Source: Candidatus Korarchaeum sp. (GTDB lineage Archaea; Korarchaeota; Korarchaeia; Korarchaeales; Korarchaeaceae). From it: a DNA stretch of 64,000 nt. Positions 1 to 64,000 of the stretch are shown one piece after another; positions within the stretch are counted from its first letter, which is position 1, and the number at the start of each line of letters is the position of its first letter. Location: the NCBI GenBank assembly GCA_038888615.1, contig JAWAID010000001.1, positions 310,001 to 374,000 on the forward strand, in the 5' to 3' direction. The notes beneath the pieces were generated by a model that was not told the DNA's origin, did not search any database, and was given only the letters and a program-made list of their open reading frames with translations. The translations under genes and the position numbers were made by a program.

Positions 1-702
1 ATGGGCATAACTGTTAAAAGAGTAGGAGGAGCTACTAGGCTGGATACGTCCTTATACTTAGTGATAAATTACTGGAGGGATTGTGAATCATTAGTACTCG
101 TCGACGGATTCAACTCATCCTACTACTTAGCTGCACTCAGCGTTGCCGTGGAGAGAGGTGCGCCTGTAATATACACGAAGGGAGGAAAGCCTCCGGAGGG
201 CTTCTACGAATCGCTGAGGGATCAGCTCAAGGAGGTGAAGTCTTTAGTGGTAGTAGGAGATAGTTTGAGTCCTGAAGACGCGAACTCTCTCAGATCAAGT
301 GGCTACTCAGTTGAGTTCATCTCTGAACACAACATCAGCTCCGGACCCAACATTTCCCCTCACTACTGGGTCTCATCGGTCCTCAAGGAGCTATCGAGTC
401 CGATACCCATGTTGATGGGGTTCGCATTGGGTTCGCTAACCGCCCTCCTAACGGTCAGGTTGAGGAGAAAGGAGGAGAAAGGGGGATTCACGGATTTCCT
501 AACGCTAGATGAGAGGAAACTAGTTGACGTTATAAGGGAGAAGGGGGAGGTGTTTCAGGAGGAGCTCCCGGAACTCACCGGATTCTCAAAACCTAAGATA
601 AGCAGAATGGTAGCCGAGCTCTCAGATAGGAAGGTAATAATCAGGGAGAAGTACGGGAAGACCTACATAATAAAGTTGAGCGATAGAGCTAGGAATCTTT
701 AA
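1..702 (+). CDS. CWB2-like domain + TM + winged-helix protein (5' end possibly cut)
   Basis: The reading frame is open from base 1, so the true start may lie outside the window. Residues 6-60 resemble a cell-wall-binding repeat 2 unit (RVGGATRLDTS, then LVLVDG and GAPVIYTKG). A single membrane segment lies at about 133-153 (MGFALGSLTALLTV), followed by RLRRK, which places the C-terminus in the cytoplasm. Residues 165-228 form a winged helix of MarR/ArsR-like type (LTGFSKPKISRMVAEL as recognition region). The layout suggests an outside or surface domain linked to a cytoplasmic DNA-binding domain. No partner gene is visible upstream. The domain reading is moderately sure; the sensing role is inference. 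Confidence 0.7.
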   Translation: MGITVKRVGGATRLDTSLYLVINYWRDCESLVLVDGFNSSYYLAALSVAVERGAPVIYTKGGKPPEGFYESLRDQLKEVKSLVVVGDSLSPEDANSLRSSGYSVEFISEHNISSGPNISPHYWVSSVLKELSSPIPMLMGFALGSLTALLTVRLRRKEEKGGFTDFLTLDERKLVDVIREKGEVFQEELPELTGFSKPKISRMVAELSDRKVIIREKYGKTYIIKLSDRARNL

Positions 703-734
703 ATTGGCCAGCTTCAGGTCGGGGAGGTGATGCC

Positions 735-941
735 TTGTCCAAGGAAAGACTGGTGTTCACACTACTACCACTAGATAGGGAGATATTCTGTACGTCTTGC
801 GGTAGAAAGGTCACTTACGAGAGAGGGGTGGTGGCTTTCAAGTGCCCGAACTGCGGTGAGGCAGTGATAATAAGGTGCAACGTCTGCAGGAAGCAATCCA
901 ATGAGTACACATGCCCTAACTGCGGGTTCGTAGGCCCATGA
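735..941 (+). CDS. Small zinc-ribbon RNA-binding protein (COG2888-like)
   Basis: The 68-residue product carries four CxxC pairs (CTSCG, CPNCG, CNVC, CPNCG), the pattern of the archaeal DUF1610/COG2888 zinc-ribbon proteins thought to bind RNA in translation. The start is TTG at 735, preceded by GGAGGTGA at 722-729. It ends 10 bases before the aEF1B start, and in archaea this gene is commonly found directly upstream of EF-1 beta, which supports the call. Confidence 0.88.
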   Translation: MSKERLVFTLLPLDREIFCTSCGRKVTYERGVVAFKCPNCGEAVIIRCNVCRKQSNEYTCPNCGFVGP

Positions 942-951
942 GGTGATTCCC

Positions 952-1221
952 ATGGCCAGGATACTAGCGGTGTACAGGGTACTCCTCGATGGGACGTTGG
1001 GGGAGGACGAGGTCTTAGGGAACATGAGAAGCGAGCTCGAGGCTAAGGGGTTCAGGCTCGAGAGTTATGAAGTTAACCCGATAGGCTTTGGGATAGTGGC
1101 AGTTACTGTGAGGGTGACGGCTCCAGAGGAGGACGGAGTGACGGATGAGATCTCCAATATCTTGGAGGGACTGGAAGGGGTGAGCAGTGTTGAGCTTGAT
1201 ATAGTGAGTAGGGTGAGCTGA
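952..1221 (+). CDS. Elongation factor 1-beta (aEF1B)
   Basis: This is the guanine nucleotide exchange factor for aEF1A. The 89-residue product has the compact alpha/beta fold of the family: ARILAVYRV as first strand, NPIGFGIVAVTV in the middle and VSSVELDIVSR at the end. I place the start at ATG 952 because GAGGTGA sits just upstream; GTG 943 is an in-frame alternative. It is downstream of the zinc-ribbon gene in the usual archaeal order. Confidence 0.92.
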   Translation: MARILAVYRVLLDGTLGEDEVLGNMRSELEAKGFRLESYEVNPIGFGIVAVTVRVTAPEEDGVTDEISNILEGLEGVSSVELDIVSRVS

Positions 1222-1470
1222 TTGCCGAAGAACCTCCCATTGACGCACCTAATATATGAGATACTGAAGGAAAGAACTCAAATAGATGACCAGGAGCTAT
1301 ATGAAATCCTTTCATCTAAAGTGCAGGACATCTCACTTTCGGAAGTTGAGAAAGCCCTTTTGAAGCTCGAGGTCATGGGGAAAATAGTCGCATCTAGCAG
1401 TGGGAAGAAGGGAGGGCTTCTGATAGAGATAGCAGCTGAGAGGAAGTACATGACGCCTGACGAGGAGTAA
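1222..1470 (+). CDS. Small winged-helix-like protein, unknown
   Basis: The product is 82 residues, starting with TTG immediately after the aEF1B stop (TGA 1219-1221), so the two are probably cotranslated. The predicted helical pattern (HLIYEILKERTQIDDQELYEIL, then a helix SEVEKALLKLEVMGKIV and a strand pair) fits a winged helix-turn-helix. No cysteines and no membrane segment are seen. It converges on the FEN1 gene with no gap. I do not recognise the family; a role near translation is only suggested by position. Confidence 0.7.
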   Translation: MPKNLPLTHLIYEILKERTQIDDQELYEILSSKVQDISLSEVEKALLKLEVMGKIVASSSGKKGGLLIEIAAERKYMTPDEE

Positions 1471-2499
1471 CTAGAACCAGGACTCTAGACCTCCACCTGC
1501 AAGCATCCTGTAAGCTTCCTCTACCTCAGCTATGACCTTCCTCACCCTTTCCTCAGAGAACTCATGTTCTTCGACCATGAACTTGAGGAGCTCGTCGCTC
1601 CTCGGCTTGTTGATTGATAGCTCATAATCATCGCTCTTGGGAGGATTCAGGAAGAACTCGTAAATAGATACGGGATCGAACTCGAAGTCCCAAGGAACTT
1701 TGGAGAAGAGCTCTTCAGGTTTCCTGTACTTCCTCACGAGCTCAAGGGCTCTCTTAACCCCTATTCCCTTAACGCCCCCCAGGTTGTAGTCGGTGCCAAC
1801 TAGGATTCCCACCATTATGAGCTGCTCCCTGTTTATCCCATTGCTCCTCAGCACGTCTTCGAGTTCTATGAGCTCCGGGTTCACATCAACGTAAACATCC
1901 TTCCCCGGGAGCTTCCTCTTTCCCGTTATCGTGAGATTCCTAACGAGTCTCGGGGAACCGAACAAAAGGGAATCATAATCTTGAGAGGCTGCAGCCCAGA
2001 CATCACCTTTTGAAGCCATGTAAGCCGCTTGAGCCTCACCCTCGCTCGGTGCTTGCACGACAGGAAGGCCCATCAACCTCAGTATCGTCTTGCAATCCTC
2101 TACCATCTCCTCAGTTACGTTCAGAGCTGCTTGAGCGTACTTCCTAGCTTCCTCAATATCCCCCATCTCTAAAGCTTCCTTCCACTTGATCTCCGCCTCC
2201 TCCCTGGCCCTCACTCTCTCCTCTATAGCTCTAGACTTGAAGATGGGCTTCTCACCATCGAAGACGTAAATAGGTATTATTCCCTCCTTGAGCAGGTTAG
2301 CGGTCCTGTAGAACATCCCCGAGTGGACGCTCGTTATCTCACCCCTGCTGGTCATCAGGGGAGTTCCATCGGGTTGCCTTACCTTAGCTAGGAATTGGTA
2401 CATAGCGTTGAAGGCATCTAAAGCAACCCTTTTCCCCGATAGTTCTGAGAGCTTTAGTTCAATCCTCCTCTCTACGAGTTCACCTATCTTGACCCCCAT
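1471..2499 (-). CDS. fen: Flap endonuclease 1 (FEN1/XPG family)
   Basis: This structure-specific nuclease removes 5' flaps during Okazaki-fragment maturation and base excision repair. The N region begins GVKIGEL and contains [11 protein letters not shown]; the I region has [13 protein letters not shown] with the metal-binding Glu pair, followed by [10 protein letters not shown]. The helix-hairpin-helix [13 protein letters not shown] binds DNA. The 342-residue length is normal for archaea. A PCNA-binding tail is short and ends GGLESWF, a plausible PIP-like end. Confidence 0.96.
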
Positions 2500-2558
2500 C
2501 TGAGGTCACTTAATACATGAGTACTCTGATTAAAAGCGGAACGCATCATCGAGGTAGG

Positions 2559-3620
2559 ATGAGGCTAGCGTTAGTGGGACCCTACTATCCATCCGTGGGT
2601 GGGATCCAAGTCTACATGACCTACCTAGCCAAGGAGTTGGCATCGATGGGGGAGGATGTGACCGTAATCAGCTACAGGGGATCGAGGAGTAGGTGGGGGG
2701 AGAGGGTGCTTGAGGTACCCAACATCGACCTGAAGGTGCTTAGGGGATTGAGCTTCATCCTGAGCTCCTCAATAATCCTGGGTAGGGAGAGACCTGACTT
2801 AGCTATCTGTCACTACGCAGCTACTTCCGGTGTAGCTGGATTCCTATCTAACTTGCTTGGAGTGAGATATCTCGTTGTCCTCCACGGGAGTGACCTGAGG
2901 TTCCCAAGGCTAGTCAGGATAGCCGCTTCTAAGGCATCAGCTCTGGTTGCGGTGAGCAGCTGGGTTAAGGAGGAGCTCAGTAGGATGGGTTTGGAAGTCG
3001 ATTCCGTCATACCTGGAGGAGTTGATGATAAGCTATTTTCATCCCTTCCACTGAAGGAGGAACTAAAGAAGGAGTTAGGGTTCGAGGGGAACTTAGTGCT
3101 CTCAGTAGGTTCCTTAACTCACGCTAAAGGGTTCGATATAATCCCTAGGATAGCTAAGCTCGTGAACGAGAGGCTGGAAGCGATATTCCTGATAATAGGG
3201 GGCGGCCCTGAGGAGGGAGCCCTGAGGGAGCTCTCAACTAGGCTGGGGGTGAGTGATAAAGTGCTGCTACTGGGGAGGAGGAGCTACGAGGAGACCGCTA
3301 AGTACTACGGTGCAGCCGACCTTCTGCTCCATCCAGCGAGGTACGAGGGATATGGGTTGACAGCTCTGGAATCCCTAGCTGCAGGCACCCCCGTGATAGC
3401 AAGCGATACAGGCGGACTGAGGGATGTCGTCCTGAACGGTGTGGATGGCTTCCTGCTCCCTAGGGATGAAGTAGCCATGGCTGAGAGAGTGGTCCAGCTA
3501 CTGAGGGATGATTCTCTGAGGAGGGAGATGGGAAGGAGAGGTAGAGAAAGAGCTTTGAGGAGGACCTGGAGGGCTGTAGCTGAGGAGTACGAAGAGCTGA
3601 TAGCGAGGGTGTTCCCATGA
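2559..3620 (+). CDS. GT4-family glycosyltransferase
   Basis: The protein has the two-Rossmann GT-B fold of family 4 transferases. The N-terminus MRLALVGPYYPSVGGIQVY holds the acceptor-side glycine loop. The C-terminal half has HPARYEGYGLTALESLAAGTP, the E-x7-E donor-binding motif. I choose ATG 2559, preceded by GAGGT at 2551-2555; an in-frame ATG at 2517 adds 14 unlikely residues. The nucleotide-sugar donor and acceptor cannot be told from sequence; a role in surface glycan or glycolipid synthesis is likely. Its end overlaps pth2 by four bases. Confidence 0.9.
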   Translation: MRLALVGPYYPSVGGIQVYMTYLAKELASMGEDVTVISYRGSRSRWGERVLEVPNIDLKVLRGLSFILSSSIILGRERPDLAICHYAATSGVAGFLSNLLGVRYLVVLHGSDLRFPRLVRIAASKASALVAVSSWVKEELSRMGLEVDSVIPGGVDDKLFSSLPLKEELKKELGFEGNLVLSVGSLTHAKGFDIIPRIAKLVNERLEAIFLIIGGGPEEGALRELSTRLGVSDKVLLLGRRSYEETAKYYGAADLLLHPARYEGYGLTALESLAAGTPVIASDTGGLRDVVLNGVDGFLLPRDEVAMAERVVQLLRDDSLRREMGRRGRERALRRTWRAVAEEYEELIARVFP

Positions 3621-3973
3621 GGTACAAGCAGGTGATAGTGATCAGGAAGGACTTGAACATGAGTTGCGGTAAGTTAGCTGTCCAAGTAGCTCACGCCTCT
3701 CTGGAAGCCGCGGAGAGATTGAGGGATGAATACCCAGAGGTCTACAGGGAGTGGAGGGAGGAAGGAGCAAAGAAAGTGGTCCTTCAGGTTGGGGGTGAGG
3801 AGGAACTCATGGAGGTCTACAAAGAGGCCTTAAAGGAGAAGCTAGTAGCCGTCCTCATAAGGGACGCTGGTCTCACTGAGCTGGAGCCGGGCACATTGAC
3901 GGCGGTAGGCATAGGACCGCATGAGTCGGAGAGGATGGACAGGGTCACTGGGAGGTTGCCTCTGCTGAGATGA
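3617..3973 (+). CDS. pth2: Peptidyl-tRNA hydrolase, archaeal/eukaryotic type (Pth2)
   Basis: It releases tRNA from peptidyl-tRNA that has dropped off ribosomes. The N-terminal KQVIVIRKDLNMSCGKLAVQ and AHASLEAAE match the Pth2 family signature, and the C-terminal GTLTAVGIGP is also conserved. The length of 118 residues is typical. The start ATG overlaps the upstream stop (ATGA at 3617-3620), and its own stop overlaps the truD start in the same way, so the three genes are a coupled operon. Confidence 0.95.
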   Translation: MRYKQVIVIRKDLNMSCGKLAVQVAHASLEAAERLRDEYPEVYREWREEGAKKVVLQVGGEEELMEVYKEALKEKLVAVLIRDAGLTELEPGTLTAVGIGPHESERMDRVTGRLPLLR

Positions 3974-5058
3974 GGGTCCCTAAGATAGACCGAGAACTGG
4001 GGATGCTCACCTATATGAGTGATTCGGAGCCTCTCAAGGGGAAACTCAGGGAGAAGCTGAGTGACTTCATAGTGGATGAGGTGCTCTCGGGTAGGAGGGC
4101 ATCTAGAGTGTTCCTGGGGATGGAGAGGCTCGAGGGGAGCGGGCCCTTCTACATAGCAGTCCTGCTCAAGTACAGGAGGCTGGATGAGAGGGCACTCATC
4201 TCAAAGGTCTCGAGGGAGATAGGGGGAAAGTTAGGGTTCGCGGGGATGAAGGACGCTAGGTCGTTGAGCTTCCAGTTCATCTCAGCTACTAAAATCCCTA
4301 AGCTCGAGCTCAAGATCTCCGGCGCTGTCCTCAGGTACGTTGGTAAGGGAGACTGGGTGAGCTCGGGTTCCAATGACGGCAATCACTTCACGGTAGTAGT
4401 GAGAGGAGTTAGCGGGATGAGACCGATCCTAAGGTTCCCTAACTTCTTCTCCTATCAGAGGTTCGGGGTCAGGAGGCCCTACAATCACGAGATAGGGAGG
4501 GCTATATTGCTGAGGGAGATGGAGGAGGCCCGAGAAATGATAGCGAGTCAGGGCTATAGAGTCGAAGGAGCTAGGAGTCTCAAGCAATTGTCAGAGAGAG
4601 TGGGCTCTGATCTCATTAAGTTCTACATACACTCCTACCAATCTTATCTGTTCAACGTGCTCCTCTCTAAGAGATTGGAGCATGGGCTATCCTTGAAGGA
4701 GGGTGACTTCGTCCTTAAGGAGAGTGGGGAGATATCGATCTACCCTGAAAGGGGAGAGCTTCTGCTCCCAGTTCCTGGGGCATTCACTAGGACTAAGGGA
4801 GGGTGGCTGGATGAGGAGCTCAGTGCCTTGATGAAGGAGGAAGGCCTAAGCAAGGAATTGTTCGTGTTCAGGGAGTTACCTGAGGTCAGCGCTCTAGGTG
4901 ACTTCAGGAAAGCGATTTGTGGAGTTACCTCCTTGAGGGCCGTGGAGAGGAGCGACTTCGTGACACTGTCATTCTTCCTAGAGTCCGGATCGTACGCCAC
5001 TTCCTACCTGAGGGAACTGATGAAGCCGGAGGACCCCGCTGAGCAGGGGTTCCTCTGA
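3970..5058 (+). CDS. truD: tRNA pseudouridine synthase TruD
   Basis: TruD-family enzymes convert uridine to pseudouridine (position 13 of tRNA in known members). The catalytic Asp is in FAGMKDARSLSFQ near residue 90, and NHFTVVVRG and YQRFGVRRPYNHEIG are conserved family segments. The 362-residue length fits archaeal TruD. The start overlaps the pth2 stop by four bases. Confidence 0.93.
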   Translation: MRVPKIDRELGMLTYMSDSEPLKGKLREKLSDFIVDEVLSGRRASRVFLGMERLEGSGPFYIAVLLKYRRLDERALISKVSREIGGKLGFAGMKDARSLSFQFISATKIPKLELKISGAVLRYVGKGDWVSSGSNDGNHFTVVVRGVSGMRPILRFPNFFSYQRFGVRRPYNHEIGRAILLREMEEAREMIASQGYRVEGARSLKQLSERVGSDLIKFYIHSYQSYLFNVLLSKRLEHGLSLKEGDFVLKESGEISIYPERGELLLPVPGAFTRTKGGWLDEELSALMKEEGLSKELFVFRELPEVSALGDFRKAICGVTSLRAVERSDFVTLSFFLESGSYATSYLRELMKPEDPAEQGFL

Positions 5059-5469
5059 TCACAGGATCATGGTTAAGCGGAGCTGAGTCCTCCGGTCCCT
5101 GAGCCGCTTTATCATCTCCCTAGGCAAATCGCAGGAGGATGCTGTAGCCCTGATCGCGAGCGTCCTCTCATCCACGTAATCCGACCTCCTTATCACGGAG
5201 TCCTTAGGATGACTCAGCTTCAACTCCCTGCTCCCTTGGGCAGATAGCCTGAACTCATGATCGCCAACTGAGATAATAACGAGCACCTCTCCTCCCTCCA
5301 TCAGGTGCCTCTTCGCAGCTTCACTTAGATCCATCACAGACTTGTCAGCCCTAACCCCTATGATGCAATCCGCTCTTCGGCTTATCTCCTCATCCTTAGT
5401 CACCTGCATCGTGGTCCTATGGGTAGCCCTTATGTTCGGATGACCGTAAGCTAATATCTCCTCAATCAT
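5059..5469 (-). CDS. DUF371 family protein
   Basis: The product begins MIEEILAYGHPNIRATHRTT and contains DCIIGVRADKSV, both hallmarks of the archaeal DUF371 family, whose function is unknown. I use ATG 5469 because the family starts here; the frame continues open to 5598 but that part overlaps the divergent pcm gene. The 10-base gap to pcm must hold both start regions, so at least one transcript is probably leaderless or begins inside its neighbour. Confidence 0.85.
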   Translation of the reverse strand: MIEEILAYGHPNIRATHRTTMQVTKDEEISRRADCIIGVRADKSVMDLSEAAKRHLMEGGEVLVIISVGDHEFRLSAQGSRELKLSHPKDSVIRRSDYVDERTLAIRATASSCDLPREMIKRLRDRRTQLRLTMIL

Positions 5470-5479
5470 CGTACCACCG

Positions 5480-6148
5480 ATGGATCCGCACCATAGGCTA
5501 GTCGAGAGATTAGTTAGGATGGGAATTATAAAGACGGAGAAGGTCAGGAGATCAGCTGAGATAGTGAAAAGAGAGCTTTTCGTTCCAGAGAAGTACAAGA
5601 AGATGGCTTATGAAGATATTCCGCTTCCTATAGGTGATGACCAGACGATAAGTGCTCCTCACATGGTTTTCATGATGAACGAGCTACTGGACTTAGATAT
5701 CGGTCAGCTCGTCTTGGAGGTGGGATCGGGGAGCGGATACCACGCTGCAACGATAGCTGAGATAGTCGCTCCCAGTGACGCTCCCGTCTCGAAGTGGGGC
5801 ACCGTGATAACGGTGGAGATAAACCCTAAGCTAGCTACCCTAGCTTACAACAACATCAGGGCAGCCGGTTACTCGTCCAGGGTCCACGTGATCAACTCCG
5901 ATGGGAGCTCAGGTCTCTCCCTAAGGGAGAAGGTGGATAGGATACTCGTCACAGCAGCTGCGCCGGACGTCCCTCCCCCCCTGGTAGAGCTCCTAAGGGA
6001 AGGGGGAAGGATGGTGATCCCGGTCGGCAGCCCCGGCTTCTGGGGACAGGACCTGCTTGTGGTTGAGAAGTCGGGAGGGAGGGTGGTTAAGAGGAAGGTG
6101 ACTGAGGTAGCTTTCGTACCTCTCAGGGGGAGGTACGGATGGAGCTGA
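5480..6148 (+). CDS. pcm: Protein-L-isoaspartate O-methyltransferase
   Basis: It repairs isoaspartyl residues in aged proteins with S-adenosylmethionine. The signature DDQTISAPHMV is near residue 52, followed by the SAM-binding loop EVGSGSGYHAA and GDGSSG-like NSDGSSGL. RILVTAAAPDVP is the family's conserved post-core segment. The length of 222 is normal. Its last ten bases overlap the bud32 start. Confidence 0.95.
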   Translation: MDPHHRLVERLVRMGIIKTEKVRRSAEIVKRELFVPEKYKKMAYEDIPLPIGDDQTISAPHMVFMMNELLDLDIGQLVLEVGSGSGYHAATIAEIVAPSDAPVSKWGTVITVEINPKLATLAYNNIRAAGYSSRVHVINSDGSSGLSLREKVDRILVTAAAPDVPPPLVELLREGGRMVIPVGSPGFWGQDLLVVEKSGGRVVKRKVTEVAFVPLRGRYGWS

Positions 6149-6726
6149 TATACAGAGGAGCTGAGGCGGAGATCTATAGGACTGAGTTCATGGGGATACC
6201 CGTTGTCATAAAGAGGAGGGTCAGTAAGGGGTACAGAGCGAGTGAGCTGGATAGGATCCTGAGGACGCATAGGACTAGGAAGGAAGCCAGGCTGATGAGA
6301 AGAGCTAGGTTAGGAGGAGTTCCAGTGCCGGCCGTGATAGACGTTTGGGAGGATTCTATAATGATGGAGTATGTCTCAGGAGTTAGAATGGCCGACTCAA
6401 TAGATGATAGTAACATGTTAGCTTTTGGTATCGCTTCCTGCAGGCTCCACAGCTCTAACATAGCTCATAACGATCTCACCCCCTATAACGCTCTAGTGGT
6501 GGAGAGCGGAGGCATATGCTTGTTGGACTTCGGGCTCGCTGAGTACACTCACGATGTAGAGAGTTATGCGGTAGACTTATACGTCTTAAAAAGATCGCTA
6601 AAATCGATAAAGGAGGATTGGGAGCCCTTATGGGTCTCCTTCCTCAGGGGATACTCCACTTGCGGGATGGCGGAACGAGTAATAAGGAGGCTTGAGCAAG
6701 TTGAGGCCAGGGGTAGGTATAAGTGA
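6139..6726 (+). CDS. bud32: Bud32-type KEOPS atypical kinase/ATPase
   Basis: Bud32 is the kinase-like ATPase of KEOPS, which makes the t6A modification of tRNA with Kae1. Seen here are AEAEIYR and VVIKRR (ATP Lys), IAHNDLTPYN (catalytic loop) and LLDFGLAEYTHD (metal-binding DFG). The common HGDLT is HNDLT here; the catalytic Asp remains. At 195 residues it is the stand-alone form, not the Kae1-Bud32 fusion. It sits between pcm and the dITPase with coupled overlaps; a Cgi121-like partner lies 3 kb downstream. Confidence 0.92.
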   Translation: MELIYRGAEAEIYRTEFMGIPVVIKRRVSKGYRASELDRILRTHRTRKEARLMRRARLGGVPVPAVIDVWEDSIMMEYVSGVRMADSIDDSNMLAFGIASCRLHSSNIAHNDLTPYNALVVESGGICLLDFGLAEYTHDVESYAVDLYVLKRSLKSIKEDWEPLWVSFLRGYSTCGMAERVIRRLEQVEARGRYK

Positions 6727-7289
6727 TCGAGCTTTACTTCGTCTCATCTAACACCCATAAGTACGAGGAGTTCAGGAGGATGCTCTCTGATATAGCTGAC
6801 TTGAGGTTCGTGGAGGCCGATTACCTGGAACCCCAGGGGGAGGAGCTGGAGGAGATAGTAGTGACGTCTGCCAGGTGGCTGTCCTCCTACATAAGGGGTC
6901 CTTTCTTCATAGAGGACTCGGGGCTATTTATAGATAGTTTGGGAGGATTTCCAGGTCCTTACTCCTCTTATGTCTTCAAGAAGATCGGAAACCCCGGGAT
7001 ATTGAAGCTGATGGAGGGGATTAAGGAGAGGGAAGCTACTTTCATCTCCGTCATAGCGTTGGTCTTCCAAGGGAGGGTTGAGGTGTTCAAGGGGGAAGCC
7101 AAGGGAGAGATAGCTGAATCGATGAGGGGAGGGGGATGGGGTTTCGATCCCATCTTCATCCCAAGAGGTTCCGGGGGATTAACTTACGGTGAGCTCGGGG
7201 AGAGGAAGGACCTGTTCTCTCATAGGGGTCTCTCCTGCAGGGGATTAAGGGAGTTCCTAAGAGAAAAAATATACTGCAAGTCCGTTTGA
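6723..7289 (+). CDS. XTP/dITP diphosphatase (HAM1/RdgB family)
   Basis: It hydrolyses non-canonical purine NTPs such as dITP and XTP to the monophosphates, keeping them out of DNA. Family motifs are SSNTHKYEEF at the N-terminus, FFIEDSGLFIDSLGGFPGPYS in the middle and GWGFDPIFIP near residue 140. Length 188 is typical. GTG start 6723 overlaps the bud32 stop. Confidence 0.94.
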   Translation: MIELYFVSSNTHKYEEFRRMLSDIADLRFVEADYLEPQGEELEEIVVTSARWLSSYIRGPFFIEDSGLFIDSLGGFPGPYSSYVFKKIGNPGILKLMEGIKEREATFISVIALVFQGRVEVFKGEAKGEIAESMRGGGWGFDPIFIPRGSGGLTYGELGERKDLFSHRGLSCRGLREFLREKIYCKSV

Positions 7290-7383
7290 ATGTTATTATA
7301 TCACTTGGGTTAACCCCAATAAGACCTTGTACATGAATGACAGAGCACCACTGAGAGCTAGTTGAATGCTGCCGCAGGTGCCG

Positions 7384-7400
7384 ATAGAGTTAAAAACTCG
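7384..7400 (+). promoter_or_regulatory. Putative TATA region upstream of rps15
   Basis: The stretch GAGTTAAAAACTCG at 7387-7400 is A/T-rich in its centre and lies about 35 bases before the rps15 ATG. It is also a short inverted repeat. A transcription start near 7420 would leave a short leader containing the GAGGTG ribosome-binding site. Confidence 0.4.
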
Positions 7401-7431
7401 GGGTGTCGATTCTGCAGCGAGGTGCGTAAAC

Positions 7432-7887
7432 ATGGCCAGGATGCACAGTAGGAAGCGAGGTAAATCGGAGTCGAAGAGGCCTCCCAAGACAACTCCGCTA
7501 GACTGGGTACCGCTGAAGAAGGAGGAGATAGAGGAACTGGTCGTCAAGTTAGGGAGGAGAGGTATTCCCCCGAGCCAGATAGGGATGATACTCAGGGATG
7601 AGTACGGTGTCCCCTTAGTCAAGAGGATCTCGGGGAAGAAGATAACCGAGATACTTGAGGAGAACGGCGTAGCTCCTAAGATACCTGAGGACCTCATGGC
7701 GCTTATAAATAAAGCCTACAGAATAAGGAGGCACTTGGAGGAGCATAGAAAGGACATACACGCCAAGAGAGGATTAATACTCACGGAGTCAAAGATAGGG
7801 AGGCTCGTGAAGTACTACAAGAGGGTAGGAAAACTCCCATCAGATTGGCGCTACAGTCCGGAATTAGCCGAGCTCTATGCAGCTTGA
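7432..7887 (+). CDS. rps15: Small ribosomal subunit protein uS15 (eS13-type)
   Basis: The protein binds 16S rRNA h20-h22. The archaeal form begins [12 protein letters not shown] and has [16 protein letters not shown] and the [15 protein letters not shown] segment. I place the start at ATG 7432, supported by GAGGTG at about 7419 and by the family N-terminus; codons upstream to 7366 are open but not conserved. The stop overlaps the DHH nuclease gene, an arrangement common in archaea. Confidence 0.96.
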
Positions 7888-9238
7888 GATGAGTTCTATA
7901 AACTCCTTTCTCTCCAGAGTTAGGGAATTCACTAGAAGGCTCTACTCAAGTCTGAGAGGGGCTCACGTGAGGGTCGTCTCACACCTAGATGCCGATGGTC
8001 TCAGTTCAGCTGGAATAATGATTTCCGTCCTCAGGGGGCTGAACATCCCCTTTCACCTGAGTGTGGTCAAGTACGTGAGCGAATCCCTCGTGGAGGAGCT
8101 GAGGAGGGGGAACTACAGCGTCTACCTATTCCTAGACTTGGGATCTGGTGATCTGGAACTACTGAGGTCTCTGGATGGGAGTGTTTTCATAGTGGACCAC
8201 CACAAGCCCCCATCCGATGTAAGCGGGGTCAACCTGCTGAACCCCTTCCTAGATGGGGTTGATGGTGATCGGGAGATCAGTTCCTCTGGAATCTGCTTCC
8301 TCATATACAAGGAGATCTTCGGAGAGATTTCGATGGCTCCTGTAGCTCTAGTAGGGGCCCTGGGGGACGTGCAGGAGAACGGTGGCTTCAAGGGGATAAA
8401 CGAGCTGATATTGAATTGGGCCGTGGAAGGAGGATTAATTGAGGTCAAGAAGGACATAAGGCTATTCGGTGGGCCCGATTATCCGTTAGTTGCTTCCTTG
8501 GAGAGGACCGTGGATCCATTCATAAAGGGAGTCTCAAACGATTCAGCGGGTGCTCTCGGCTTAGTGGAGTCCGCTGGGATACCGATAAAGATAGGGGAGA
8601 AGTGGGTCACGCTCTCAGATCTGACGGAGGAGCAGAAGAGGGACTTGATGAACGAACTCGTGAAGAGAGTTGGGAACTTGGATAAAGCTAAGTCCCTAGT
8701 GGGAAGCATCTACGTGAACCTGAGGGAACCTAAGGGATCTCCCCTGAGGGATCTCTCAAGCTTCTCAACGCTTCTGAACGCCTGTGGGAGAATGGGGAAG
8801 GGTTACTTGGGAGCCCTGCTAGCTTCAGGTCTCAGGGGTGAGGTGCTTAACAGGGTCGTGGAGGTTCAGCAGGAATATAAGAGCTATTTAGCAAGGTTGC
8901 TCAGCGACCTCAAACCTAGAATAGTTGGGAAGGTCGCTTTCATAGATGAGGGGGTAGCTCAGGATACCGTGATAGGGACCCTCACATCGATGCTGAGCAG
9001 GAACATGAGGGACGTTGAGCTCATAGTAGGGTACGCTGAGACTCAGGAAGGTATGCTGAAGGTCTCAGCCAGGCTCACGACCAGAGCATCTCAATCGTTA
9101 GACCTGGATGATGTGATGAGGAGGGCATCGAGTACCGTCGGGGGGAGAGGGGGAGGCCACAGGCAGGCCGCGGGCGCTCAGATACCCAGGACCATGAAGA
9201 GGGACTTCGAGGAGAGCCTCCTCAGCTACCTCGAGTAG
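7877..9238 (+). CDS. DHH/DHHA1 family exonuclease (RecJ/GAN-like)
   Basis: The product carries the DHH phosphoesterase motifs: [12 protein letters not shown] (motif I), LFLDLGSGD (II), IVDHHKPP (III), and a C-terminal DHHA1 glycine motif [13 protein letters not shown]. It belongs to the archaeal RecJ-like group that includes the GINS-associated nuclease and single-strand exonucleases. Length 453 fits. Start may be ATG 7877 or ATG 7889; both overlap or abut rps15. Substrate (DNA or RNA) cannot be decided. Confidence 0.92.
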
Positions 9239-9542
9239 AGCCTGCTATCCTGCTCAGAGTCTCCCTGAGGTCCCTCTCCTTCTTCTCCAAGGACTTTATA
9301 GCAGCTTCCAAGGTTTCTCTAGTGGCCTTGAGGTCGAGGAGGACGGATTCCCTGTCTCTCCTTATGTAGAGCACACCGACTCTCTCGAAGACCTCGCCAG
9401 CGTTGGGAAGGTTCTCGAGTCTCCTTATGGCTTCATCAATGGAATTATACTCGGACCTCAAGCTAGCTAACTGAACTAAGACTTGATTCAACTCGGCTAA
9501 TATCTCCTCAGCCTTGGCTTGAAGATAGTCATCTGATGACAT
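9222..9542 (-). CDS. pfdB: Prefoldin beta subunit
   Basis: Prefoldin is the jellyfish-shaped chaperone that passes unfolded protein to the thermosome. The product has two long coiled coils around a central beta hairpin (VFERVGVLYIRRDRESVL). I use ATG 9542 with GGAGGG upstream; an in-frame start at 9569 is weaker. The alpha subunit is not in the window. It overlaps the DHH gene end by 17 bases in convergent orientation. Confidence 0.85.
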   Translation of the reverse strand: MSSDDYLQAKAEEILAELNQVLVQLASLRSEYNSIDEAIRRLENLPNAGEVFERVGVLYIRRDRESVLLDLKATRETLEAAIKSLEKKERDLRETLSRIAGSTRGS

Positions 9543-9578
9543 GGTCCCTCCTGAGTTAACCCTCAACATATATAATAG

Positions 9579-10055
9579 CTACCTCTCCAACTCGATTAGG
9601 ATCCCCTGCTCCATAGCGAGGCACTCATAGTTCCCCGTGCAGCTCGGAAGATGCTTCAGTTCGTAGCTGGGAACCACCTCCGATAAAGTGAAACCCCTCA
9701 TCAGTGAGCTGATCAGAGGTTTCAAACAGTTCATAGGTTCATCGCAGTAAGAGATGAAAGCGAACTCATCGCTACTCCGAGAGATCTCCTCGATGACCTT
9801 AGATACCTCCCTTATCCCTAGTAAGCATATCCCGAGCTCATAAGCGAAGTTATCGGAGATGTTGGCCCCGTGCTGGAACGACCTGATCGCCCTCAACGCG
9901 GCCATCACCAGGTGCCTGAGGGAGTAGAAGGAGGAAGTGGGTATTATAGCCGCATTTCCCTTCAGCTTGAGAGGAGGTCCTCCCCTCAGGCCAGCTACGA
10001 TCAGGTACTTATCCCCTATCCTGAACAGCTTGGGCTCACTAGCTATGGGCAGCAT
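9579..10055 (-). CDS. Cgi121-like KEOPS subunit
   Basis: The region HGANISDNFAYELGICLLG followed by REVSKVIEEI resembles the Cgi121 core (in which a conserved Asn/Glu/Gly-rich helix contacts tRNA), and the ending ILIELER matches the family's last strand. Cgi121 binds Bud32 in KEOPS and helps recruit tRNA. Length 158 is normal. It is upstream of prefoldin beta on the same strand, 36 bases apart. The match is by pattern only; a profile search would settle it. Confidence 0.62.
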   Translation of the reverse strand: MLPIASEPKLFRIGDKYLIVAGLRGGPPLKLKGNAAIIPTSSFYSLRHLVMAALRAIRSFQHGANISDNFAYELGICLLGIREVSKVIEEISRSSDEFAFISYCDEPMNCLKPLISSLMRGFTLSEVVPSYELKHLPSCTGNYECLAMEQGILIELER

Positions 10056-10082
10056 TGATCCGAGAGATAGGTGAAAGATAAA

Positions 10083-12734
<2,652 letters not shown>

Positions 12735-14741
12735 TCAGAGCTGCTCACCGCGGATGCATTCATGGAGGTTTTCGATGAACCCCTCCGGATCTCTCAAGCC
12801 GATGAACTCGGCCAAAGCTAGGTCTAGCTCGTACCTCTCCTCAGAACCGATCTGATCCCGGATCGGCGGTAGCTTAAGTTTGAGCAACCTTTCGACTCTC
12901 TCAACGACCTTGAGGCCCATGCTTCCCGTAAAGCTGAAGTCCGGGATCGGTAGCTCCAGGTAGTCATCCTCCAGGAACCTCGTCCAAGTCTCAGATATCC
13001 TCCTCCCGAGCAGAATCAGGATCGAGATGAAGATCGTGCTATTGAACCATCCCACTAGGAGCTTATCTACCGTCTCGCTTCCGCTCCTGATTATGTAAAA
13101 GTCCTTTGAAGCTGTTGTCTCCTCCTCACTATAGTTAGCGAAGACGCTCCTGTTCCTGAATGAGATGTCCACCTTATCAGGTAGGAAGACCCTCCCGTAC
13201 GGTTTCTTAACTGATACCTGCCTCCAGACGTGGCTGTACCAACGTGGTCCCTTGCTCCTCAGGGCGGGTCCCGCTGCACCAGACTCCGAACCCCACTCCA
13301 CGTAACGCCTCAGCTCATCGGGGAGCTCTGAGATACCGAGTGGTGGGATCGATAGCATGAAGCTATCGGCTTCAATCTTTATCCTATTAGCGTATAAACT
13401 AGGCTTTCTCAATACTCTAACTAGGAAATCCTTGCTTATGACGAGTTCCTCATCCCCCCTCTTCACCAATACGGAATCATCGCTCTCCTCAACTACCCTC
13501 CAGAACCTGTTAGGCAGGAAGAAGAAATCGGGGCCATATATCTCGATCCCCCTTACTATCTTCCCTCTCAATAAATCAACCCCGTAACGCAGCTTTCCTT
13601 CCTTCAACCCTTTCTCTATCGCCTCAGTTAACATACCACTCAATTTCCTATTGAAGAAGGCGAGCCAGTTGAGGTCCAGGAAACGCGGTACATTGTGCAG
13701 ATCTACGAGCACGTTATCAGTAATGAGGGAGTCGTTGAAACGCTCATCCACCTCTATAAAGGCTGTCCTTATATAGAACTGACCTTTCGTAGCGGCGAAT
13801 ATCAATTCCTTGAACCCACTATCCTCTGAGAAGGATGTTCTAGACTTGGAGCTGATGAGAGCATGGATCCCGTACCTCTCCCTCATCAAGCGCTTGATTC
13901 CCCTACCGTAGATCGTGTAGAACGTGGATGCGGGAAGGACGGAGATGAGTAGCCCTTTCTCATTGAGGATGTAATCGCATAGGAACAGCGAGATAGCTTG
14001 AAGGCTCACCTCTCCCCTAGTCAGGTACTCCCCGTACCCTAGCTCCCTCGCTAGGGAGATCAGGAACTCCCTATACCCCTTCCCCAGGTTCCTCCATCGG
14101 GTGAACGGGGGGTTAGTGAGTACAGCATCCGCTTTCGCAAACTTCCCGTGAATGAGCTTAGGTACTAACTTGAAGGCATCCCCCACCATAACCTTCACGG
14201 AATCCCTCCTTCCGCCTAGGGAATCGAGAAGTGAGGCGTAAGCAACGAGAGCAGGTAGAGGAAGCGCCTCTATTCCCCATACACACTTAACCTTCCTCTC
14301 CCCTATCCTCCCTATCGCAGGTACTAAAGTTGAACCGGAACCGAGGAAGGGATCGGCGATAACGACTTCCTCCCTCTCGCTTAAGAGCCTTGAGCTCAGT
14401 GAGGCCATTAGATCGCTCCCCATATCTACTGTATAGTAAACCGAGAGGCCCCTCCTTAGGTCACGAGGTATCAATTTTTGGACCTTGAGTCGACATTCCT
14501 TAAGCGATATTCTCACTCCCTCGACCTCGGACTCCAGGAGCTTAACCTCCTCGGCCTCAAGTCTCGCCAGCATGGGCAGGACGGGAGCATCCCAATGGGC
14601 AAGCGATCTTATATCGTCGGAGTATCTCAGTAAGGATTTTAAGGTAGCTACCAAGATCTCAAAAGATTCGTCACTCAAAGGAGTTACGCCTAGCTTTTTT
14701 AGAATCTCTCCCCTCATGCTACTCAACCAATCCTCTGGCAT
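12735..14741 (-). CDS. Orphan N6-adenine DNA methyltransferase
   Basis: The product carries class I methyltransferase motifs in gamma-type order: ADPFLGSGSTLVPA (SAM-binding motif I, near residue 130) and VLTNPPFTRWRN (catalytic NPPF motif IV). The C-terminal half, with FFFLPNRFWRVV, KPSLYANRI and LVGWFNSTIF, resembles the target-recognition part of type I/IIG enzymes. No nuclease or DEAD/H domain is present and no restriction subunit lies next to it, so it is an orphan methylase or the remnant of a system. ATG 14741 has GGAGGGTGA upstream; GTG 14753 is an alternative. Confidence 0.85.
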   Translation of the reverse strand: MPEDWLSSMRGEILKKLGVTPLSDESFEILVATLKSLLRYSDDIRSLAHWDAPVLPMLARLEAEEVKLLESEVEGVRISLKECRLKVQKLIPRDLRRGLSVYYTVDMGSDLMASLSSRLLSEREEVVIADPFLGSGSTLVPAIGRIGERKVKCVWGIEALPLPALVAYASLLDSLGGRRDSVKVMVGDAFKLVPKLIHGKFAKADAVLTNPPFTRWRNLGKGYREFLISLARELGYGEYLTRGEVSLQAISLFLCDYILNEKGLLISVLPASTFYTIYGRGIKRLMRERYGIHALISSKSRTSFSEDSGFKELIFAATKGQFYIRTAFIEVDERFNDSLITDNVLVDLHNVPRFLDLNWLAFFNRKLSGMLTEAIEKGLKEGKLRYGVDLLRGKIVRGIEIYGPDFFFLPNRFWRVVEESDDSVLVKRGDEELVISKDFLVRVLRKPSLYANRIKIEADSFMLSIPPLGISELPDELRRYVEWGSESGAAGPALRSKGPRWYSHVWRQVSVKKPYGRVFLPDKVDISFRNRSVFANYSEEETTASKDFYIIRSGSETVDKLLVGWFNSTIFISILILLGRRISETWTRFLEDDYLELPIPDFSFTGSMGLKVVERVERLLKLKLPPIRDQIGSEERYELDLALAEFIGLRDPEGFIENLHECIRGEQL

Positions 14742-14832
14742 GATGCTTTTCACCCTCCCTACGCGACCGCTTGAGTTTGGTTATCCATACAAGTAGGGGG
14801 TTCAGTATTCAGATCAGTACGATCTCAGGGTG

Positions 14833-15167
14833 GGGTTCTGGGCTAAGTATGGATAAGTATCCATACTTAGCCCTTGGGACTCACCAGCCTCCCGATTATC
14901 GGCCCCCATCAGGGCAAACCCGCTCCGAGCCCTCATCAGCTCTGAAGAGCCTAGGGCTTAGAGAAAGACCCTCCATCTGAATGCAGCATTTAGCTGCCTA
15001 TCCTCAACCCGTAGCTCCTTTCGGGGCATTGACCATCCCACATCCGGAGCATAGGGTTGAGTCACCTGCACCCCCCATCTTCTTATTAGTCTTTTTAAAA
15101 ACTATCCCATCTACCTTCATATTTCTATACTTAGACCTACCTATCTTGGAACTGCTGATGACGGCGA
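14833..15167 (-). mobile_element. Shrunken IS605/IS1341-type element (copy B): left end, tnpB scrap, omega-RNA-like right end
   Basis: Read on the minus strand, the left end (CGCCGTCATCAGCAGTTCC, 15167 down) is followed by an internal deletion, then the broken zinc-ribbon tail of TnpB (AATGCCCCGAAAGG at about 15025; DRQLNAAF near 14990). After the lost stop codon region comes about 120 bases almost identical to copies at 16.5 and 53.4 kb, and a 16-bp terminal palindrome at 14840-14873. The element ends near 14833 at CAGAACCCC. Transposase TnpA is absent. Confidence 0.8.
14840..14873. repeat. Perfect terminal palindrome of element B
   Basis: Two 16-base arms (GGGCTAAGTATGGATA and its complement) are separated by two bases. 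It sits just inside the right boundary, where IS200/IS605 elements carry the hairpin recognised by TnpA. Copy D has an imperfect version and copy A a different sequence that still folds. Confidence 0.85.
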
Positions 15168-15335
15168 CTATCGGAGGAAGGGATTACTTTCGATAATTTT
15201 GTACGTTGTGATATCATTGAAAAATGAGTTGAATGCGGTTTCATCAACTCTCGCTCAGAGCGTTAGCGATCACAATAATGTTTCACTCAGCGATCCCTTA
15301 CGGAGAACTCCCGTTCACCTATTTATCGCAGTTAA

Positions 15336-15524
15336 TTACCCACATCTCCCCACCCTCATATTCTCCTTTAATTTTTTCGGACTCAATTCAGCTGCTTGGG
15401 CTTCCTCTTCCGTGCCTCTCATTCTCATTGCCTTGAGTTGAAAAAGGTAGATTACTAGCTTCAGCCTCTCATCGATCTCCTTCAGTAGGTCTTCGATCAT
15501 CCTGTTCACTGCCTCCTCACTCAT
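15336..15524 (-). CDS. Small helical protein, paralog of its upstream neighbour
   Basis: The product (62 residues from ATG 15524) starts MSEEAVNRMIEDLLKEIDE and continues RLKLVIYLFQLKAMRMRG. This pattern repeats that of the neighbour at 15517-15717 (VNERIRSLLERI, then KLKYLLFLYQLR), so the two are probably duplicated genes. Start and upstream stop overlap by eight bases. No known family is recognised; small paired helical proteins of this kind might be antitoxin-like or complex subunits, which is a guess. Confidence 0.6.
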   Translation of the reverse strand: MSEEAVNRMIEDLLKEIDERLKLVIYLFQLKAMRMRGTEEEAQAAELSPKKLKENMRVGRCG

Positions 15525-15717
15525 CGACCTCCACCTCCCCTGAGTCAATCGATTCTATCAACCCAATCAGCTCCTCTAAACGCATCCTCTCCGGTATTCT
15601 TAGCTGATAGAGGAAGAGTAAGTACTTAAGCTTCCTCTCTATCCTCTCCAACAGGCTCCTGATCCTTTCATTCACCGGCTCCCCTGCCACTACTACCGCT
15701 TCCCCTACTGTGATCAT
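15517..15717 (-). CDS. Small helical protein, paralog of its downstream neighbour
   Basis: The 66-residue product has the core VNERIRSLLERIERKLKYLL followed by FLYQLRIPERM and an acidic tail (ESIDSGEVEVDE). ATG 15717 is preceded by GGAAGGTGAG overlapping the stop of the upstream gene. It is predicted all-helical, with a hydrophobic face LLFLYQL. It lies between two TnpB element remnants. Function unknown. Confidence 0.62.
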   Translation of the reverse strand: MITVGEAVVVAGEPVNERIRSLLERIERKLKYLLFLYQLRIPERMRLEELIGLIESIDSGEVEVDE

Positions 15718-15721
15718 ATGC

Positions 15722-15940
15722 TCACCTTCCCAACATTGGTTCGGAAGATGAGATCTCGCAAAGGTTCATCCTCCTATGTGGGTTATGAGTGAAGCAATTC
15801 AACGTGAAAGTCTCTGTCCTGACTCCCATGTCCTCCTCGATGGGATCCTCACTACGATCTGCTGTTTTCACATTCTCACCTTCACCTGATGGGAAAAGGG
15901 GGTTGAAAGCCACGGACTCGGTCGGTACCATGCCTGTCAT
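15722..15940 (-). CDS. Small unknown protein leading a three-gene cassette
   Basis: The 72-residue product (MTGMVPTESVAFNP start) has no recognised motif; the C-terminal part holds CFTHNPHRRMNLCEIS with two Cys and two His, which might bind a metal. A TATA-like AAATTTATAAAG at 15967-15980 lies about 30 bases upstream, so ATG 15940 or ATG 15931 (with GAGGATGA) could be near-leaderless starts. Its stop abuts the ribosome-binding site of the next gene. Reality of the gene is supported by promoter and spacing, not by homology. Confidence 0.45.
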   Translation of the reverse strand: MTGMVPTESVAFNPLFPSGEGENVKTADRSEDPIEEDMGVRTETFTLNCFTHNPHRRMNLCEISSSEPMLGR

Positions 15941-15966
15941 CCTCTAACACATCTACGGGGGGTATT

Positions 15967-15980
15967 TCTTTATAAATTTT
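15967..15980 (-). promoter_or_regulatory. TATA box of the three-gene small-protein cassette
   Basis: On the minus strand the sequence AAAATTTATAAAG is a good archaeal TATA box. A transcription start about 25 bases downstream would fall at roughly 15945, just before the first ATG at 15940. Confidence 0.6.
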
Positions 15981-16304
15981 TCTCTAAATTCGCATTAGAT
16001 GTCGAAATTAACAATCAAAACGCGTATAATACTGAAGGTAATAACAAAATAATTGGCAATTGTGGCACATAATTACAGAGATTGAAGAAGATGTGTGAGC
16101 AAGGACACTAACCGAAGACAATGAGAGGGTCTGAGCGCTGGTCGTAAACAAAGATGATGAAGGAGCTATTAAATACAGACAGTAGCGCTAACTGAAGTTA
16201 AGAGGACAATGACCTGAACGGTGGGAGCGACATACAAATAGAGGTAATCAAGGGAGAGGTTCTGAACTACATAGCTATGTAGCTCCTGAGATAGTAGGTA
16301 GTCC
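15981..16304. other. Gene-free stretch with a short palindrome
   Basis: No complete gene is seen. The segment ends with a possible fragment reading KGEVLNYIAM before a stop at about 16281. The palindrome CTACATAG/CTATGTAG lies at 16267-16282 within it (slightly longer imperfect arms 16264-16285). It could be a scrap of a coding sequence or an element end. Confidence 0.4.
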
Positions 16305-16375
16305 CCTCCTATCGGATCAGAATCGCTTTTGACTCATAAGTTCCTTGAAGAACCTTAAGCTTGAAGTAAGACTTC

Positions 16376-16684
16376 CGCCCTCGCAGCAGTTTCAGAATAG
16401 ATAGATTTGAATAGACATAGGGGGCTGTCGAGCGTGGTGATCCTCAACCCTACGAGTAAAAGATGCTCCAGATGTGGGATGATCAATGCCCCGAAGGGAG
16501 CTTAAGAATGCGGGTTGATAGGCAGCTAAATGCTGCATTCAGATGGAGGGTCTTTCTCTAAGCACTAGGCTCTTCAGAGCTGATGAGGGCTCGGAGCGGG
16601 TTCGCCCTGACGGGGGCCGATGATAAAGAGGCTGGTGGGCCCCAAGAGCTGCGTGAGTCTATAAGACTACTTAGCTCAGAACCC
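16376..16684 (+). mobile_element. Shrunken IS605/IS1341-type element (copy A)
   Basis: The left end CGCCCTCGCAGCAGTTTC (16376 on) matches copies B and D. An internal deletion removes most of tnpB. What remains reads TSKRCSRCGMINAPKGA (16457-16504), a stop and frameshift, then DRQLNAAFRWR, the zinc-ribbon tail of TnpB, with the stop at about 16559. The following 120 bases are the conserved right end. The terminal hairpin here has a different sequence (AGTCT-ATA-AGACT within GAGCT/AGCTC) but still folds. The boundary is fixed by the empty site at 19341-19347. Confidence 0.85.
16560..16684 (+). ncRNA. Omega-RNA-like scaffold of element A (orphan)
   Basis: This stretch after the tnpB stop is nearly identical to the minus-strand segments at 14834-14960 and 53312-53440, including GCTCGGAGCGGGTT, GGGGGCCGAT and AGGCTG. 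The small hairpin GCTCT/AGAGC is replaced in copy D by AGCTC/GAGCT, a compensated change. In TnpB systems the guide RNA comes from the 3' end of tnpB and the right end, with the guide just outside. Here the guide would begin near AAAGATATAC. Expression is not shown. Confidence 0.55.
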
Positions 16685-16811
16685 CAAAGATATACTTCCT
16701 TTATTTACCATTCACACCATAGTACTTCTCTGGGATCATCACGACCCTCTATCTTAGAGCGGCTGACGGGTATGCTTCACGACGGAATGATTGGGACTGC
16801 TCGGTGAAAAT

Positions 16812-16840
16812 TTGTCCGGAAACAAAACGTTTCCGGACAA
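16812..16840 (-). terminator. Strong hairpin just after the secreted-protein gene
   Basis: Twelve-base arms (TTGTCCGGAAAC and its complement) enclose a 5-base loop, two bases past the stop codon of the gene that ends at 16843. The hairpin is absent in the sister repeat copy (only GGTTTCCGGTCAAC remains at about 19466). It could act as a 3' processing or termination signal, or be an element end. Confidence 0.5.
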
Positions 16841-16842
16841 CT

Positions 16843-18261
16843 CTATGGCCTGCGTTCAGGTAATTCATCTATCAGAACGACTTCCTTGACTCCACTGAGG
16901 ATGGTCTTCAGCTTAATCAATTCAAATTCATCTATACCCGAGAGCTTGGCTATATACATTAAGGATTCCCAAGGTTCCCCGCTGGAGACACCACCAACTA
17001 CGTACACATGATCAGCGAATATGATTCTCCTAACATCAACGTAAGGATCAAGATGCGTATTATAGTACAGGGTCTCAACGCGATCCCCCTCTATCCTCAC
17101 TAGGAATGGGTACCTCACCTCGGCCATCGGATTCATCGTGCCGAAAGCATAAATAACGTTTCCTTCGGACTGCGCACTATTTAGGAAGCATGGTTCGAAA
17201 CCAGGTAACCATCCCCTCCATCCGGGATCCACGTGATCGGCTAAATTCATTTCCCTTGTTATATTTCCCTCCTCGCTTAAGAAAGTGAGGATGCAAGGAC
17301 CCCTCATTCCCACTAATAAGATCTCGTTACCGCTTCTAGTGAGCCCCCCTCCTTCAATGAAGTAAGGGCCTATCTTAACGCTCTTGTAGAACAACCTCCT
17401 ACCTTCGAGGTCCACAGCCGCGATCCTCATCTCCTCGTGAGGTATGGGGCACCTCCTTTCAGTTAGATTGCACACTTCAGGTTTATCGTACCATAACAAG
17501 TAGATCTTCCCATCAATGTACTCGAGATTGGGGAAGCCGCAGGTCGACTCATACCACGATATGTTGAACTTGTCACCTACGGTGGCCGCAGGTCCCCCCG
17601 TCTCCTCCCTATCTATCACTTTAACAGACATTAAGATCTTCCCATCGCCACTTATCCTATCCAAGTAGTAGTCCCCTTCTTTATACTCCAAAGCGTATAT
17701 AGAGCTGTTTATCAACTCAAAATCAGTGAAGTTACCGCTTAATTCCCATAGGACGCTCAGATCGCTATTATACATAATGAGACCTCCTGGTGCCGCGTTA
17801 TACAAATCGTAGTAACACCAAGCCTTCATTAATAAGAATCTCGATTCGTTGAACTTCTGGGGCTTAATAGGTCTATGATGGTAGTCTAGCTTCACATAGT
17901 AGAGAGGGGTTAAGTTACCGTCAAGCATTAGAATGAGGTGTATATCCCTTATATCGACGGGCTGTATATCTCTTATATCAACGGGCAACTCAGTAATTTC
18001 CTCTGAGTATCTAACCATAGAGTAGCAGAAAGAATATATCCTATCTCCCATCTTGATCAAGTTATAGCAATACTCATTGGAGCCCCTTCTAGGCTCATAC
18101 TCCATGATTACAGCTTCTCTCTTAACTGAGGGTTGTTCACCCCTTTTAGACAACTCCTCAGCCACTTTCTCCTGCCGGGGCTTTCCTCCCGATAGAAAGA
18201 CTATTAAAACGGCTAGGGACAGTATGATTAGGATTAAGAGTATGACTCTTATCCTTATCAT
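16843..18261 (-). CDS. Secreted or membrane-anchored protein, propeller-like, unknown
   Basis: The product begins with a signal anchor (MIRIRVILLILIILSLAVLIVFLSG), followed by about 445 residues outside the cell. Repeated blocks of the type GKIYLLWYD, NEILLVGM, NVIYAFGTM and DHVYVVGGV suggest a beta-propeller. Several Cys pairs (CYYDLY, CGFPN, CNLTERRC, CILTF, CFLN) and N-glycosylation sequons (NLT, NFT, NIS, NIT) fit an exported protein. An in-frame duplication PVDIRDI occurs twice in a row. The divergent neighbour is also secreted. Function unknown. Confidence 0.75.
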   Translation of the reverse strand: MIRIRVILLILIILSLAVLIVFLSGGKPRQEKVAEELSKRGEQPSVKREAVIMEYEPRRGSNEYCYNLIKMGDRIYSFCYSMVRYSEEITELPVDIRDIQPVDIRDIHLILMLDGNLTPLYYVKLDYHHRPIKPQKFNESRFLLMKAWCYYDLYNAAPGGLIMYNSDLSVLWELSGNFTDFELINSSIYALEYKEGDYYLDRISGDGKILMSVKVIDREETGGPAATVGDKFNISWYESTCGFPNLEYIDGKIYLLWYDKPEVCNLTERRCPIPHEEMRIAAVDLEGRRLFYKSVKIGPYFIEGGGLTRSGNEILLVGMRGPCILTFLSEEGNITREMNLADHVDPGWRGWLPGFEPCFLNSAQSEGNVIYAFGTMNPMAEVRYPFLVRIEGDRVETLYYNTHLDPYVDVRRIIFADHVYVVGGVSSGEPWESLMYIAKLSGIDEFELIKLKTILSGVKEVVLIDELPERRP

Positions 18262-18376
18262 CGAGTTATTAATAAGTAGTTTCTTATAAAAGTTCTACGT
18301 CAAGAGCTATATATATACGCTGATTACATGAAAAACCATAAAAAATATAACTATTATACCCCACTTCGGTGATTCC

Positions 18377-19177
18377 GTGAGTTTCATGAGAGCGCTTCTA
18401 TTAACTATCTCGACGGTATTATTGCTAACGGCTAACTGTCTCAGTTTATCGGCACAACCCGAACCTCAAGTAGATAAGGCACTACTAGAGGAGATGGAGA
18501 GGATAGAGAGGGATGTTGAGGAGTACTTAAAGGAGCATCCAATAGAGCTCATATGCGAGTACAGCTCCACCAAGAGCTCCTGCGATAAACTGACTGACCT
18601 CTACTACGATTCCTCATGGCATCGTATCTACGCGACTAACGGTGATAGACTCTGGTTCGGAAAGGTATCGTCAGCCACATTTAAGGCGACTTACTTCTCC
18701 GTGTTCAGCTCGAACGGTAGATGTTTAAACTGCGATCGTGACATTCAGACACTCAGAGACTGGAAAAGCCTGGATTGGATAAAAGATTACGTCATCCGTA
18801 GATATGCCTCCCAAGATTGGAAGAGGATACACGTCAAGTACTTCATACAAGCTAAAGTGACTAACTTCATAAAGAAGGGCACATCCGTAGTTTATCTAAC
18901 TAACCAGTATTACGCTGAGCTCTGGAGCGAAGCCAATTATGATAGGGATTGGGGTTGGGTGAGTAAGTACGGCTACCCCGATGAGCCATACGGTGGGAGA
19001 GATAAAATACTGAACAAAGCTGTTTACGTGAGTGTTGGATGCCCTTACCACAAGCAGTTCCCAACGTATCACTGTAGGAGCTTCGGCCATCCCGATGTGA
19101 TCACGCTCTGCTCCAACTTCCTACACCAGTTCCTCATACTGAGCTCTAGTTACTCCGTATCCGTGAGGGGAGGTTGA
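18377..19177 (+). CDS. Secreted protein of unknown function
   Basis: An N-terminal signal peptide (MRALLLTISTVLLLTANCLSLSA) is followed by a helix with acidic repeats (EEMERIERDVEEYL) and a body rich in Trp, Tyr and Cys (CLNCDRD, CPYHKQFPTYHC, LCSNF). GTG 18377 has GGTGA five bases upstream; ATG 18386 is an alternative. It is transcribed away from the other secreted-protein gene, sharing a 115-base intergenic region with TATA-like stretches. No family recognised. Confidence 0.7.
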   Translation: MSFMRALLLTISTVLLLTANCLSLSAQPEPQVDKALLEEMERIERDVEEYLKEHPIELICEYSSTKSSCDKLTDLYYDSSWHRIYATNGDRLWFGKVSSATFKATYFSVFSSNGRCLNCDRDIQTLRDWKSLDWIKDYVIRRYASQDWKRIHVKYFIQAKVTNFIKKGTSVVYLTNQYYAELWSEANYDRDWGWVSKYGYPDEPYGGRDKILNKAVYVSVGCPYHKQFPTYHCRSFGHPDVITLCSNFLHQFLILSSSYSVSVRGG

Positions 19178-19271
19178 AACACCCCTAGGAATCTTACTTA
19201 ACTCTTCAAATTTCCCACCCACTTGATTTTTGATGGGATTCCGAGACTTTATCCCACCGCATTGACGCAGA

Positions 19272-19493
19272 CCCTCTTATCGGATCAAAATAGCTTTTGA
19301 CTCATGAGCTCTTGGAGAACCTTGAGCTTGAAGTAGGACTCCCAACTAAAGATATACTTCATATTTACCATTCACACCGTAGTCAGGGGTCATCACGATC
19401 CTCTATCTTAGAGCGGCTGACGAGTATGTTTCACGACGGGACAGTTAGCGCTGCTCGGTAGAACGGTTTCCGGTCAACTCTATGGCCTCTGTT
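19272..19493. repeat. Long direct repeat, copy 2 (empty site for element A)
   Basis: This copy aligns with 16305-16866 without the 310-base TnpB-derived element. The junction reads GGACTCCCAACTAAAGATAT at 19336-19355. Its right edge matches the last bases of the gene at 16843 (AGAGGCCATAG on the minus strand), but upstream of that no similarity to the gene remains. Confidence 0.8.
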
Positions 19494-19741
19494 CAGATGA
19501 CCTCCTCCCTGCCCTCAGGTGCTATCCCTGGGGCGAGAGACCGCATTTCTCAGGTTCACATCCCTCATCTTCATAGCCGTGGGCCACATCCTGTGGTGCG
19601 AGCTTCTGCCTATAGCTCCATCCAGCGCATCTGAATACCCACTCGGGCCTTCACCGCACACAAACATCGTGGGTAGGCTCTAATAATGTGAATACAATCT
19701 TATGAACTTTCATGAAATCAAGAACTACTGGCAATAACTTC
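19494..19741. other. Gene-free stretch beside repeat copy 2
   Basis: No gene is recognised. On the minus strand one frame is open from about 19664 to 19510 without a recognisable motif. It may be decayed sequence that once followed the repeat. The last 60 bases are A/T-rich and could contain the promoter of the former mnt gene. Confidence 0.4.
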
Positions 19742-20223
19742 ATGGATTTTTTACAAGGGAATCAGATCATTTTCCTGATGCTCAGGTTGGCTAAAGATTG
19801 CGTAAGTAAGATGGTGACTGAGAACCCCTTCATAACGGGAGTCATCCTCTTCGGCTCTGCTGCCAGGGGGGTGAGAGAAGCGACCTAGACCTCCTGATAC
19901 TCTGGGAAGAGCTCGGCCTAGACACTAGTGAGAGATATATTTATGTTTACAAGATGGTTTCGAGGTATTTTCCACAATCTCTAGGTCTAACGGTCATCGA
20001 AATGAGCTATTCTAGCTTCCTTAGTCTGAAGAAGCTCACTCCGCTCCTCCTGAATGTCATATACGATGGAGTAGTCCTCTATGATAAACACGGAAGATTA
20101 GAGGAGTTCCTCTCGAAAATAAGGGAAGAGATTAAAAGCAAAGGTCTGAAAAGGAAGAAAATTGGAAAATATTACTACTGGGAGCTCCCTGAGGCCGGCT
20201 CGAAGGTTGAGCTCGAGGTGTGA
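19742..20223 (+). pseudogene. MNT-type nucleotidyltransferase antitoxin, frameshifted
   Basis: The first part reads to VILFGSAARG, the nucleotide-binding GSxxRG motif, then runs into a stop. The second part continues one frame over as SDLDLLILWEELG, the metal-binding DxD motif. The frame changes at the run of six G at 19866-19871; a seventh G would restore GSAARGGERSDLDLL exactly. The rest to 20223 ends SKVELEV. MNT proteins neutralise HEPN toxins by modifying them. Pseudogene, homopolymer variation or a sequencing error are all possible. Confidence 0.82.
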
Positions 20224-20654
20224 GGGTAGATCCAGGGGAGGAGGTGCTCTATAGGTTCAGGCTAGCTGAGGAGCACCTTGAAGTAGCGGCAATTAGGTTG
20301 CAAGTAGGAGATTAGGCGGGTGTCGTCCAGTCATCTCAATTAGCAGCAGAAAATGCAGCTAAAACTGTGATCTCCCACTTTCACATTCCAAGCTGGTCCC
20401 ATGATCCCTCTAGAGAGCTCAGGGGACTTCTGGAGAGGATACCTGAGGATCTGAGGAGCTCCGCCGAGAGGTTAGCTGGCATATCGGAAACCCCTGCACC
20501 TGAGCATGGGAGAGCGAGCTACGGTGCGCCAGGGGAAAGGCTAACACCTAGGCAGCTTTACGATATGAGGAAAGCTAGAAGTTCATTAGAAGCTGCTAGA
20601 GAGGCCTTTGAGATCTCAAGAAGAATCTTGAGGAGTTTAGGTTATCCTTTATAG
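20220..20654 (+). pseudogene. HEPN-domain toxin with an in-frame amber codon
   Basis: GTG 20220 overlaps the MNT stop (GTGA). The product starts with YRFRLAEEHLEVAAIRLQVGD, then TAG at 20313-20315, then AGVVQSSQLAAENAAKTVI and SWSHDP, the usual core of HEPN proteins encoded beside MNT genes. The RX4-6H ribonuclease motif is not obvious. The TAG stands where family members usually have a Trp or Tyr. Since the partner is also broken, the pair is most likely dead. Confidence 0.8.
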
Positions 20655-21086
20655 CAGCCGTTAGGTAAAGAAGCGAATGAAGGAAAATCTATGGAGGAAA
20701 TCACTACACAGCTAAAATTTTACGGGAGCCATAGTGATAGGGAGCTCAAATACCGGCCGTGGCGAGAGATGACATGGGGCCGTCATATGCTGAGTACAGG
20801 AGCAGCTCCTTAACAGATGGATTTTCATAAATTCGTATCTATTTGATTCAGAAGAGTCTAAAATACACGATGAGGAAATAGTAGGGTTTCCGTGAGGTTG
20901 CTCATTGGAAATTATGTAAGATACATAGTGATGTCCGATATTTGACGAGAGAGAGTACTAGAAGCTCATGGTAAAATTCTGTCGGGTTCCATTCCCAGCT
21001 TAGCGATGAACCCTCTGATCTCCAGTAACAACCCATAGTATCTCAGGTACTATTAAGAAGTAGCTTATAAGTGGGTAATATCGCGC
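20655..21086. other. Gene-free stretch
   Basis: I see no gene, tRNA or clear repeat. Short open stretches lack ribosome-binding sites. It separates the decayed toxin-antitoxin pair from core genes and marks the end of the accessory island. Confidence 0.5.
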
Positions 21087-21587
21087 TTAATTCCTCCTAT
21101 CGAAGTATATGTTCTTGGAAGACACGCTCAGAGGCACCCCTAGTACTATATCGGCATCTAGGAGCCCTAGCCTCTTAGCTGCCTTCCCTACGGTGAACAT
21201 TATTCTATTATCGACGTTCAGAGTGGAGGCTGTCTTCACGGCAGAACCCAGAGCGATGCCCAGATTTATTATGCTTAACGCTACATCCTCAGTTATTCCA
21301 ATGCCCTCTATTCTTTCCTTCATCCCCGCCTCAGCCATCTTGCAACCAACTAGGAGAAGCACCTCACTGTTCCTCAAGCTCCTCGAATCCCTCAAGAAGA
21401 CATCGCCTAGCTCTGAAGCAAGTTCCTCCATTTTATCTGCTATCTTACTTATGATCTCCCCATCGTCAATTATCCTGCAGATCACGTTATCAACCCCCCT
21501 CGCCTTGGGAGCTGTTATCGCGGATATCATCATCAGCCTAGCTACCTGAACTAAGGCTTCCCTGAGCTCATCCCGATACATACGCAT
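21087..21587 (-). CDS. DUF2148 domain protein
   Basis: The N-terminal AITAPKARGVDNVI and FLRDSRSLRNSE, and the C-terminal GSAVKTASTLNVDNRIM with LGVPLSVSSKNIYFDR, match the DUF2148 (COG4739) family, often called a ferredoxin-domain protein. The family's central Cys cluster is not seen: only two Cys are present (VICR and VGCK), so an iron-sulfur cluster seems unlikely here. ATG 21587; in-frame ATG 21581 is close. Role unknown. Confidence 0.85.
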   Translation of the reverse strand: MRMYRDELREALVQVARLMMISAITAPKARGVDNVICRIIDDGEIISKIADKMEELASELGDVFLRDSRSLRNSEVLLLVGCKMAEAGMKERIEGIGITEDVALSIINLGIALGSAVKTASTLNVDNRIMFTVGKAAKRLGLLDADIVLGVPLSVSSKNIYFDRRN

Positions 21588-21681
21588 CTAACACGAGCGA
21601 TGTGATTTAACCCTTACCGACCTCTTAATTTACCATGCGGTAAATTTATGAAGTCCTACCTCAACACAACTAGGGTGTTGG

Positions 21682-22986
21682 ATGAGCGCGCTAGAGGAGG
21701 GGAAGGAAGCCATCAAGAGCATAATCAAGTTACTCCATTCTGGGGTAAGTGTTGACGAGTTGAAGAGTAAGTACGGAAATATCTTATCTAAGATCTCCCC
21801 GATGGAGATCCCTGTGATAGAACAGGAACTCGTCAAGGAGGGGATGAGTATTAGGGATATACTGAGCCTCTGCGATCTTCATGTCGCTCTCTTCAGGGAG
21901 AATCTCGCAGCTAGGGAGCTCAAAGGGATCCCGAAAGGGCATCCCGTAGATTTACTGATGAGGGAGAACGAGGTCATCGTGAGACTGGCTGAAGCCCTAA
22001 GTGTTTACGCTCAATCGCTAACTAAGGCAAAGGGAGAAGAGGGTAAAAACTTTCTGGAGTCCATGGAGAGCTTGATTAAGGAACTGAAGAGGATAAGGTT
22101 GCATTACAGGAAGAATCAGATGCTCATATTCCCTTACCTGGAGAGGAGGGGAATAACAGCCGTGCCCAGGGTCCTCTGGGGCAGGGAGGACCAGGTAATA
22201 TCCAAGATAAGGGAGCTTGAGGGCTTGATGGACGGGGCTAAGGATGGGGGAGAGGAGAGACTAGCTGAGATATGCTCAAAGTCAATGAAGGTATCTCAGG
22301 AGTTGATGGACCTCGTCTTCAGGGAGAACAAGATACTTTATCCAGCTTCCTGGGCTCTGCTCTCTGAGGGCGAGTGGGCTGCTGTGCATGAGATAGCGAA
22401 GGAGATAGGGTACATCATCGAGGTAGAGGACGGTTGGTCCCCTAAGGAGGGACCGATCTACCCTTACCAGGTGGAGGGCTTGATCGGGGAGGAACAAGTC
22501 CGGATGCTACCGGCAGAGTTCAGAGCAGCTACGGGGTCAATAAGTCCCGACACCTATGAAGTAAGGAGGGAAGGAGATATCGAGCTCAGCACGGGATTCC
22601 TGAACGTGAAGGAGTTGGAGGGGATAGTGAGATCCCTACCGCTGGAGCTGACGTTCGCTGATGCTAACGATAGGGTGAGGTTCTACTCGGAATCGCTGTT
22701 CAGGAAGGGATTCATGCGTACTAAGACGATACTGGGAAGGAGGCTCCAGTTCTGCCATCCACCCAGGCTTGAGAACTACGTGATGCTCAACGTTAACAAG
22801 ATAAGGAGCGGAGAGATTCCCTACAGGGAGTTCTGGACGAAGTTAGGTGAGAGGATAATCAGGGTGATCGTAGTAGGCGTTAGGGATGAGGAGGGGAACT
22901 ACCTAGGTGCCCTTGAGGTAGTTGAGGATCTCACTGAGGTGCTGAATAACCCTGAGGAAGTGAAGAAGAGGATAGTGGTGCTCTGA
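21682..22986 (+). CDS. DUF438 hemerythrin/PAS-like sensor protein
   Basis: The first 80 residues form the DUF438 helical domain (LHSGVSVDELKSKYGNIL). Residues 85-250 resemble a hemerythrin-like HHE bundle, with HPVDLLMREN, HYRKNQMLIFPYLE and FRENKILYP supplying His/Glu ligands. The C-terminal 130 residues are a PAS_10-type domain (LTFADANDRVRFYSE, RLQFCHPP). Such proteins are thought to sense oxygen, NO or redox. It is followed directly by a small HTH regulator (start right after the stop), which probably acts with it. Confidence 0.88.
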   Translation: MSALEEGKEAIKSIIKLLHSGVSVDELKSKYGNILSKISPMEIPVIEQELVKEGMSIRDILSLCDLHVALFRENLAARELKGIPKGHPVDLLMRENEVIVRLAEALSVYAQSLTKAKGEEGKNFLESMESLIKELKRIRLHYRKNQMLIFPYLERRGITAVPRVLWGREDQVISKIRELEGLMDGAKDGGEERLAEICSKSMKVSQELMDLVFRENKILYPASWALLSEGEWAAVHEIAKEIGYIIEVEDGWSPKEGPIYPYQVEGLIGEEQVRMLPAEFRAATGSISPDTYEVRREGDIELSTGFLNVKELEGIVRSLPLELTFADANDRVRFYSESLFRKGFMRTKTILGRRLQFCHPPRLENYVMLNVNKIRSGEIPYREFWTKLGERIIRVIVVGVRDEEGNYLGALEVVEDLTEVLNNPEEVKKRIVVL

Positions 22987-23361
22987 ATGAGGAGCCCATT
23001 CTACATAGCTGACAGGTACTTGATACCCTCTCTCTACAGACTGCTCTCCGCTAAGTTGAGGGAAAGGGGGATGCTGGAGATCGAGATAGCTGATCTGCTT
23101 GGGGTCTCGGTGGCTGCCGTCTCGAGGTACTTGAGGCTCAGGAGAGGGAGCTTTAAGGTCGAGGGGATTGAGGAAGCAGCTAGGATGGTAGATGAACTGG
23201 CTGAGGCCATAGTTAATGGGGAGAAGCTGAGCGTTGATGAGGAGATCCACGTTATAGCCTCGAAGCTGATGGCTAAGAAGTCGCTGTGCGACCTTCACAA
23301 GTCCGTTCACCCGAGCCTGGATCCAGCTAGATGTGAGGTTTGCTCGAGAATATTTCGCTGA
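22987..23361 (+). CDS. HTH regulator with C-terminal metal-binding motif
   Basis: The product has an XRE-like helix-turn-helix (EIEIADLLGVSVAAVSRYLRL) at 31-52 and ends with LCDLHKSVHPSLDPARCEVC, a C-x2-H...C-x2-C arrangement seen in archaeal COG2522-type regulators. ATG 22987 follows the upstream stop directly, so it is cotranslated with the DUF438 protein. It could be the output of that sensor or control the operon itself. Confidence 0.82.
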   Translation: MRSPFYIADRYLIPSLYRLLSAKLRERGMLEIEIADLLGVSVAAVSRYLRLRRGSFKVEGIEEAARMVDELAEAIVNGEKLSVDEEIHVIASKLMAKKSLCDLHKSVHPSLDPARCEVCSRIFR

Positions 23362-23460
23362 TTCAGGGGAGCTACCTCCCTACCCCGAAGGGCAGGCCTT
23401 CAGTTGTGGTGACGCATCCGGTTCAGCGAAAGGGTTATCAAGTAACGGATGAAGCACTCA

Positions 23461-23757
23461 GGGGAGAGGGGGCCGGGGGTTACGGCCCTAGGGCTGAGGA
23501 AGGTCCGCCCACACTCCCAGCGCCGTCCCTCCGCAAGGAGGCACCCCGAGAGGGGTGGGAAGGCCCACAGAAACGGCACGTCCTCAGGGTTATGACGGTG
23601 ATGCCGGTGAGGCTGAGAATCCCTGGGGGACCGATGAAACGGGGCCCCGGCGGCGTGCAAGCCAACTCCCGCGATGAGAAGCTGGGATGAGCGGGAGGTA
23701 GGCGCTAAGCCTAATCCCCCAAGTACAGAAGGCGGACTATGGCCCCCACTCCCCTTC
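23461..23757 (+). ncRNA. rnpB: RNase P RNA
   Basis: The ends pair: GGGGAGAGGGGGCC at 23461 with GGCCCCCACTCCCC at 23741-23754. The P4 and core elements are seen as GAGGAAGGTCCGCC (23496 on), CAGAAACGGC (about 23569), GATGAAACGGG (about 23633) and ACAGAAGGCGGAC (23725 on). The length of about 297 bases is that of an archaeal type A RNA. It matures the 5' ends of tRNAs. Open reading frames across it are not genes. Confidence 0.95.
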
Positions 23758-24198
23758 CGAATATCTCGTGGAATTGCCAGGACTACTTCATTACCCTCAG
23801 CGTTCGAGACCGCCTTATTCATGCAATAACCACTTACGTGAGTTAACATCGCTCCGTTCCTCTAACTGAGATCCGATCCTAAAGAGCTCTGGGAGCTTCA
23901 AACCGCTCATACTGTGGAAAGTCCTAGCTCGATCGCTGGAACCCCCTGCGTTTCCAAACTGATATGAGCAATAAGTTCGATCTATCCCCGGAACCTGAGC
24001 TCAAATTCCTCCCGATGTTTAACAGGGGTCTGAAATGAACGGATTAAGTTAGATATGCGTACCACGTGTTCAGGCAATGATTTTACGTTTATAGTTTTTA
24101 ACGGTAACGCAGGGGAGATGAGAGTAGCGAACCCCCAAGCTTAGATGGAGCTTCCCAAATGGGTCCCAACTCTTCAGCTATGCGTCCGTTGCACTGGA
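23758..24198. other. Gene-free stretch between rnpB and tRNA-iMet
   Basis: I see no coding potential or repeats in these 440 bases. The last part contains the tRNA promoter. Confidence 0.5.
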
Positions 24199-24211
24199 AA
24201 TCTTTAAATAG
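24199..24211 (+). promoter_or_regulatory. TATA box of initiator tRNA
   Basis: ATCTTTAAATAGG lies 34 bases before the mature tRNA 5' end, the usual distance for a short 5' leader. Confidence 0.7.
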
Positions 24212-24244
24212 GAGGGACTCACATAGCAGGTGGCGGGGCAACGC

Positions 24245-24318
24245 AGCGGGGTGGGGCAGCCTGGTAGCCCGCCGGGCTCATAACCCGGAGGTCGGAGGTT
24301 CAAATCCTCCCCCCGCTA
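24245..24318 (+). tRNA. tRNA-iMet (CAT)
   Basis: The acceptor AGCGGGG pairs with CCCCGCT at 24311-24317 and the discriminator is A. The anticodon loop is CTCATAA between CCGGG and CCCGG, whose three G-C pairs next to the loop mark the initiator. CCA is not encoded. Confidence 0.95.
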
Positions 24319-24694
24319 CATATCGCTTTACGTAAACCCTTCCTTCATCTCTAAGGATTTAACTGCTCTAAATCTGAGTGTCCCGAAAGAACGGTAGTCA
24401 GCTTCGGATGGTACCTCAAGATTTTCTCAGGATATTACCTTAAAACTCAATTGTTCTCGTACTCCTCAGCCGGGTCAGCTGGTGGAGTGTAGTAAGAGCA
24501 TGTGGGGATTCAGAGGTTCGTCCTCACAGAGGTCTCATAGGCCAATTGAGCTCTAATATGGAGGTAGAAGTCTAGTCGGGAGTGAGATCAGCCCCTTTGA
24601 TATTTAGATCCTTACCTTATAGACCTCGCTATTATTTAATTTTCCATGACGGAAAGGTTAATAGGCTCTCCTCCTCCAGGAATGAGGTGATCCG

Positions 24695-24871
24695 ATGAGT
24701 GAGTGCTCCGTAGAGGGTTGCAGTGAGGAGGCAGTCAAGGAAGTAGATAGGTCCTATCTACCCGTTATACAGGCGCTCAAGCTGAAGTTGAAGAGCGATA
24801 CGGGGAGGAAGATACCGCTCTGCAGGAGGCACTACAGAATCGTGAAGCAAGCTAGGGAGTCCAGGTTCTAA
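24695..24871 (+). CDS. Tiny Cys-rich (zinc-binding) protein, 58 residues
   Basis: The product starts MSECSVEGCSEEAVKEV and ends IPLCRRHYRIVKQARESRF. The C-x4-C and C-x2-H pairs are at the two ends, as in zinc-knuckle proteins. ATG 24695 has GAGGTGA at 24684-24690 and an A/T-rich TATA-like stretch (ATTATTTAATTTT) about 60 bases upstream. The end overlaps the convergent methyltransferase gene by 20 bases. Small archaeal proteins of this pattern exist, but I cannot name a function. Confidence 0.75.
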   Translation: MSECSVEGCSEEAVKEVDRSYLPVIQALKLKLKSDTGRKIPLCRRHYRIVKQARESRF

Positions 24872-25457
24872 TTTTCCTCACCTCAAGTACCATGAGCTCA
24901 TGAAAAGCGAGCTTCTTCCTCCTGATGATGTTAGCTTTCATTCCCAGAGCCTCGGCCCTCTCTATAGTGAGCTCCGGGTAGTTAAAGTCAGCGTGCAGCA
25001 TCAGAGCAGCTCCCCCGTCCTTGAGCAGCCTGGGTAGGTCCACCAGAACTATATCTATGAGCTCCCTCCCGAGCTCCCCGCCAGCCCACTGCTCCGACTC
25101 GCCCTCTAGCGGTAGGTATGGGGGGTTGAATGCTATCAAGTCGAAGGAGAGGCCCCTGAAGTGCCTAGTCAAGTTCCCCTGAACTATCTCAATGCTCACA
25201 CCGTTCAACGAGAAGTTCTTCCTGGCTAACAAGCATGAATCCGGTGATAAATCTGAAGCTACCGTCCAACAGCCCTTCTTAGCCATCTCTATAGCTAGGA
25301 TCCCTGTCCCGGTGCCTAAGTCCAGGCAAACACTACCTTCTAATTTGAGAGACCTTATGGCATCGAGCATGAGCAAGCTATCCTCAGCGGGCCAGTAAAC
25401 CCCTTCAGCTCTCAACAACCTAAGACCAGCTACTTCCCAAGTTCCTCCCTCAGCCAA
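24852..25457 (-). CDS. HemK/Mtq2-like protein methyltransferase
   Basis: The SAM-binding motif CLDLGTGTGILAIE and the catalytic FNPPYLPLEG identify the HemK family. Archaeal and eukaryotic short members of about 200 residues methylate the Gln of the GGQ motif in release factor aRF1. TTG 25457 has GGAGGTGA upstream. It overlaps the ksgA end by 28 bases, so the two are coupled. Confidence 0.9.
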   Translation of the reverse strand: MAEGGTWEVAGLRLLRAEGVYWPAEDSLLMLDAIRSLKLEGSVCLDLGTGTGILAIEMAKKGCWTVASDLSPDSCLLARKNFSLNGVSIEIVQGNLTRHFRGLSFDLIAFNPPYLPLEGESEQWAGGELGRELIDIVLVDLPRLLKDGGAALMLHADFNYPELTIERAEALGMKANIIRRKKLAFHELMVLEVRKIRTWTP

Positions 25458-26167
25458 GCTATCACCTCCCTAACCTGCTCAGGACTGAGGTGATAGGGCC
25501 TCACCTCAGAGTGAGGTGCTGAGGAAGCTCTCTCACCTACTATAGGCTTTAGGACGTTCTTAAGCTCTCTCTTCCTTCTAGAGAATATCAATTTACAGTA
25601 TTTCAGTATATAGTCCCTCAGTTCATCCTCCATGGGCTCTATCACTACCACAGCTGATTCCACGGCTGGCTGCGGGCTGAAGGCACGCTTCCCAATAATA
25701 GCCACGAGTCTGACGTTGAGAAGGAGGGAAGCTACGACGGAGAGGCTCCCGTAATTCTCAGTTCCCGGCTCAGCGACTAGCCTCTCCGCGAACTCCCTCT
25801 GGAAGGTGAGAACAGCTCTCTTGAACTTGCTCCTTGCTAATCCAAGCACTAACTGGGAAGAGAGGTAATAGGGTGGATTCGACGCTATCTTATCCGTCAT
25901 AATGGGCATGAACTCCCTTATGTCTCCCCTTACGATCTCAACGTCACCTCTTCCTCCGAACTTAGACAAAAGGACCTCAACAAGCTTAGCGTCCTTCTCA
26001 ACTAAGACAAGTCTCCTCGGCCTCCTGAGGAGTATCTCCTCACTCAAGTTACCCGTACCGGCTCCCAGCTCCACTACCTCATCGTAACTGCTTATTTCCA
26101 ACAGATCAGCCATGACTCTAAGCCATCTCCTCGAAACCATCATATGCTGCCCTAGTTTGGCTCTCAT
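25430..26167 (-). CDS. ksgA: rRNA adenine N6,N6-dimethyltransferase
   Basis: KsgA/Dim1 dimethylates two adjacent adenines near the 3' end of 16S rRNA. The product has [12 protein letters not shown], the SAM motif [13 protein letters not shown] and the catalytic [11 protein letters not shown]. Length 245 is on the short side, normal for archaea. The gene pair with the HemK-like enzyme is common in archaea. Confidence 0.95.
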
Positions 26168-26240
26168 TCACCTTCCACACAATCTCAATTCACATGTCAA
26201 GGTTAAAATAGGTTCCCATCATAATCGCGAGGTGCTAAAG

Positions 26241-27686
26241 ATGGAAGCCGTCCTAAGGAAGCTGGATGATGTCAGGTGGGAACTCCCGAAGAACTATAAG
26301 TCTGGAATGAGGGTTCCCGGGCTTATCTTCGCCACTGAGAAACTCGTAAAACAAATCGAGGCGAGGGCTTTAGAGCAGTTAGCTAATGTAGCCATGCTCC
26401 CCGGGATATACAAGTACTCCATAGCCATGCCCGACATACACGAGGGTTACGGCTTCCCGATAGGGGGAGTCGCAGCATTCGATGCGTACGACGGGATAGT
26501 CAGTCCCGGAGGCGTGGGATACGATATTAACTGTGGAGTCAGACTGATAAGGACAGATCTCGATGAGAAGGATGTTAGGCCGAAGTTAAAGCAGTTAGTT
26601 GATACGATCTTCGAGAACGTTCCTTCGGGACTAGGGAGCAGCGGTAAGGTCAGGTTGAGCTCGGGACAGCTGGACGAGGTTATAGCGATGGGGGCGAGGT
26701 GGGCGGTGGAGCAGGGGTACGGATGGGAGAGGGACCTGGATCACTGCGAGGAAGGGGGGATGATGGAGGGAGCGGACCCCAACGTCATAAGCAGGAAGGC
26801 TAAGGAGAGGGGAGCCCCGCAGCTGGGCTCACTGGGAAGTGGGAATCACTTCTTGGAAGTCCAGGTAGTTGATAGGATATACGACGCTGCTGCAGCCAAG
26901 GTGATGGGGATAGAGCGCGAGGGTCAGGTGGTGGCGATGGTCCACACCGGCAGTAGAGGCTTCGGGCATCAGGTTGCCGATGACTTCCTGAACATGATGC
27001 TCGCGAGGATAAGCTCCCTTAACTTCAAACTCCCTGATAAGGAGTTGATATTCGCTTACGCTAACTCCGATACTGCTGAGAAGTACTTCAAGGCGATGAA
27101 GGGAGCTGCTAATTACGCTTGGGCTAACAGGCAGATGGTAACTCACTGGGTCAGGGAGGCATTCGAGAGGGTCTTCGGAAGGAGGGCTGAGGATATGGGA
27201 ATGGAGCTTGTCTACGATGTGGCCCACAACATAGCTAAGCTAGAGGAGCACGTGGTAGACGGGAGAAAGGTGAAGGTATACGTTCACAGGAAGGGCGCTA
27301 CTAGGTCCTTCCCTCCGGGGCATTCAGCGATCCCAAGCGATTACAGGGAGGTAGGTCAACCAGTAATAATACCCGGATCCCAGGGGACAGCTTCCTACCT
27401 GATGGCCGGTACCGTTAGGGCCATGGAGGAGTCCTTTGGTACAACGGCCCATGGCGCTGGGAGGGTGATGAGTAGGGAGCAAGCTAAGAGAGTTTACAGG
27501 GGGAGTCAGGTAGTCCAGATGCTCGCTGAAAGAGGGATAATAGTGAAACCGGCCTCACTAGCGGTAGCTGCTGAGGAAGCCCCGGGAGCTTACAAGGACG
27601 TTGATGAGGTAGTGAACGCCACGCATAAAGCGGGCATAGCTAAGCTAGTAGCTAGGCTCGTACCGATAGGTGTCGTCAAGGGTTAG
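26241..27686 (+). CDS. rtcB: RNA-splicing ligase RtcB
   Basis: RtcB joins tRNA exon halves (2',3'-cyclic phosphate to 5'-OH) with Mn and GTP. Motifs: [23 protein letters not shown] (Cys metal ligand), [22 protein letters not shown] and [13 protein letters not shown] (guanylated His). Length 481 shows no intein. ATG 26241 has GAGGTG upstream; open codons back to 26112 overlap ksgA and are not conserved. The intron-bearing tRNA-Ile in this window is an expected substrate. Confidence 0.96.
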
Positions 27687-27695
27687 GGTGTTAGC

Positions 27696-28388
27696 TTGGA
27701 GAAGGACTTCGTCCTCGTGAACATAACCCTAAGGGACGCTGAAACTCACTCAGTTTACCAGACGACCGTGGATGAGATAGCTAGGGAAGCGGGGATATAC
27801 TCAGACAGGGTTAGTTACACCCCCCTACTGGTGATACCCGGCGAGACCAACCTCTTCCCGAAGCTCCTAGAGAGGGTACTGTCAAGCGAGGAGGGGGAGA
27901 GGTTTGAGATCATCTTAGAGCCTGAAGAGGCTTACGGAAGCTATGATAGAAGCAAGGTCAGGGTCTACTCAGTGAAGAGACTAGAGAGAGAGGGGATCCA
28001 TCCTCATGTGGGTGAGACCATCTACTTAGATGATCAGAGAGGGGTGATACAGTCGGTCACGGGTGGTAGGGTGACGGTGGATTTCAACCACCCTTTGGCC
28101 GGGAGGAGGCTTCTAGTAGAGTGCGAGGTCCTTAAGAGAATAAGCGATGACCTCGAGAAGATCAGAGCGATAATAGCTGATTCCTTCGATGTGAAGCTCG
28201 AGGACATCTCAGTTAAGTGGCTCGAGGACGGAATCGCTGAGGTAGTGCTACCTCCTAAGGCTTACGTACTGAGGGACTCGTACTCTAGGAAGATGAACGC
28301 TTTATCCCTCATAATGAGGCATCTGAGGAGCGTTAAGGTAATTAGGTTCGTTGAGGACTTCGAGTTACCAAGAAAAGAGGTTACTTGA
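27696..28388 (+). CDS. FKBP-type peptidyl-prolyl isomerase (SlyD-like)
   Basis: The SlyD layout is seen: FKBP core with LLVIPGETNLFPKLLE and EEAYGSYD, the inserted flap domain (VGETIYLDDQRGVIQSVTGG) and the return NHPLAGRRLLVECEV. A C-terminal extension of about 75 residues is typical of long archaeal FKBPs. The start is TTG 27696, 10 bases after rtcB. Confidence 0.92.
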   Translation: MEKDFVLVNITLRDAETHSVYQTTVDEIAREAGIYSDRVSYTPLLVIPGETNLFPKLLERVLSSEEGERFEIILEPEEAYGSYDRSKVRVYSVKRLEREGIHPHVGETIYLDDQRGVIQSVTGGRVTVDFNHPLAGRRLLVECEVLKRISDDLEKIRAIIADSFDVKLEDISVKWLEDGIAEVVLPPKAYVLRDSYSRKMNALSLIMRHLRSVKVIRFVEDFELPRKEVT

Positions 28389-28821
28389 TCTCAACCTCAT
28401 ATATCCTGAGCTCTTGGAATGTATCACATCCTCTAATGACCCCTTTTTCCCTCAACACCGATAGCTTGTCACCGGGTTTCAACCCCTCCGGCTTACAGAA
28501 CCGGTAATTCTCGCAGCTCAAGCTCTTACAGTCCACAGACTTATAGAGGATCGTTGCTCCTTCGACTAGGCTCTTGGGAACGGCTACTTCGAGTGAAGCC
28601 TTCCTGACGGAAGCTAAGGAGACTTCCTCATGGAGAGGGCATTGGAACCTCTTTCTCTCGCTGACATCAACGACCTCATAGAGCCTTCCTACTTCCATAC
28701 CCTCTACACACGTGTTCCTATATTTACAATCCTTACAGAGACTAGAAGGACCGATGAAGATGAACCTGAAGCCTCTTGACGCTAACCTGCTCGGGACCAA
28801 GGTCATCCTCTCAGCTTCCAT
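28381..28821 (-). CDS. UPF0179 protein
   Basis: The archaeal UPF0179 family is recognised by its Cys pattern: LCKDCKYRNTC in the first third and DCKSLSCENYRFC in the last. It probably binds a metal or iron-sulfur cluster; its role is unknown. ATG 28821 follows a G-rich ribosome-binding site; GTG 28827 is possible. Its end overlaps the FKBP gene by eight bases. Confidence 0.88.
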   Translation of the reverse strand: MEAERMTLVPSRLASRGFRFIFIGPSSLCKDCKYRNTCVEGMEVGRLYEVVDVSERKRFQCPLHEEVSLASVRKASLEVAVPKSLVEGATILYKSVDCKSLSCENYRFCKPEGLKPGDKLSVLREKGVIRGCDTFQELRIYEVEIK

Positions 28822-28920
28822 GGGCACCCCCCCTGTGGTTGGGGGAATCGTTTTTAATGAGTCCCGTACATCTAGAACGATCTACCTGTTAAGGTACAGC
28901 TTTAGGAAAAGGTGATGTGG

Positions 28921-29595
28921 ATGGCTTGGGAAGACCTCCAGAGGTTTAGGAGTTCGGAGGTAGAGGAGAGAATTCATTTCATGAAGGGAACCACTACTGT
29001 CGGTGTTAAGTTCAAGGACGGAGTTGTGGTTGCTTCCGACAAGAGGGCCACTAGCGGAACCTTCGTAGCCAGCAAAAGCGCTGTCAAGACTCTTAAACTG
29101 ACTGACTACGCCGTAGCTACGATATCAGGGCTCGTAGCTGATGGACAATACTTAGTGAGTAATTTAGCTACATTAGCTGACCTCTACAGCTTAGATACCG
29201 GTAAACCACTGAGCGTCAAGGGATTAGCCAGGCTTCTCGTGCTTCTGCTCAGGAGGTACAGGCCCTACTTCCTCCTGGCTCACTTAATAGTAGGGGGGGT
29301 CGATAAGGAAGGACCTCACCTGTTCAACGTCGACCTATACGGTACGATGACTGAGGAGGATTACCTAGCCACGGGATCCGGGTCTCCTATAGCTATCTCA
29401 ATCATAGAGGGAGGTTACTCCCCGGATATCGATAGGGAAACAGCCATCAGGCTCGTCATATCCAGTATGATAGCAGCCCTCTCGAGGGATGCAGCTACGG
29501 GAGATGGGATAGATGTCGTAGTGATAGACAAGGGAGGGGTGAGGTTCCTAGGGAGGGACGAGATCTCCCAGTTGATCAGGGAAGTCGGAAGGTAG
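28921..29595 (+). CDS. psmB: Proteasome beta subunit
   Basis: This is the catalytic subunit of the 20S proteasome. A short propeptide is removed before the Thr of GTTTVGVKF (residue 24 from ATG 28921); the catalytic Lys is in VVASDKRAT and GSGSPIA is conserved near 155. ATG 28921 has GGTGAT upstream; GTG 28912 and ATG 28915 are in frame. The alpha subunit is not in the window. Confidence 0.95.
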   Translation: MAWEDLQRFRSSEVEERIHFMKGTTTVGVKFKDGVVVASDKRATSGTFVASKSAVKTLKLTDYAVATISGLVADGQYLVSNLATLADLYSLDTGKPLSVKGLARLLVLLLRRYRPYFLLAHLIVGGVDKEGPHLFNVDLYGTMTEEDYLATGSGSPIAISIIEGGYSPDIDRETAIRLVISSMIAALSRDAATGDGIDVVVIDKGGVRFLGRDEISQLIREVGR

Positions 29596-29603
29596 GGTTG
29601 AGG

Positions 29604-31499
29604 ATGAGCTCCCCCGAGTCCATAAAGACTAAGGTAAGGAAGTTTCTCTCCCAATACACCAGAGTGGATAAGGTTGAACTGGAAGGACCCTTCATATCGG
29701 TCTACGTTGAGAACCCGAAGGACCTCCTAGAAAAACCTGATGTGATAACTAATGCAGCTAAGACCCTGAAGAAAAAAATAATAGTGTTGGCGAGCAAACC
29801 GCTGAAGGACGAAAGCAGTGCCGTGGACTTCATAAGGAGGAACATACCCGAGAAAGCTGAGATAGAGGATATAAAGTTCGTTCATGAGACTGGGGAGGTT
29901 TACATAATAGCTAAGAGGACGGGCTATGTTGTAGGCAAGGGAGGAGCCAACATATTGGAGATACTTAAGGAGACAGGATGGAGACCTGTCGTCATAAGGG
30001 CTCCAACAATAAAATCGACTTTCCTAGAGATCTTCTATAACATAATGATCTCGGGAGCTGTGGAGAGGAAGAAAGTCATGAAGAAGTTATCTAGCAGGAT
30101 ATTCAGGCCTCCTCTGAAGGTGAACAGAGGACTCTACGTCACCTTCCTGGGCGCAGCTAGGGAGGTCGGTAGGAGCTCTGTGCTCGTGACTACAGATGAG
30201 AGCAACGTCCTATTGGACTGCGGAATAAGCGTCGGCGGGAAGGATCCCTTCCCAAGATTCGACTTGAGCTCCTTCGATATAGACGAACTGGATGCTGTGG
30301 TAGTGACTCACGCTCACTTAGATCACTCCGGTGCGCTTCCGCTCCTCTTCAAGTATGGATACAGGGGACCCGTGTACCTCACGAGACCGACTAGGGACCT
30401 GATGATGCTCCTCCTGTATGACTACATAAACCTCTCTCAAAGGAGCGGTCTGATTCCGTTCTTCTCTTGGCGGGATGTAGTGAACTTGATTAACCACACA
30501 GTGACTCTTGAGTACGCTGAGACAGTTGATATCTCCCCGGACATAAAGCTCACGCTCTACAACGCCGGTCACATACTCGGCTCGAGCCTAGCTCACTTGA
30601 ACGTGGAGAGCGCGAAGCATAACGTGCTCTACACTGGGGATATGAGGTTCAGGGACACCAAGCTCCTGGATAAGGCGGTGAGGAAGTTCCCTAGGGTGGA
30701 GACACTGATAATGGAGTGCACCTACTGTGGCGAGAACGATGTGCTGCCAAGCTTGAGGGACGCTGAGGAGACCCTGTTCTCCATCATAAGGGAGACAGCG
30801 AGCAGAGGAGGTAAGGTATTGATCCCGGCTTTAGCTGTCGGAAGGGCTCAGGAGATCATGCTCTCCTTGGTCGACGGCTTCACGAACGGTGAGCTTCCTG
30901 ATATCCCCGTCTACTTGGATGGGATGATATACGACTCTACAGCGATACACTCAGCCTACCCTGACTACCTCTCCTCCTACGTGAGGGATAGCGTCTTCAA
31001 GAGGGACAGGGATCCCTTCACGGACCCCCACTTCAACTTCATAGGGAGCTCAGAGGAGAGGCCCGATGTGACTAAGGGAGGACCTGCGGTCATAATAGCG
31101 CCTTCAGGAATGTTAACAGGAGGACCCAGTGTGGACTACCTGAGGATGCTCGCTCCTAACCCCGAGAACTCCGTGGTGTTAGTGAGCTATCAGGCTGAGG
31201 GAACCCTCGGGAGGAAACTGAGGGAGGGGGTGAGGGAGATGAGGTTGCAGAACGAAGATGGGGAGTACGTAAAGGTGGAGGTTAGGGCTGAAGTGAGGGT
31301 AATAGAGGGATTCAGCGCTCACGCTGACAAGGTCCAGCTCCTGACGTACTTAGGGACGATAGAGCCCAGGCCCCACAGGGTCTTCTTAGTGCACGGTGAG
31401 GAGGAGAAGATAAGAGAGTTCTCTCCTCTCGCTGCTAAGAGTGTACCTGGGATCAGAACGATATCACCTCAAATAGGCGAGACCTTCAGGCTCGCTTGA
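29604..31499 (+). CDS. aCPSF1/FttA, KH and beta-CASP ribonuclease
   Basis: In archaea this protein ends transcription by cutting the nascent RNA 3' end. Two N-terminal KH domains (GYVVGKGGANILEIL) span about 1-145. The metallo-beta-lactamase part has THAHLDHSG, NAGHILGS and YTGDMRF; the beta-CASP part has ALAVGRAQEIM, IIAPSGMLTGG and GFSAHADK. The length of 632 from ATG 29604 is normal. It follows the proteasome gene closely. Confidence 0.95.
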   Translation: MSSPESIKTKVRKFLSQYTRVDKVELEGPFISVYVENPKDLLEKPDVITNAAKTLKKKIIVLASKPLKDESSAVDFIRRNIPEKAEIEDIKFVHETGEVYIIAKRTGYVVGKGGANILEILKETGWRPVVIRAPTIKSTFLEIFYNIMISGAVERKKVMKKLSSRIFRPPLKVNRGLYVTFLGAAREVGRSSVLVTTDESNVLLDCGISVGGKDPFPRFDLSSFDIDELDAVVVTHAHLDHSGALPLLFKYGYRGPVYLTRPTRDLMMLLLYDYINLSQRSGLIPFFSWRDVVNLINHTVTLEYAETVDISPDIKLTLYNAGHILGSSLAHLNVESAKHNVLYTGDMRFRDTKLLDKAVRKFPRVETLIMECTYCGENDVLPSLRDAEETLFSIIRETASRGGKVLIPALAVGRAQEIMLSLVDGFTNGELPDIPVYLDGMIYDSTAIHSAYPDYLSSYVRDSVFKRDRDPFTDPHFNFIGSSEERPDVTKGGPAVIIAPSGMLTGGPSVDYLRMLAPNPENSVVLVSYQAEGTLGRKLREGVREMRLQNEDGEYVKVEVRAEVRVIEGFSAHADKVQLLTYLGTIEPRPHRVFLVHGEEEKIREFSPLAAKSVPGIRTISPQIGETFRLA

Positions 31500-31680
31500 G
31501 TCACATTTCGATTCCCCCGGAAAACATTAAAGCGGTGTTTATCAGGGGGCCCCTGACTAAGATGATCCCATTTTTGAGACGCGTAAGTAGCCCTCGAGGA
31601 TACCCGCGATAAGAGGGGTCCATTAGAAAGTCAGGAGAATGGAGAAGATCTGTTAATGCTCGTCCTAGTAGTTGGGAAAA

Positions 31681-32073
31681 TCATTCAGGGCTACGCCATA
31701 TCTCGATGAACCTAGGAACTATGAGTATTGGAGGATACCCTCTGTCCCTTATCATCACCAGGTCCCCGCCCATCTCAAGCACTCTCTCCTTCAACCTCTG
31801 GACCATGAACTTGAGCCTCTCCTCACCTTCAGCGGCCAAGTCGTCGTACCTCAGGAGTATTATGTTGCCCTCATTGATCTCATTGAGCACCTGCTCGACA
31901 TCCTCAGCGTTCCTCAAGTTCATCGGCTTCACTGTGATGGCTTTTTCAGAGACAAACTTAGGCCTAGCGGGCTCTATCTCGTAACCAACTTCCTCTTCGA
32001 ATTCCTCAGGCTCCTCCTCAAACTCTTCCTCTTCCCTCCTCTCCCCACCGAATATCTTCCTGAAGAACCCCAT
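31681..32073 (-). CDS. sepF: SepF-like cell division protein
   Basis: SepF anchors FtsZ filaments to the membrane in FtsZ-containing archaea. The product begins with a predicted amphipathic membrane-binding helix (MGFFRKIFGG), then an acidic linker (EEEEFEEEPEEFEEE) and the SepF core (ITVKPMNLRNAEDVEQVL, EGNIILLRYDDL, DLVMIRDRGYPPILIVP). ATG 32073 has GAGGGTG upstream. It lies apart from both ftsZ genes. Confidence 0.9.
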   Translation of the reverse strand: MGFFRKIFGGERREEEEFEEEPEEFEEEVGYEIEPARPKFVSEKAITVKPMNLRNAEDVEQVLNEINEGNIILLRYDDLAAEGEERLKFMVQRLKERVLEMGGDLVMIRDRGYPPILIVPRFIEIWRSPE

Positions 32074-32107
32074 GATCAGCACCCTCGCGTGAGATCCCCT
32101 AAGCCGC

Positions 32108-32120
32108 GGTATTTAAATTA
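32108..32120 (-). promoter_or_regulatory. TATA box of sepF
   Basis: On the minus strand AATTTAAATACC lies about 37 bases upstream of the sepF ATG. The back-to-back TATA of the Sm gene begins about 20 bases further on. Confidence 0.6.
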
Positions 32121-32138
32121 TTCTAGTGAGCCACACCA

Positions 32139-32152
32139 AAACTATTTAAAAG
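32139..32152 (+). promoter_or_regulatory. TATA box of the Sm-like protein gene
   Basis: AAACTATTTAAAAG predicts a transcription start near 32170. That excludes the upstream GTG at 32153 and supports ATG 32189 with GAGG at 32177. Confidence 0.6.
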
Positions 32153-32188
32153 GTGGGTGTTGAACAGCCCAAGAGCGAGGGGAACGTG

Positions 32189-32449
32189 ATGTCCAGCGCG
32201 ATGAGGTACCTCTCTAAGAGCATGAATACCAGCATCCTAGTGTTCCTGAAGAACGGTGTGAACATTAGAGGCATACTGAAGTCGTATGATAACCACTTGA
32301 ACCTGATCTTAGATAACGCTGAGGAGATATACATCACACCTGATGGGGAGACGAAGCAGAACAAACTCGGGAAGAGGGTGCTCATAAGAGGGGATAACGT
32401 GATAGCGATCTCTACGCAGAAGATAGAGGAGCTAGGAGAGGAGGAATGA
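32189..32449 (+). CDS. Archaeal Sm-like (Lsm) protein
   Basis: Lsm proteins form heptameric rings that bind U-rich RNA. Sm1 is seen in [24 protein letters not shown] and Sm2 in [14 protein letters not shown]. The C-terminus is acidic. The gene is followed four bases later by eL37, the classic archaeal pair. Confidence 0.93.
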
Positions 32450-32453
32450 TAGC

Positions 32454-32645
32454 ATGGTAAAGGGAACTCCCTCCATGGGGAGGAGAAGTAGAGGTAAGAC
32501 CCACGTGAGGTGCAGGAGATGTGGAAGGCACTCCTTCAATATCAGGAAGGGGTATTGTGCTTCCTGCGGATTCGGGAGGAGCTCCAGAATGAGGAGATAC
32601 TCTTGGGCTAACAAGGTGAGGTGGAGGGGTATAAGAGTTATCTGA
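32454..32645 (+). CDS. rpl37e: Large ribosomal subunit protein eL37
   Basis: The 63-residue basic protein has the zinc finger [20 protein letters not shown] and starts [17 protein letters not shown], exactly the family pattern. It is cotranscribed with the Sm-like gene. Confidence 0.96.
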
Positions 32646-32744
32646 ATACTTTAGGAGCTCAGATAAATCAGCAGTAAACTCGAAGAACCGACGCATGTTA
32701 GCAGCTTACTCTCTCGGTGAGGATCTCACTCCGGGCCGAAGAGA

Positions 32745-32755
32745 AAAGTTAAAAT
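32745..32755 (+). promoter_or_regulatory. TATA box of tRNA-Ala/tRNA-Phe
   Basis: AAAGTTAAAAT lies about 30 bases upstream of tRNA-Ala. The two tRNAs are five bases apart (two counting the encoded CCA) and probably one transcript. Confidence 0.55.
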
Positions 32756-32778
32756 TCTCCAAGCTACTTCAGTACGGA

Positions 32779-32851
32779 GGGCCGGTGGCGCAGTTGGTAG
32801 CGCGCCCGCTTGGCATGCGGGAGGTCGGGGGTTCGAATCCCCCCCGGTCCA
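32779..32851 (+). tRNA. tRNA-Ala (GGC)
   Basis: Acceptor GGGCCGG pairs with CCGGTCC, giving the G3-U70 identity pair of tRNA-Ala. The anticodon loop is TTGGCAT. The 3' CCA is encoded at 32852-32854. Confidence 0.96.
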
Positions 32852-32856
32852 CCAGG

Positions 32857-32928
32857 GCCGGGGTAGCTCAGAGGGAGAGCGTCCGGCTGAAGACCGGAAG
32901 GTCGAGGGTTCAAGTCCCTCCCCCGGCA
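32857..32928 (+). tRNA. tRNA-Phe (GAA)
   Basis: Acceptor GCCGGGG pairs with CCCCGGC; the loop is CTGAAGA with anticodon GAA. CCA is not encoded. Confidence 0.95.
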
Positions 32929-32947
32929 CTCTTAGGGTAGATGTCCT

Positions 32948-33682
32948 ATGGGGGGAAAGTCATCCGCTTATCTCTTGAACGCACTTAAGCAGTACTTTGG
33001 TGAGGAGAAAGGGGAGAGAATAGCTGATATCCTAGGGAGATCTGGAATCAGGTGCTTCGATGATCTCTCATCCGATGTACCTGATGCTCTAGTCGAGTTG
33101 ATGGAAGTCAGCAGATCCGAGTTCAATAGGTTCCTGGAGGAGTACGGACCTCAAGCGATCGCGAAGCTCAAGGAGAGATTAGAGGAGCTCTCCTCTAGGA
33201 TCAGGGAGCTCGAGACTCAGATCGGATGGGCTAAGGAGAGAGTTCAACAGAGCATAGGAGCTAGAGCTTCGATGAACGCTGCCTTCATGAGGGAACTAGA
33301 GGTCGTCATGAGCATGATTTCCTCAATGATAAGCTCTATCCAGCTCTGTTGCGAGAGGGAAAAGCCCTTAGATCCTAGGAAGGTGGAGATCTATCATAAA
33401 TCCATCAGAGAGGCAGCTGAGAGGTTAAGAAGGGCTAGTAGTATCGATAGAGAGTTCTCAGAGCGACTGGATGAGGTTGCGATCTCGCTTGATAAGATAA
33501 CAGAGCTCAGCGGTTTGACAGCTGGGGATCTGATCGATCTCCTAAACTACGCTCTTTCATTACTCTCGGACGTGAAGAGAGTTAGAAGTAGGGTAGATCT
33601 CGATAAGGAAGCACTCTTATTTGAGAACATATCGTTAAAAAGTAAGATAATTTCATTTCTGTGTCAGAGGGTAGGTAGCTAA
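32948..33682 (+). CDS. Coiled-coil protein, unknown
   Basis: The 244-residue product is predicted almost all helical. Residues 75-110 form a coiled coil (KERLEELSSRIRELETQIGW). A DDLSSDVPDALVELMEVS segment near 40-55 might be a small helix-hairpin domain. No membrane segment or Cys motif is seen. ATG 32948 is 19 bases after tRNA-Phe. The family is not recognised. Confidence 0.7.
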   Translation: MGGKSSAYLLNALKQYFGEEKGERIADILGRSGIRCFDDLSSDVPDALVELMEVSRSEFNRFLEEYGPQAIAKLKERLEELSSRIRELETQIGWAKERVQQSIGARASMNAAFMRELEVVMSMISSMISSIQLCCEREKPLDPRKVEIYHKSIREAAERLRRASSIDREFSERLDEVAISLDKITELSGLTAGDLIDLLNYALSLLSDVKRVRSRVDLDKEALLFENISLKSKIISFLCQRVGS

Positions 33683-33963
33683 TCTTTTATCTTTTCAAGC
33701 AATCCAACTATAAGAAGTATCTCAGATCTCGTTGGAAATGGCATATTTATATCATTTACTATCTCGTTTAGTATAGATATTGCCTTATTTGATCTAACAC
33801 CATAACTATTCCTCTCATCCCTAAGAGTCTCTATCGCTTCTGTAGTGGCTCTTCTTATGTTCCTAGGGACGCTTCTATCTTGGGATATTCTATCCAGTCT
33901 CTGTATTGCCTCTGAGAGTAGTTTCTCATATTCTTTAACCTTCTCAGTCTTCTTGGATACCAT
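33679..33963 (-). CDS. UPF0147 family protein
   Basis: The product is a small helical protein with DRSVPRNIRRATTEAI and EIVNDINMPFPTRSEIL, the signatures of UPF0147, a widespread archaeal family of unknown function. ATG 33963 has GGAGGTGA upstream. The ends of this gene and the coiled-coil gene overlap by four bases, convergent. Confidence 0.9.
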   Translation of the reverse strand: MVSKKTEKVKEYEKLLSEAIQRLDRISQDRSVPRNIRRATTEAIETLRDERNSYGVRSNKAISILNEIVNDINMPFPTRSEILLIVGLLEKIKD

Positions 33964-34208
33964 AACAATCACCTCCTAAACAGCCCTTTCGATATGAGCG
34001 GGGTCTCCCTCTCTTAAAAAAGTTACATCGCTAACCTCACTAACGCTAATACAGAAAATTGTGAAAAATTTATATCTCTAAAATGACTCTCAGGAATTAT
34101 ATAATGGAGACGTCGATCTTTATAAAAATATTTAAGTAGTTCTGGAACATCAATGCTTTTCCGTCGGAGATTTTAAGAGACCATCGGTTAACTGAACGGT
34201 GGGCTTGC

Positions 34209-34583
34209 GTGAACCACTCAGAGAACGATAGGAGTAAGAAGATGGCTGAAGCCTTACTCAAAGGCTGGAGGATGTTGTCTGAGACCTGCCCTGTTTGCGG
34301 CTCTCCACTGTTCGAGACTAGCGGGGGTGAGGTGACCTGCGCCGTCTGTGGGGCTAAGGTGATACTCGTCGAGTCAGAGGAGCAGGCTGGGATAGAGGAG
34401 CAGAGGATCGCGCTGGAGAGAGTCATGAGCTCCCTCGTTAAGATGCTCGAGCGTGAGCTGCTATCAGCTAGGAGCGAGGTCAATGAGGAGACCCTCTCCA
34501 GGGTAAACTCCATATTGGATGCTTTAGAGAAAGCTAGTTCTATCTACAGGAATCTAGCTCGTCTGGGTAGGAAGCGTAAATGA
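34209..34583 (+). CDS. SSSCA1/p27-family zinc-ribbon protein
   Basis: The N-terminal helix ALLKGWRMLSETCP leads into a zinc ribbon (CPVCGSPLF and CAVCGAKV), as in the Sjogren/scleroderma autoantigen 1 family. The C-terminal half is helical. GTG 34209 is the assumed start. Function in archaea is unknown. Its last 44 bases overlap the convergent gene. Confidence 0.85.
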   Translation: MNHSENDRSKKMAEALLKGWRMLSETCPVCGSPLFETSGGEVTCAVCGAKVILVESEEQAGIEEQRIALERVMSSLVKMLERELLSARSEVNEETLSRVNSILDALEKASSIYRNLARLGRKRK

Positions 34584-35052
34584 GTCTGGAGCCTAAGGAA
34601 GCCTCCTTAGCTCTCTCCACTATCCTCTCCACGAGCTCATCGTAACCTACTCTAGACATCCCCTTGAGGAACCTCAGGGACATCAGAGCCCCTCCACTCA
34701 CTCCCCTGAGGTATAGCTCGTATAGATCCCTCTTAAGGTAGATAGCCCTCCCCTCCTTAACGTAGTAATAACTCAGAGAAGTCCTGAACTTGTAGGAAAT
34801 CTCCCGGGGATCCTCCGGACCGTGAAGAGCCCTCACAACATACCTAGTGATATCGGAGTCTGTCAGAGTTATTAACTTCCTCCCCTCATATCTAGCTACC
34901 TCGTAGAGCACAAAACCCGTCTTAAGCTCAGGAGAAGCACCGCACCAGAGCTCAATCTCCTCGCGATGACCGTTAAGTCTAGATATACCGAGAAGCAGCA
35001 TGGAGAGCACTTTGCCGCTGTTCTCCCCGCAGAATATATACTCTCTGACCAA
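34540..35052 (-). CDS. Unknown protein, 170 residues
   Basis: I do not recognise the family. The protein has an alpha/beta look, without Cys pairs or membrane segments; RYVVRALHGPEDPREISYKF is the most distinctive segment. Its ATG is 11 bases before the stop-side of nothing on this strand but 11 bases after the HD hydrolase gene end, so it is probably the last gene of the operon that starts with gcvH. Confidence 0.7.
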   Translation of the reverse strand: MVREYIFCGENSGKVLSMLLLGISRLNGHREEIELWCGASPELKTGFVLYEVARYEGRKLITLTDSDITRYVVRALHGPEDPREISYKFRTSLSYYYVKEGRAIYLKRDLYELYLRGVSGGALMSLRFLKGMSRVGYDELVERIVERAKEASLGSRLIYASYPDELDSCR

Positions 35053-35063
35053 GAGGGGAGAGC

Positions 35064-36242
35064 TCAGCTCCTTACCACCTCGTCCTCAGGTAGATTCCTT
35101 AACCTCTCCCTCAACTTATCTCTGAGCTCAGGCCAAGTGTAGACCCTTACGAAGGATGGATTTACTCCTAAGAGTCTCCTTAAGACTGGAGACGCTTCAG
35201 ATAGCTCTAGAAGTCCCATCTCACTGAGAACTCTCGGAAGGTCTCCACTCACAAACTCTATAACCGGGGCATCTATTATGATATCACCCTCCTCGACCCC
35301 GCTCAGTTCCGCTATCCTCGCCCTCACTTCGCTGACCTTCTCCTTGTTCAAACTCACCCCATGCCTCTCCCAAGCTACCTTCAATATACTCCTCTTCATG
35401 AGCCTCTCAGTTATCCATCTGCTCCTCTCATCACTCCTCATGAGCTCCCAAACTCTGTAGTCATCTAGCTCTAGGAAGGAGTTAGGTTCCTTCCTGATGT
35501 CACTTAAACAAAGCCTATCTGAGATGCTCCTCATACCCATCTCGAGCATGAGCTGGACTCCCCTGGAGGTCTTGTGATAGTATATAGTCTTATATGAGAG
35601 TAATCTCGCCATGAATAGAGATTCTACAGCTTCTAGAGCTCTAACATTTATTACTAGATCTCCGTTAACCTCAACAGCATTGGAGGCTATCCTGTGGACG
35701 TCTACGCTGTAACCAGCTCCCGTATGGTAGGAGTCCCTCACTATATAATCCATCTTATCCGCATCTATGGAGGAGTTTATGACCTTCGAGAGGCTCCTCT
35801 TACAGTGGGTCCCTCTTATCAAGCCTACTACCTCATCCGGGTGAAAACCCATCTTCCCCAGCGAATCGGATATCTCGGTCCCCCTTATCACTACCGAGGT
35901 CATCTCCTCATGGGAGATCCCGAAGACCTCACTGAGGATCGTTTCGAAGGAGTGAGAGAAGGGTCCATGCCCTACGTCGTGAAGGAGGCCGGCTATTCTA
36001 AGGAGCTCAACTGTCTCACGCTCATCGCAAAGGCTCTCCCCCATCACTCCGGCCAAGTGCATCACACCTAGCGAGTGCTCGAACCTCGTGTTCACAGCCC
36101 CCGGATAAACGTACTCAGATCCCGGGAGCTGTCTTATCCTCCTGAGTCTCTGTAAAGGGAAGGAATCTATGAGCATCAGCTCCTCAGGGCTTATCCTGAG
36201 ATAACCGTGTATAGGGTCCTTTACGAATTTCTCCCTTCTCAA
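35064..36242 (-). CDS. HD-domain phosphohydrolase (dNTPase/SAMHD1-like)
   Basis: The metal-binding motifs are TRFEHSLGVMH, LLHDVGHGPFSHSFE and SSIDADKMDYIVRDSYH, in the order found in the YdhJ/SAMHD1-like family. Such enzymes hydrolyse dNTPs or other nucleotides. Start TTG 36242 overlaps the gcvH stop. Substrate is not known. Confidence 0.9.
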   Translation of the reverse strand: MRREKFVKDPIHGYLRISPEELMLIDSFPLQRLRRIRQLPGSEYVYPGAVNTRFEHSLGVMHLAGVMGESLCDERETVELLRIAGLLHDVGHGPFSHSFETILSEVFGISHEEMTSVVIRGTEISDSLGKMGFHPDEVVGLIRGTHCKRSLSKVINSSIDADKMDYIVRDSYHTGAGYSVDVHRIASNAVEVNGDLVINVRALEAVESLFMARLLSYKTIYYHKTSRGVQLMLEMGMRSISDRLCLSDIRKEPNSFLELDDYRVWELMRSDERSRWITERLMKRSILKVAWERHGVSLNKEKVSEVRARIAELSGVEEGDIIIDAPVIEFVSGDLPRVLSEMGLLELSEASPVLRRLLGVNPSFVRVYTWPELRDKLRERLRNLPEDEVVRS

Positions 36243-36661
36243 TGACTTTCCTCCACATACTTAGCGTATTCCTCTGCTTTCATGAGATCACTGAGCTCGG
36301 ATGGGGCCTCCTCCCCGATTATCAGAGCGACTATCCAACCCTCGCCGTAAGGGTCCTGTGTTATCTTCTCCAGACCTATCGGTACCTCGCTGCTCCCCTC
36401 CTCCGTGACACCAGCTTCCCTATTTATCTCTGCTATCTCACCTGAGACGGGGGCATATATCTTCTCAGTCGTCTTACTGCTCTCGACGACACCTATCCTC
36501 TCCCCTTTCCGCACTCTAGTCCCTATGGGTCTAACCTCCAGGAATGTTATATCCCCAAGTTGTTCAACTGCATAAGATGTTATCCCAATTATGGCCTTAT
36601 TTTCGTAAATTTTTACCCATTCATGGGTTTTTGTATAAAATCTATCGGAAGGGATCTCCAT
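36239..36661 (-). CDS. gcvH: Glycine cleavage system H protein
   Basis: GcvH carries the aminomethyl arm between P, T and L proteins. The lipoyl lysine is Lys63 in VVESSKTTEKIYAPVSGEI. THEWVKIY and GDITFLEVRPIG are family motifs. ATG 36661 gives the conserved N-terminus. The P protein halves are 5.4 kb away on the other strand; T is not in the window. Confidence 0.95.
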   Translation of the reverse strand: MEIPSDRFYTKTHEWVKIYENKAIIGITSYAVEQLGDITFLEVRPIGTRVRKGERIGVVESSKTTEKIYAPVSGEIAEINREAGVTEEGSSEVPIGLEKITQDPYGEGWIVALIIGEEAPSELSDLMKAEEYAKYVEESH

Positions 36662-36708
36662 GGGCCGCACCCAGGGAGTAAGGGGGCTTAGGTTAAAACC
36701 TTTCGGCG

Positions 36709-37608
36709 CTATAGCTCGAACAAGCCGTCCTCTCCTATCCTGAAGGCGGCCTGCCCAGGAGGAAGATAGGACGAGTCCTCAAGCGTGACCACTACTCTGT
36801 CGCCCCTGATCCTCCTGAAGCAGAGCATGTTATGGGGTACGTGGGCTAGGACGAACCCCCCTTTGGAGTGGAGGCCCCTCCCCCACCTCACCGCATGCAT
36901 TGTCATGATGACGATACTGCCTCTCTCAGCTATTCTCCTTAAGGCCATTAGTACCTTCTGAAGCTCCTCCTGCTTCTCCTTAAGCCCTCTTAATCCCTCA
37001 TAACTGCTCAGAGGATGAGAAATGGAATCTAAGCAGAGGAACTCAGATTCCCCTGACCTCACTAACTCTGCTGAGAGCTCAAGGGCCAAGTGAAGCTGTT
37101 GCGTGTTGTACGCTTTCATGACCCTTATCCTCGATAGGTGATCCTCGGAAAGGCCGTTCTGCTTCAGGAAAGCTACAGCTCTCCTGGGATCGAACGTGCC
37201 CTCGGTATCAATGAAACAAGCTATCCTGGAGGAGATACCTCCTTCCTCCAATTCCATGAGAGATCTGGTGGTAATATAAATGCAGAACTGGGTCTTCCCT
37301 GAAGACGGAGGTCCATAAATCCCTGTTATCGTCCTCAGCCTGATCCCCCCGCCTAGAAGTTCGTCCAACCCTCTCATCCCGGTCCTGAGCAGGGGGCCCT
37401 CGGGGAGGAGCTCCTCCGCTGTCACAGGTTTGAAGGAGAGGAGACTCACTTCCCTGAGTATCTCCCTGGCCACATCCCTATCGACACCAAGTTTCCCGGC
37501 TAACTCGGAATCTGTCATTAAGGTCAGATCCTCAATCCCTATCCCCCTCTTCCTCATCATCTCTATGTACCTCTTATCTATCCTCCCTGAGAGTTCATCT
37601 AAGCTCAT
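36709..37608 (-). CDS. RadA-family recombinase paralog
   Basis: An N-terminal helix-hairpin-helix domain (GIGIEDLTLMTDSELAGKLG) is followed by a RecA core: Walker A GPPSSGKTQ near 120, FIDTEGTFDPRR, and Walker B EFLCLDSISHP. At 299 residues it is shorter than typical RadA (about 320-350), which fits a paralog aiding the main recombinase. ATG follows the CarS stop with no gap. Confidence 0.85.
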   Translation of the reverse strand: MSLDELSGRIDKRYIEMMRKRGIGIEDLTLMTDSELAGKLGVDRDVAREILREVSLLSFKPVTAEELLPEGPLLRTGMRGLDELLGGGIRLRTITGIYGPPSSGKTQFCIYITTRSLMELEEGGISSRIACFIDTEGTFDPRRAVAFLKQNGLSEDHLSRIRVMKAYNTQQLHLALELSAELVRSGESEFLCLDSISHPLSSYEGLRGLKEKQEELQKVLMALRRIAERGSIVIMTMHAVRWGRGLHSKGGFVLAHVPHNMLCFRRIRGDRVVVTLEDSSYLPPGQAAFRIGEDGLFEL

Positions 37609-38085
37609 TCAATGCCCCACCTCCTTAAGACCGAGCAGGTGCGCTATGAAGTTGGACCCCCAGTGGAGGAGGGGGGTGAGTAGCACCAGGAACACGATGG
37701 ACTCCAGGGGAAGGCTCTCGAGTGGTGAGGCGAAGAGAATCGAGAACAGGAGAAACCCTTCTTGATCTAATAAAGGTGCTGAACTCCCCTCAGCTAGTCC
37801 CATCCTCCTCTTCAAGAAGGAACCGAAGCAATCACCTATCATAGCCCCCAGCGAGAGAACGAATCCCTGAAGAGGCCTTCCCTGGAGGACTCCGACGAGG
37901 GAACCTACTATCAGCCCGGATAGGAAGCCCCTCACGGTTTTGTGATCCCCTAATATCCTCCTCCCATCGAAGAAGTTCTTCCCCATGTCGAGGGGCCTTC
38001 CCCCTCCGAAAACGACCGGGGACATGTTGGCGAAGTAGGAGGGGAGCACGTACCATATCGCATACATGTAGGAGTTTAGCTCCAT
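37609..38085 (-). CDS. carS: CDP-archaeol synthase (CarS)
   Basis: CarS transfers CMP from CTP to the unsaturated archaeal lipid DGGGP. The product is a membrane protein with the N-terminal YVLPSYFANMSPVVFGGG, the conserved GDHKTVRGFLSG and AMIGDCFGSFLKRR, and several hydrophobic helices. Length 158 is normal. The gene is tightly packed between a RadA paralog and an unknown gene. Confidence 0.92.
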   Translation of the reverse strand: MELNSYMYAIWYVLPSYFANMSPVVFGGGRPLDMGKNFFDGRRILGDHKTVRGFLSGLIVGSLVGVLQGRPLQGFVLSLGAMIGDCFGSFLKRRMGLAEGSSAPLLDQEGFLLFSILFASPLESLPLESIVFLVLLTPLLHWGSNFIAHLLGLKEVGH

Positions 38086-38483
38086 TCAACCACCTCAACT
38101 GCATCGAACAACCTCAAGAACCATTCAGGCACCTCTGTCTCGGTCGTGTGGACGCTCACTAGGGATCCCGACTGCTTCTCAAAGGACCTAACGAGACCCA
38201 TGAGTATTATGAAGGCCCTCTGTAGGTCATAGGGCCTCAGGGATGAACTAGAAGCTCTAAGATAGGCACCCAACATCTCATCCACTAGGCAAGCTTCCCC
38301 TCCCCTTAGGGAGGCGAGTAGGATGAATAACGATGATATCAGCTCATGTGAGAAGGAGGAAATCACGGTGACGTCCTTCCTCTCCCCTATGAGGTCCTTG
38401 AGGAGGTCCATCGATTTAGGATCGTAAGCTACTATCACGAGCCTCCTCTCACCACTCAGGAGCTCACGGACTTCCTCCCTCAT
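38076..38483 (-). CDS. Unknown protein, possible NTPase remnant or DNA-metabolism partner
   Basis: The product (from ATG 38483, MREEVRELLSGERRLVIVAYD) has an alternating strand-helix pattern without a P-loop. HELISSLFILLASLRGG and LRPYDLQRAFIILM are helical. An upstream in-frame start at 38525 is possible. It overlaps the XPD-like gene upstream and carS downstream, so all are in one operon. Family not recognised. Confidence 0.65.
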   Translation of the reverse strand: MREEVRELLSGERRLVIVAYDPKSMDLLKDLIGERKDVTVISSFSHELISSLFILLASLRGGEACLVDEMLGAYLRASSSSLRPYDLQRAFIILMGLVRSFEKQSGSLVSVHTTETEVPEWFLRLFDAVEVVEWS

Positions 38484-40236
38484 CACGCGAGCTCTCCCCT
38501 CCGAGGGGTAGATCCTCAAGCGCATCTCCCATCCTAACTAGGGTAGCGGTCCTCCCCTTAAAGAATTCCTGAGCTGCTACAGCGAGCTCGCTCAGGCTCA
38601 GGTACCTCAACGGAGCTTTCATCCAGTCAGGCATCATGTTTATGCATTTAGAGAACCTCACATCGGCAAACACAATGAATCCCACGTCCTTTGATGATCT
38701 AACCGGTCTAGCGGCTGCCTGCACAGCGACTCTACATGCGTTGATCAAATTAGGATTCTGAAGTCTCGTGAATTTCCTCCAGAGGACCTCCTGAATTCTC
38801 CCTAGAGCGTTCGGTTTCGCGAGCTGCATCCCCACGATGACGGAGGTAGTCATCTGGAGCCCGGGGAAGTCCTCTCCCTCACTGCTCCTCCCTCCCTGAA
38901 CACCTAAGAGCACCGCTCCAGTCTTAGAGATTCTCTTAAACTCTGATATCATCCTAGTTAACTCCTGCGAATCCATATCCCTCCTCTCCACGAAGAGGGG
39001 TTTCTCCAACATGTTCTCAAAACCGGCATCCAGGATCCCCTGGAGTACATCGTAAGAAGAGGTGAAGATACCCATATTTCCAATAATAACATCAGATAAG
39101 TCTGATAAGGCAGAAGCTATCCTGTAAAACTCCATTCTGCTCCTCTCCTCGAACTTAGTCGTGAAGTCCTTGATTATAGTAGAGTAAACCTCTCCCCAAC
39201 GCCTCATAGATATCCTTTCGTATCTTAAGTCATCCAGAACTTCTCCTCTAGCTACTTCCTCGCTCCAAGTCCCTGATATTAGTACACAGGCCTTAAAGGG
39301 CTTGAAAATCTCCTCTAATTTCTTACCACTTTCCTTGACCAGGATAAGGTTCGGAGGCTCAAGCAGTACACTACTAGCTGACTTAACCTCATCTATGGCC
39401 CAGTCGAGGAACCTCACGATGCCCTCACTCGCATCCTCAGAGCGGTGGCTCCTCAGCAGGCAGAGGAAGTAGTCCTTCGGTAGCTTTAAGTAAGGAAGTC
39501 CTGCTTCTCTCAGTGATTTGACGATATCCCTGAACCTAGGAAGGAACTCGAGTTCTGATGAATCGATAACAGCTATTCTCTTAGAGATCCAGTATTTCCT
39601 AAGGTTGTGAGCCTCATCAACAATCAAGTAGACCTCGGACCTCGAGAAGCTCATGGGAAGCCCTAGCTCAGGGTCGAAGAGGTAGGGGTAACAGAGCACT
39701 AAAGCGTCGTAGTTCCCACCTCTTATCGTAGCTATGGATTCGTAATAAGGGCAGAACCCCGATGTCGAACTAAGAGGATCGTAGCAACGCGGTCCCTGAA
39801 CGCCTTTAGGTTCGTAGTAGGGACAGGAACCGCTCCTCCTCAGACCCCTACAAGCTTCAACCATTAAGTCATTATTCTTGATCTTCTTAACCCTCCAGTT
39901 AATGCAGAGCTCACCTTTCCCCCTGAGAGCAGCTACCCTGAGCTTACTGAACTTACCGCATTCCTCCATCACCCTGCTTACTTGACTGTGAGTCCTCACA
40001 GCGTAAATGAACTTAGCCCTCTTATGCTCGGAGAAGCAACTTATAGCAGTTAGGACACCAGCCGTCTTCCCCAACCCACTGGGCGCCTCTATGACAGTTA
40101 TACCCCCTCCCTCAATAGCGCCTAATATGCTCCCTATGAGTTCAAGCTGCCCCTTCCTGGGCTCCGGATACGGGAAGTGTCTCAGTACGTCACACTCCCA
40201 ATACCCGTCATGTAGGATAAAATATTGTGAGTTCAC
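38464..40236 (-). CDS. XPD/DinG-like superfamily 2 helicase with four-Cys cluster
   Basis: Walker A is APSGLGKTAG and motif II is DEAHNLRKYW. Four Cys between motifs Ia and II (GELCINW, VEACRGL, GSCPYYEP, GFCPYYES) match the iron-sulfur cluster of XPD helicases. Motif VI reads QAAARPVRS. Length 590 fits archaeal XPD. The start is GTG 40236. A role in DNA unwinding during repair is inferred. Confidence 0.92.
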   Translation of the reverse strand: MNSQYFILHDGYWECDVLRHFPYPEPRKGQLELIGSILGAIEGGGITVIEAPSGLGKTAGVLTAISCFSEHKRAKFIYAVRTHSQVSRVMEECGKFSKLRVAALRGKGELCINWRVKKIKNNDLMVEACRGLRRSGSCPYYEPKGVQGPRCYDPLSSTSGFCPYYESIATIRGGNYDALVLCYPYLFDPELGLPMSFSRSEVYLIVDEAHNLRKYWISKRIAVIDSSELEFLPRFRDIVKSLREAGLPYLKLPKDYFLCLLRSHRSEDASEGIVRFLDWAIDEVKSASSVLLEPPNLILVKESGKKLEEIFKPFKACVLISGTWSEEVARGEVLDDLRYERISMRRWGEVYSTIIKDFTTKFEERSRMEFYRIASALSDLSDVIIGNMGIFTSSYDVLQGILDAGFENMLEKPLFVERRDMDSQELTRMISEFKRISKTGAVLLGVQGGRSSEGEDFPGLQMTTSVIVGMQLAKPNALGRIQEVLWRKFTRLQNPNLINACRVAVQAAARPVRSSKDVGFIVFADVRFSKCINMMPDWMKAPLRYLSLSELAVAAQEFFKGRTATLVRMGDALEDLPLGGESSRDEGGSP

Positions 40237-40254
40237 GTTACAATTTGTAAACTT

Positions 40255-41520
40255 TCAGATGACATAGGGGCTACCTAGTATATCCTCTAGGGCTTCAATC
40301 GGATCGTACCTCCCATCGACTGAGACGCTTATGGGCTCAGTCCTCAGAGGGACGTCCGGGCCCAGCATATCGGGGGACCTTATCCCAGTGAGTAGGAGTA
40401 TCACCCTAACACTATCTCCGAGGGACTCATCTATGTCAGCCCCTATCTTTATTATCGCATCGCTGGACATCTTAGAAGCAACTATCTCAGTTATCTGATG
40501 TACTTCCGTCAACCTCATGTTCTTCCCTCCATAGACGACAACTAAAGCACCTCTAGCTCCCTCAGGAGATATCTCTATAAGCTGATTCTTTAAAGCCATC
40601 TTGACAGCTTCTTCGCCCCTCCTCTTCGGATCGGAAGATTCCCCTATTCCCACAGCAGCGACTCCACCGACGGACATAAGCGTTCTTATGTCATTTAGAT
40701 CCACGTTGACCATGGTCCTCTTCCTTATTATCTCAGCTATCCCCTTGACCATCACGGCTAGCGTCATATCAGCTATCATGAAGGCCTCATCAAGGGGTCT
40801 GTCGCCAGCTAGCTTGAGGAGCTTGTCGTTAGATATCAATACGACGGTATCAGCCCACTTCCTGAGCTGCCTTATCCCCTCCTGAGCGAGCTTGTATTTA
40901 TGCCTTCCCTCAGTCCTGAAGGGGAGTGTCACGAAAGCTATTATCTTAGCCCCCTTATCCTTAGCTATCTTCGCGACTATGGGGGCAGCTCCCGTCCCCG
41001 TACCCCCTCCCATACCCGCAGCCAGGAAGACCAGATCGGGCCTGTTCCCCAAGGCATCTGAGATCTTATGGGCGTCCTGTTCAGCACAAGCCCTAGCCAC
41101 TTCAGGTCTACCGCCCGCTCCAAGCCCGTGCGTTATGCTATCCCCTATCAACACTTTATAGGGAGCATTTATCCCATCTAGATGCACCTTATCCGTGTTT
41201 ATAGCCACGAGCTTTATCCCTCTTATCCCCAGCTTGGCTATGTTATCTATCGTGTTGGAGCCGCAGCCCCCCACCCCCACTATGACCAGGTTCCCTGTTG
41301 CGGAATCGTCGTCGAAATCCTCGCTTAAAGATCTAGCGGACTTAAGGAATTCATCAGAGCTTATAGACCTAGTTCTGGGATCCACATCGTAGCTTGGTGC
41401 ACTACTAGGTCTACCGGGGCCATTGGACTTACTCGGTGGTATTGAAGAACTGTCAAAGATCTTCCTGAAGAGATCCAACATTTCCTTAGCCGGAGAAGAG
41501 GCTGATTCCTCTGGGAACAT
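40255..41520 (-). CDS. ftsZ: FtsZ, paralog 1 (after the RHH gene)
   Basis: The GTP-binding elements are VGVGGCGSNTIDN, GMGGGTGTGAAP and NVDLNDIRTLM (T7 loop, with catalytic Asp). A long N-terminal extension of about 75 residues, rich in Ser, Pro and Asp, precedes the core. The C-terminus ends with an acidic DPIEALEDILGSP, a possible SepF-binding tail. ATG 41520 overlaps the stop of the RHH gene (TGATG). Confidence 0.95.
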   Translation of the reverse strand: MFPEESASSPAKEMLDLFRKIFDSSSIPPSKSNGPGRPSSAPSYDVDPRTRSISSDEFLKSARSLSEDFDDDSATGNLVIVGVGGCGSNTIDNIAKLGIRGIKLVAINTDKVHLDGINAPYKVLIGDSITHGLGAGGRPEVARACAEQDAHKISDALGNRPDLVFLAAGMGGGTGTGAAPIVAKIAKDKGAKIIAFVTLPFRTEGRHKYKLAQEGIRQLRKWADTVVLISNDKLLKLAGDRPLDEAFMIADMTLAVMVKGIAEIIRKRTMVNVDLNDIRTLMSVGGVAAVGIGESSDPKRRGEEAVKMALKNQLIEISPEGARGALVVVYGGKNMRLTEVHQITEIVASKMSSDAIIKIGADIDESLGDSVRVILLLTGIRSPDMLGPDVPLRTEPISVSVDGRYDPIEALEDILGSPYVI

Positions 41521-41681
41521 CAGTAAGCAACACCCCCTGAGCTCCTCTTCTTATATTCCCTTATGAGGAGTCTTATAGCCTCCCTGATGGCCTCACTCTT
41601 GCTCGTGAAACCCACCTCTTCAACCAATCTCTCGAGCTCCTTCATCAGGGAGTTAGGGATGTGGAATGAAACTACGACCAT
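41520..41681 (-). CDS. Ribbon-helix-helix regulator overlapping ftsZ (CdrS-like)
   Basis: The 53-residue product starts MVVVSFHIPNSLMKELE and continues FTSKSEAIREAIRLLI, a textbook RHH (CopG/MetJ) DNA-binding fold. GGTGATCG precedes ATG 41681. The stop overlaps the ftsZ start by one base. In haloarchaea the small RHH protein CdrS is encoded beside ftsZ2 and controls division genes; a like role is proposed here from position and fold, not shown. Confidence 0.85.
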   Translation of the reverse strand: MVVVSFHIPNSLMKELERLVEEVGFTSKSEAIREAIRLLIREYKKRSSGGVAY

Positions 41682-41710
41682 GCGATCACCGAAGCAAGTC
41701 CGTAAGAGGG

Positions 41711-41723
41711 TCTATTTAACCCT
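41711..41723 (-). promoter_or_regulatory. TATA box of the RHH-ftsZ operon
   Basis: On the minus strand GGGTTAAATAGA lies about 32 bases upstream of the RHH ATG, predicting a start just before the ribosome-binding site. Confidence 0.6.
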
Positions 41724-41744
41724 CGGAAGGTGGGCTAACGCATT

Positions 41745-41821
41745 ATCATAATCGGGTTATGATTACTAACCGGATGTCACATTTATAAATGATTGTCACT
41801 TTCATGAGTTACAAATGAAAG
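41745..41821. promoter_or_regulatory. Palindromes upstream of RHH-ftsZ, candidate operators
   Basis: Three inverted repeats follow each other: ATCATAA-5-TTATGAT at 41745-41763, CATTTATAAATG at 41780-41791, and CTTTCAT-9-ATGAAAG at 41799-41821. TGTCAC occurs twice (41775 and 41794) around the middle one. RHH proteins usually bind short inverted or direct repeats near their own promoters. No gene is seen between here and 42024. Confidence 0.5.
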
Positions 41822-42023
41822 TATTCGTGAAACTATTCCTCCTCCCTGACTATGGGCGCGTGATAAGCCGCCAGAGGGTTCCTAAGATCGAGATCTACTA
41901 AGAGAAGTCGGGTAAGTGAGGTCACAGTAAGGGGTTTCTCATAAAGGAGGGAACGTTTCAACTGTGGGCTTATGATCCGCCGATATCATAAAGTAAATAT
42001 TGTATCCCCTGATTCTCTCCGAG

Positions 42024-43388
42024 ATGGTGTCGTACTTATCCCCTAATGCGGATGAGGGAGTTAAGAGGAGGATTCTGGATTACCTCGGTGTTGGTAGCGT
42101 GGAGGAATTATACGTCGATGTACCGAGCGAGATATTACTAAAGGAACCTCCTGACATAGGAAGGGGCATGAATCACATCGAGCTCGAGCGTTTAGTCGAT
42201 TCGCTACTTCCTAAGCCGCCCAGGCTTATCTTCACGGGTGGAGGGGTGGCTGATCATTACGTACCTCCTCTCGTGGATGAGATAGCATCTAGGCAGGAGT
42301 TCTACACATCCTATACTCCTTATCAGCCGGAGCTCTCTCAGGGTATGCTTCAAGCACTGTTCGAATACCAATCCCTCATGGCGGAGCTTCTGGGGATGGA
42401 AGTCGTTAACGCATCTCTCTACGATTACGGCTCAGCTCTGGGGGAAGCTGGGAGGTTCTCAATGAGGGTCACTAGGAGGAGGAAGATAGTGATAGCTTCT
42501 AGTGTGAACCCGGAGAGGAAAGCCGTGCTGAGGACGTACCTGGACCCCCTGAACGCCGAGATTGTTGAAGCACCTATGGACCGGGAGAGCGGTTGCATCT
42601 CCTTGGATCACCTTAGGCCCTTGATCGATGATTCTACAGCTATGGTCTACATAGAGATGCCTAATTTCTACGGGATCATCGAGGAGGGAGCTGAGGACGT
42701 ATTCGAACTAGCGCATTCAAAGGGAGCTATCGCTGCCGCTGGTGTGGATCCGTTACTAGCGGCTCTCATCAAACCCCCAGGTGAGCTAGGCGCTGACCTA
42801 GTCGTCGGGGAAGGTCAGCACTTAGGGAGCCCTATGAGCTTCGGAGGACCTTCTCTAGGGATATTCGCCATTAGAATGGATATGAGGTTCGTTAGACAAC
42901 TTCCCGGAAGGTTAATAGGGATGACTAAAACTCAGGAGGGTCTCTACAGGGGCTACTGCATGGTACTTCAAACTAGGGAGCAGCACATAAGGAAGGAGGA
43001 AGCCACCTCGAACATAACCACGAGCTCCTCACTGATGGCAGTGAGGGCGGCTATCTACATCACCCTACTGGGCCCTGAGGGCCTCAGGAAGTTAGCTGAG
43101 AAGATCGCCTACAATACAGCTTACCTGAGGAAGAGGTTATCAGAGCTGGATTCTTTCAGCGTTCCCTTTAAGGGAGCAGCTTTTAAGGAGCTGGCTGTGA
43201 GCTCATCGGTCCCTTGGGAGAGGGTCAACTCCCACCTCCTCTCCAGGGGAGTGCTCGGGGGCTTCATCGTATCGAGGTTCTTCCCGGAGATGGATATGGG
43301 GATGAACATATCCCTCTTCTCAACCACTGAGAAGCACGGGAAGTCTGAGATAGATGAACTGATTAATTTGATGAGGGAGGTGAGCTAA
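42024..43388 (+). CDS. gcvPA: Glycine dehydrogenase (decarboxylating) subunit 1
   Basis: This is the N-terminal half of split P protein. Family segments are FTGGGVADHYVPP, YTPYQPELSQGMLQ and LGSPMSFGGPSLGIFA. A TATA-like stretch at 41984-42000 would place the transcript start close to ATG 42024, which gives the usual N-terminus; TTG 42000 is in frame. It is coupled to subunit 2. Confidence 0.93.
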   Translation: MVSYLSPNADEGVKRRILDYLGVGSVEELYVDVPSEILLKEPPDIGRGMNHIELERLVDSLLPKPPRLIFTGGGVADHYVPPLVDEIASRQEFYTSYTPYQPELSQGMLQALFEYQSLMAELLGMEVVNASLYDYGSALGEAGRFSMRVTRRRKIVIASSVNPERKAVLRTYLDPLNAEIVEAPMDRESGCISLDHLRPLIDDSTAMVYIEMPNFYGIIEEGAEDVFELAHSKGAIAAAGVDPLLAALIKPPGELGADLVVGEGQHLGSPMSFGGPSLGIFAIRMDMRFVRQLPGRLIGMTKTQEGLYRGYCMVLQTREQHIRKEEATSNITTSSSLMAVRAAIYITLLGPEGLRKLAEKIAYNTAYLRKRLSELDSFSVPFKGAAFKELAVSSSVPWERVNSHLLSRGVLGGFIVSRFFPEMDMGMNISLFSTTEKHGKSEIDELINLMREVS

Positions 43389-44929
43389 TGGGGTTCTCCC
43401 AAGCCAGGTGGTTCTTCGAGGACGGGTTACTCGAGCCCACTCCCTTCGAGATAGGTAGGATAGGAGAGGGGGGTGTCAGAGTAGCCGAACCCGAGGAAGA
43501 GTTGATTGAAGCGGTCGGGAGTCTGGAGGAAGTAATCCCTAAGGAACTGATAAGGAAGGAGCTTAAACTACCGGGACTCAGCGAACCTGAAGTAGCTAGA
43601 CACTTCAACAGGCTCGCTCAGATGAACTACGGGGTTGATAGCGGATCCTACTGGCTCGGGTCCTGTACAATGAAGTATACACCTAAGTTAGTGATGAGGG
43701 TAGCTGATCACCCCTCCATCAGGAACCTCCACCCGTACGCTCCTGAGGAGCTTGCTCAAGGACTACTGAGGATGCTTCACGAGCTTCAGGAGATGCTATC
43801 AGTGATAACAGGTCTTCCGAACTACACACTGCAACCAGCGGCAGGAGCTCAAGGGGAGCTGGTAGGTGCTCTCATGATAAGGAAGAGGCTAGGTGACCTG
43901 GGGGAGAGGAGGGATGAGATGGTGATCCCCGAGACGGCGCATGGATCTAACTTCGCGAGCGCAGCTATGGCTGGATTCAAGGTCATTAGAGTGCCACCTA
44001 GTAGCGATGGTACGATAGACATGAACGCTCTCAAAGAGGCTATCTCCGAGAGGACGGCTGGTATGATGATAACGAATCCCAACACTCTCGGGATATTCGA
44101 GGACAGAGTTTTGGAGATAGCCGAGATTCTACACGCTAACGGGAGCTACCTATACTATGATGGAGCTAACCTGAACGCTATAATGGGGTGGGTGAGGCTC
44201 TCCGACATGGGTGTTGACGTAGCGCACCTCAACATACATAAGACCTTTTCGGCACCCCACGGTGGTGGGGGGCCTGGTGCCGGTGCCGTAGGGACCACCG
44301 ATGAGCTGAGGGACTACCTACCGGTGCCGGTGATCGTTAAGGAGGGTAATAAGTATAGGCTTAGCTACGATGTGCCCAGGAGCATAGGTAAGGTGAGGAC
44401 CTTCTACGGTAATGTGGGGGTCTTAGTGAAAGCCTGGGCTTACCTGAAGATGTTAGGAAGCGATGGGGTGAGAGAGTCAGCAGCTATAGCCGTTATGAAC
44501 GCGAATTACGTCAGGAAGAAGCTCATGGAATGTGGATTCGATGTCCCTTACGGTAGAGGGAGGCCCTGCAAGCATGAGTTCGTGATATCCCTGGCTAAAC
44601 TGAGGAAGGAGACAGGGGTCAGAGCTCTAGACTTCGCTAAGGCCCTCATAGACAGGGGACTGCACCCACCGACGATGTACTTCCCGCAGGTGGTCCAGGA
44701 GTGCCTAATGATAGAACCTACGGAGAGTGACAGCTTAAGGGAACTCGATAAGTACGTTGAGACGATGAGGGAGATAATGAAGACGGCCTATGAGAGACCA
44801 GAAGAGATTCTGAATTCTCCTAAAAATGCTGCGGTCACTAGAGTAGATGATAGCTTAGCTAACAAGGTTCTCTGGCTATCTTGGAAAGTTTACGAGAAGC
44901 AGAAGAGCCAAGAAGAGCTCTATAGATAG
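43388..44929 (+). CDS. gcvPB: Glycine dehydrogenase (decarboxylating) subunit 2
   Basis: The PLP-binding Lys285 is in LNIHKTFSAPHGGGGPGAG. Other family segments: NYGVDSGSYWLGSCTMKY and LQPAAGAQGEL. It pairs with subunit 1 to decarboxylate glycine onto GcvH. Its ATG overlaps the subunit 1 stop by one base (TAATG). The 3' end overlaps the convergent transferase by 54 bases. Confidence 0.95.
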   Translation: MGFSQARWFFEDGLLEPTPFEIGRIGEGGVRVAEPEEELIEAVGSLEEVIPKELIRKELKLPGLSEPEVARHFNRLAQMNYGVDSGSYWLGSCTMKYTPKLVMRVADHPSIRNLHPYAPEELAQGLLRMLHELQEMLSVITGLPNYTLQPAAGAQGELVGALMIRKRLGDLGERRDEMVIPETAHGSNFASAAMAGFKVIRVPPSSDGTIDMNALKEAISERTAGMMITNPNTLGIFEDRVLEIAEILHANGSYLYYDGANLNAIMGWVRLSDMGVDVAHLNIHKTFSAPHGGGGPGAGAVGTTDELRDYLPVPVIVKEGNKYRLSYDVPRSIGKVRTFYGNVGVLVKAWAYLKMLGSDGVRESAAIAVMNANYVRKKLMECGFDVPYGRGRPCKHEFVISLAKLRKETGVRALDFAKALIDRGLHPPTMYFPQVVQECLMIEPTESDSLRELDKYVETMREIMKTAYERPEEILNSPKNAAVTRVDDSLANKVLWLSWKVYEKQKSQEELYR

Positions 44930-45793
44930 GAGGACGATTACCAGGAGGCGCTCATCCCTAATCCCGAGTCTTATGAGGAGCGAGGGGAGGGAGAGATTAG
45001 GGGGCGCCACCAACTTACCTTCATCCGAGACACTGGTCGGGACCTTCTCCTTAGTCTTTTCCCAGCTGATAAGCTTCAGGAGGAAGTCAAAGCCCTGGGG
45101 GAGGGAGAGTACTACGAGTTCCCAGTAAAGGGAATACCTGAAGGAAGCAGTTGCTATGACACCGCCGCAGAGGAACGTGAGGACGTTCCCCGGGAAAGCT
45201 CTAGCTGGGTACCAATTGTACCTCAGGAAGGAGAGCAGGAGAAGGGAAAGGGAGAGGAGGTAGATGGATCCGGGGAGCTCCCCTCCAGCGAACAAGAGGA
45301 TCGAAAGTGATAAAGAGACTATCAGCGAGACACCGGCCTCAAGCCCGTTGAAACCAGCGAAGGTATTGGTTGAGTTGACGTAATAGGTCCCCAAGAGGAA
45401 CAGGGTGAGCTGGTGAGTCAGAAGGGAACTGAAGGGCTCGAAGGGAGGGAAGTCGCTGTGTAGCAGTAGAAACGGGATGCCAGAAAGCACTATCTTCTCG
45501 AAGTTACCCAACCCGATCAGGTCGTCCAAGAAGCCTATGGATGAGAAGAAGATGGGAACTATAACTAGAGGGACCGGAAGCCTAAGCATTACTGAGACTA
45601 TCGATGCTTGAATGATGAAGATGATGGTTAGCGGAATACCGCCTATCTTAGCAGCCATCACATTGTGTAACTTGTGTAAGTCCCTAGCGAGTAACCCTCT
45701 CCTCTCGGAGATAGTTATCCACCTCTCAGTAGCTACTAAGTTTACTATCGATGAGAGCAGAGCTGTCATGGAAACTAGGATCTCAGCTGTCAT
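44876..45793 (-). CDS. MraY/WecA-type glycosyl-1-phosphate transferase, copy 1
   Basis: A polytopic membrane protein of about nine or ten helices. Catalytic Asp pair is in SSIGFLDDLIGLGN, and NSTNTFAGFNGLEAG is the second conserved loop. Archaeal members (AglH-like) and the eukaryotic ALG7 transfer GlcNAc-1-phosphate to dolichyl phosphate to start N-glycan assembly. It is divergent from a second copy. Confidence 0.87.
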   Translation of the reverse strand: MTAEILVSMTALLSSIVNLVATERWITISERRGLLARDLHKLHNVMAAKIGGIPLTIIFIIQASIVSVMLRLPVPLVIVPIFFSSIGFLDDLIGLGNFEKIVLSGIPFLLLHSDFPPFEPFSSLLTHQLTLFLLGTYYVNSTNTFAGFNGLEAGVSLIVSLSLSILLFAGGELPGSIYLLSLSLLLLSFLRYNWYPARAFPGNVLTFLCGGVIATASFRYSLYWELVVLSLPQGFDFLLKLISWEKTKEKVPTSVSDEGKLVAPPNLSLPSLLIRLGIRDERLLVIVLLSIELFLALLLLVNFPR

Positions 45794-45829
45794 GTTTTTA
45801 TCAGTGAGGGGGGAGGTTGCAAGGTAAAA

Positions 45830-46798
45830 ATGTTAGAGATTACCATAGCATCAACCGTGGCTCTGGTGACATCGGAGATCATGCACAGGACGACGCTGCC
45901 TCGGTACGTGAGGAGGGGGCTTCTGTCCGAGGACGTTCACAAGGTTGAGAGACCAAGGATCCCGGAACCCCTAGGGCCCGCAGTCTACATCCCCTTCCTC
46001 ATATCCTCTCTAACTTTCTTCAGCCTGACCGGTGAGGGTGGCGTCATCGCAGTGGCCTCTTCATCTGGCCTAGCGTTCCTCATAGGACTTTTAGACGACA
46101 TATCTCCACTGGGCCCGAGGACGAAACCCTTTCTCCTCATGCTTCCGGCTCTAGTGCTCATAGCAACCTATCAAATCACACCGAGACCCTTGCTACCTAT
46201 ACTGGGAAGGGCTAGGCTCTACTACATCTACTGGATAGTGATTCTAGCTCTCTTTACCGTCTTCTCAAACGCAGTGAACATGATGGACTCCCTCAACGGT
46301 ATGATGCCCATATCAGTTTACGCATCGACTATCCCCTTGATACCGGTGCTCGTCTCCAATAGGGGAGCTTTAGCCTCTCTCCTCATACTGTACTCATCCC
46401 TCCTCCCCTACTGCTTGAGGAACAGGTACCCCGCTAGAGTATTCGGCGGCGACTCCAACTCCCTCTTCGTGGGCTCGGCCCTAGCTTCCATATCCGTGAT
46501 ATCGAACACGGAAGCCTTCTTCTGTATAGCTCTGATCCCCTTCTTGGTGTCCGGTTTCTCGGTGATAGCATCGGTAGGTGGTCTCAGGGAGAGGAGGCAG
46601 ATAGCTAGCAGACCTGTCATCGTTAGAGAAGGGATGATAAGAGCTAATCCAGATCCTAAAGCTCCAATTTCCTTAATAGCGATAATAACTAGCGATAGGT
46701 GGAAGGGGGAGAATGAGATCGTTAAGGAAGCTGCCCTCCTCTCCTTACTATCGGGAGTTTTATCCTCGCTCACCTTCTTCCTACTGACTCCGAGGTGA
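45830..46798 (+). CDS. MraY/WecA-type glycosyl-1-phosphate transferase, copy 2
   Basis: A paralog of the divergent neighbour, also polytopic. It has LIGLLDDISPLGPRTK (Asp pair), NAVNMMDSLNGM and ARVFGGDSNSLFVG (the third conserved Asp loop). The clearer third loop fits a WecA/MraY-like active site better than copy 1. A lipid-linked sugar start is inferred. Confidence 0.87.
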   Translation: MLEITIASTVALVTSEIMHRTTLPRYVRRGLLSEDVHKVERPRIPEPLGPAVYIPFLISSLTFFSLTGEGGVIAVASSSGLAFLIGLLDDISPLGPRTKPFLLMLPALVLIATYQITPRPLLPILGRARLYYIYWIVILALFTVFSNAVNMMDSLNGMMPISVYASTIPLIPVLVSNRGALASLLILYSSLLPYCLRNRYPARVFGGDSNSLFVGSALASISVISNTEAFFCIALIPFLVSGFSVIASVGGLRERRQIASRPVIVREGMIRANPDPKAPISLIAIITSDRWKGENEIVKEAALLSLLSGVLSSLTFFLLTPR

Positions 46799-46802
46799 GA
46801 CC

Positions 46803-47036
46803 TTGAGCAGAGGGACCCTTATCTCGCTATACGCTGTCATCTCAGGTTGGGCCCTGATACTCCTATCCCTTCTCCTAGTGAAACCCGTGATATCGCCCGG
46901 TTCTAGTGGTTTAGCTGAGGCCGTGATGTACGTGCTACTGGGAGCTCTCTCCATAGCGGCAGCCCTCTTCCTCTGGTACGAGAGTATCAAGGTGGCCTTC
47001 CTGAAGGTAAAAGCTAGTGGGCCCGGGGGGACTTGA
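46803..47036 (+). CDS. Small two-helix membrane protein
   Basis: The 77-residue product has membrane segments at about 8-27 and 38-58 and a short basic loop after them. TTG 46803 has GAGGTGAG upstream and follows the transferase by four bases. The last six codons lie over the 3' end of the opposite-strand tRNA-Ile. Function unknown; it may assist the transferase. Confidence 0.65.
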   Translation: MSRGTLISLYAVISGWALILLSLLLVKPVISPGSSGLAEAVMYVLLGALSIAAALFLWYESIKVAFLKVKASGPGGT

Positions 47037-47123
47037 ACCCCCGACCTCCCGCTTCTCCTCTGGCGACTGTAGCGGGAGCCGCCATATAAGGCAGGCGCTC
47101 TATCCAGTCTGAGCCACGGGCCC
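47018..47123 (-). tRNA. tRNA-Ile (TAT) with intron
   Basis: On the minus strand GGGCCCG pairs with CGGGCCC. The anticodon stem is CCTGC/GCGGG. The loop reads CTTATA before an intron of about 31 bases inserted after position 37, giving anticodon TAT. The intron can fold into the bulge-helix-bulge cut by archaeal tRNA endonuclease; RtcB would join the halves. Confidence 0.88.
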
Positions 47124-47140
47124 TTGGAGTTTAGCTGCCA

Positions 47141-47152
47141 CTATATATATGC
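47141..47152 (-). promoter_or_regulatory. TATA box of tRNA-Ile
   Basis: GCATATATATAG on the minus strand, about 20-30 bases before the tRNA 5' end. Confidence 0.55.
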
Positions 47153-47301
47153 GTTTCGGTCAAAGGAGGGACCCGTAGAGCTGCTTACAGCACCTCCAAC
47201 TCTAAACTCCACTAACCCTCGCGATAGTTCTACGCTCCTTCATCTTCTAATGGCTCAAAGGACCTGAAGGTTAATATACTCCTCTCTCGAAGTCCGGGAG
47301 G

Positions 47302-47925
47302 ATGTCCTATAGGGAGGCAGCACAGAAGGTAAGGATAGCGGAGCTCCTCTCGGGGGATTTCGAGGAGGTCTCGGTAGAGGGGATCAGGTACTTCAGGCTC
47401 CCATGGGGGAGTGTTCTCAAGGTCAGAGTAATGGGCTTAGTCGTGGAATCAAGCTTGAGGGAGGACGGGACCTTCGCTACGCTGGATCTACACGATGGTA
47501 CGGCTTCTATCCAAGTTAAGGCTTGGGATGAGGATGTGTCCCTCTTAATAGACCCAGATACAGGGAAATTATACGATCAAGGAACTGTATTAGACGTTAT
47601 AGCTAGAGTGAGGAGCTGGAAGGACTCAATATACCTTTCCCCCGTTCTAATCATAAAAGTGAGGGACCCAAACGCTATCCTCCTGAGGGAACTGGAGATA
47701 CTGAGGAGGGAGCTGAGGATTAGGGTGAAGCCTAAGAAAGATGAGGAGAACCTGATGAGGGATTTAATAAGGATCCTGAAGGATCTGGGTCCCCTATCTG
47801 CTGATGAGGTAGCTGACCTCCTTAAGGAGGATCACCTCAAGCTCAAGAGGAAGTTGGATGAGATGGCCTCGTACGGACTGCTTCAGAGGGACGAGGGAAG
47901 GTACAGTTACATCGGTCATTATTAG
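47302..47925 (+). CDS. RPA32-like OB-fold protein with winged helix
   Basis: An OB fold spans about 30-125 (GSVLKVRVMGLVVES, TASIQVKAWDED, VLDVIARVRSWKDSIYLSP), followed by a winged helix at 145-205 (GPLSADEVADLLKEDHLKLKRKLDEM). This is the layout of RPA32, the small subunit of replication protein A. A TATA-like GGTTAATATACT at 47271 is 20-30 bases upstream. Confidence 0.83.
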   Translation: MSYREAAQKVRIAELLSGDFEEVSVEGIRYFRLPWGSVLKVRVMGLVVESSLREDGTFATLDLHDGTASIQVKAWDEDVSLLIDPDTGKLYDQGTVLDVIARVRSWKDSIYLSPVLIIKVRDPNAILLRELEILRRELRIRVKPKKDEENLMRDLIRILKDLGPLSADEVADLLKEDHLKLKRKLDEMASYGLLQRDEGRYSYIGHY

Positions 47926-48058
47926 GCGAAGCAATTCCTTGAGATGGTCCATGTCCCACTATTTAAACTATTAACTCAAATTAATTCGCCGCTATCTACA
48001 TACTCTAGCGCAGAGTCCCGAGGAGGGGTTTGAAAGACTGGAACCGACGAACTCCTAC

Positions 48059-48069
48059 CTTTAAAAATG
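48059..48069 (+). promoter_or_regulatory. TATA box of the translation-factor operon
   Basis: CTTTAAAAATG lies about 30 bases upstream of the aIF2-beta ATG at 48095. It probably drives the run of genes to Top6A. Confidence 0.55.
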
Positions 48070-48094
48070 CTTGCTTCCCTCCTAATGGGTGAAG

Positions 48095-48517
48095 ATGTCT
48101 TCAAGAGAAGAGTATCTACAGATGCTCGCGGAAGCCAGGAAGAAGCTCCCTAAACTCGTGGTCAGCGGTGAGAGGTTCTCTCCGCCTAGGCCTATAGTAG
48201 CAATAGAGGGAAAGCAAACGCATATAGTGAACTTCAAGGAGATAGTTACGGCTGTAAATAGGGACGCTAAAATGATAGCCAGATACTTATCCAAGGAGCT
48301 GGGGTCCCCTTATTTCCTCACAGAGGATGAGAGGAAGCTGATACTCAGCAGGAAGATAGACCCTAAGCAAGTTGAGAACAGAATAGAGAGGTTCATAAGA
48401 ACTTACGTGATATGCCCTCACTGCGGCAGGCCTGATACGACTCTCATTAAAGTGAAGAAGGCTTGGGTCCTCAGGTGCCAAGCTTGCGGTGCTGAAACAC
48501 CAGTCCCCAAGCTGTGA
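48095..48517 (+). CDS. Translation initiation factor aIF2 beta
   Basis: The factor helps deliver initiator tRNA to the small subunit. THIVNFKEIVTAVNRDAKMI is the central domain, and the C-terminal zinc ribbon reads CPHCGRPDT...CQACGAETPVPKL. GTG 48089 is an in-frame alternative start. It opens the operon. Confidence 0.95.
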   Translation: MSSREEYLQMLAEARKKLPKLVVSGERFSPPRPIVAIEGKQTHIVNFKEIVTAVNRDAKMIARYLSKELGSPYFLTEDERKLILSRKIDPKQVENRIERFIRTYVICPHCGRPDTTLIKVKKAWVLRCQACGAETPVPKL

Positions 48518-48526
48518 GGTGATCGC

Positions 48527-48883
48527 TTGAGGTCGAAGAAGGGAAGCAGTAAGGGAGGAGATATAGAGAGGTCTTTGGACGCTGAGATGGAGGAACTACT
48601 ACCGGCTGAGGAGCTGGAAGTGTTCGGGAGGGTCTTAGAGCCCCTAGGGAAGGGACACTTCAGGGTGGAATGCGCTGATAACACCGTGAGAGTGTGCAGA
48701 GTTAGGGGTAAGCTCAGAGGGAGAAAGGGCTGGGTGAAGAGGGGTGATATTGTGCTCGTATCCCTCTGGCCCTTTCAGAGGAGCAGGGGCGATATAGTGG
48801 TGAGGTACGATAGGCAACAGGTGAACTGGTTAATGGAAAAGGGTTACATACCTAAGGAGTGGGCTTCCCTTGAGGAGGGCTGA
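48527..48883 (+). CDS. Translation initiation factor aIF1A
   Basis: The S1-like OB fold is seen in EVFGRVLEPLGKGHFRVECADN and CRVRGKLRGRKGWVKRGDIVLVSLW. Start TTG 48527 has GAGGTGA upstream. It binds the ribosomal A site during initiation. Confidence 0.95.
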   Translation: MRSKKGSSKGGDIERSLDAEMEELLPAEELEVFGRVLEPLGKGHFRVECADNTVRVCRVRGKLRGRKGWVKRGDIVLVSLWPFQRSRGDIVVRYDRQQVNWLMEKGYIPKEWASLEEG

Positions 48884-48885
48884 AT

Positions 48886-49704
48886 TTGGATGAGAGGCTG
48901 GAGGAACTCGAGGAGAAAGTGGAGGAGATACTGAGGAAGGGAAGGGAAGAAAGGAGGGTCAAGGATGAGGAATATTATGAAGTCAAACAACTTGTTTTCG
49001 ACAACAGGACAGTCAGAAACCTTCTGAAGCTCTTCAACAAAGGTGTTCTAAACGACTTAACTTGGATAGTGAGCTCCGGAAAGGAGTCGGTTGTGCTAGC
49101 TGGGAGAGGAGCTGGGATCGAGGTAGCTGTGAAGGTGCACAGGGTCCACACGGCCAACTTCAAGAGGTACTTGGACTACATAGTCGGTGACCACAGGTTC
49201 GTCCCGATTAAGGATAAGGAGAAGTTGGTCTATGTGTGGGCGAAGAAGGAGTTCAGGAACCTGAAGAGGATGTGGGAGAATGGTGTTAATGTCCCTAAGC
49301 CAGTGGACTTAGCTGGTAACGTAGTTGTCATGGAGTTCATAGGTGAGGGGAGCGTCCCAGCCCCTCTCCTGAGGGAAGTCGAACTGTTGGAAAGCCCTAG
49401 AGAAGTCAGAGATACCATTATAGAGGACGTGAGGAAGTGTTACTTGAAAGCAGGACTTGTTCACGGTGATCTCAGCGAGTACAACCTGATGTACTGGAAA
49501 GGAAAGCCTTGGATTATCGATGTTTCCCAAGCAGTCGTTTTAGAGCACCCTCTCTCTTATTCACTCCTCCTGAGGGATTTAGAGAGAGTGGTAAACTTCT
49601 TTAAGAGGAGGTACAGGTTGAACTCGATCGATGTCAGAGAGCTAGCTGACGAATTGGTGAGGGAGAGGGATCTTCTTGAGGGAGATAAGAGTTCTGATAC
49701 CTAA
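48886..49704 (+). CDS. rio1: Rio1 protein kinase/ATPase
   Basis: Rio1 acts in late 40S/30S maturation. Seen are SSGKESVVLAG (P-loop like), VAVKVHRV, the catalytic LVHGDLSEYNLMYW and WIIDVSQAV. TTG 48886 follows aIF1A directly. Next to it is the Dim2-like KH gene, another small-subunit maturation factor. Confidence 0.94.
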   Translation: MDERLEELEEKVEEILRKGREERRVKDEEYYEVKQLVFDNRTVRNLLKLFNKGVLNDLTWIVSSGKESVVLAGRGAGIEVAVKVHRVHTANFKRYLDYIVGDHRFVPIKDKEKLVYVWAKKEFRNLKRMWENGVNVPKPVDLAGNVVVMEFIGEGSVPAPLLREVELLESPREVRDTIIEDVRKCYLKAGLVHGDLSEYNLMYWKGKPWIIDVSQAVVLEHPLSYSLLLRDLERVVNFFKRRYRLNSIDVRELADELVRERDLLEGDKSSDT

Positions 49705-50260
49705 GGAGAGAGTGGGTGTCCTGATAGGTAAGAGGGGCTCGACCAAGGCTAGGATAGAGGAGCTGACGAAGGCTAGAATAGATGTGGACAGTTCAACAGG
49801 GGAGGTGACGATAAGCTTCCCAGAGCCCCCCGGTGACCCTCTCCTACCGATGAAACTCGAGTCAGTCGTGAGAGCTATAGGAAGGGGGTTCAACCCCGAG
49901 GTAGCGATGATGCTGCTGGAGGACGACTACGTACTGGAGGTGATAGATATAAGGAGGTTTGTTGGTGATACGAAGAACGCTCTCACCAGGATGAGGGGGA
50001 GGCTCATAGGGGAGAGGGGGAGGGCTAGGATGTACATAGAGGAGAGGACGAACACCAAGATCTCAGTTTACGGACACACTGTCTCCATAATAGGGAGAAC
50101 ATACGATGTTGTAGCCGCTAGGGAGGCTGTGATCTCCCTCCTGGAGGGGTCAATGCACTCAACCGCTTACAGGTTGATGGAGAGGAAGATAGCCGAGATG
50201 AGTAAGAGGAGGATAATGGATGAGATGATGCTCGATAAGGCTTTAAGGGAGAAGGAGTGA
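49676..50260 (+). CDS. KH-domain protein (Dim2/Pno1-like)
   Basis: Two KH domains: VGVLIGKRGSTKARIEEL and GRLIGERGRARMYIEERT, each with its GxxG loop. Archaeal Dim2 binds aIF2-alpha and pre-rRNA. TTG 49676 overlaps the rio1 end by 29 bases, consistent with coupling. Confidence 0.92.
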   Translation: MREIRVLIPKERVGVLIGKRGSTKARIEELTKARIDVDSSTGEVTISFPEPPGDPLLPMKLESVVRAIGRGFNPEVAMMLLEDDYVLEVIDIRRFVGDTKNALTRMRGRLIGERGRARMYIEERTNTKISVYGHTVSIIGRTYDVVAAREAVISLLEGSMHSTAYRLMERKIAEMSKRRIMDEMMLDKALREKE

Positions 50261-50274
50261 TCTCGGGTGATCTT

Positions 50275-51810
50275 ATGGCCGAGGGATTGAAGCTAGAGGA
50301 GATAAGTGCTGCCGACTTCTTCTACAGGAACAGATCGCTGGCGGGTTTTGACAATCCCGTGAGGGCTACTTACACAATAGTTAGGGAACTGGTTGAGAAC
50401 TCCCTCGATGCCGTGGAGCTCTCAGGGAAATCCCCTAAGGTAACTGTAGTGATGAGGGAGGAGAGGGGAGCGAGTGAAGAGGGGCTCCCCTGGTATAGGA
50501 TAAAGGTAGCTGATAACGGTGTGGGGATGAGTCCCGAGGAGATACCCCTAGCTTTCGGCAGGGTGTTCGTCAGCTCTAAGTATAAGTTGATCCAGAGTAG
50601 GGGTACCTTCGGCTTAGGTGGTACTATGGCTCTTCTTTACGGACAGATAACCACTAATATGCCCTTCAAGATAACCTCAGCTAAGGAAGGGGAACCCGCC
50701 CACGAGTTCACGATGATGATAGACATAAGGAAGAACGAACCCATAGTGCTCGAGAGGAGAATAGTGAAGAGAGCCTCCAGGAGGTCCTTCACAGTAGTCG
50801 AGTCCACGTTCGAGGGGAGTTACCAGAGGGCTAAGAGGAAGATAGTGGAGTACCTACAGCAAACAGCTATAGTCGTCCCCTACGTATCGATAGCCTTCCT
50901 AGACCCCGAGGGCTACTTCTATCTCTTCCCCAAGAGCACTGATAGAATGCCGCCGAGACCTAAGGAAGCTCTGTTTCACCCAAAGGGAGTGGATTTAGAG
51001 CTTCTCCAGAGGTTGTTGAGCTCCACGAGGACTAGAACCATAGAATCTTTTCTAATAACACACTTCCAGAGGGTCGGGAAGAAGACAGCTAATGAGCTCC
51101 TCAAGATAGCTAAGCTGGATCCTGATAAGAAACCCTTAGAATTAACTAAGGAGGAAATAAGGGCGCTTTACGAGGCTTTGAGGAGCTATAAGGACTTCCT
51201 CCCTCCTGACCCCAGCGTCCTCTCGCCACTAGGTGAGGACCTCCTGGAATCGGGCATAAGGAAGGAACTCCAGCCTGAGTTCATTAAAGCAGTCCAGAGA
51301 CCTCCTTCCGTCTACGAAGCACACCCCTTCATAGTGGAGACAGCCATAGCTTACGGCGGGATGATAAGGCCCACCGGCGACATACAGCTCTACAGGTACG
51401 CTAACAAGATACCTCTGCTCTACGATGTATCTAGCGATGTCTCCTACCAAGTGATAAAGAGGATGGACTGGAGTATATACGGTATAAAGAACCCTGAGGA
51501 AGATCCAATAGCTTTCTTCGTTCACATAGTCTCTACTAAGGTTCCCTTCAAAACTGTGGGGAAGGAGTTCATAGCTAACGTTCCCGAAGTAGCTAGGGAG
51601 ATAGAGCTAGGCCTGAGGGAGTGCGCTAGGGAGCTCAGACTCTTCTTAGGAAGAAAGAGGAAGAAGGAAATGTTATTGAAGAGATATGAGCTCTTTAAGA
51701 TGTACTATGAGCTGATATCTTTGGTTCTAGAGGAGATATTGGGAAAGAGACCTCCCGTGGAGAAGCTAGTCGAGAAGGTAAGGGGTACGGGTGAGGAGGA
51801 TGAGCAGTGA
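50275..51810 (+). CDS. top6B: DNA topoisomerase VI subunit B
   Basis: The ATPase subunit. The Bergerat fold shows RELVENSLDAVE, VADNGVGMSPEE and GTFGLGGTMAL; the central H2TH region is FQRVGKKTANELLK. ATG 50275 has GGTGATC upstream; GTG 50257 overlaps the previous stop and is in frame. Length 512 fits. Confidence 0.95.
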   Translation: MAEGLKLEEISAADFFYRNRSLAGFDNPVRATYTIVRELVENSLDAVELSGKSPKVTVVMREERGASEEGLPWYRIKVADNGVGMSPEEIPLAFGRVFVSSKYKLIQSRGTFGLGGTMALLYGQITTNMPFKITSAKEGEPAHEFTMMIDIRKNEPIVLERRIVKRASRRSFTVVESTFEGSYQRAKRKIVEYLQQTAIVVPYVSIAFLDPEGYFYLFPKSTDRMPPRPKEALFHPKGVDLELLQRLLSSTRTRTIESFLITHFQRVGKKTANELLKIAKLDPDKKPLELTKEEIRALYEALRSYKDFLPPDPSVLSPLGEDLLESGIRKELQPEFIKAVQRPPSVYEAHPFIVETAIAYGGMIRPTGDIQLYRYANKIPLLYDVSSDVSYQVIKRMDWSIYGIKNPEEDPIAFFVHIVSTKVPFKTVGKEFIANVPEVAREIELGLRECARELRLFLGRKRKKEMLLKRYELFKMYYELISLVLEEILGKRPPVEKLVEKVRGTGEEDEQ

Positions 51811-52897
51811 CGTTAAGTCGAAGGTAGTGGAGATAGCTGAGAGGGTAGCTAAGGCTATAGAGGAGGGCAGGTTCCCCGAGCTGGAGTACCCGCCCAATAC
51901 CCAGAGGAACATACTCTTCGATGAGAGGGTGGGTTACATATTCAAGCCGACCTTCTACGGGAGGATAAAAGGCTCCCACTCGAAGAGTCTGAAGACTCTC
52001 TCAGGAGTTCTCTACGGGATGAGTAGGGCTCTGGATCACCTGGAAAATGGATTAACCATGACGAAGAGGGACTTCTACTACTTACACAAGGTCGAGAAGC
52101 TAAAGGGGACTCTCTTCCCTGAGGACCAGAGGGAGACGGACGCTAGGATAATACTGATGGAGCTCCTTTTAGGGATGCCTAGAGAAGCTTTCTCAATAAC
52201 TAGTGATCCTAGAGGATGGATCTACGGTGATATAGAACTTGTAGATAGATCTGGGAGAGTACTGAGAGCAGATCAGGTCGGCGAGATGGGATACTCAGTA
52301 CCTCCGAGGCCTGAGAACGTGAGATTCAAGAGGATAGGAGTTAAGGCTGTGGTAGCTGTCGAGAAGGTCGGGCCGGCCAAGAACATGATAGAGCTCGGTA
52401 TACCTGAGGAGAGGAAGATAGCGATAGCAATACTGCAGGGACAGGCATCAAGGAGCATGAGGAGGTTCCTAAGGATGATCTCGGATGAGGGAGTTCCTGT
52501 AGCGATACTGACTGACCTCTCCCCCTGGTCACTGAGGATAGCAGCTACAGTAGTTTACAATAGCATAAACTCGGCTCACATACCTCACTTAGCCACTCCC
52601 GAAGCCAGGTTCATAGGTATACTCACTAGGGACGTCGAGGAAGGGTTTTTCAAGGACTACAAGTTCGCTCTGGAGCCTCTCACATCGGCCGACTACAAGG
52701 CGGCGTTGGATAACCAGAGCCTACCGAACCTTCAGAACGAGTTCTGGCAAAAGGAGAATAAGTGGTTCTTGGAGAACAAGAAGAAAGCTGAATTAGAGAT
52801 ATTCAAGGCCATGAGTCCCTCTGCCAAGACCCTGAAGGAGTACTTCGTCAAGTACCTGAGCGAGAAACTCGAGCAGCATCTGGGGATAAGCATATGA
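51800..52897 (+). CDS. top6A: DNA topoisomerase VI subunit A, unusual Toprim
   Basis: The DNA-cutting subunit related to Spo11. The catalytic Tyr is in TMTKRDFYYLHK (Tyr93 or 94). The Toprim Glu is in VAVEKVG. Where the family has D-x-D-P-W/Y-G, this protein reads LTDLSPWSLRIA, so the second Asp is Ser and the Gly is Ser. The rest (NSINSAHIPHLATPEARFIGI) is well conserved. ATG 51800 or GTG 51791, overlapping top6B. Confidence 0.93.
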   Translation: MSSDVKSKVVEIAERVAKAIEEGRFPELEYPPNTQRNILFDERVGYIFKPTFYGRIKGSHSKSLKTLSGVLYGMSRALDHLENGLTMTKRDFYYLHKVEKLKGTLFPEDQRETDARIILMELLLGMPREAFSITSDPRGWIYGDIELVDRSGRVLRADQVGEMGYSVPPRPENVRFKRIGVKAVVAVEKVGPAKNMIELGIPEERKIAIAILQGQASRSMRRFLRMISDEGVPVAILTDLSPWSLRIAATVVYNSINSAHIPHLATPEARFIGILTRDVEEGFFKDYKFALEPLTSADYKAALDNQSLPNLQNEFWQKENKWFLENKKKAELEIFKAMSPSAKTLKEYFVKYLSEKLEQHLGISI

Positions 52898-52910
52898 AGG
52901 TTTTTATTTC
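52897..52910 (+). promoter_or_regulatory. TATA-like box of tRNA-Glu/tRNA-Leu
   Basis: AAGGTTTTTATTTC starts at the top6A stop region and ends 20 bases before tRNA-Glu. Confidence 0.45.
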
Positions 52911-52929
52911 GGTGTGGCTTCATTGGTTT

Positions 52930-53003
52930 GCTCCGGTGGTGTAGCTGGTCAAGCATAGGGGCCTTTCGAGCCCCAGACCCGGGTTCAAATCCCGGCCGGA
53001 GCA
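52930..53003 (+). tRNA. tRNA-Glu (TTC)
   Basis: Acceptor GCTCCGG pairs with CCGGAGC; loop CTTTCGA. CCA is encoded at 53004-53006, directly before the next tRNA. Confidence 0.96.
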
Positions 53004-53006
53004 CCA

Positions 53007-53093
53007 GCGGGGGTAGCCGAGCCAGGTCCAAGGCGCCGGATTCAGGGTCCGGTGGGCGTCAGGCCCGCGTGGGTTCAAATCCCACCCCCCGCA
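53007..53093 (+). tRNA. tRNA-Leu (CAG)
   Basis: Acceptor GCGGGGG pairs with CCCCCGC; the loop is TTCAGGG and a long variable arm (GGGCGTCAGGCCC) marks a class II tRNA. It follows tRNA-Glu without spacer. Confidence 0.95.
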
Positions 53094-53311
53094 CTCTAAG
53101 ATCGCCTCATTCAGAGATGGGTAGACTGTTCGCCCCTCCGGTACGCTACCTGTTTGCAAGCTAGACTATGCAGAACGCACCCTAAGTTCATTGTCTCAGC
53201 GGGAAAGATTATGCTTCCTCCATGATCCCTATGATATAGGAGGTCACTGGCTTGGAGATCTGAGAGAGCTCATCCGATCGATGAGTACTGATTTTAACGA
53301 TCTCCTCACTA

Positions 53312-53440
53312 GGGTTCTGAGCTAAGCATGGATAAGTATATCCATCTTAGCCCTTGGGGCTCATCAGCCTCTCGATCATCGGCCCCCGTCAGGGTGAACC
53401 CGCTCCGAGCCATAAGCTCCTCGAAGAGCTTAGGGCTTGG
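53312..53440 (-). ncRNA. Omega-RNA-like scaffold of element D (orphan)
   Basis: The segment keeps CTCGGAGCGGGTT, CCCTGACGGGGGCCGAT and AGGCTGATGAGCCCC of the other copies. The small hairpin is AGCTC-TTCGAG-GAGCT, a compensated variant of copy A. The flank that would be the guide begins TAGTGAGGAGATCG outward from 53310. Confidence 0.5.
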
Positions 53441-53683
53441 AGAAAGACCCTCCATCCGAAGGAAGGCAGCGTTAAGCTACCTATCCATCCTCAACCCGCA
53501 TCTGCATTCGTAAACTCCTTTCGGGGCATTGATCTTTCCACATCGGAGCACCTTTTGCTCGTATCCTTAGGGTTGAGGATCACAACACTCGACTTATATG
53601 CCATAAGAGACCGTATGATCTTCCAGTCGCTCTTCACAACTTTTCTATTATGCTTTCTCGATTTACTGAACATCCCTCCTTCC

Positions 53684-53893
53684 TTAAATTCTCGAAACCA
53701 TCATTAACTTATCCCTCAACCGTTTCTTGAACTCCCCACTTTTGGGTATTACTGGGCTGCGTCCACCGTGTTTCCACCTGATCTCAGCCCATATCCCATC
53801 TAAAGCTCTCTGAAGCAGCAGTCTATAGTCCTCAGGGAACCCTGAGACATCGTAGCTATGCTTGGTGCTGTAAGCTCTGTAGTTCACTGACAT
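53684..53893 (-). pseudogene. N-terminal fragment of TnpB
   Basis: The fragment reads YRAYSTKHSYDVSGFPEDYR and ends GEFKKRLRDKLM before a stop; archaeal TnpB proteins start in this way. About 230 central residues, including the RuvC Asp and Glu, are gone. It tells that the family is TnpB rather than another zinc-ribbon protein. Confidence 0.8.
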
Positions 53894-54082
53894 TCAGCTT
53901 CCCATCAACTTACCTTTTTAAAATTATCCTCATCTATTCTACATTTTTGTACTTATCTATCCATTTTGAAACTGCTGAAGGAGGCGATTAAGTGTAACTG
54001 AGCATAGTGTAAATATCAAAAAGGAATCCGAATTCTTGGACCCTGAGAAAGAGAGTCTTGAGCATGACCCACACCTGACCAG

Positions 54083-54094
54083 AAAAACTTAATA
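54083..54094 (+). promoter_or_regulatory. TATA box of tRNA-Gln
   Basis: AAAAACTTAATA lies 24-35 bases before the tRNA. Confidence 0.55.
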
Positions 54095-54117
54095 GGCTAG
54101 TGGGATAGTTCAGTGGA

Positions 54118-54190
54118 AGCCCCGTGGTGTAGCGGCCAAGCACGCCGGGCTTTGGACCCGGAGACCCCGGTTCGAATCCGGGCGGGGCTA
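54118..54190 (+). tRNA. tRNA-Gln (TTG)
   Basis: Acceptor AGCCCCG pairs with CGGGGCT; loop CTTTGGA. CCA is not encoded. Confidence 0.95.
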
Positions 54191-54269
54191 CTAAAATTCC
54201 CTCCCACATAGGGGTGCGAGCTGCTCATTGGGAAATGAAACTCTTGACCGATCCTCCTTACCGTGAAAG

Positions 54270-54280
54270 AGTTAAATATC
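54270..54280 (+). promoter_or_regulatory. TATA box of the Mut7-C gene
   Basis: AGTTAAATATC is followed 27 bases later by ATG 54307, which suggests a leaderless transcript and decides this start over upstream in-frame codons. Confidence 0.55.
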
Positions 54281-54306
54281 CTCAAGAGCCTTTCATCATC
54301 GGAATT

Positions 54307-54819
54307 ATGGTAGATATCGATGAGAGGTTCTTCGTGGTCGACTCAATGAGCGGGAACCTAGCTAAATGGGTCAGGATACTCGGCTGTAGCGTTAAGTACG
54401 TGACTCCCGAGCTTGACGACTCCTCGGTCCTGAACATGCTTGAAGGAGGGATTCTGATAACTAGGGACTCCGAACTCCTCAGAAAAGCCGTTAGGCTTGG
54501 TTATGAGGCTCACGAGGTCCCTCAGGATCTATTAGATGCTATAGTGGTCCTCTCTAGCAGGTTCGGGGTGAGGCTTAAGGTGGATGCTAGGAGGACCAGG
54601 TGCCCCTTCTGCGATACTCCCCTCGAGATATTGAGCAGGGCTAGTATAATCTCAGAGCTACCTAAGGAGGTATTAAGAGGACACAGGAGGTTTTTGACAT
54701 GCAGAAATTGCGGTAAGGTCTTCTGGTTCGGTTCTCACTACTGGAAGATGCTTAGGACACTAGCTAGGGCTAAGAGAAAGCTCCTATTGGATCAGCCAAA
54801 GTCGAGCTCCCCGGGATAG
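54307..54819 (+). CDS. Mut7-C RNase-domain protein (DUF82)
   Basis: The Mut7-C domain (PIN-like) begins FVVDSMSGNLAKWVRILG with the active-site Asp, followed by ILITRDSELLRKA. A C-terminal zinc ribbon is CPFCDTPL and CRNCGKVFW. Archaeal DUF82 proteins are predicted RNases of unknown target. Confidence 0.9.
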   Translation: MVDIDERFFVVDSMSGNLAKWVRILGCSVKYVTPELDDSSVLNMLEGGILITRDSELLRKAVRLGYEAHEVPQDLLDAIVVLSSRFGVRLKVDARRTRCPFCDTPLEILSRASIISELPKEVLRGHRRFLTCRNCGKVFWFGSHYWKMLRTLARAKRKLLLDQPKSSSPG

Positions 54820-54830
54820 GATTCTAAAAA

Positions 54831-55173
54831 GGGTCTTCATTTGAGCCCGAGGCTAGGGATCTCCCAAATGAATCCCTCGAGTCGAGGGCCGATGAAGACT
54901 TGAAGAGTGTTCACCCTGACGAGGGAGGAGGCTTGTGAGGGGTCCGATGAACTCTAGAGGGACCCGAGACCCGTGAACCTCGAGGCTATGCAGCCCGCTT
55001 AGGATTACATAGCCCAGAACCCTCCACCCGGATGCAAGCTCGTGTTCCTTTCGGGGCATCACCCTCTAAATATTTGGAGAGTTTTGAGACCTTAGTATAC
55101 CTGAATGAAGCTTTTTAAGGCAACTACCTGCGTTACTCGGCTCCACTTATTCTGGAACTGCCGGCAGCGGCGG
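54831..55173. mobile_element. Nested, decayed IS605/IS1341-type copies (E)
   Basis: Two opposite remnants are interleaved. Plus strand 54911-55023 has a scaffold relic (TCACCCTGACGAGG) and a right-end hairpin GGCTATG/CATAGCC (54984-55014), ending CAGAACCC at 55023. Minus strand 55173-55025 has a left end (CGCCGCTGCCGGCAGTTCC) and a zinc-ribbon scrap (ATGCCCCGAAAGG). One probably inserted into the other. An inverted repeat TCATTTG/CAAATGA is at the left edge (54838-54872). Confidence 0.6.
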
Positions 55174-55174
55174 G

Positions 55175-55187
55175 ATATATTTAAATT
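55175..55187 (+). promoter_or_regulatory. TATA box of a small RNA
   Basis: ATATATTTAAATT is one of the best TATA boxes in the window. A start about 25 bases on falls at the C/D-like RNA below, not at a gene. Confidence 0.55.
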
Positions 55188-55204
55188 CCGCTGACGCGAG
55201 GGGT

Positions 55205-55272
55205 AATGGGCCGATGAAGGGTTTGTGCGACGGCAATGAACCGTGAGTTGACTGACCTGAGCTGAGGCCCCT
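55205..55272 (+). ncRNA. Candidate box C/D-like small RNA
   Basis: GGGCC at 55208 is followed by GATGA (C-box-like), and CTGA (D-box) at 55262 is followed by GGCCC at 55266-55270, the stem-C...D-stem arrangement of a C/D kink-turn. An internal C'-like AATGAA is at 55235. A clear D' box is missing. A strong TATA lies at the right distance upstream. Such RNAs guide 2'-O-methylation. Confidence 0.42.
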
Positions 55273-55296
55273 CACTGCAGAATACGTGATGTATAA

Positions 55297-55306
55297 CGAT
55301 TTAATC
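55297..55306 (+). promoter_or_regulatory. TATA box of the TyrRS gene
   Basis: ACGATTTAAT predicts a transcript start near 55330, very close to the coding start region. Confidence 0.5.
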
Positions 55307-55352
55307 TGGGCCGGGGGTCACGCTAGGTGATACTACGGACAGGCTGGAGTTA

Positions 55353-56471
55353 GTGCTGAGGAACGTGGCTGAGCCCCTAGATGAGTTCGTCATGACCTTG
55401 GGTGAATTGAGGGAGCTAGTGAAGGAAGGCGGACATAACGTTTACGTGGGATACGAACCCTCCGGACCGATACACGTAGGTACTTTGGTGACCGTGAGAA
55501 AACTTAGAGATATGATAGAAGCTGGGTTTCACTCGATAGCGTTGATGGCTGACATACATGCTATACTCAACCTCAAGGGACCTCAGGAACTGATAAGGGA
55601 GGTATCGATGACTTACTGGAAAACCGTCTTCCATAAACTAGGATCCAGAGAGATCGAGATAAAGCTCGGAACGGACTTCGAGCTCTCAGAGGACTACGTG
55701 ATGGATCTACTAACTCTATCACAGAGGGTGACTGCTAGGAGAGCTTGGAGGGCCATGACGATGGTAGCTAGGGAGCAGGAGGATCCCCTCGTATCGCAGA
55801 TGATATACCCACTGATGCAGGCCTTGGACATCCTCTACCTCAAGGTGAGAATAGCTATAGGGGGGACTGATCAGAGGAAGATACACGCTCTAACTAGGGA
55901 GGTGTTCAGCTCAGACGTACCGTTGAGGATAGAGAAGTACGTCCCCACTGCCCTTCACACTCCCCTGCTCCCCGGACTCACAGGGGGGAAGATGAGCAGC
56001 AGCATACCGAAGTCACACATAGCCGTTCACGACCCTCCTGAAGTTATAAGGGAGAAGCTGATGAACGCTTACTGCCCTCCAGGTAATGAGGACCAATACG
56101 ATGAGGAAGGGAAACTCAAGAACCCTGTGCTAGCGATAGTCAAGCACTTCATACTCCCTGAGGCCGGGAGGTTCATAGTTAGGAGGAGCAGGGCGGCCGG
56201 AGGAGGTGAGGTAGAGGTAGTTAGCTACGAGCAGCTCGAGGGGATGTACAGGAAGGGTGAGGTGCACCCGATGGATCTCAAGGATGCCGTAGCTGATTAC
56301 CTGATAGAGGAGTTCTCCGAGGTGAGGGAGACATTCAAGAGCAATAGGGATCTCATAGAGCCCCTCTACAGACTTCAGAGGTGGCAGAAAGAGAGGGGTT
56401 TATTCGGAGAGGTAGAATGGAGGGAGGCTCTGAGGTCTTACAAGCCCTACTTGGACTTGAGAGATTCGTAG
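55353..56471 (+). CDS. tyrS: Tyrosyl-tRNA synthetase
   Basis: Class Ia/c synthetase of the archaeal type: GYEPSGPIHVGTL (HIGH-like), GGTDQRKIHAL and GGKMSSSIPKS (KMSKS-like). The annotated start is GTG 55353, but the frame upstream encodes TTDRLEL, which fits the usual family N-terminus. No ATG, GTG or TTG lies there; CTG 55344 is possible. The 3' end converges on L10 with four bases between. Confidence 0.93.
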   Translation: MLRNVAEPLDEFVMTLGELRELVKEGGHNVYVGYEPSGPIHVGTLVTVRKLRDMIEAGFHSIALMADIHAILNLKGPQELIREVSMTYWKTVFHKLGSREIEIKLGTDFELSEDYVMDLLTLSQRVTARRAWRAMTMVAREQEDPLVSQMIYPLMQALDILYLKVRIAIGGTDQRKIHALTREVFSSDVPLRIEKYVPTALHTPLLPGLTGGKMSSSIPKSHIAVHDPPEVIREKLMNAYCPPGNEDQYDEEGKLKNPVLAIVKHFILPEAGRFIVRRSRAAGGGEVEVVSYEQLEGMYRKGEVHPMDLKDAVADYLIEEFSEVRETFKSNRDLIEPLYRLQRWQKERGLFGEVEWREALRSYKPYLDLRDS

Positions 56472-56475
56472 GGGG

Positions 56476-57351
56476 TTAAGCTCCCACCTTTCCCCCTATG
56501 ATCGTAGCTACCTGAACAGCTTTCCTGATTAGGAGAGGTATCGTAGCGTCACTCAGCCAACCTATGCCGACTGATAATGCAAAGGCTCTTTTGATAGCTC
56601 TTTGGGTGAGAGGAGCAATAGTATACCTGTTTATCTCCCCTATCTCGATAGCTAAGTTCAAAGACCTCAGGTGAGCTATCTGAACAGACTTGAGTATGTC
56701 CTCTAAGCTCACCGATAGGACTTCAGGTGGGTATATCAGGCCCTCATCGTCCAAAGCTCCCGTGACCTTGAACCCAACCTTCAGGGGCTTTATGTTCAGG
56801 TTCCTCAACAGATCGGCTATCTGAGCCGAGGCCTTCTCTCCTTTCTTGAGCAGAGTGATGCTCTCAGATATGGCTATCTTTCCTCCTTGTATCTTAGTGG
56901 GTATGTTCATAGCCCTGAGGTCCATCAGGATGGGTCCCGGGGCGAGATCGGTAGGGCCAGCTGGTATCACAACGTCTTCCTCAGCCACATCACCTGGCTT
57001 CATGAAGACCTCTACCTTCCTCTCGGAGATCAGTCTGTAGGTCTCAAATGGGTCCTTCTTGCTGAAGATGACCACCAAGTTCATCGGAAGTCTATTCACT
57101 AGCTCCTTCAACCCATCCCTATCTGAGAGCTCGCAAGCCTTCTTAATAAGAGTCTTCTTCATCACGAAGAACCTCACGTTGGGTGCGAGCTCCTTCCTCA
57201 CTCTCCCGAAGTGGTCAGCAGGTATCCTGGAGAAGTCAGCTAGCATTATCGTGGGATACTCCCTCGCTAGTTCGAGGAACCTCTTTATAGAGGCCTCCTT
57301 CCTGATCCTAGATTTGCTCTTCCTCACGGTCTCCAGGGACAATGTAGTCAC
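56476..57351 (-). CDS. rpl10: Large ribosomal subunit protein uL10 (P0), tail-less
   Basis: The protein is the base of the ribosomal stalk. The rRNA-binding domain is seen in YPTIMLADFSRIPADHFG and FFVMKKTLIKKA; domain II in PAGPTDLAPGPILMDL. It ends at residue 291 with QVATIIGGKVGA and lacks the acidic GxGxLFG-type tail usual in archaea. No L12 gene follows. Start overlaps the L1 stop by four bases. Confidence 0.93.
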   Translation of the reverse strand: MTTLSLETVRKSKSRIRKEASIKRFLELAREYPTIMLADFSRIPADHFGRVRKELAPNVRFFVMKKTLIKKACELSDRDGLKELVNRLPMNLVVIFSKKDPFETYRLISERKVEVFMKPGDVAEEDVVIPAGPTDLAPGPILMDLRAMNIPTKIQGGKIAISESITLLKKGEKASAQIADLLRNLNIKPLKVGFKVTGALDDEGLIYPPEVLSVSLEDILKSVQIAHLRSLNLAIEIGEINRYTIAPLTQRAIKRAFALSVGIGWLSDATIPLLIRKAVQVATIIGGKVGA

Positions 57352-58025
57352 CTCCCAGCAGCTGTGGGGAGCTCTTCAGCGGGTCCCATAGTCGTCTTCA
57401 CGTAAACCTTAGCTATCTTCCTGGGATCCTCATACTTCCTCTCTATAGCTGAGAGCACAGCCCTTATATTATCAAGGAGGTCCTCAGGTTCCATGTCCCT
57501 AGACCCCACCTTAGCGTGTACTATAGGCTGGTCCTTCGTCCTTATCCTGACGGACCTCCTAAGTCTTTCTATGAGGTCAGGTAACTGGGAGACAGAGGCC
57601 GCTGGCAAGCTAACGGGCATCTTGTTCCTAGGACCTAGCACGGGACCTATGAACCTCACTATCCTAGGGAGGACATCGGCTTGAGCTATGAAGAAATCGT
57701 ACTCGTTAGCTAACTTCTTAAGGGCCCGCTTATTAGCAGCTATAGCTTCCAGTTCCTCAGGCTCCAGCACCCTATCGGCTCCCGCTTCTCTAGCCTTAGT
57801 TAGGAACTCCCCCTTTCCTATCACAGCTACTTTCACTTTCCTGTTCCTAGGCTGATGGGGGAGCTCTACTACCTCACTTATCTTGGCGCTAGGATCCTTC
57901 TTGAGGTCTATCCCTCTGAGTACCACCACCAAGTCCACAGCCTCGTTAAACCTCCTCTTGGGGCTCTTCTCGAGGATCTCCCTCAGCTTCCTCAGGGAAT
58001 CACTCTCAACCAGGGACTTCGACAT
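57348..58025 (-). CDS. rpl1: Large ribosomal subunit protein uL1
   Basis: The protein forms the L1 stalk and can repress its own operon in archaea. GPRNKMPVSLP and VHAKVGSRDMEPEDL are family signatures. ATG 58025 (MSKSLVESD) has GGGTGAT upstream; open codons up to 58100 overlap L11. Confidence 0.95.
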   Translation of the reverse strand: MSKSLVESDSLRKLREILEKSPKRRFNEAVDLVVVLRGIDLKKDPSAKISEVVELPHQPRNRKVKVAVIGKGEFLTKAREAGADRVLEPEELEAIAANKRALKKLANEYDFFIAQADVLPRIVRFIGPVLGPRNKMPVSLPAASVSQLPDLIERLRRSVRIRTKDQPIVHAKVGSRDMEPEDLLDNIRAVLSAIERKYEDPRKIAKVYVKTTMGPAEELPTAAGR

Positions 58026-58026
58026 A

Positions 58027-58515
58027 TCAATCACCCAATAAATGATCCAAAGACCCTGAATCCACTTCCCTCTGAACTTCCCTAGGATCCTTACCCTCAA
58101 CCGTAACGCCCATTGAGAGAGCTGTCCCCAACACCTGCTTCACCACTTCCCTGAAGTTCGGTGTGTTCGAATCCCCAAACTTCATCCTAGCGATCTTAAC
58201 CACCTGATCCATCTTGAGGTTACCCACCCTCTTCTTAGCGTCCGAAGAACCCTTCTCAAGCTTCAGCTCCCTCAGTATTAGCACCGAGGTGGGGGGTGTG
58301 CCCACCCTTACCTCAAACTTCTTGGTGTCCGTATCGACCTCTATCTCAACCGGCACCTTCATACCAGCATAACTGTTTGTTTTCTCATTTATCTCCTTCA
58401 CCACCTGCCCCATATTCAACCCCAATCCTCCCAAGGCCGGTCCGAGTGGAGGACCGGGAGTAGCCTTGCCCCCCTCTATGAGGACCCGCACTACCTTCTT
58501 AGGCAACTTTCTCAC
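58027..58515 (-). CDS. rpl11: Large ribosomal subunit protein uL11
   Basis: The N-terminal [21 protein letters not shown] binds stalk factors; the C-terminal [21 protein letters not shown] binds 23S rRNA. Length 162 is normal. It overlaps nusG by 17 bases. Confidence 0.97.
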
Positions 58516-58981
58516 CTCCTTTTTCCAGTAGCTTCACGTTAATCACGGGCATCTTAACTTCCCAGTCCCTATCTATGTCCAAGAGCTTAAGGGTCAGCAT
58601 CTTACTCCTCCCACCCTCTGGGGCAGCTACGACCACAGCCCTGTAGCCCTTGAAATTACCCTTAATAATCCTCACTATATCACCGGGCTCTATCTCAATG
58701 CCGGCCGTCTCACTAGCTATTATGTCCTCTATCTCCTGAGACGGAACAGGGCTCGACGAAGCGAGCCTCAATTTACTCAAGCCGGTTATGAGCTTCCTGA
58801 CCTCGTACTCCCTCTCAGCCTCCACGAAAAGATAACCTTTGAACTTGGGGACGAATGTTATGGATCTTACCCTGACGTCCGAGGAGGACGCTCTCCTTAT
58901 CAGCAGCCTCACTATGTTTATCTCCTTCCCGGAGATTATCCTGACGGGGAAGAAGAGGGATTGAACCCTCTGGGACTCCAT
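58499..58981 (-). CDS. nusG: Transcription elongation factor Spt5/NusG
   Basis: An NGN domain ([30 protein letters not shown]) binds the polymerase clamp with Spt4, followed by a KOW domain ([20 protein letters not shown]). ATG 58981 is favoured over GTG 58990, which overlaps secE. Confidence 0.95.
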
Positions 58982-58982
58982 A

Positions 58983-59165
58983 TCATCCACCTACTATGTA
59001 GAGTGCCACCAGCTGTATGAGGAATCCTATAAGCCCTATCAGGAGGAACCCCGTGATAGTCACCTTGAAGGTATCCCATATCTCATCCCAACCCGGCTTC
59101 TCAGCTACCTTGAGAGTCTGAACTATGTAGTCAATTAATCCCTCTTTCCTCTCCTTCTCAGACAT
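58983..59165 (-). CDS. secE: Protein translocase subunit SecE/Sss1
   Basis: A 60-residue protein with one membrane helix (TITGFLLIGLIGFLIQLVALYI) preceded by the amphipathic VLKVAEKPGWDE-like segment (TLKVAEKPGWDEIW). It clamps SecY. The order ftsZ-secE-nusG is seen in many archaea. Confidence 0.94.
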   Translation of the reverse strand: MSEKERKEGLIDYIVQTLKVAEKPGWDEIWDTFKVTITGFLLIGLIGFLIQLVALYIVGG

Positions 59166-59175
59166 CCCTCATCCC

Positions 59176-60396
59176 TCAGAGCTCATCTATACCTAGATCG
59201 CTCCTCTCCCTCACTTCCCTAGCTAAGGGGACTGTTTTCCTCTCAGCTACCCTTATCTCAGGCCTAGCAGCTACTCCGAGCTTGGCTGCTCTCTCGCCCC
59301 TGGGCTTCGTCAACCTCTCGAGCGCGGGCTCCCTGAGCTCCCCTTGGAGCGCCGCCTCCACGGTGGGCGAGGTCACTCCAGTGACTATGAGGAGGACCTG
59401 AACAGCTCCCTTCAGGGACTCGTCTATCCTAGCTCCCCATATGACGTTGGCAGTTGGATCTAAGGAGCTGACTATAGTCTCCACTATCTGCTGCATCTCC
59501 TCTAGAGAGAAGTCCGGGCCCGATGTTATGTTTACTATAGCGGCCTTGCCTCCGGAGATATCTGCATCGAGCAGAGGATTACCTAAGGCGTCCTCAACAG
59601 CTTCCATGGCCCTGTTCTCGCCATCGCTCTCACCGAAGGTTAGGACAGCTGGTCCTCCACTTTCTATAACGTTTCTGAGGTCAGCTAAATCCACGTTAAC
59701 TAACCCCGGCTTGACGACGAGCTCCACAACACCCTTAACAGCTCTAGCGACTATCTCATCGGATATGAAGAAGGCCTGCTGTAGGGGGAGCTCTCTAGCT
59801 ATGTCTAGTATCCTGTCGTTGTTCACAACAACTATGGTATCTGAGACTGAAGCTAGTTTCGATAGACCCCTCATCGCTATCTCCTTCTTCTTCCCCCCCT
59901 CAGCTGTGAACGGTAGCGTCACCACGGATATGACCGCGGCCCCGACCCTCCTCCCTATCTCAGCTATCACGGGTGAGGCTCCAGTCCCAGTCCCTCCTCC
60001 TAATCCCGCCATTATGAAGAGGAGATCGCAGCCCCTCAGGAAGTCCTCGAGCTCCTCAGCGCTCTCTCTAGCCGCTTCTTCCCCTATATGAGGATCACCT
60101 CCGGATCCGTTCCCTCCACAGAGCTCTCTCCCTATCAGTATCTTCCTATCTGCGGCTGTTATTAGGAGGTGCTGCGCGTCCGTGTTCACAGCCACCGTCT
60201 CAACAGAATCTATGCCTATAGCGTTCAGCCTAGTTATCGTGTTACTACCTCCTCCTCCAACTCCCATTATCACTATCCTAGCCTTTACCCTCTCTAAGAA
60301 CTCCTTCAGGCTTGAATCCTCAGGAGATACTTTCTGAGGGATTTCTCTGACTCCCTCATCAGCTCTCCTAGTCGCCACTCTCACCATAGACTTCAA
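59176..60396 (-). CDS. ftsZ: FtsZ, paralog 2 (secE-nusG operon)
   Basis: GTPase motifs: MGVGGGGSNTITRL, AGLGGGTGTGASP and NVDLADLRNVI. The C-terminal extension of about 70 residues is basic and ends LGIDEL. Start TTG 60396 (with GGGGATGA) or ATG 60387. The gene leads the secE-nusG-L11-L1-L10 operon. It differs clearly from the other FtsZ in N- and C-terminal parts. Confidence 0.95.
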   Translation of the reverse strand: MKSMVRVATRRADEGVREIPQKVSPEDSSLKEFLERVKARIVIMGVGGGGSNTITRLNAIGIDSVETVAVNTDAQHLLITAADRKILIGRELCGGNGSGGDPHIGEEAARESAEELEDFLRGCDLLFIMAGLGGGTGTGASPVIAEIGRRVGAAVISVVTLPFTAEGGKKKEIAMRGLSKLASVSDTIVVVNNDRILDIARELPLQQAFFISDEIVARAVKGVVELVVKPGLVNVDLADLRNVIESGGPAVLTFGESDGENRAMEAVEDALGNPLLDADISGGKAAIVNITSGPDFSLEEMQQIVETIVSSLDPTANVIWGARIDESLKGAVQVLLIVTGVTSPTVEAALQGELREPALERLTKPRGERAAKLGVAARPEIRVAERKTVPLAREVRERSDLGIDEL

Positions 60397-60430
60397 GCTT
60401 CATCCCCTACCTCGGTCCCTCCTCACTGAT

Positions 60431-60450
60431 TATAAACTATATATTTAAAG
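60431..60450 (-). promoter_or_regulatory. TATA box of the ftsZ-secE-nusG-ribosomal operon
   Basis: CTTTAAATATATAG on the minus strand lies about 40-50 bases upstream of the ftsZ start. Because the stretch is A/T-rich on both strands, it might also fire toward the hairpin at 60494. Confidence 0.6.
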
Positions 60451-60493
60451 TGAAGCTCGGGTCTGACGAAGCGGATCTAAGCGATTGTTAACA

Positions 60494-60538
60494 GCAGCTC
60501 CCCTGGGCGTCCATCACAACTAGGGTGATGGGAGCTGC
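60494..60538. repeat. Bulged stem-loop upstream of ftsZ paralog 2
   Basis: GCAGCTC (60494-60500) pairs with GAGCTGC (60532-60538), and CCATCAC (60511-60517) with GTGATGG (60525-60531), leaving a 10-base bulge on one side. It stands alone between the ftsZ promoter and the tRNA promoter. It could be an RNA element or the end of a lost gene. Confidence 0.45.
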
Positions 60539-60562
60539 CCATCAACTAGTGAGGAGGCCTAA

Positions 60563-60573
60563 TGTTTATATTA
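60563..60573 (+). promoter_or_regulatory. TATA box of the tRNA-Arg/Gly/His cluster
   Basis: TGTTTATATTA lies 26-36 bases upstream of tRNA-Arg. Confidence 0.6.
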
Positions 60574-60598
60574 GTTATCTCACCCCCATCCGACATGG

Positions 60599-60673
60599 GG
60601 GCCCGTAGCTCAGCAAGGACAGAGCGGCGGCCTCCTAAGCCGCAGGCCGAGGGTTCGAGTCCCTCCGGGCCCG
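60599..60673 (+). tRNA. tRNA-Arg (CCT)
   Basis: Acceptor GGGCCCG pairs with CGGGCCC, discriminator G; loop CTCCTAA. CCA is encoded at 60674-60676. Confidence 0.93.
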
Positions 60674-60680
60674 CCACCTA

Positions 60681-60754
60681 GCGGCCGTAGTCTAGCCTGG
60701 ACAGGATGCCGGCCCCCCAAGCCGGAGACCCGGGTTCAAATCCCGGCGGCCGCA
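60681..60754 (+). tRNA. tRNA-Gly (CCC) with C33
   Basis: Acceptor GCGGCCG pairs with CGGCCGC, discriminator A. Anticodon stem CCGGC/GCCGG encloses CCCCCAA, so anticodon is CCC and position 33, nearly always U, is C. Confidence 0.9.
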
Positions 60755-60768
60755 CTTACCTCTTGAAT

Positions 60769-60841
60769 GCCGGGGTGAGGTAGCCTGGTAACCTGGGGGC
60801 CTGTGGAGCCCTTAACCCGGGTTCAAATCCCGGCCCCGGCC
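60769..60841 (+). tRNA. tRNA-His (GTG)
   Basis: Acceptor GCCGGGG pairs with CCCCGGC; loop CTGTGGA. The discriminator is C, as usual for tRNA-His. The base at -1 is T in the DNA, so the needed G(-1) must be added after transcription. Confidence 0.93.
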
Positions 60842-60891
60842 TCCTACCCAAAGGCTTATTATATTAATGGAGTTTGTTTAGCAAGATCTAT

Positions 60892-61455
60892 ATGAGATTC
60901 AGGTATTTCTTAATGGTGGTCCTATCAGTATCGATCCTACTGGTATTGATAGCATCATCCCAATCGAACTGGGATCTGGGTATAGATAAGGTGAACGTCG
61001 TCTCAAGTACTGTAAAGAAAGGAGAACCTCTAAAAATAGCTGTTTATGTTAGGAACAATGAGAATAAACCGTTCTCAGGAGTGATAAACGTAACGATGCG
61101 TGTAGATGAGGCCAAAGTCCCGGACCTGATGGAGTTCATCTGTGTCGGTGAGGGAGCTAAATGCCCTCCACCTGTAGCTCCGGGGTTCGGGATCAAGGAC
61201 CTACCAGCTAGGGGTTATGTGTCGCTTGTCTTCAACCTAGATACATCAGGGATAAGCCCTGGAGCTCATAAACTGACGATAGAGGTGAGGCCCAGGGGTT
61301 ACGTGGATTCTAACCTCGCTGATAACAAGTACACGTTGAGCTTCACCGTGGAATCGGAAAAGATTGGTTACTCCACGTTACTACCTCTAATCGCTGCCCT
61401 AGCCTTAATACTACTAGTAGCGTTCCTTGTAGTGAGGAGGAGGTCTCGCAGGTAG
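60892..61455 (+). CDS. Membrane-anchored CARDB-like surface protein
   Basis: A signal segment (FLMVVLSVSILLVLIASSQS) is followed by one Ig-like CARDB domain (VKKGEPLKIAVYVRNNENKPFSG to DSNLADNKYTLSFTVE) and a C-terminal membrane helix (LLPLIAALALILLVAFLVV) with a basic end RRRSRR. TATTATATTA at 60857 suggests a leaderless start at ATG 60892. Probably faces outside; partner unknown. Confidence 0.82.
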   Translation: MRFRYFLMVVLSVSILLVLIASSQSNWDLGIDKVNVVSSTVKKGEPLKIAVYVRNNENKPFSGVINVTMRVDEAKVPDLMEFICVGEGAKCPPPVAPGFGIKDLPARGYVSLVFNLDTSGISPGAHKLTIEVRPRGYVDSNLADNKYTLSFTVESEKIGYSTLLPLIAALALILLVAFLVVRRRSRR

Positions 61456-61602
61456 CAGTACTTCACTAGGGCCCAGAGTCACGGCTGCTAATGATGGTAA
61501 ATCGGACGCTAGAATCTCCTCACCCCTTCCCTACGAATCGGGTAATTAGGGTGATGAATTGACAGCATATGTCACTTGTTCCATTAAGATAACTTGAGTG
61601 AG

Positions 61603-61675
61603 TGGACCCGGCGGGATTCGAACCCGCGACCTCCGGCTTGCAAAGCCGGCGCTCCACCACCTGAGCTACGGGCCC
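61603..61675 (-). tRNA. tRNA-Ala (TGC)
   Basis: Minus strand; GGGCCCG pairs with CGGGTCC, giving the G3-U70 pair. Loop TTTGCAA. A TATA-like CCTTTTATACGG is at 61693-61704, the right distance upstream. Confidence 0.95.
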
Positions 61676-62154
61676 ATCAGGATATACAAAAACCGTATAA
61701 AAGGTTTACTAAGGTCTTCTGGTACTCTATCAACTACACTCACATTTTACGATAGAGTGGATTGGGTCATGAGAGAAAGCTCTGAGATATCTACTTAATG
61801 CCACGAGGTTAAATTTATTTAAACTCTACCTCACCGCCGCATCCTATGAGTTCTACGCGATGCAGAACAAGTTCCACAGAAAATCCTCTTAGCTTCATCA
61901 ATACCTCGTCAACGGTTCTGCTACACGAATGAGTCCAGGAAACCCCTTAGGAGAGATATTACGGTAGGGACACTCTCTATGAGTCTTCTAAGAAGACAGC
62001 AAAGTGTTCTCAGACCAATGCTTGGGTCCTATCTTTCAAACGTCCTCAGAGTTCCTAAACTTCTCGTGCGGCTTGGCGTTCGCTAGAACAGCTAATATCC
62101 ATTCAAGAGCTTTTCTCAGCCAGCACTTACACATTAAATATTTTTCAGGATTCT
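61676..62154. other. Gene-free stretch
   Basis: After the tRNA promoter no gene, repeat or RNA structure is recognised. A TATA-like TTAAATTTATTTAAA at 61810-61824 has no evident transcript. TATTTTTCAGG just before 62155 is past the nadC stop and could aid termination. Confidence 0.5.
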
Positions 62155-63012
62155 CTAGGCTCTCTCAGCGTCCATAGAGAAGTCAAGCCATCGAGCGCTA
62201 TGAGTTATGTAGCCACTGCTTATAACATCCACCCCAGTCCTCGCGTACTCCACCACATTACTCGGCGTTACCCCTCCGGAGACCTCTATTATCAACTTAC
62301 CCTTCAACTCGCTCGTTACCTGTTCAATATCTCTAAGTTTCATGTTATCGAGCAGTAAAGCATCTGCACCAGCTCTGTAAGCCCTTATAGCATCCTCGTA
62401 TGTAGAAACCTCAACCTGAACCTTCTTCGTGAAGCTAATCTTGGACTTCACAGTCTTAATCAAGCTCTCCAAGTCCCCGTAAATCGCTATATGATTATCC
62501 TTTATCAGCACAGCATCGGCGAGGTTGAAGCGGTGGGGATCACCTCCTCCCACCTCTATCGCATACTTCTCGAAAGCCCTGAGCCCAGGCGTCGTCTTTC
62601 TAGTACCTGCAATTCTGATGTTCGGATCAACTGACTTGGCGAGCCTCACCATTAGGTTAGTCGCGGTAGCTACACCTGAGAGCCTCGCTATCAAGTTAAG
62701 GATCAACCTCTCTACGGCTAATAGCTTATCAGCAGGACCTACTAGTGTTAGTATCAAATCCCCCCTACCGACGAGCTCCCCATCATGCTTATTGACACTG
62801 ACCTCGAATCCCAAGTAGTCTAGGAAGGGCTTGATGAACCTAACGCCCGCTAACACACCCCTCCCCTCGTCCTTACAGAAGATAAGACCCCTACCCCTGA
62901 TCCCGATTAGGGACCCACTGGTTAAATCCTCGGGGAATGCGTCCTCCTCCAGGAACTCCAGGAGCCTCTTGATATAGAGTTCCTCTATCAAGAGATCACC
63001 TCCTGACTTCAA
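62155..63012 (-). CDS. nadC: Nicotinate-nucleotide pyrophosphorylase (carboxylating)
   Basis: It makes nicotinate mononucleotide from quinolinate and PRPP. Motifs: ARLSGVATATNLMV, IAGTRKTTPGLRAFEKYAI, GGGDPHRFNLADAVLIKDNH and EVSGGVTPSNV. Length 285 is normal. It overlaps the nadA end by four bases. Confidence 0.96.
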   Translation of the reverse strand: MKSGGDLLIEELYIKRLLEFLEEDAFPEDLTSGSLIGIRGRGLIFCKDEGRGVLAGVRFIKPFLDYLGFEVSVNKHDGELVGRGDLILTLVGPADKLLAVERLILNLIARLSGVATATNLMVRLAKSVDPNIRIAGTRKTTPGLRAFEKYAIEVGGGDPHRFNLADAVLIKDNHIAIYGDLESLIKTVKSKISFTKKVQVEVSTYEDAIRAYRAGADALLLDNMKLRDIEQVTSELKGKLIIEVSGGVTPSNVVEYARTGVDVISSGYITHSARWLDFSMDAERA

Positions 63013-63935
63013 TCACTTAACAACTTTCTAGTCCTCTCGAAGGACTCTCTAACAGCCTCAGCGATATTCCTAGGTATCTCGATCCTGTAAACGCGGTCCC
63101 TCAGTGATCTGTAAACCTTCTCGAGAGTTATCATGGCCATGAATGGGCACCTCGCGAAGGGCTCAAGGGTGAGGGGGTAGAAGTACTTATTCGGGACCCT
63201 TAGCTTGAGGGAGTTGAGCATACCCAACTCAGTACCCACTATGAACTCCTCCGAGCTATCGCTCCTCGCGAACTCTATCATCTGGTTCGTTGAACCGACG
63301 AAGTCAGCGAGCTCCAGTACCTCGGGGGGCGCCTCGGGGTGTATTAAGAGTTTAGCTTTAGGATGCTTTCTCCTGGCTTCCTCAACGTAAGTCGGTATGT
63401 AGCTCGCGTGAACGATACACCTCCCGTTGGGTGGTACCTTGATCACCCTCTTGCCTGAGACCCTCTCAACGTAAGTTGCTAAGTTAACGTCAGGGCCGAG
63501 TATAACGGTATCGGAGGGGATCCTTCTCACCGCCTTAGCTGCGGTCGATGATGTCACTATGTAGTCGGCTAACGCCTTCGCCTCGAGATTTGAGTTTATG
63601 TAAAGAACTACAGGTACTTCAGGAAACCTCTCCTTGTACTCCAAGAGGATCTCTTTATCTAAGGAATCTGCTACTGTACAGCGAGCGTTTAGATCTGGGG
63701 ACAGCACTTCTCTCTCGTAATTCAATGCTTTAGCTTGCTCAACCATGAACCTAACCCCTGCGAACAAGATCACATCGGCTTCAGTGCTCGCGGCCTTAAG
63801 GGCGAGGTCGTAGGAGTCTCCCGTGGAATCGGAGACTAATTGTACTTCTAAATCCATGTAGTTATGTCCAAGAATTACGGCTCTCCTTTCAATCTTCAAC
63901 CTCCTTACCTCTTCGACTAACGCATTTCTCCTCAT
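63009..63935 (-). CDS. nadA: Quinolinate synthase A
   Basis: It condenses iminoaspartate with DHAP to quinolinate using a [4Fe-4S] cluster. Three cluster Cys are in LNARCTVAD, GRCIVHASY and FARCPFMAM. ILGHNYMD and the IHPEAPPEVLELAD segment are conserved. ATG 63935 has AAGGAG upstream and a TATA-like GCATATAAGT at 63959-63968. No nadB or aspartate dehydrogenase gene is in the window. Confidence 0.96.
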   Translation of the reverse strand: MRRNALVEEVRRLKIERRAVILGHNYMDLEVQLVSDSTGDSYDLALKAASTEADVILFAGVRFMVEQAKALNYEREVLSPDLNARCTVADSLDKEILLEYKERFPEVPVVLYINSNLEAKALADYIVTSSTAAKAVRRIPSDTVILGPDVNLATYVERVSGKRVIKVPPNGRCIVHASYIPTYVEEARRKHPKAKLLIHPEAPPEVLELADFVGSTNQMIEFARSDSSEEFIVGTELGMLNSLKLRVPNKYFYPLTLEPFARCPFMAMITLEKVYRSLRDRVYRIEIPRNIAEAVRESFERTRKLLSD

Positions 63936-63956
63936 CGCTCCTTATGTTCTTAAATT

Positions 63957-63968
63957 CACTTATATGCA
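63957..63968 (-). promoter_or_regulatory. TATA box of nadA-nadC
   Basis: Minus-strand GCATATAAGTG lies 22-33 bases before the nadA ATG, so the operon starts with nadA. Confidence 0.55.
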
Positions 63969-64000
63969 TTCCCCCCGAGGGGACGTCCTTGCGAATCGGC

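What the first reader, a model, noticed from the sequence alone, without database searches (positions are those of the whole stretch)
14833..16684. Orphan omega-RNA-like right ends kept after TnpB was lost
Copies B (14833-15167, minus), A (16376-16684, plus) and D (53311-53986, minus) each lost most of tnpB, and TnpA is absent, yet about 120 bases after the tnpB stop stay almost identical. The small hairpin changes with compensation (GCTCT/AGAGC in A and B, AGCTC/GAGCT in D), and the terminal hairpin of A differs in sequence but still folds. Each copy ends in CAGAACCC and then a different flank. Known TnpB systems make a guide RNA exactly from this part, with the flank as guide. Such RNAs could be served by a TnpB elsewhere in the genome or used for something else; they could also just be young relics.
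Basis: partly seen in the sequence, partly recalled or inferred. Interest (0 to 1): 0.78.

Follow-up and report, generated by a model that had tools for sequence, protein, structure and literature searches.

The report
tnpB-less IS607 elements keeping guide-RNA ends
The three right ends are leftovers and non-autonomous copies of an archaeal IS607-type jumping gene; each still carries the DNA for the transposon's guide RNA, but in this genome that RNA looks inherited and decaying, not in use.

Summary
The three copies are real insertions with shared ends (GCC... left, AACCC right), and the genome holds about 30 related right ends. The right end is the guide-RNA (omega-RNA/reRNA) module of an archaeal IS607-family transposon. 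In tnpB-bearing relatives from several archaeal phyla it has strongly covarying helices (15 of 35 pairs with double changes; 0/500 shuffles), and the tnpB frame there runs almost to the element end. TnpA is missing from the window but not from the genome: one intact IS607 serine recombinase sits about 92 kb beyond it in an element with the same ends. A and B belong to two short subfamilies (5 and 6 copies), each with one deletion joint, so tnpB-less forms have moved. D is a tnpB relic. Among this genome's copies there is no excess covariation, and in the tnpB-less ones the upstream helix changes as fast as its loop. No intact TnpB exists and no flank (guide) has a second target. Best reading: trans-mobilised MITE-like elements and relics with a vestigial omega-RNA. 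Use in trans is unlikely, not excluded.

The parts
16377..16684 (+). Copy A: short (tnpB-less) IS607-derived element, subfamily 1 (L001-L005 share one deletion joint)
   Evidence: Ends GCC...AACCC; full-length homologues with different flanks; element-free paralogue of its flanks at 19272-19459
16540..16684 (+). Omega-RNA-like module of copy A
   Evidence: Covariance model R1 hit G000:C1:326540-326684, E 9e-35, whole model
16556..16596 (+). Helix H1 of copy A (CTCTAAGCA / GGCTCGGAG, two mismatches)
   Evidence: same helix covaries strongly in tnpB-bearing relatives
16598..16603 (+). GGGTTC, 5' arm of the closing helix H2; 3' arm GAACCC at 16679-16684
   Evidence: RNAalifold consensus in three sub-alignments
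16646..16677 (+). Terminal hairpin H6 of copy A (partly degenerate)
14833..15165 (-). Copy B: short (tnpB-less) element, subfamily 2 (L006, L008, L010, L013, L015, L018 share one deletion joint)
14833..14979 (-). Omega-RNA-like module of copy B
   Evidence: R1 hit G000:C1:324833-324979, E 1.8e-34
53312..53985 (-). Copy D: tnpB relic with internal deletions and frameshifts
   Evidence: Translation in three frames; sub-threshold PF07282 match with 3 stops
53312..53458 (-). Omega-RNA-like module of copy D
   Evidence: R1 hit G000:C1:363312-363458, E 1.7e-28
54865..55022 (+). Fourth, truncated copy of the module; no left end seen
   Evidence: R1 hit G000:C1:364865-365022, E 6e-25; sequence
19272..19459 (+). 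Element-free paralogue of the flanks of copy A (empty site)
   Evidence: 82% identity across the joined flanks

Best explanation
A, B and D derive from an archaeal IS607-family transposon (serine recombinase TnpA plus TnpB, with a guide RNA encoded at the 3' end of tnpB and the right end). A and B are MITE-like non-autonomous forms: tnpB was lost by internal deletion, both ends stayed, and the short forms were copied to new sites, most likely in trans by an IS607 TnpA such as the one intact copy elsewhere in this genome. D is a deleted, frameshifted tnpB relic. The guide-RNA scaffold is inherited from the parent. Its last ~45 bp (terminal hairpin, AACCC end) stay because, by inference, the transposase needs the end; the rest is hitchhiking and decaying. 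Shown by sequence: shared ends, deletion joints, empty sites, intact TnpA gene, no intact TnpB, covariation in tnpB-bearing relatives, none in excess among these copies. Inferred: mobilisation in trans, the need of TnpA for the end, absence of RNA function.
For: About 30 right ends in the genome. Two short subfamilies with single deletion joints and unrelated flanks. Intact TnpA at C1:466026-466604 inside an element with matching left and right ends: NF033518 IS607 transposase 213.8 bits, cut-off 110, with a MerR-type domain, related to the solved ISC1926 TnpA catalytic domain and MJ0014. No Y1 TnpA. Element-free sites: paralogue of A's flanks in the window, and the L010 site in a same-genus genome. 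All tnpB copies frameshifted or cut; no hit over the NF040570 cut-off. Covariation strong in relatives, not in excess here. H1: 0.71 of differing pair-cells still paired in relatives, 0.38 in the short copies.
Against: The body of the omega-RNA is present in nearly all short copies; minimal elements without it are few (L024a, one locus), so some selection for it cannot be ruled out. The terminal hairpin keeps pairing with double changes. No transposition was observed. Copies are related by descent, so the pair counts are not independent events.
Confidence: 0.85

Rival explanations
1. Working orphan omega-RNAs: short elements transcribe a guide RNA that a TnpB supplied in trans (from another strain, element or earlier copy) uses, so that the tnpB-less elements are retained at their donor sites.
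For: Module intact enough for whole-model hits; flank follows the scaffold exactly as a guide would; two incomplete genomes of the same family have many right ends and no TnpA hit (G018, G019), so the pattern recurs.
Against: No intact TnpB here; no excess covariation; 10 of 21 copies unpaired at H1 pair 21-55; no second match for any guide in the genome.
Confidence: 0.08
2. The conserved structure is a DNA-level transposase recognition end only, and no RNA was ever made from this module.
For: Terminal hairpin and AACCC are among the best-kept parts.
Against: H1 and H4 covary well inside the tnpB reading frame in relatives; tested TnpBs make a reRNA from exactly this place (PMC8612924, PMC11061315); left- and right-end motifs were not coordinated by hairpin type.
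Confidence: 0.05
3. Domesticated host regulatory RNAs unrelated to transposition.
For: None direct.
Against: Only 4 of 24 family genomes match by DNA; the A and L010 sites have element-free counterparts; copies multiplied with unrelated flanks.
Confidence: 0.02

Closest known systems
IS607 family transposons (IS607, ISC1926, ISC1904)
   Same: Serine recombinase TnpA with MerR-type head, tnpB overlapping the tnpA end, CC (GG on the other strand) at both ends as in PMC6188088
   Different: A, B and D lack tnpA and intact tnpB; the tnpB-bearing relatives have Gln at the RuvC-III Asp position
TnpB reRNA / omega-RNA (ISDra2, PMC8612924; IS607 reRNA with RAGATH-18, PMC11061315)
   Same: Encoded by the tnpB 3' end plus right end, structured, flank in guide position
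   Different: No Rfam match at gathering score, so not RAGATH-18 or sot by that test; here without a TnpB
PATEs of Haloquadratum (PMC3119063)
   Same: Transposase-free elements, some by core deletion of a transposon, palindrome near the end, multiplied in an archaeal genome
   Different: PATEs come from IS605-type elements, these from an IS607-type element

Membership tests
IS607 transposon derivatives | Parent element with IS607 serine recombinase | tested here: met
IS607 transposon derivatives | CC/GG at both ends | tested here: met
   GCC at the left end of nearly all of the 21 copies checked (L005 reads GCCC); right end CCC in all but L003, L005 and L012
IS607 transposon derivatives | Insertion without target duplication | tested here: inconclusive
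   Empty sites found but diverged at the joint
IS200/IS605 derivatives | Y1 (HUH) TnpA | tested here: not met
   No PF01797 hit in the genome
Omega-RNA/reRNA | Located at tnpB 3' end and right end, followed by variable flank | tested here: met
Omega-RNA/reRNA | Conserved secondary structure with compensatory change (in tnpB-bearing relatives) | tested here: met
Omega-RNA/reRNA | Transcript bound and used by TnpB | not testable with these tools
   No RNA or protein data
Functional orphan omega-RNA | Intact TnpB available in the genome | tested here: not met
Functional orphan omega-RNA | Continued compensatory change in tnpB-less copies | tested here: not met
   (terminal hairpin excepted)
MITE/PATE-like non-autonomous element | Several full-length copies sharing one internal deletion, both ends kept, different flanks | tested here: met

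The most novel reading that the evidence does not exclude
The short elements are parasites of a parasite: they keep their own guide RNA so that TnpB made by a partner element protects them at their donor sites, a two-part RNA-guided retention system for non-autonomous IS607 elements.
Probability: 0.07. Interest if true: 0.75.

Novelty: new member of a known kind. Interest (0 to 1): 0.36.

Why it matters
It documents an IS607 omega-RNA family not found by Rfam, with clear covariation across several archaeal phyla, and shows that tnpB-less, guide-RNA-bearing elements multiply. That makes it directly testable whether non-autonomous elements gain from TnpB in trans. The relaxed upstream helix argues that here they do not.

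Tried and rejected
Compensation in the small hairpin of A, B, D: same pairs in every copy that keeps it. Y1/IS605 origin: no Y1 TnpA. Intact TnpB elsewhere in the genome: none. Second targets for 26 flanks: none beyond a 19-nt chance hit, E 0.8. Left-end/right-end motif matching by hairpin type as a sign of TnpA specificity: additive only, no coordination. A first choice of helix H5 columns was misaligned and corrected. Rfam at E<=1 gave only sot0042 at 19 bits, far below cut-off and elsewhere in L103. Paper searches found no report of this family, but the library is partial.

Full report
WHAT IS THERE. The window is G000:C1:310001-374000 of a 1.67 Mb two-contig genome, archaeal by its RNase P RNA. 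Copies A, B and D share a left end (GCC, then CAGCAGTTYCAARATAG) and a right end (hairpin, then CAGAACCC), with unrelated flanks. With A as query the genome gives 33 matches. With a covariance model it gives 30, including a fourth, truncated copy in the window at 54865-55022.

PARENT ELEMENT. At G000:C1 about 465940-467755 (L041) lies an element with the same left end, an intact 201-aa serine recombinase and a tnpB broken by frameshifts, ending in the same hairpin and GGAACCC. The recombinase is an IS607 TnpA by NCBIfam (213.8 bits, cut-off 110), with resolvase and MerR-type domains, related to the solved ISC1926 TnpA catalytic domain and MJ0014. There is no Y1 transposase. It is the only TnpA of this kind found in the genome. 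IS607 elements have GG at their termini and target GG (PMC6188088), which fits GCC...AACCC read on the other strand. Elements of this family with open tnpB frames occur in Bathyarchaeota, Hadesarchaea and Methanomethylicota records, and related elements in Sulfolobales and other archaeal records.

THE RIGHT END IS A GUIDE-RNA MODULE. In relatives the tnpB frame runs to about 13 nt before the element end (L077, L078, L082, L086), so the '120 bases after the stop' are coding in open-frame copies. RNAalifold gives the same closing helix GGGTTC/GAACCC in three separate sub-alignments. In ten non-G000 sequences 96.4% of pair cells are standard pairs against 88.7% shuffled, and 15 of 35 pairs have double changes against 7.1; no shuffle of 500 and no slid version reaches these values. 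The upstream helix H1 reads CTCCAAGC/GCTTGGAG, CTCCATCCC/GGGATGGAG or CCACGACCC/GGGTCGTGG in different genomes. This is the place and build of TnpB reRNA (PMC8612924, PMC11061315). No Rfam family matches at its threshold.

ARE THE ORPHANS UNDER SELECTION? In 21 copies of this genome 3 pairs have double changes against 2.6 shuffled (255 of 500 shuffles reach it), and ten copies are unpaired at H1 pair 21-55. In the 15 tnpB-less copies H1 stems differ by 0.188 per site and their loop by 0.144; of differing pair-cells 0.38 stay paired and 0.01 by double change, against 0.71 and 0.47 in relatives. The closing helix and terminal hairpin are kept better, but they reach the transposon end. These are pairwise counts on related sequences, so they are not independent events.

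MOVEMENT WITHOUT TNPB. Five copies (A, L002-L005) share one deletion joint, six (B, L008, L010, L013, L015, L018) another, and homology stops at the ends. A paralogous, element-free version of A's flanks is at window 19272-19459 (82% identity), and the L010 site is element-free in a same-genus genome. By DNA only 4 of 24 family genomes match. So tnpB-less forms multiplied, and the two sites that could be checked have element-free counterparts. Mobilisation in trans by TnpA is inferred.

NO TNPB, NO TARGETS. Every tnpB found in the genome is frameshifted or cut, and none passes the TnpB family cut-off. None of 26 flanks used as guides has a second match beyond chance. The tnpB breaks are many and differ between copies, but assembly errors cannot be fully excluded.

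VERDICT. MITE-like and relic IS607 copies with a vestigial omega-RNA, closest in kind to PATEs (PMC3119063). Working use in trans is possible but unlikely (0.08).

Noticed in passing
L077, L082, L086, L195, L226, L227 (tnpB); L041 and the tnpB relics of G000: TnpBs of this clade carry Gln (DRQ) where ISDra2 TnpB has the third RuvC Asp in the alignment, in open frames; dN is well below dS where dS is measurable (mostly saturated). Sister TnpBs L224 and L225 have DRD. Either an unusual active site or TnpBs that bind without cutting.
   Followed up: partly
G018, G019, G020, G024: Other genomes of the same phylum also hold 9-13 model hits, and in G018 and G019 no TnpA was found (both incomplete assemblies), so the many-ends pattern recurs.
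   Followed up: partly
L024, about 1421-1552 and up to 1856: Two very short right-end copies in tandem, one about 130 bp with both ends and no omega-RNA body.
   Followed up: no
window 55044-55085 (-): A further tnpB zinc-ribbon-like fragment next to the truncated fourth copy.
   Followed up: no
L224-L227, L230 and other loci, terminal hairpins: In other genomes of the phylum the last hairpin has quite different sequences but is still followed by GAACCC.
   Followed up: partly
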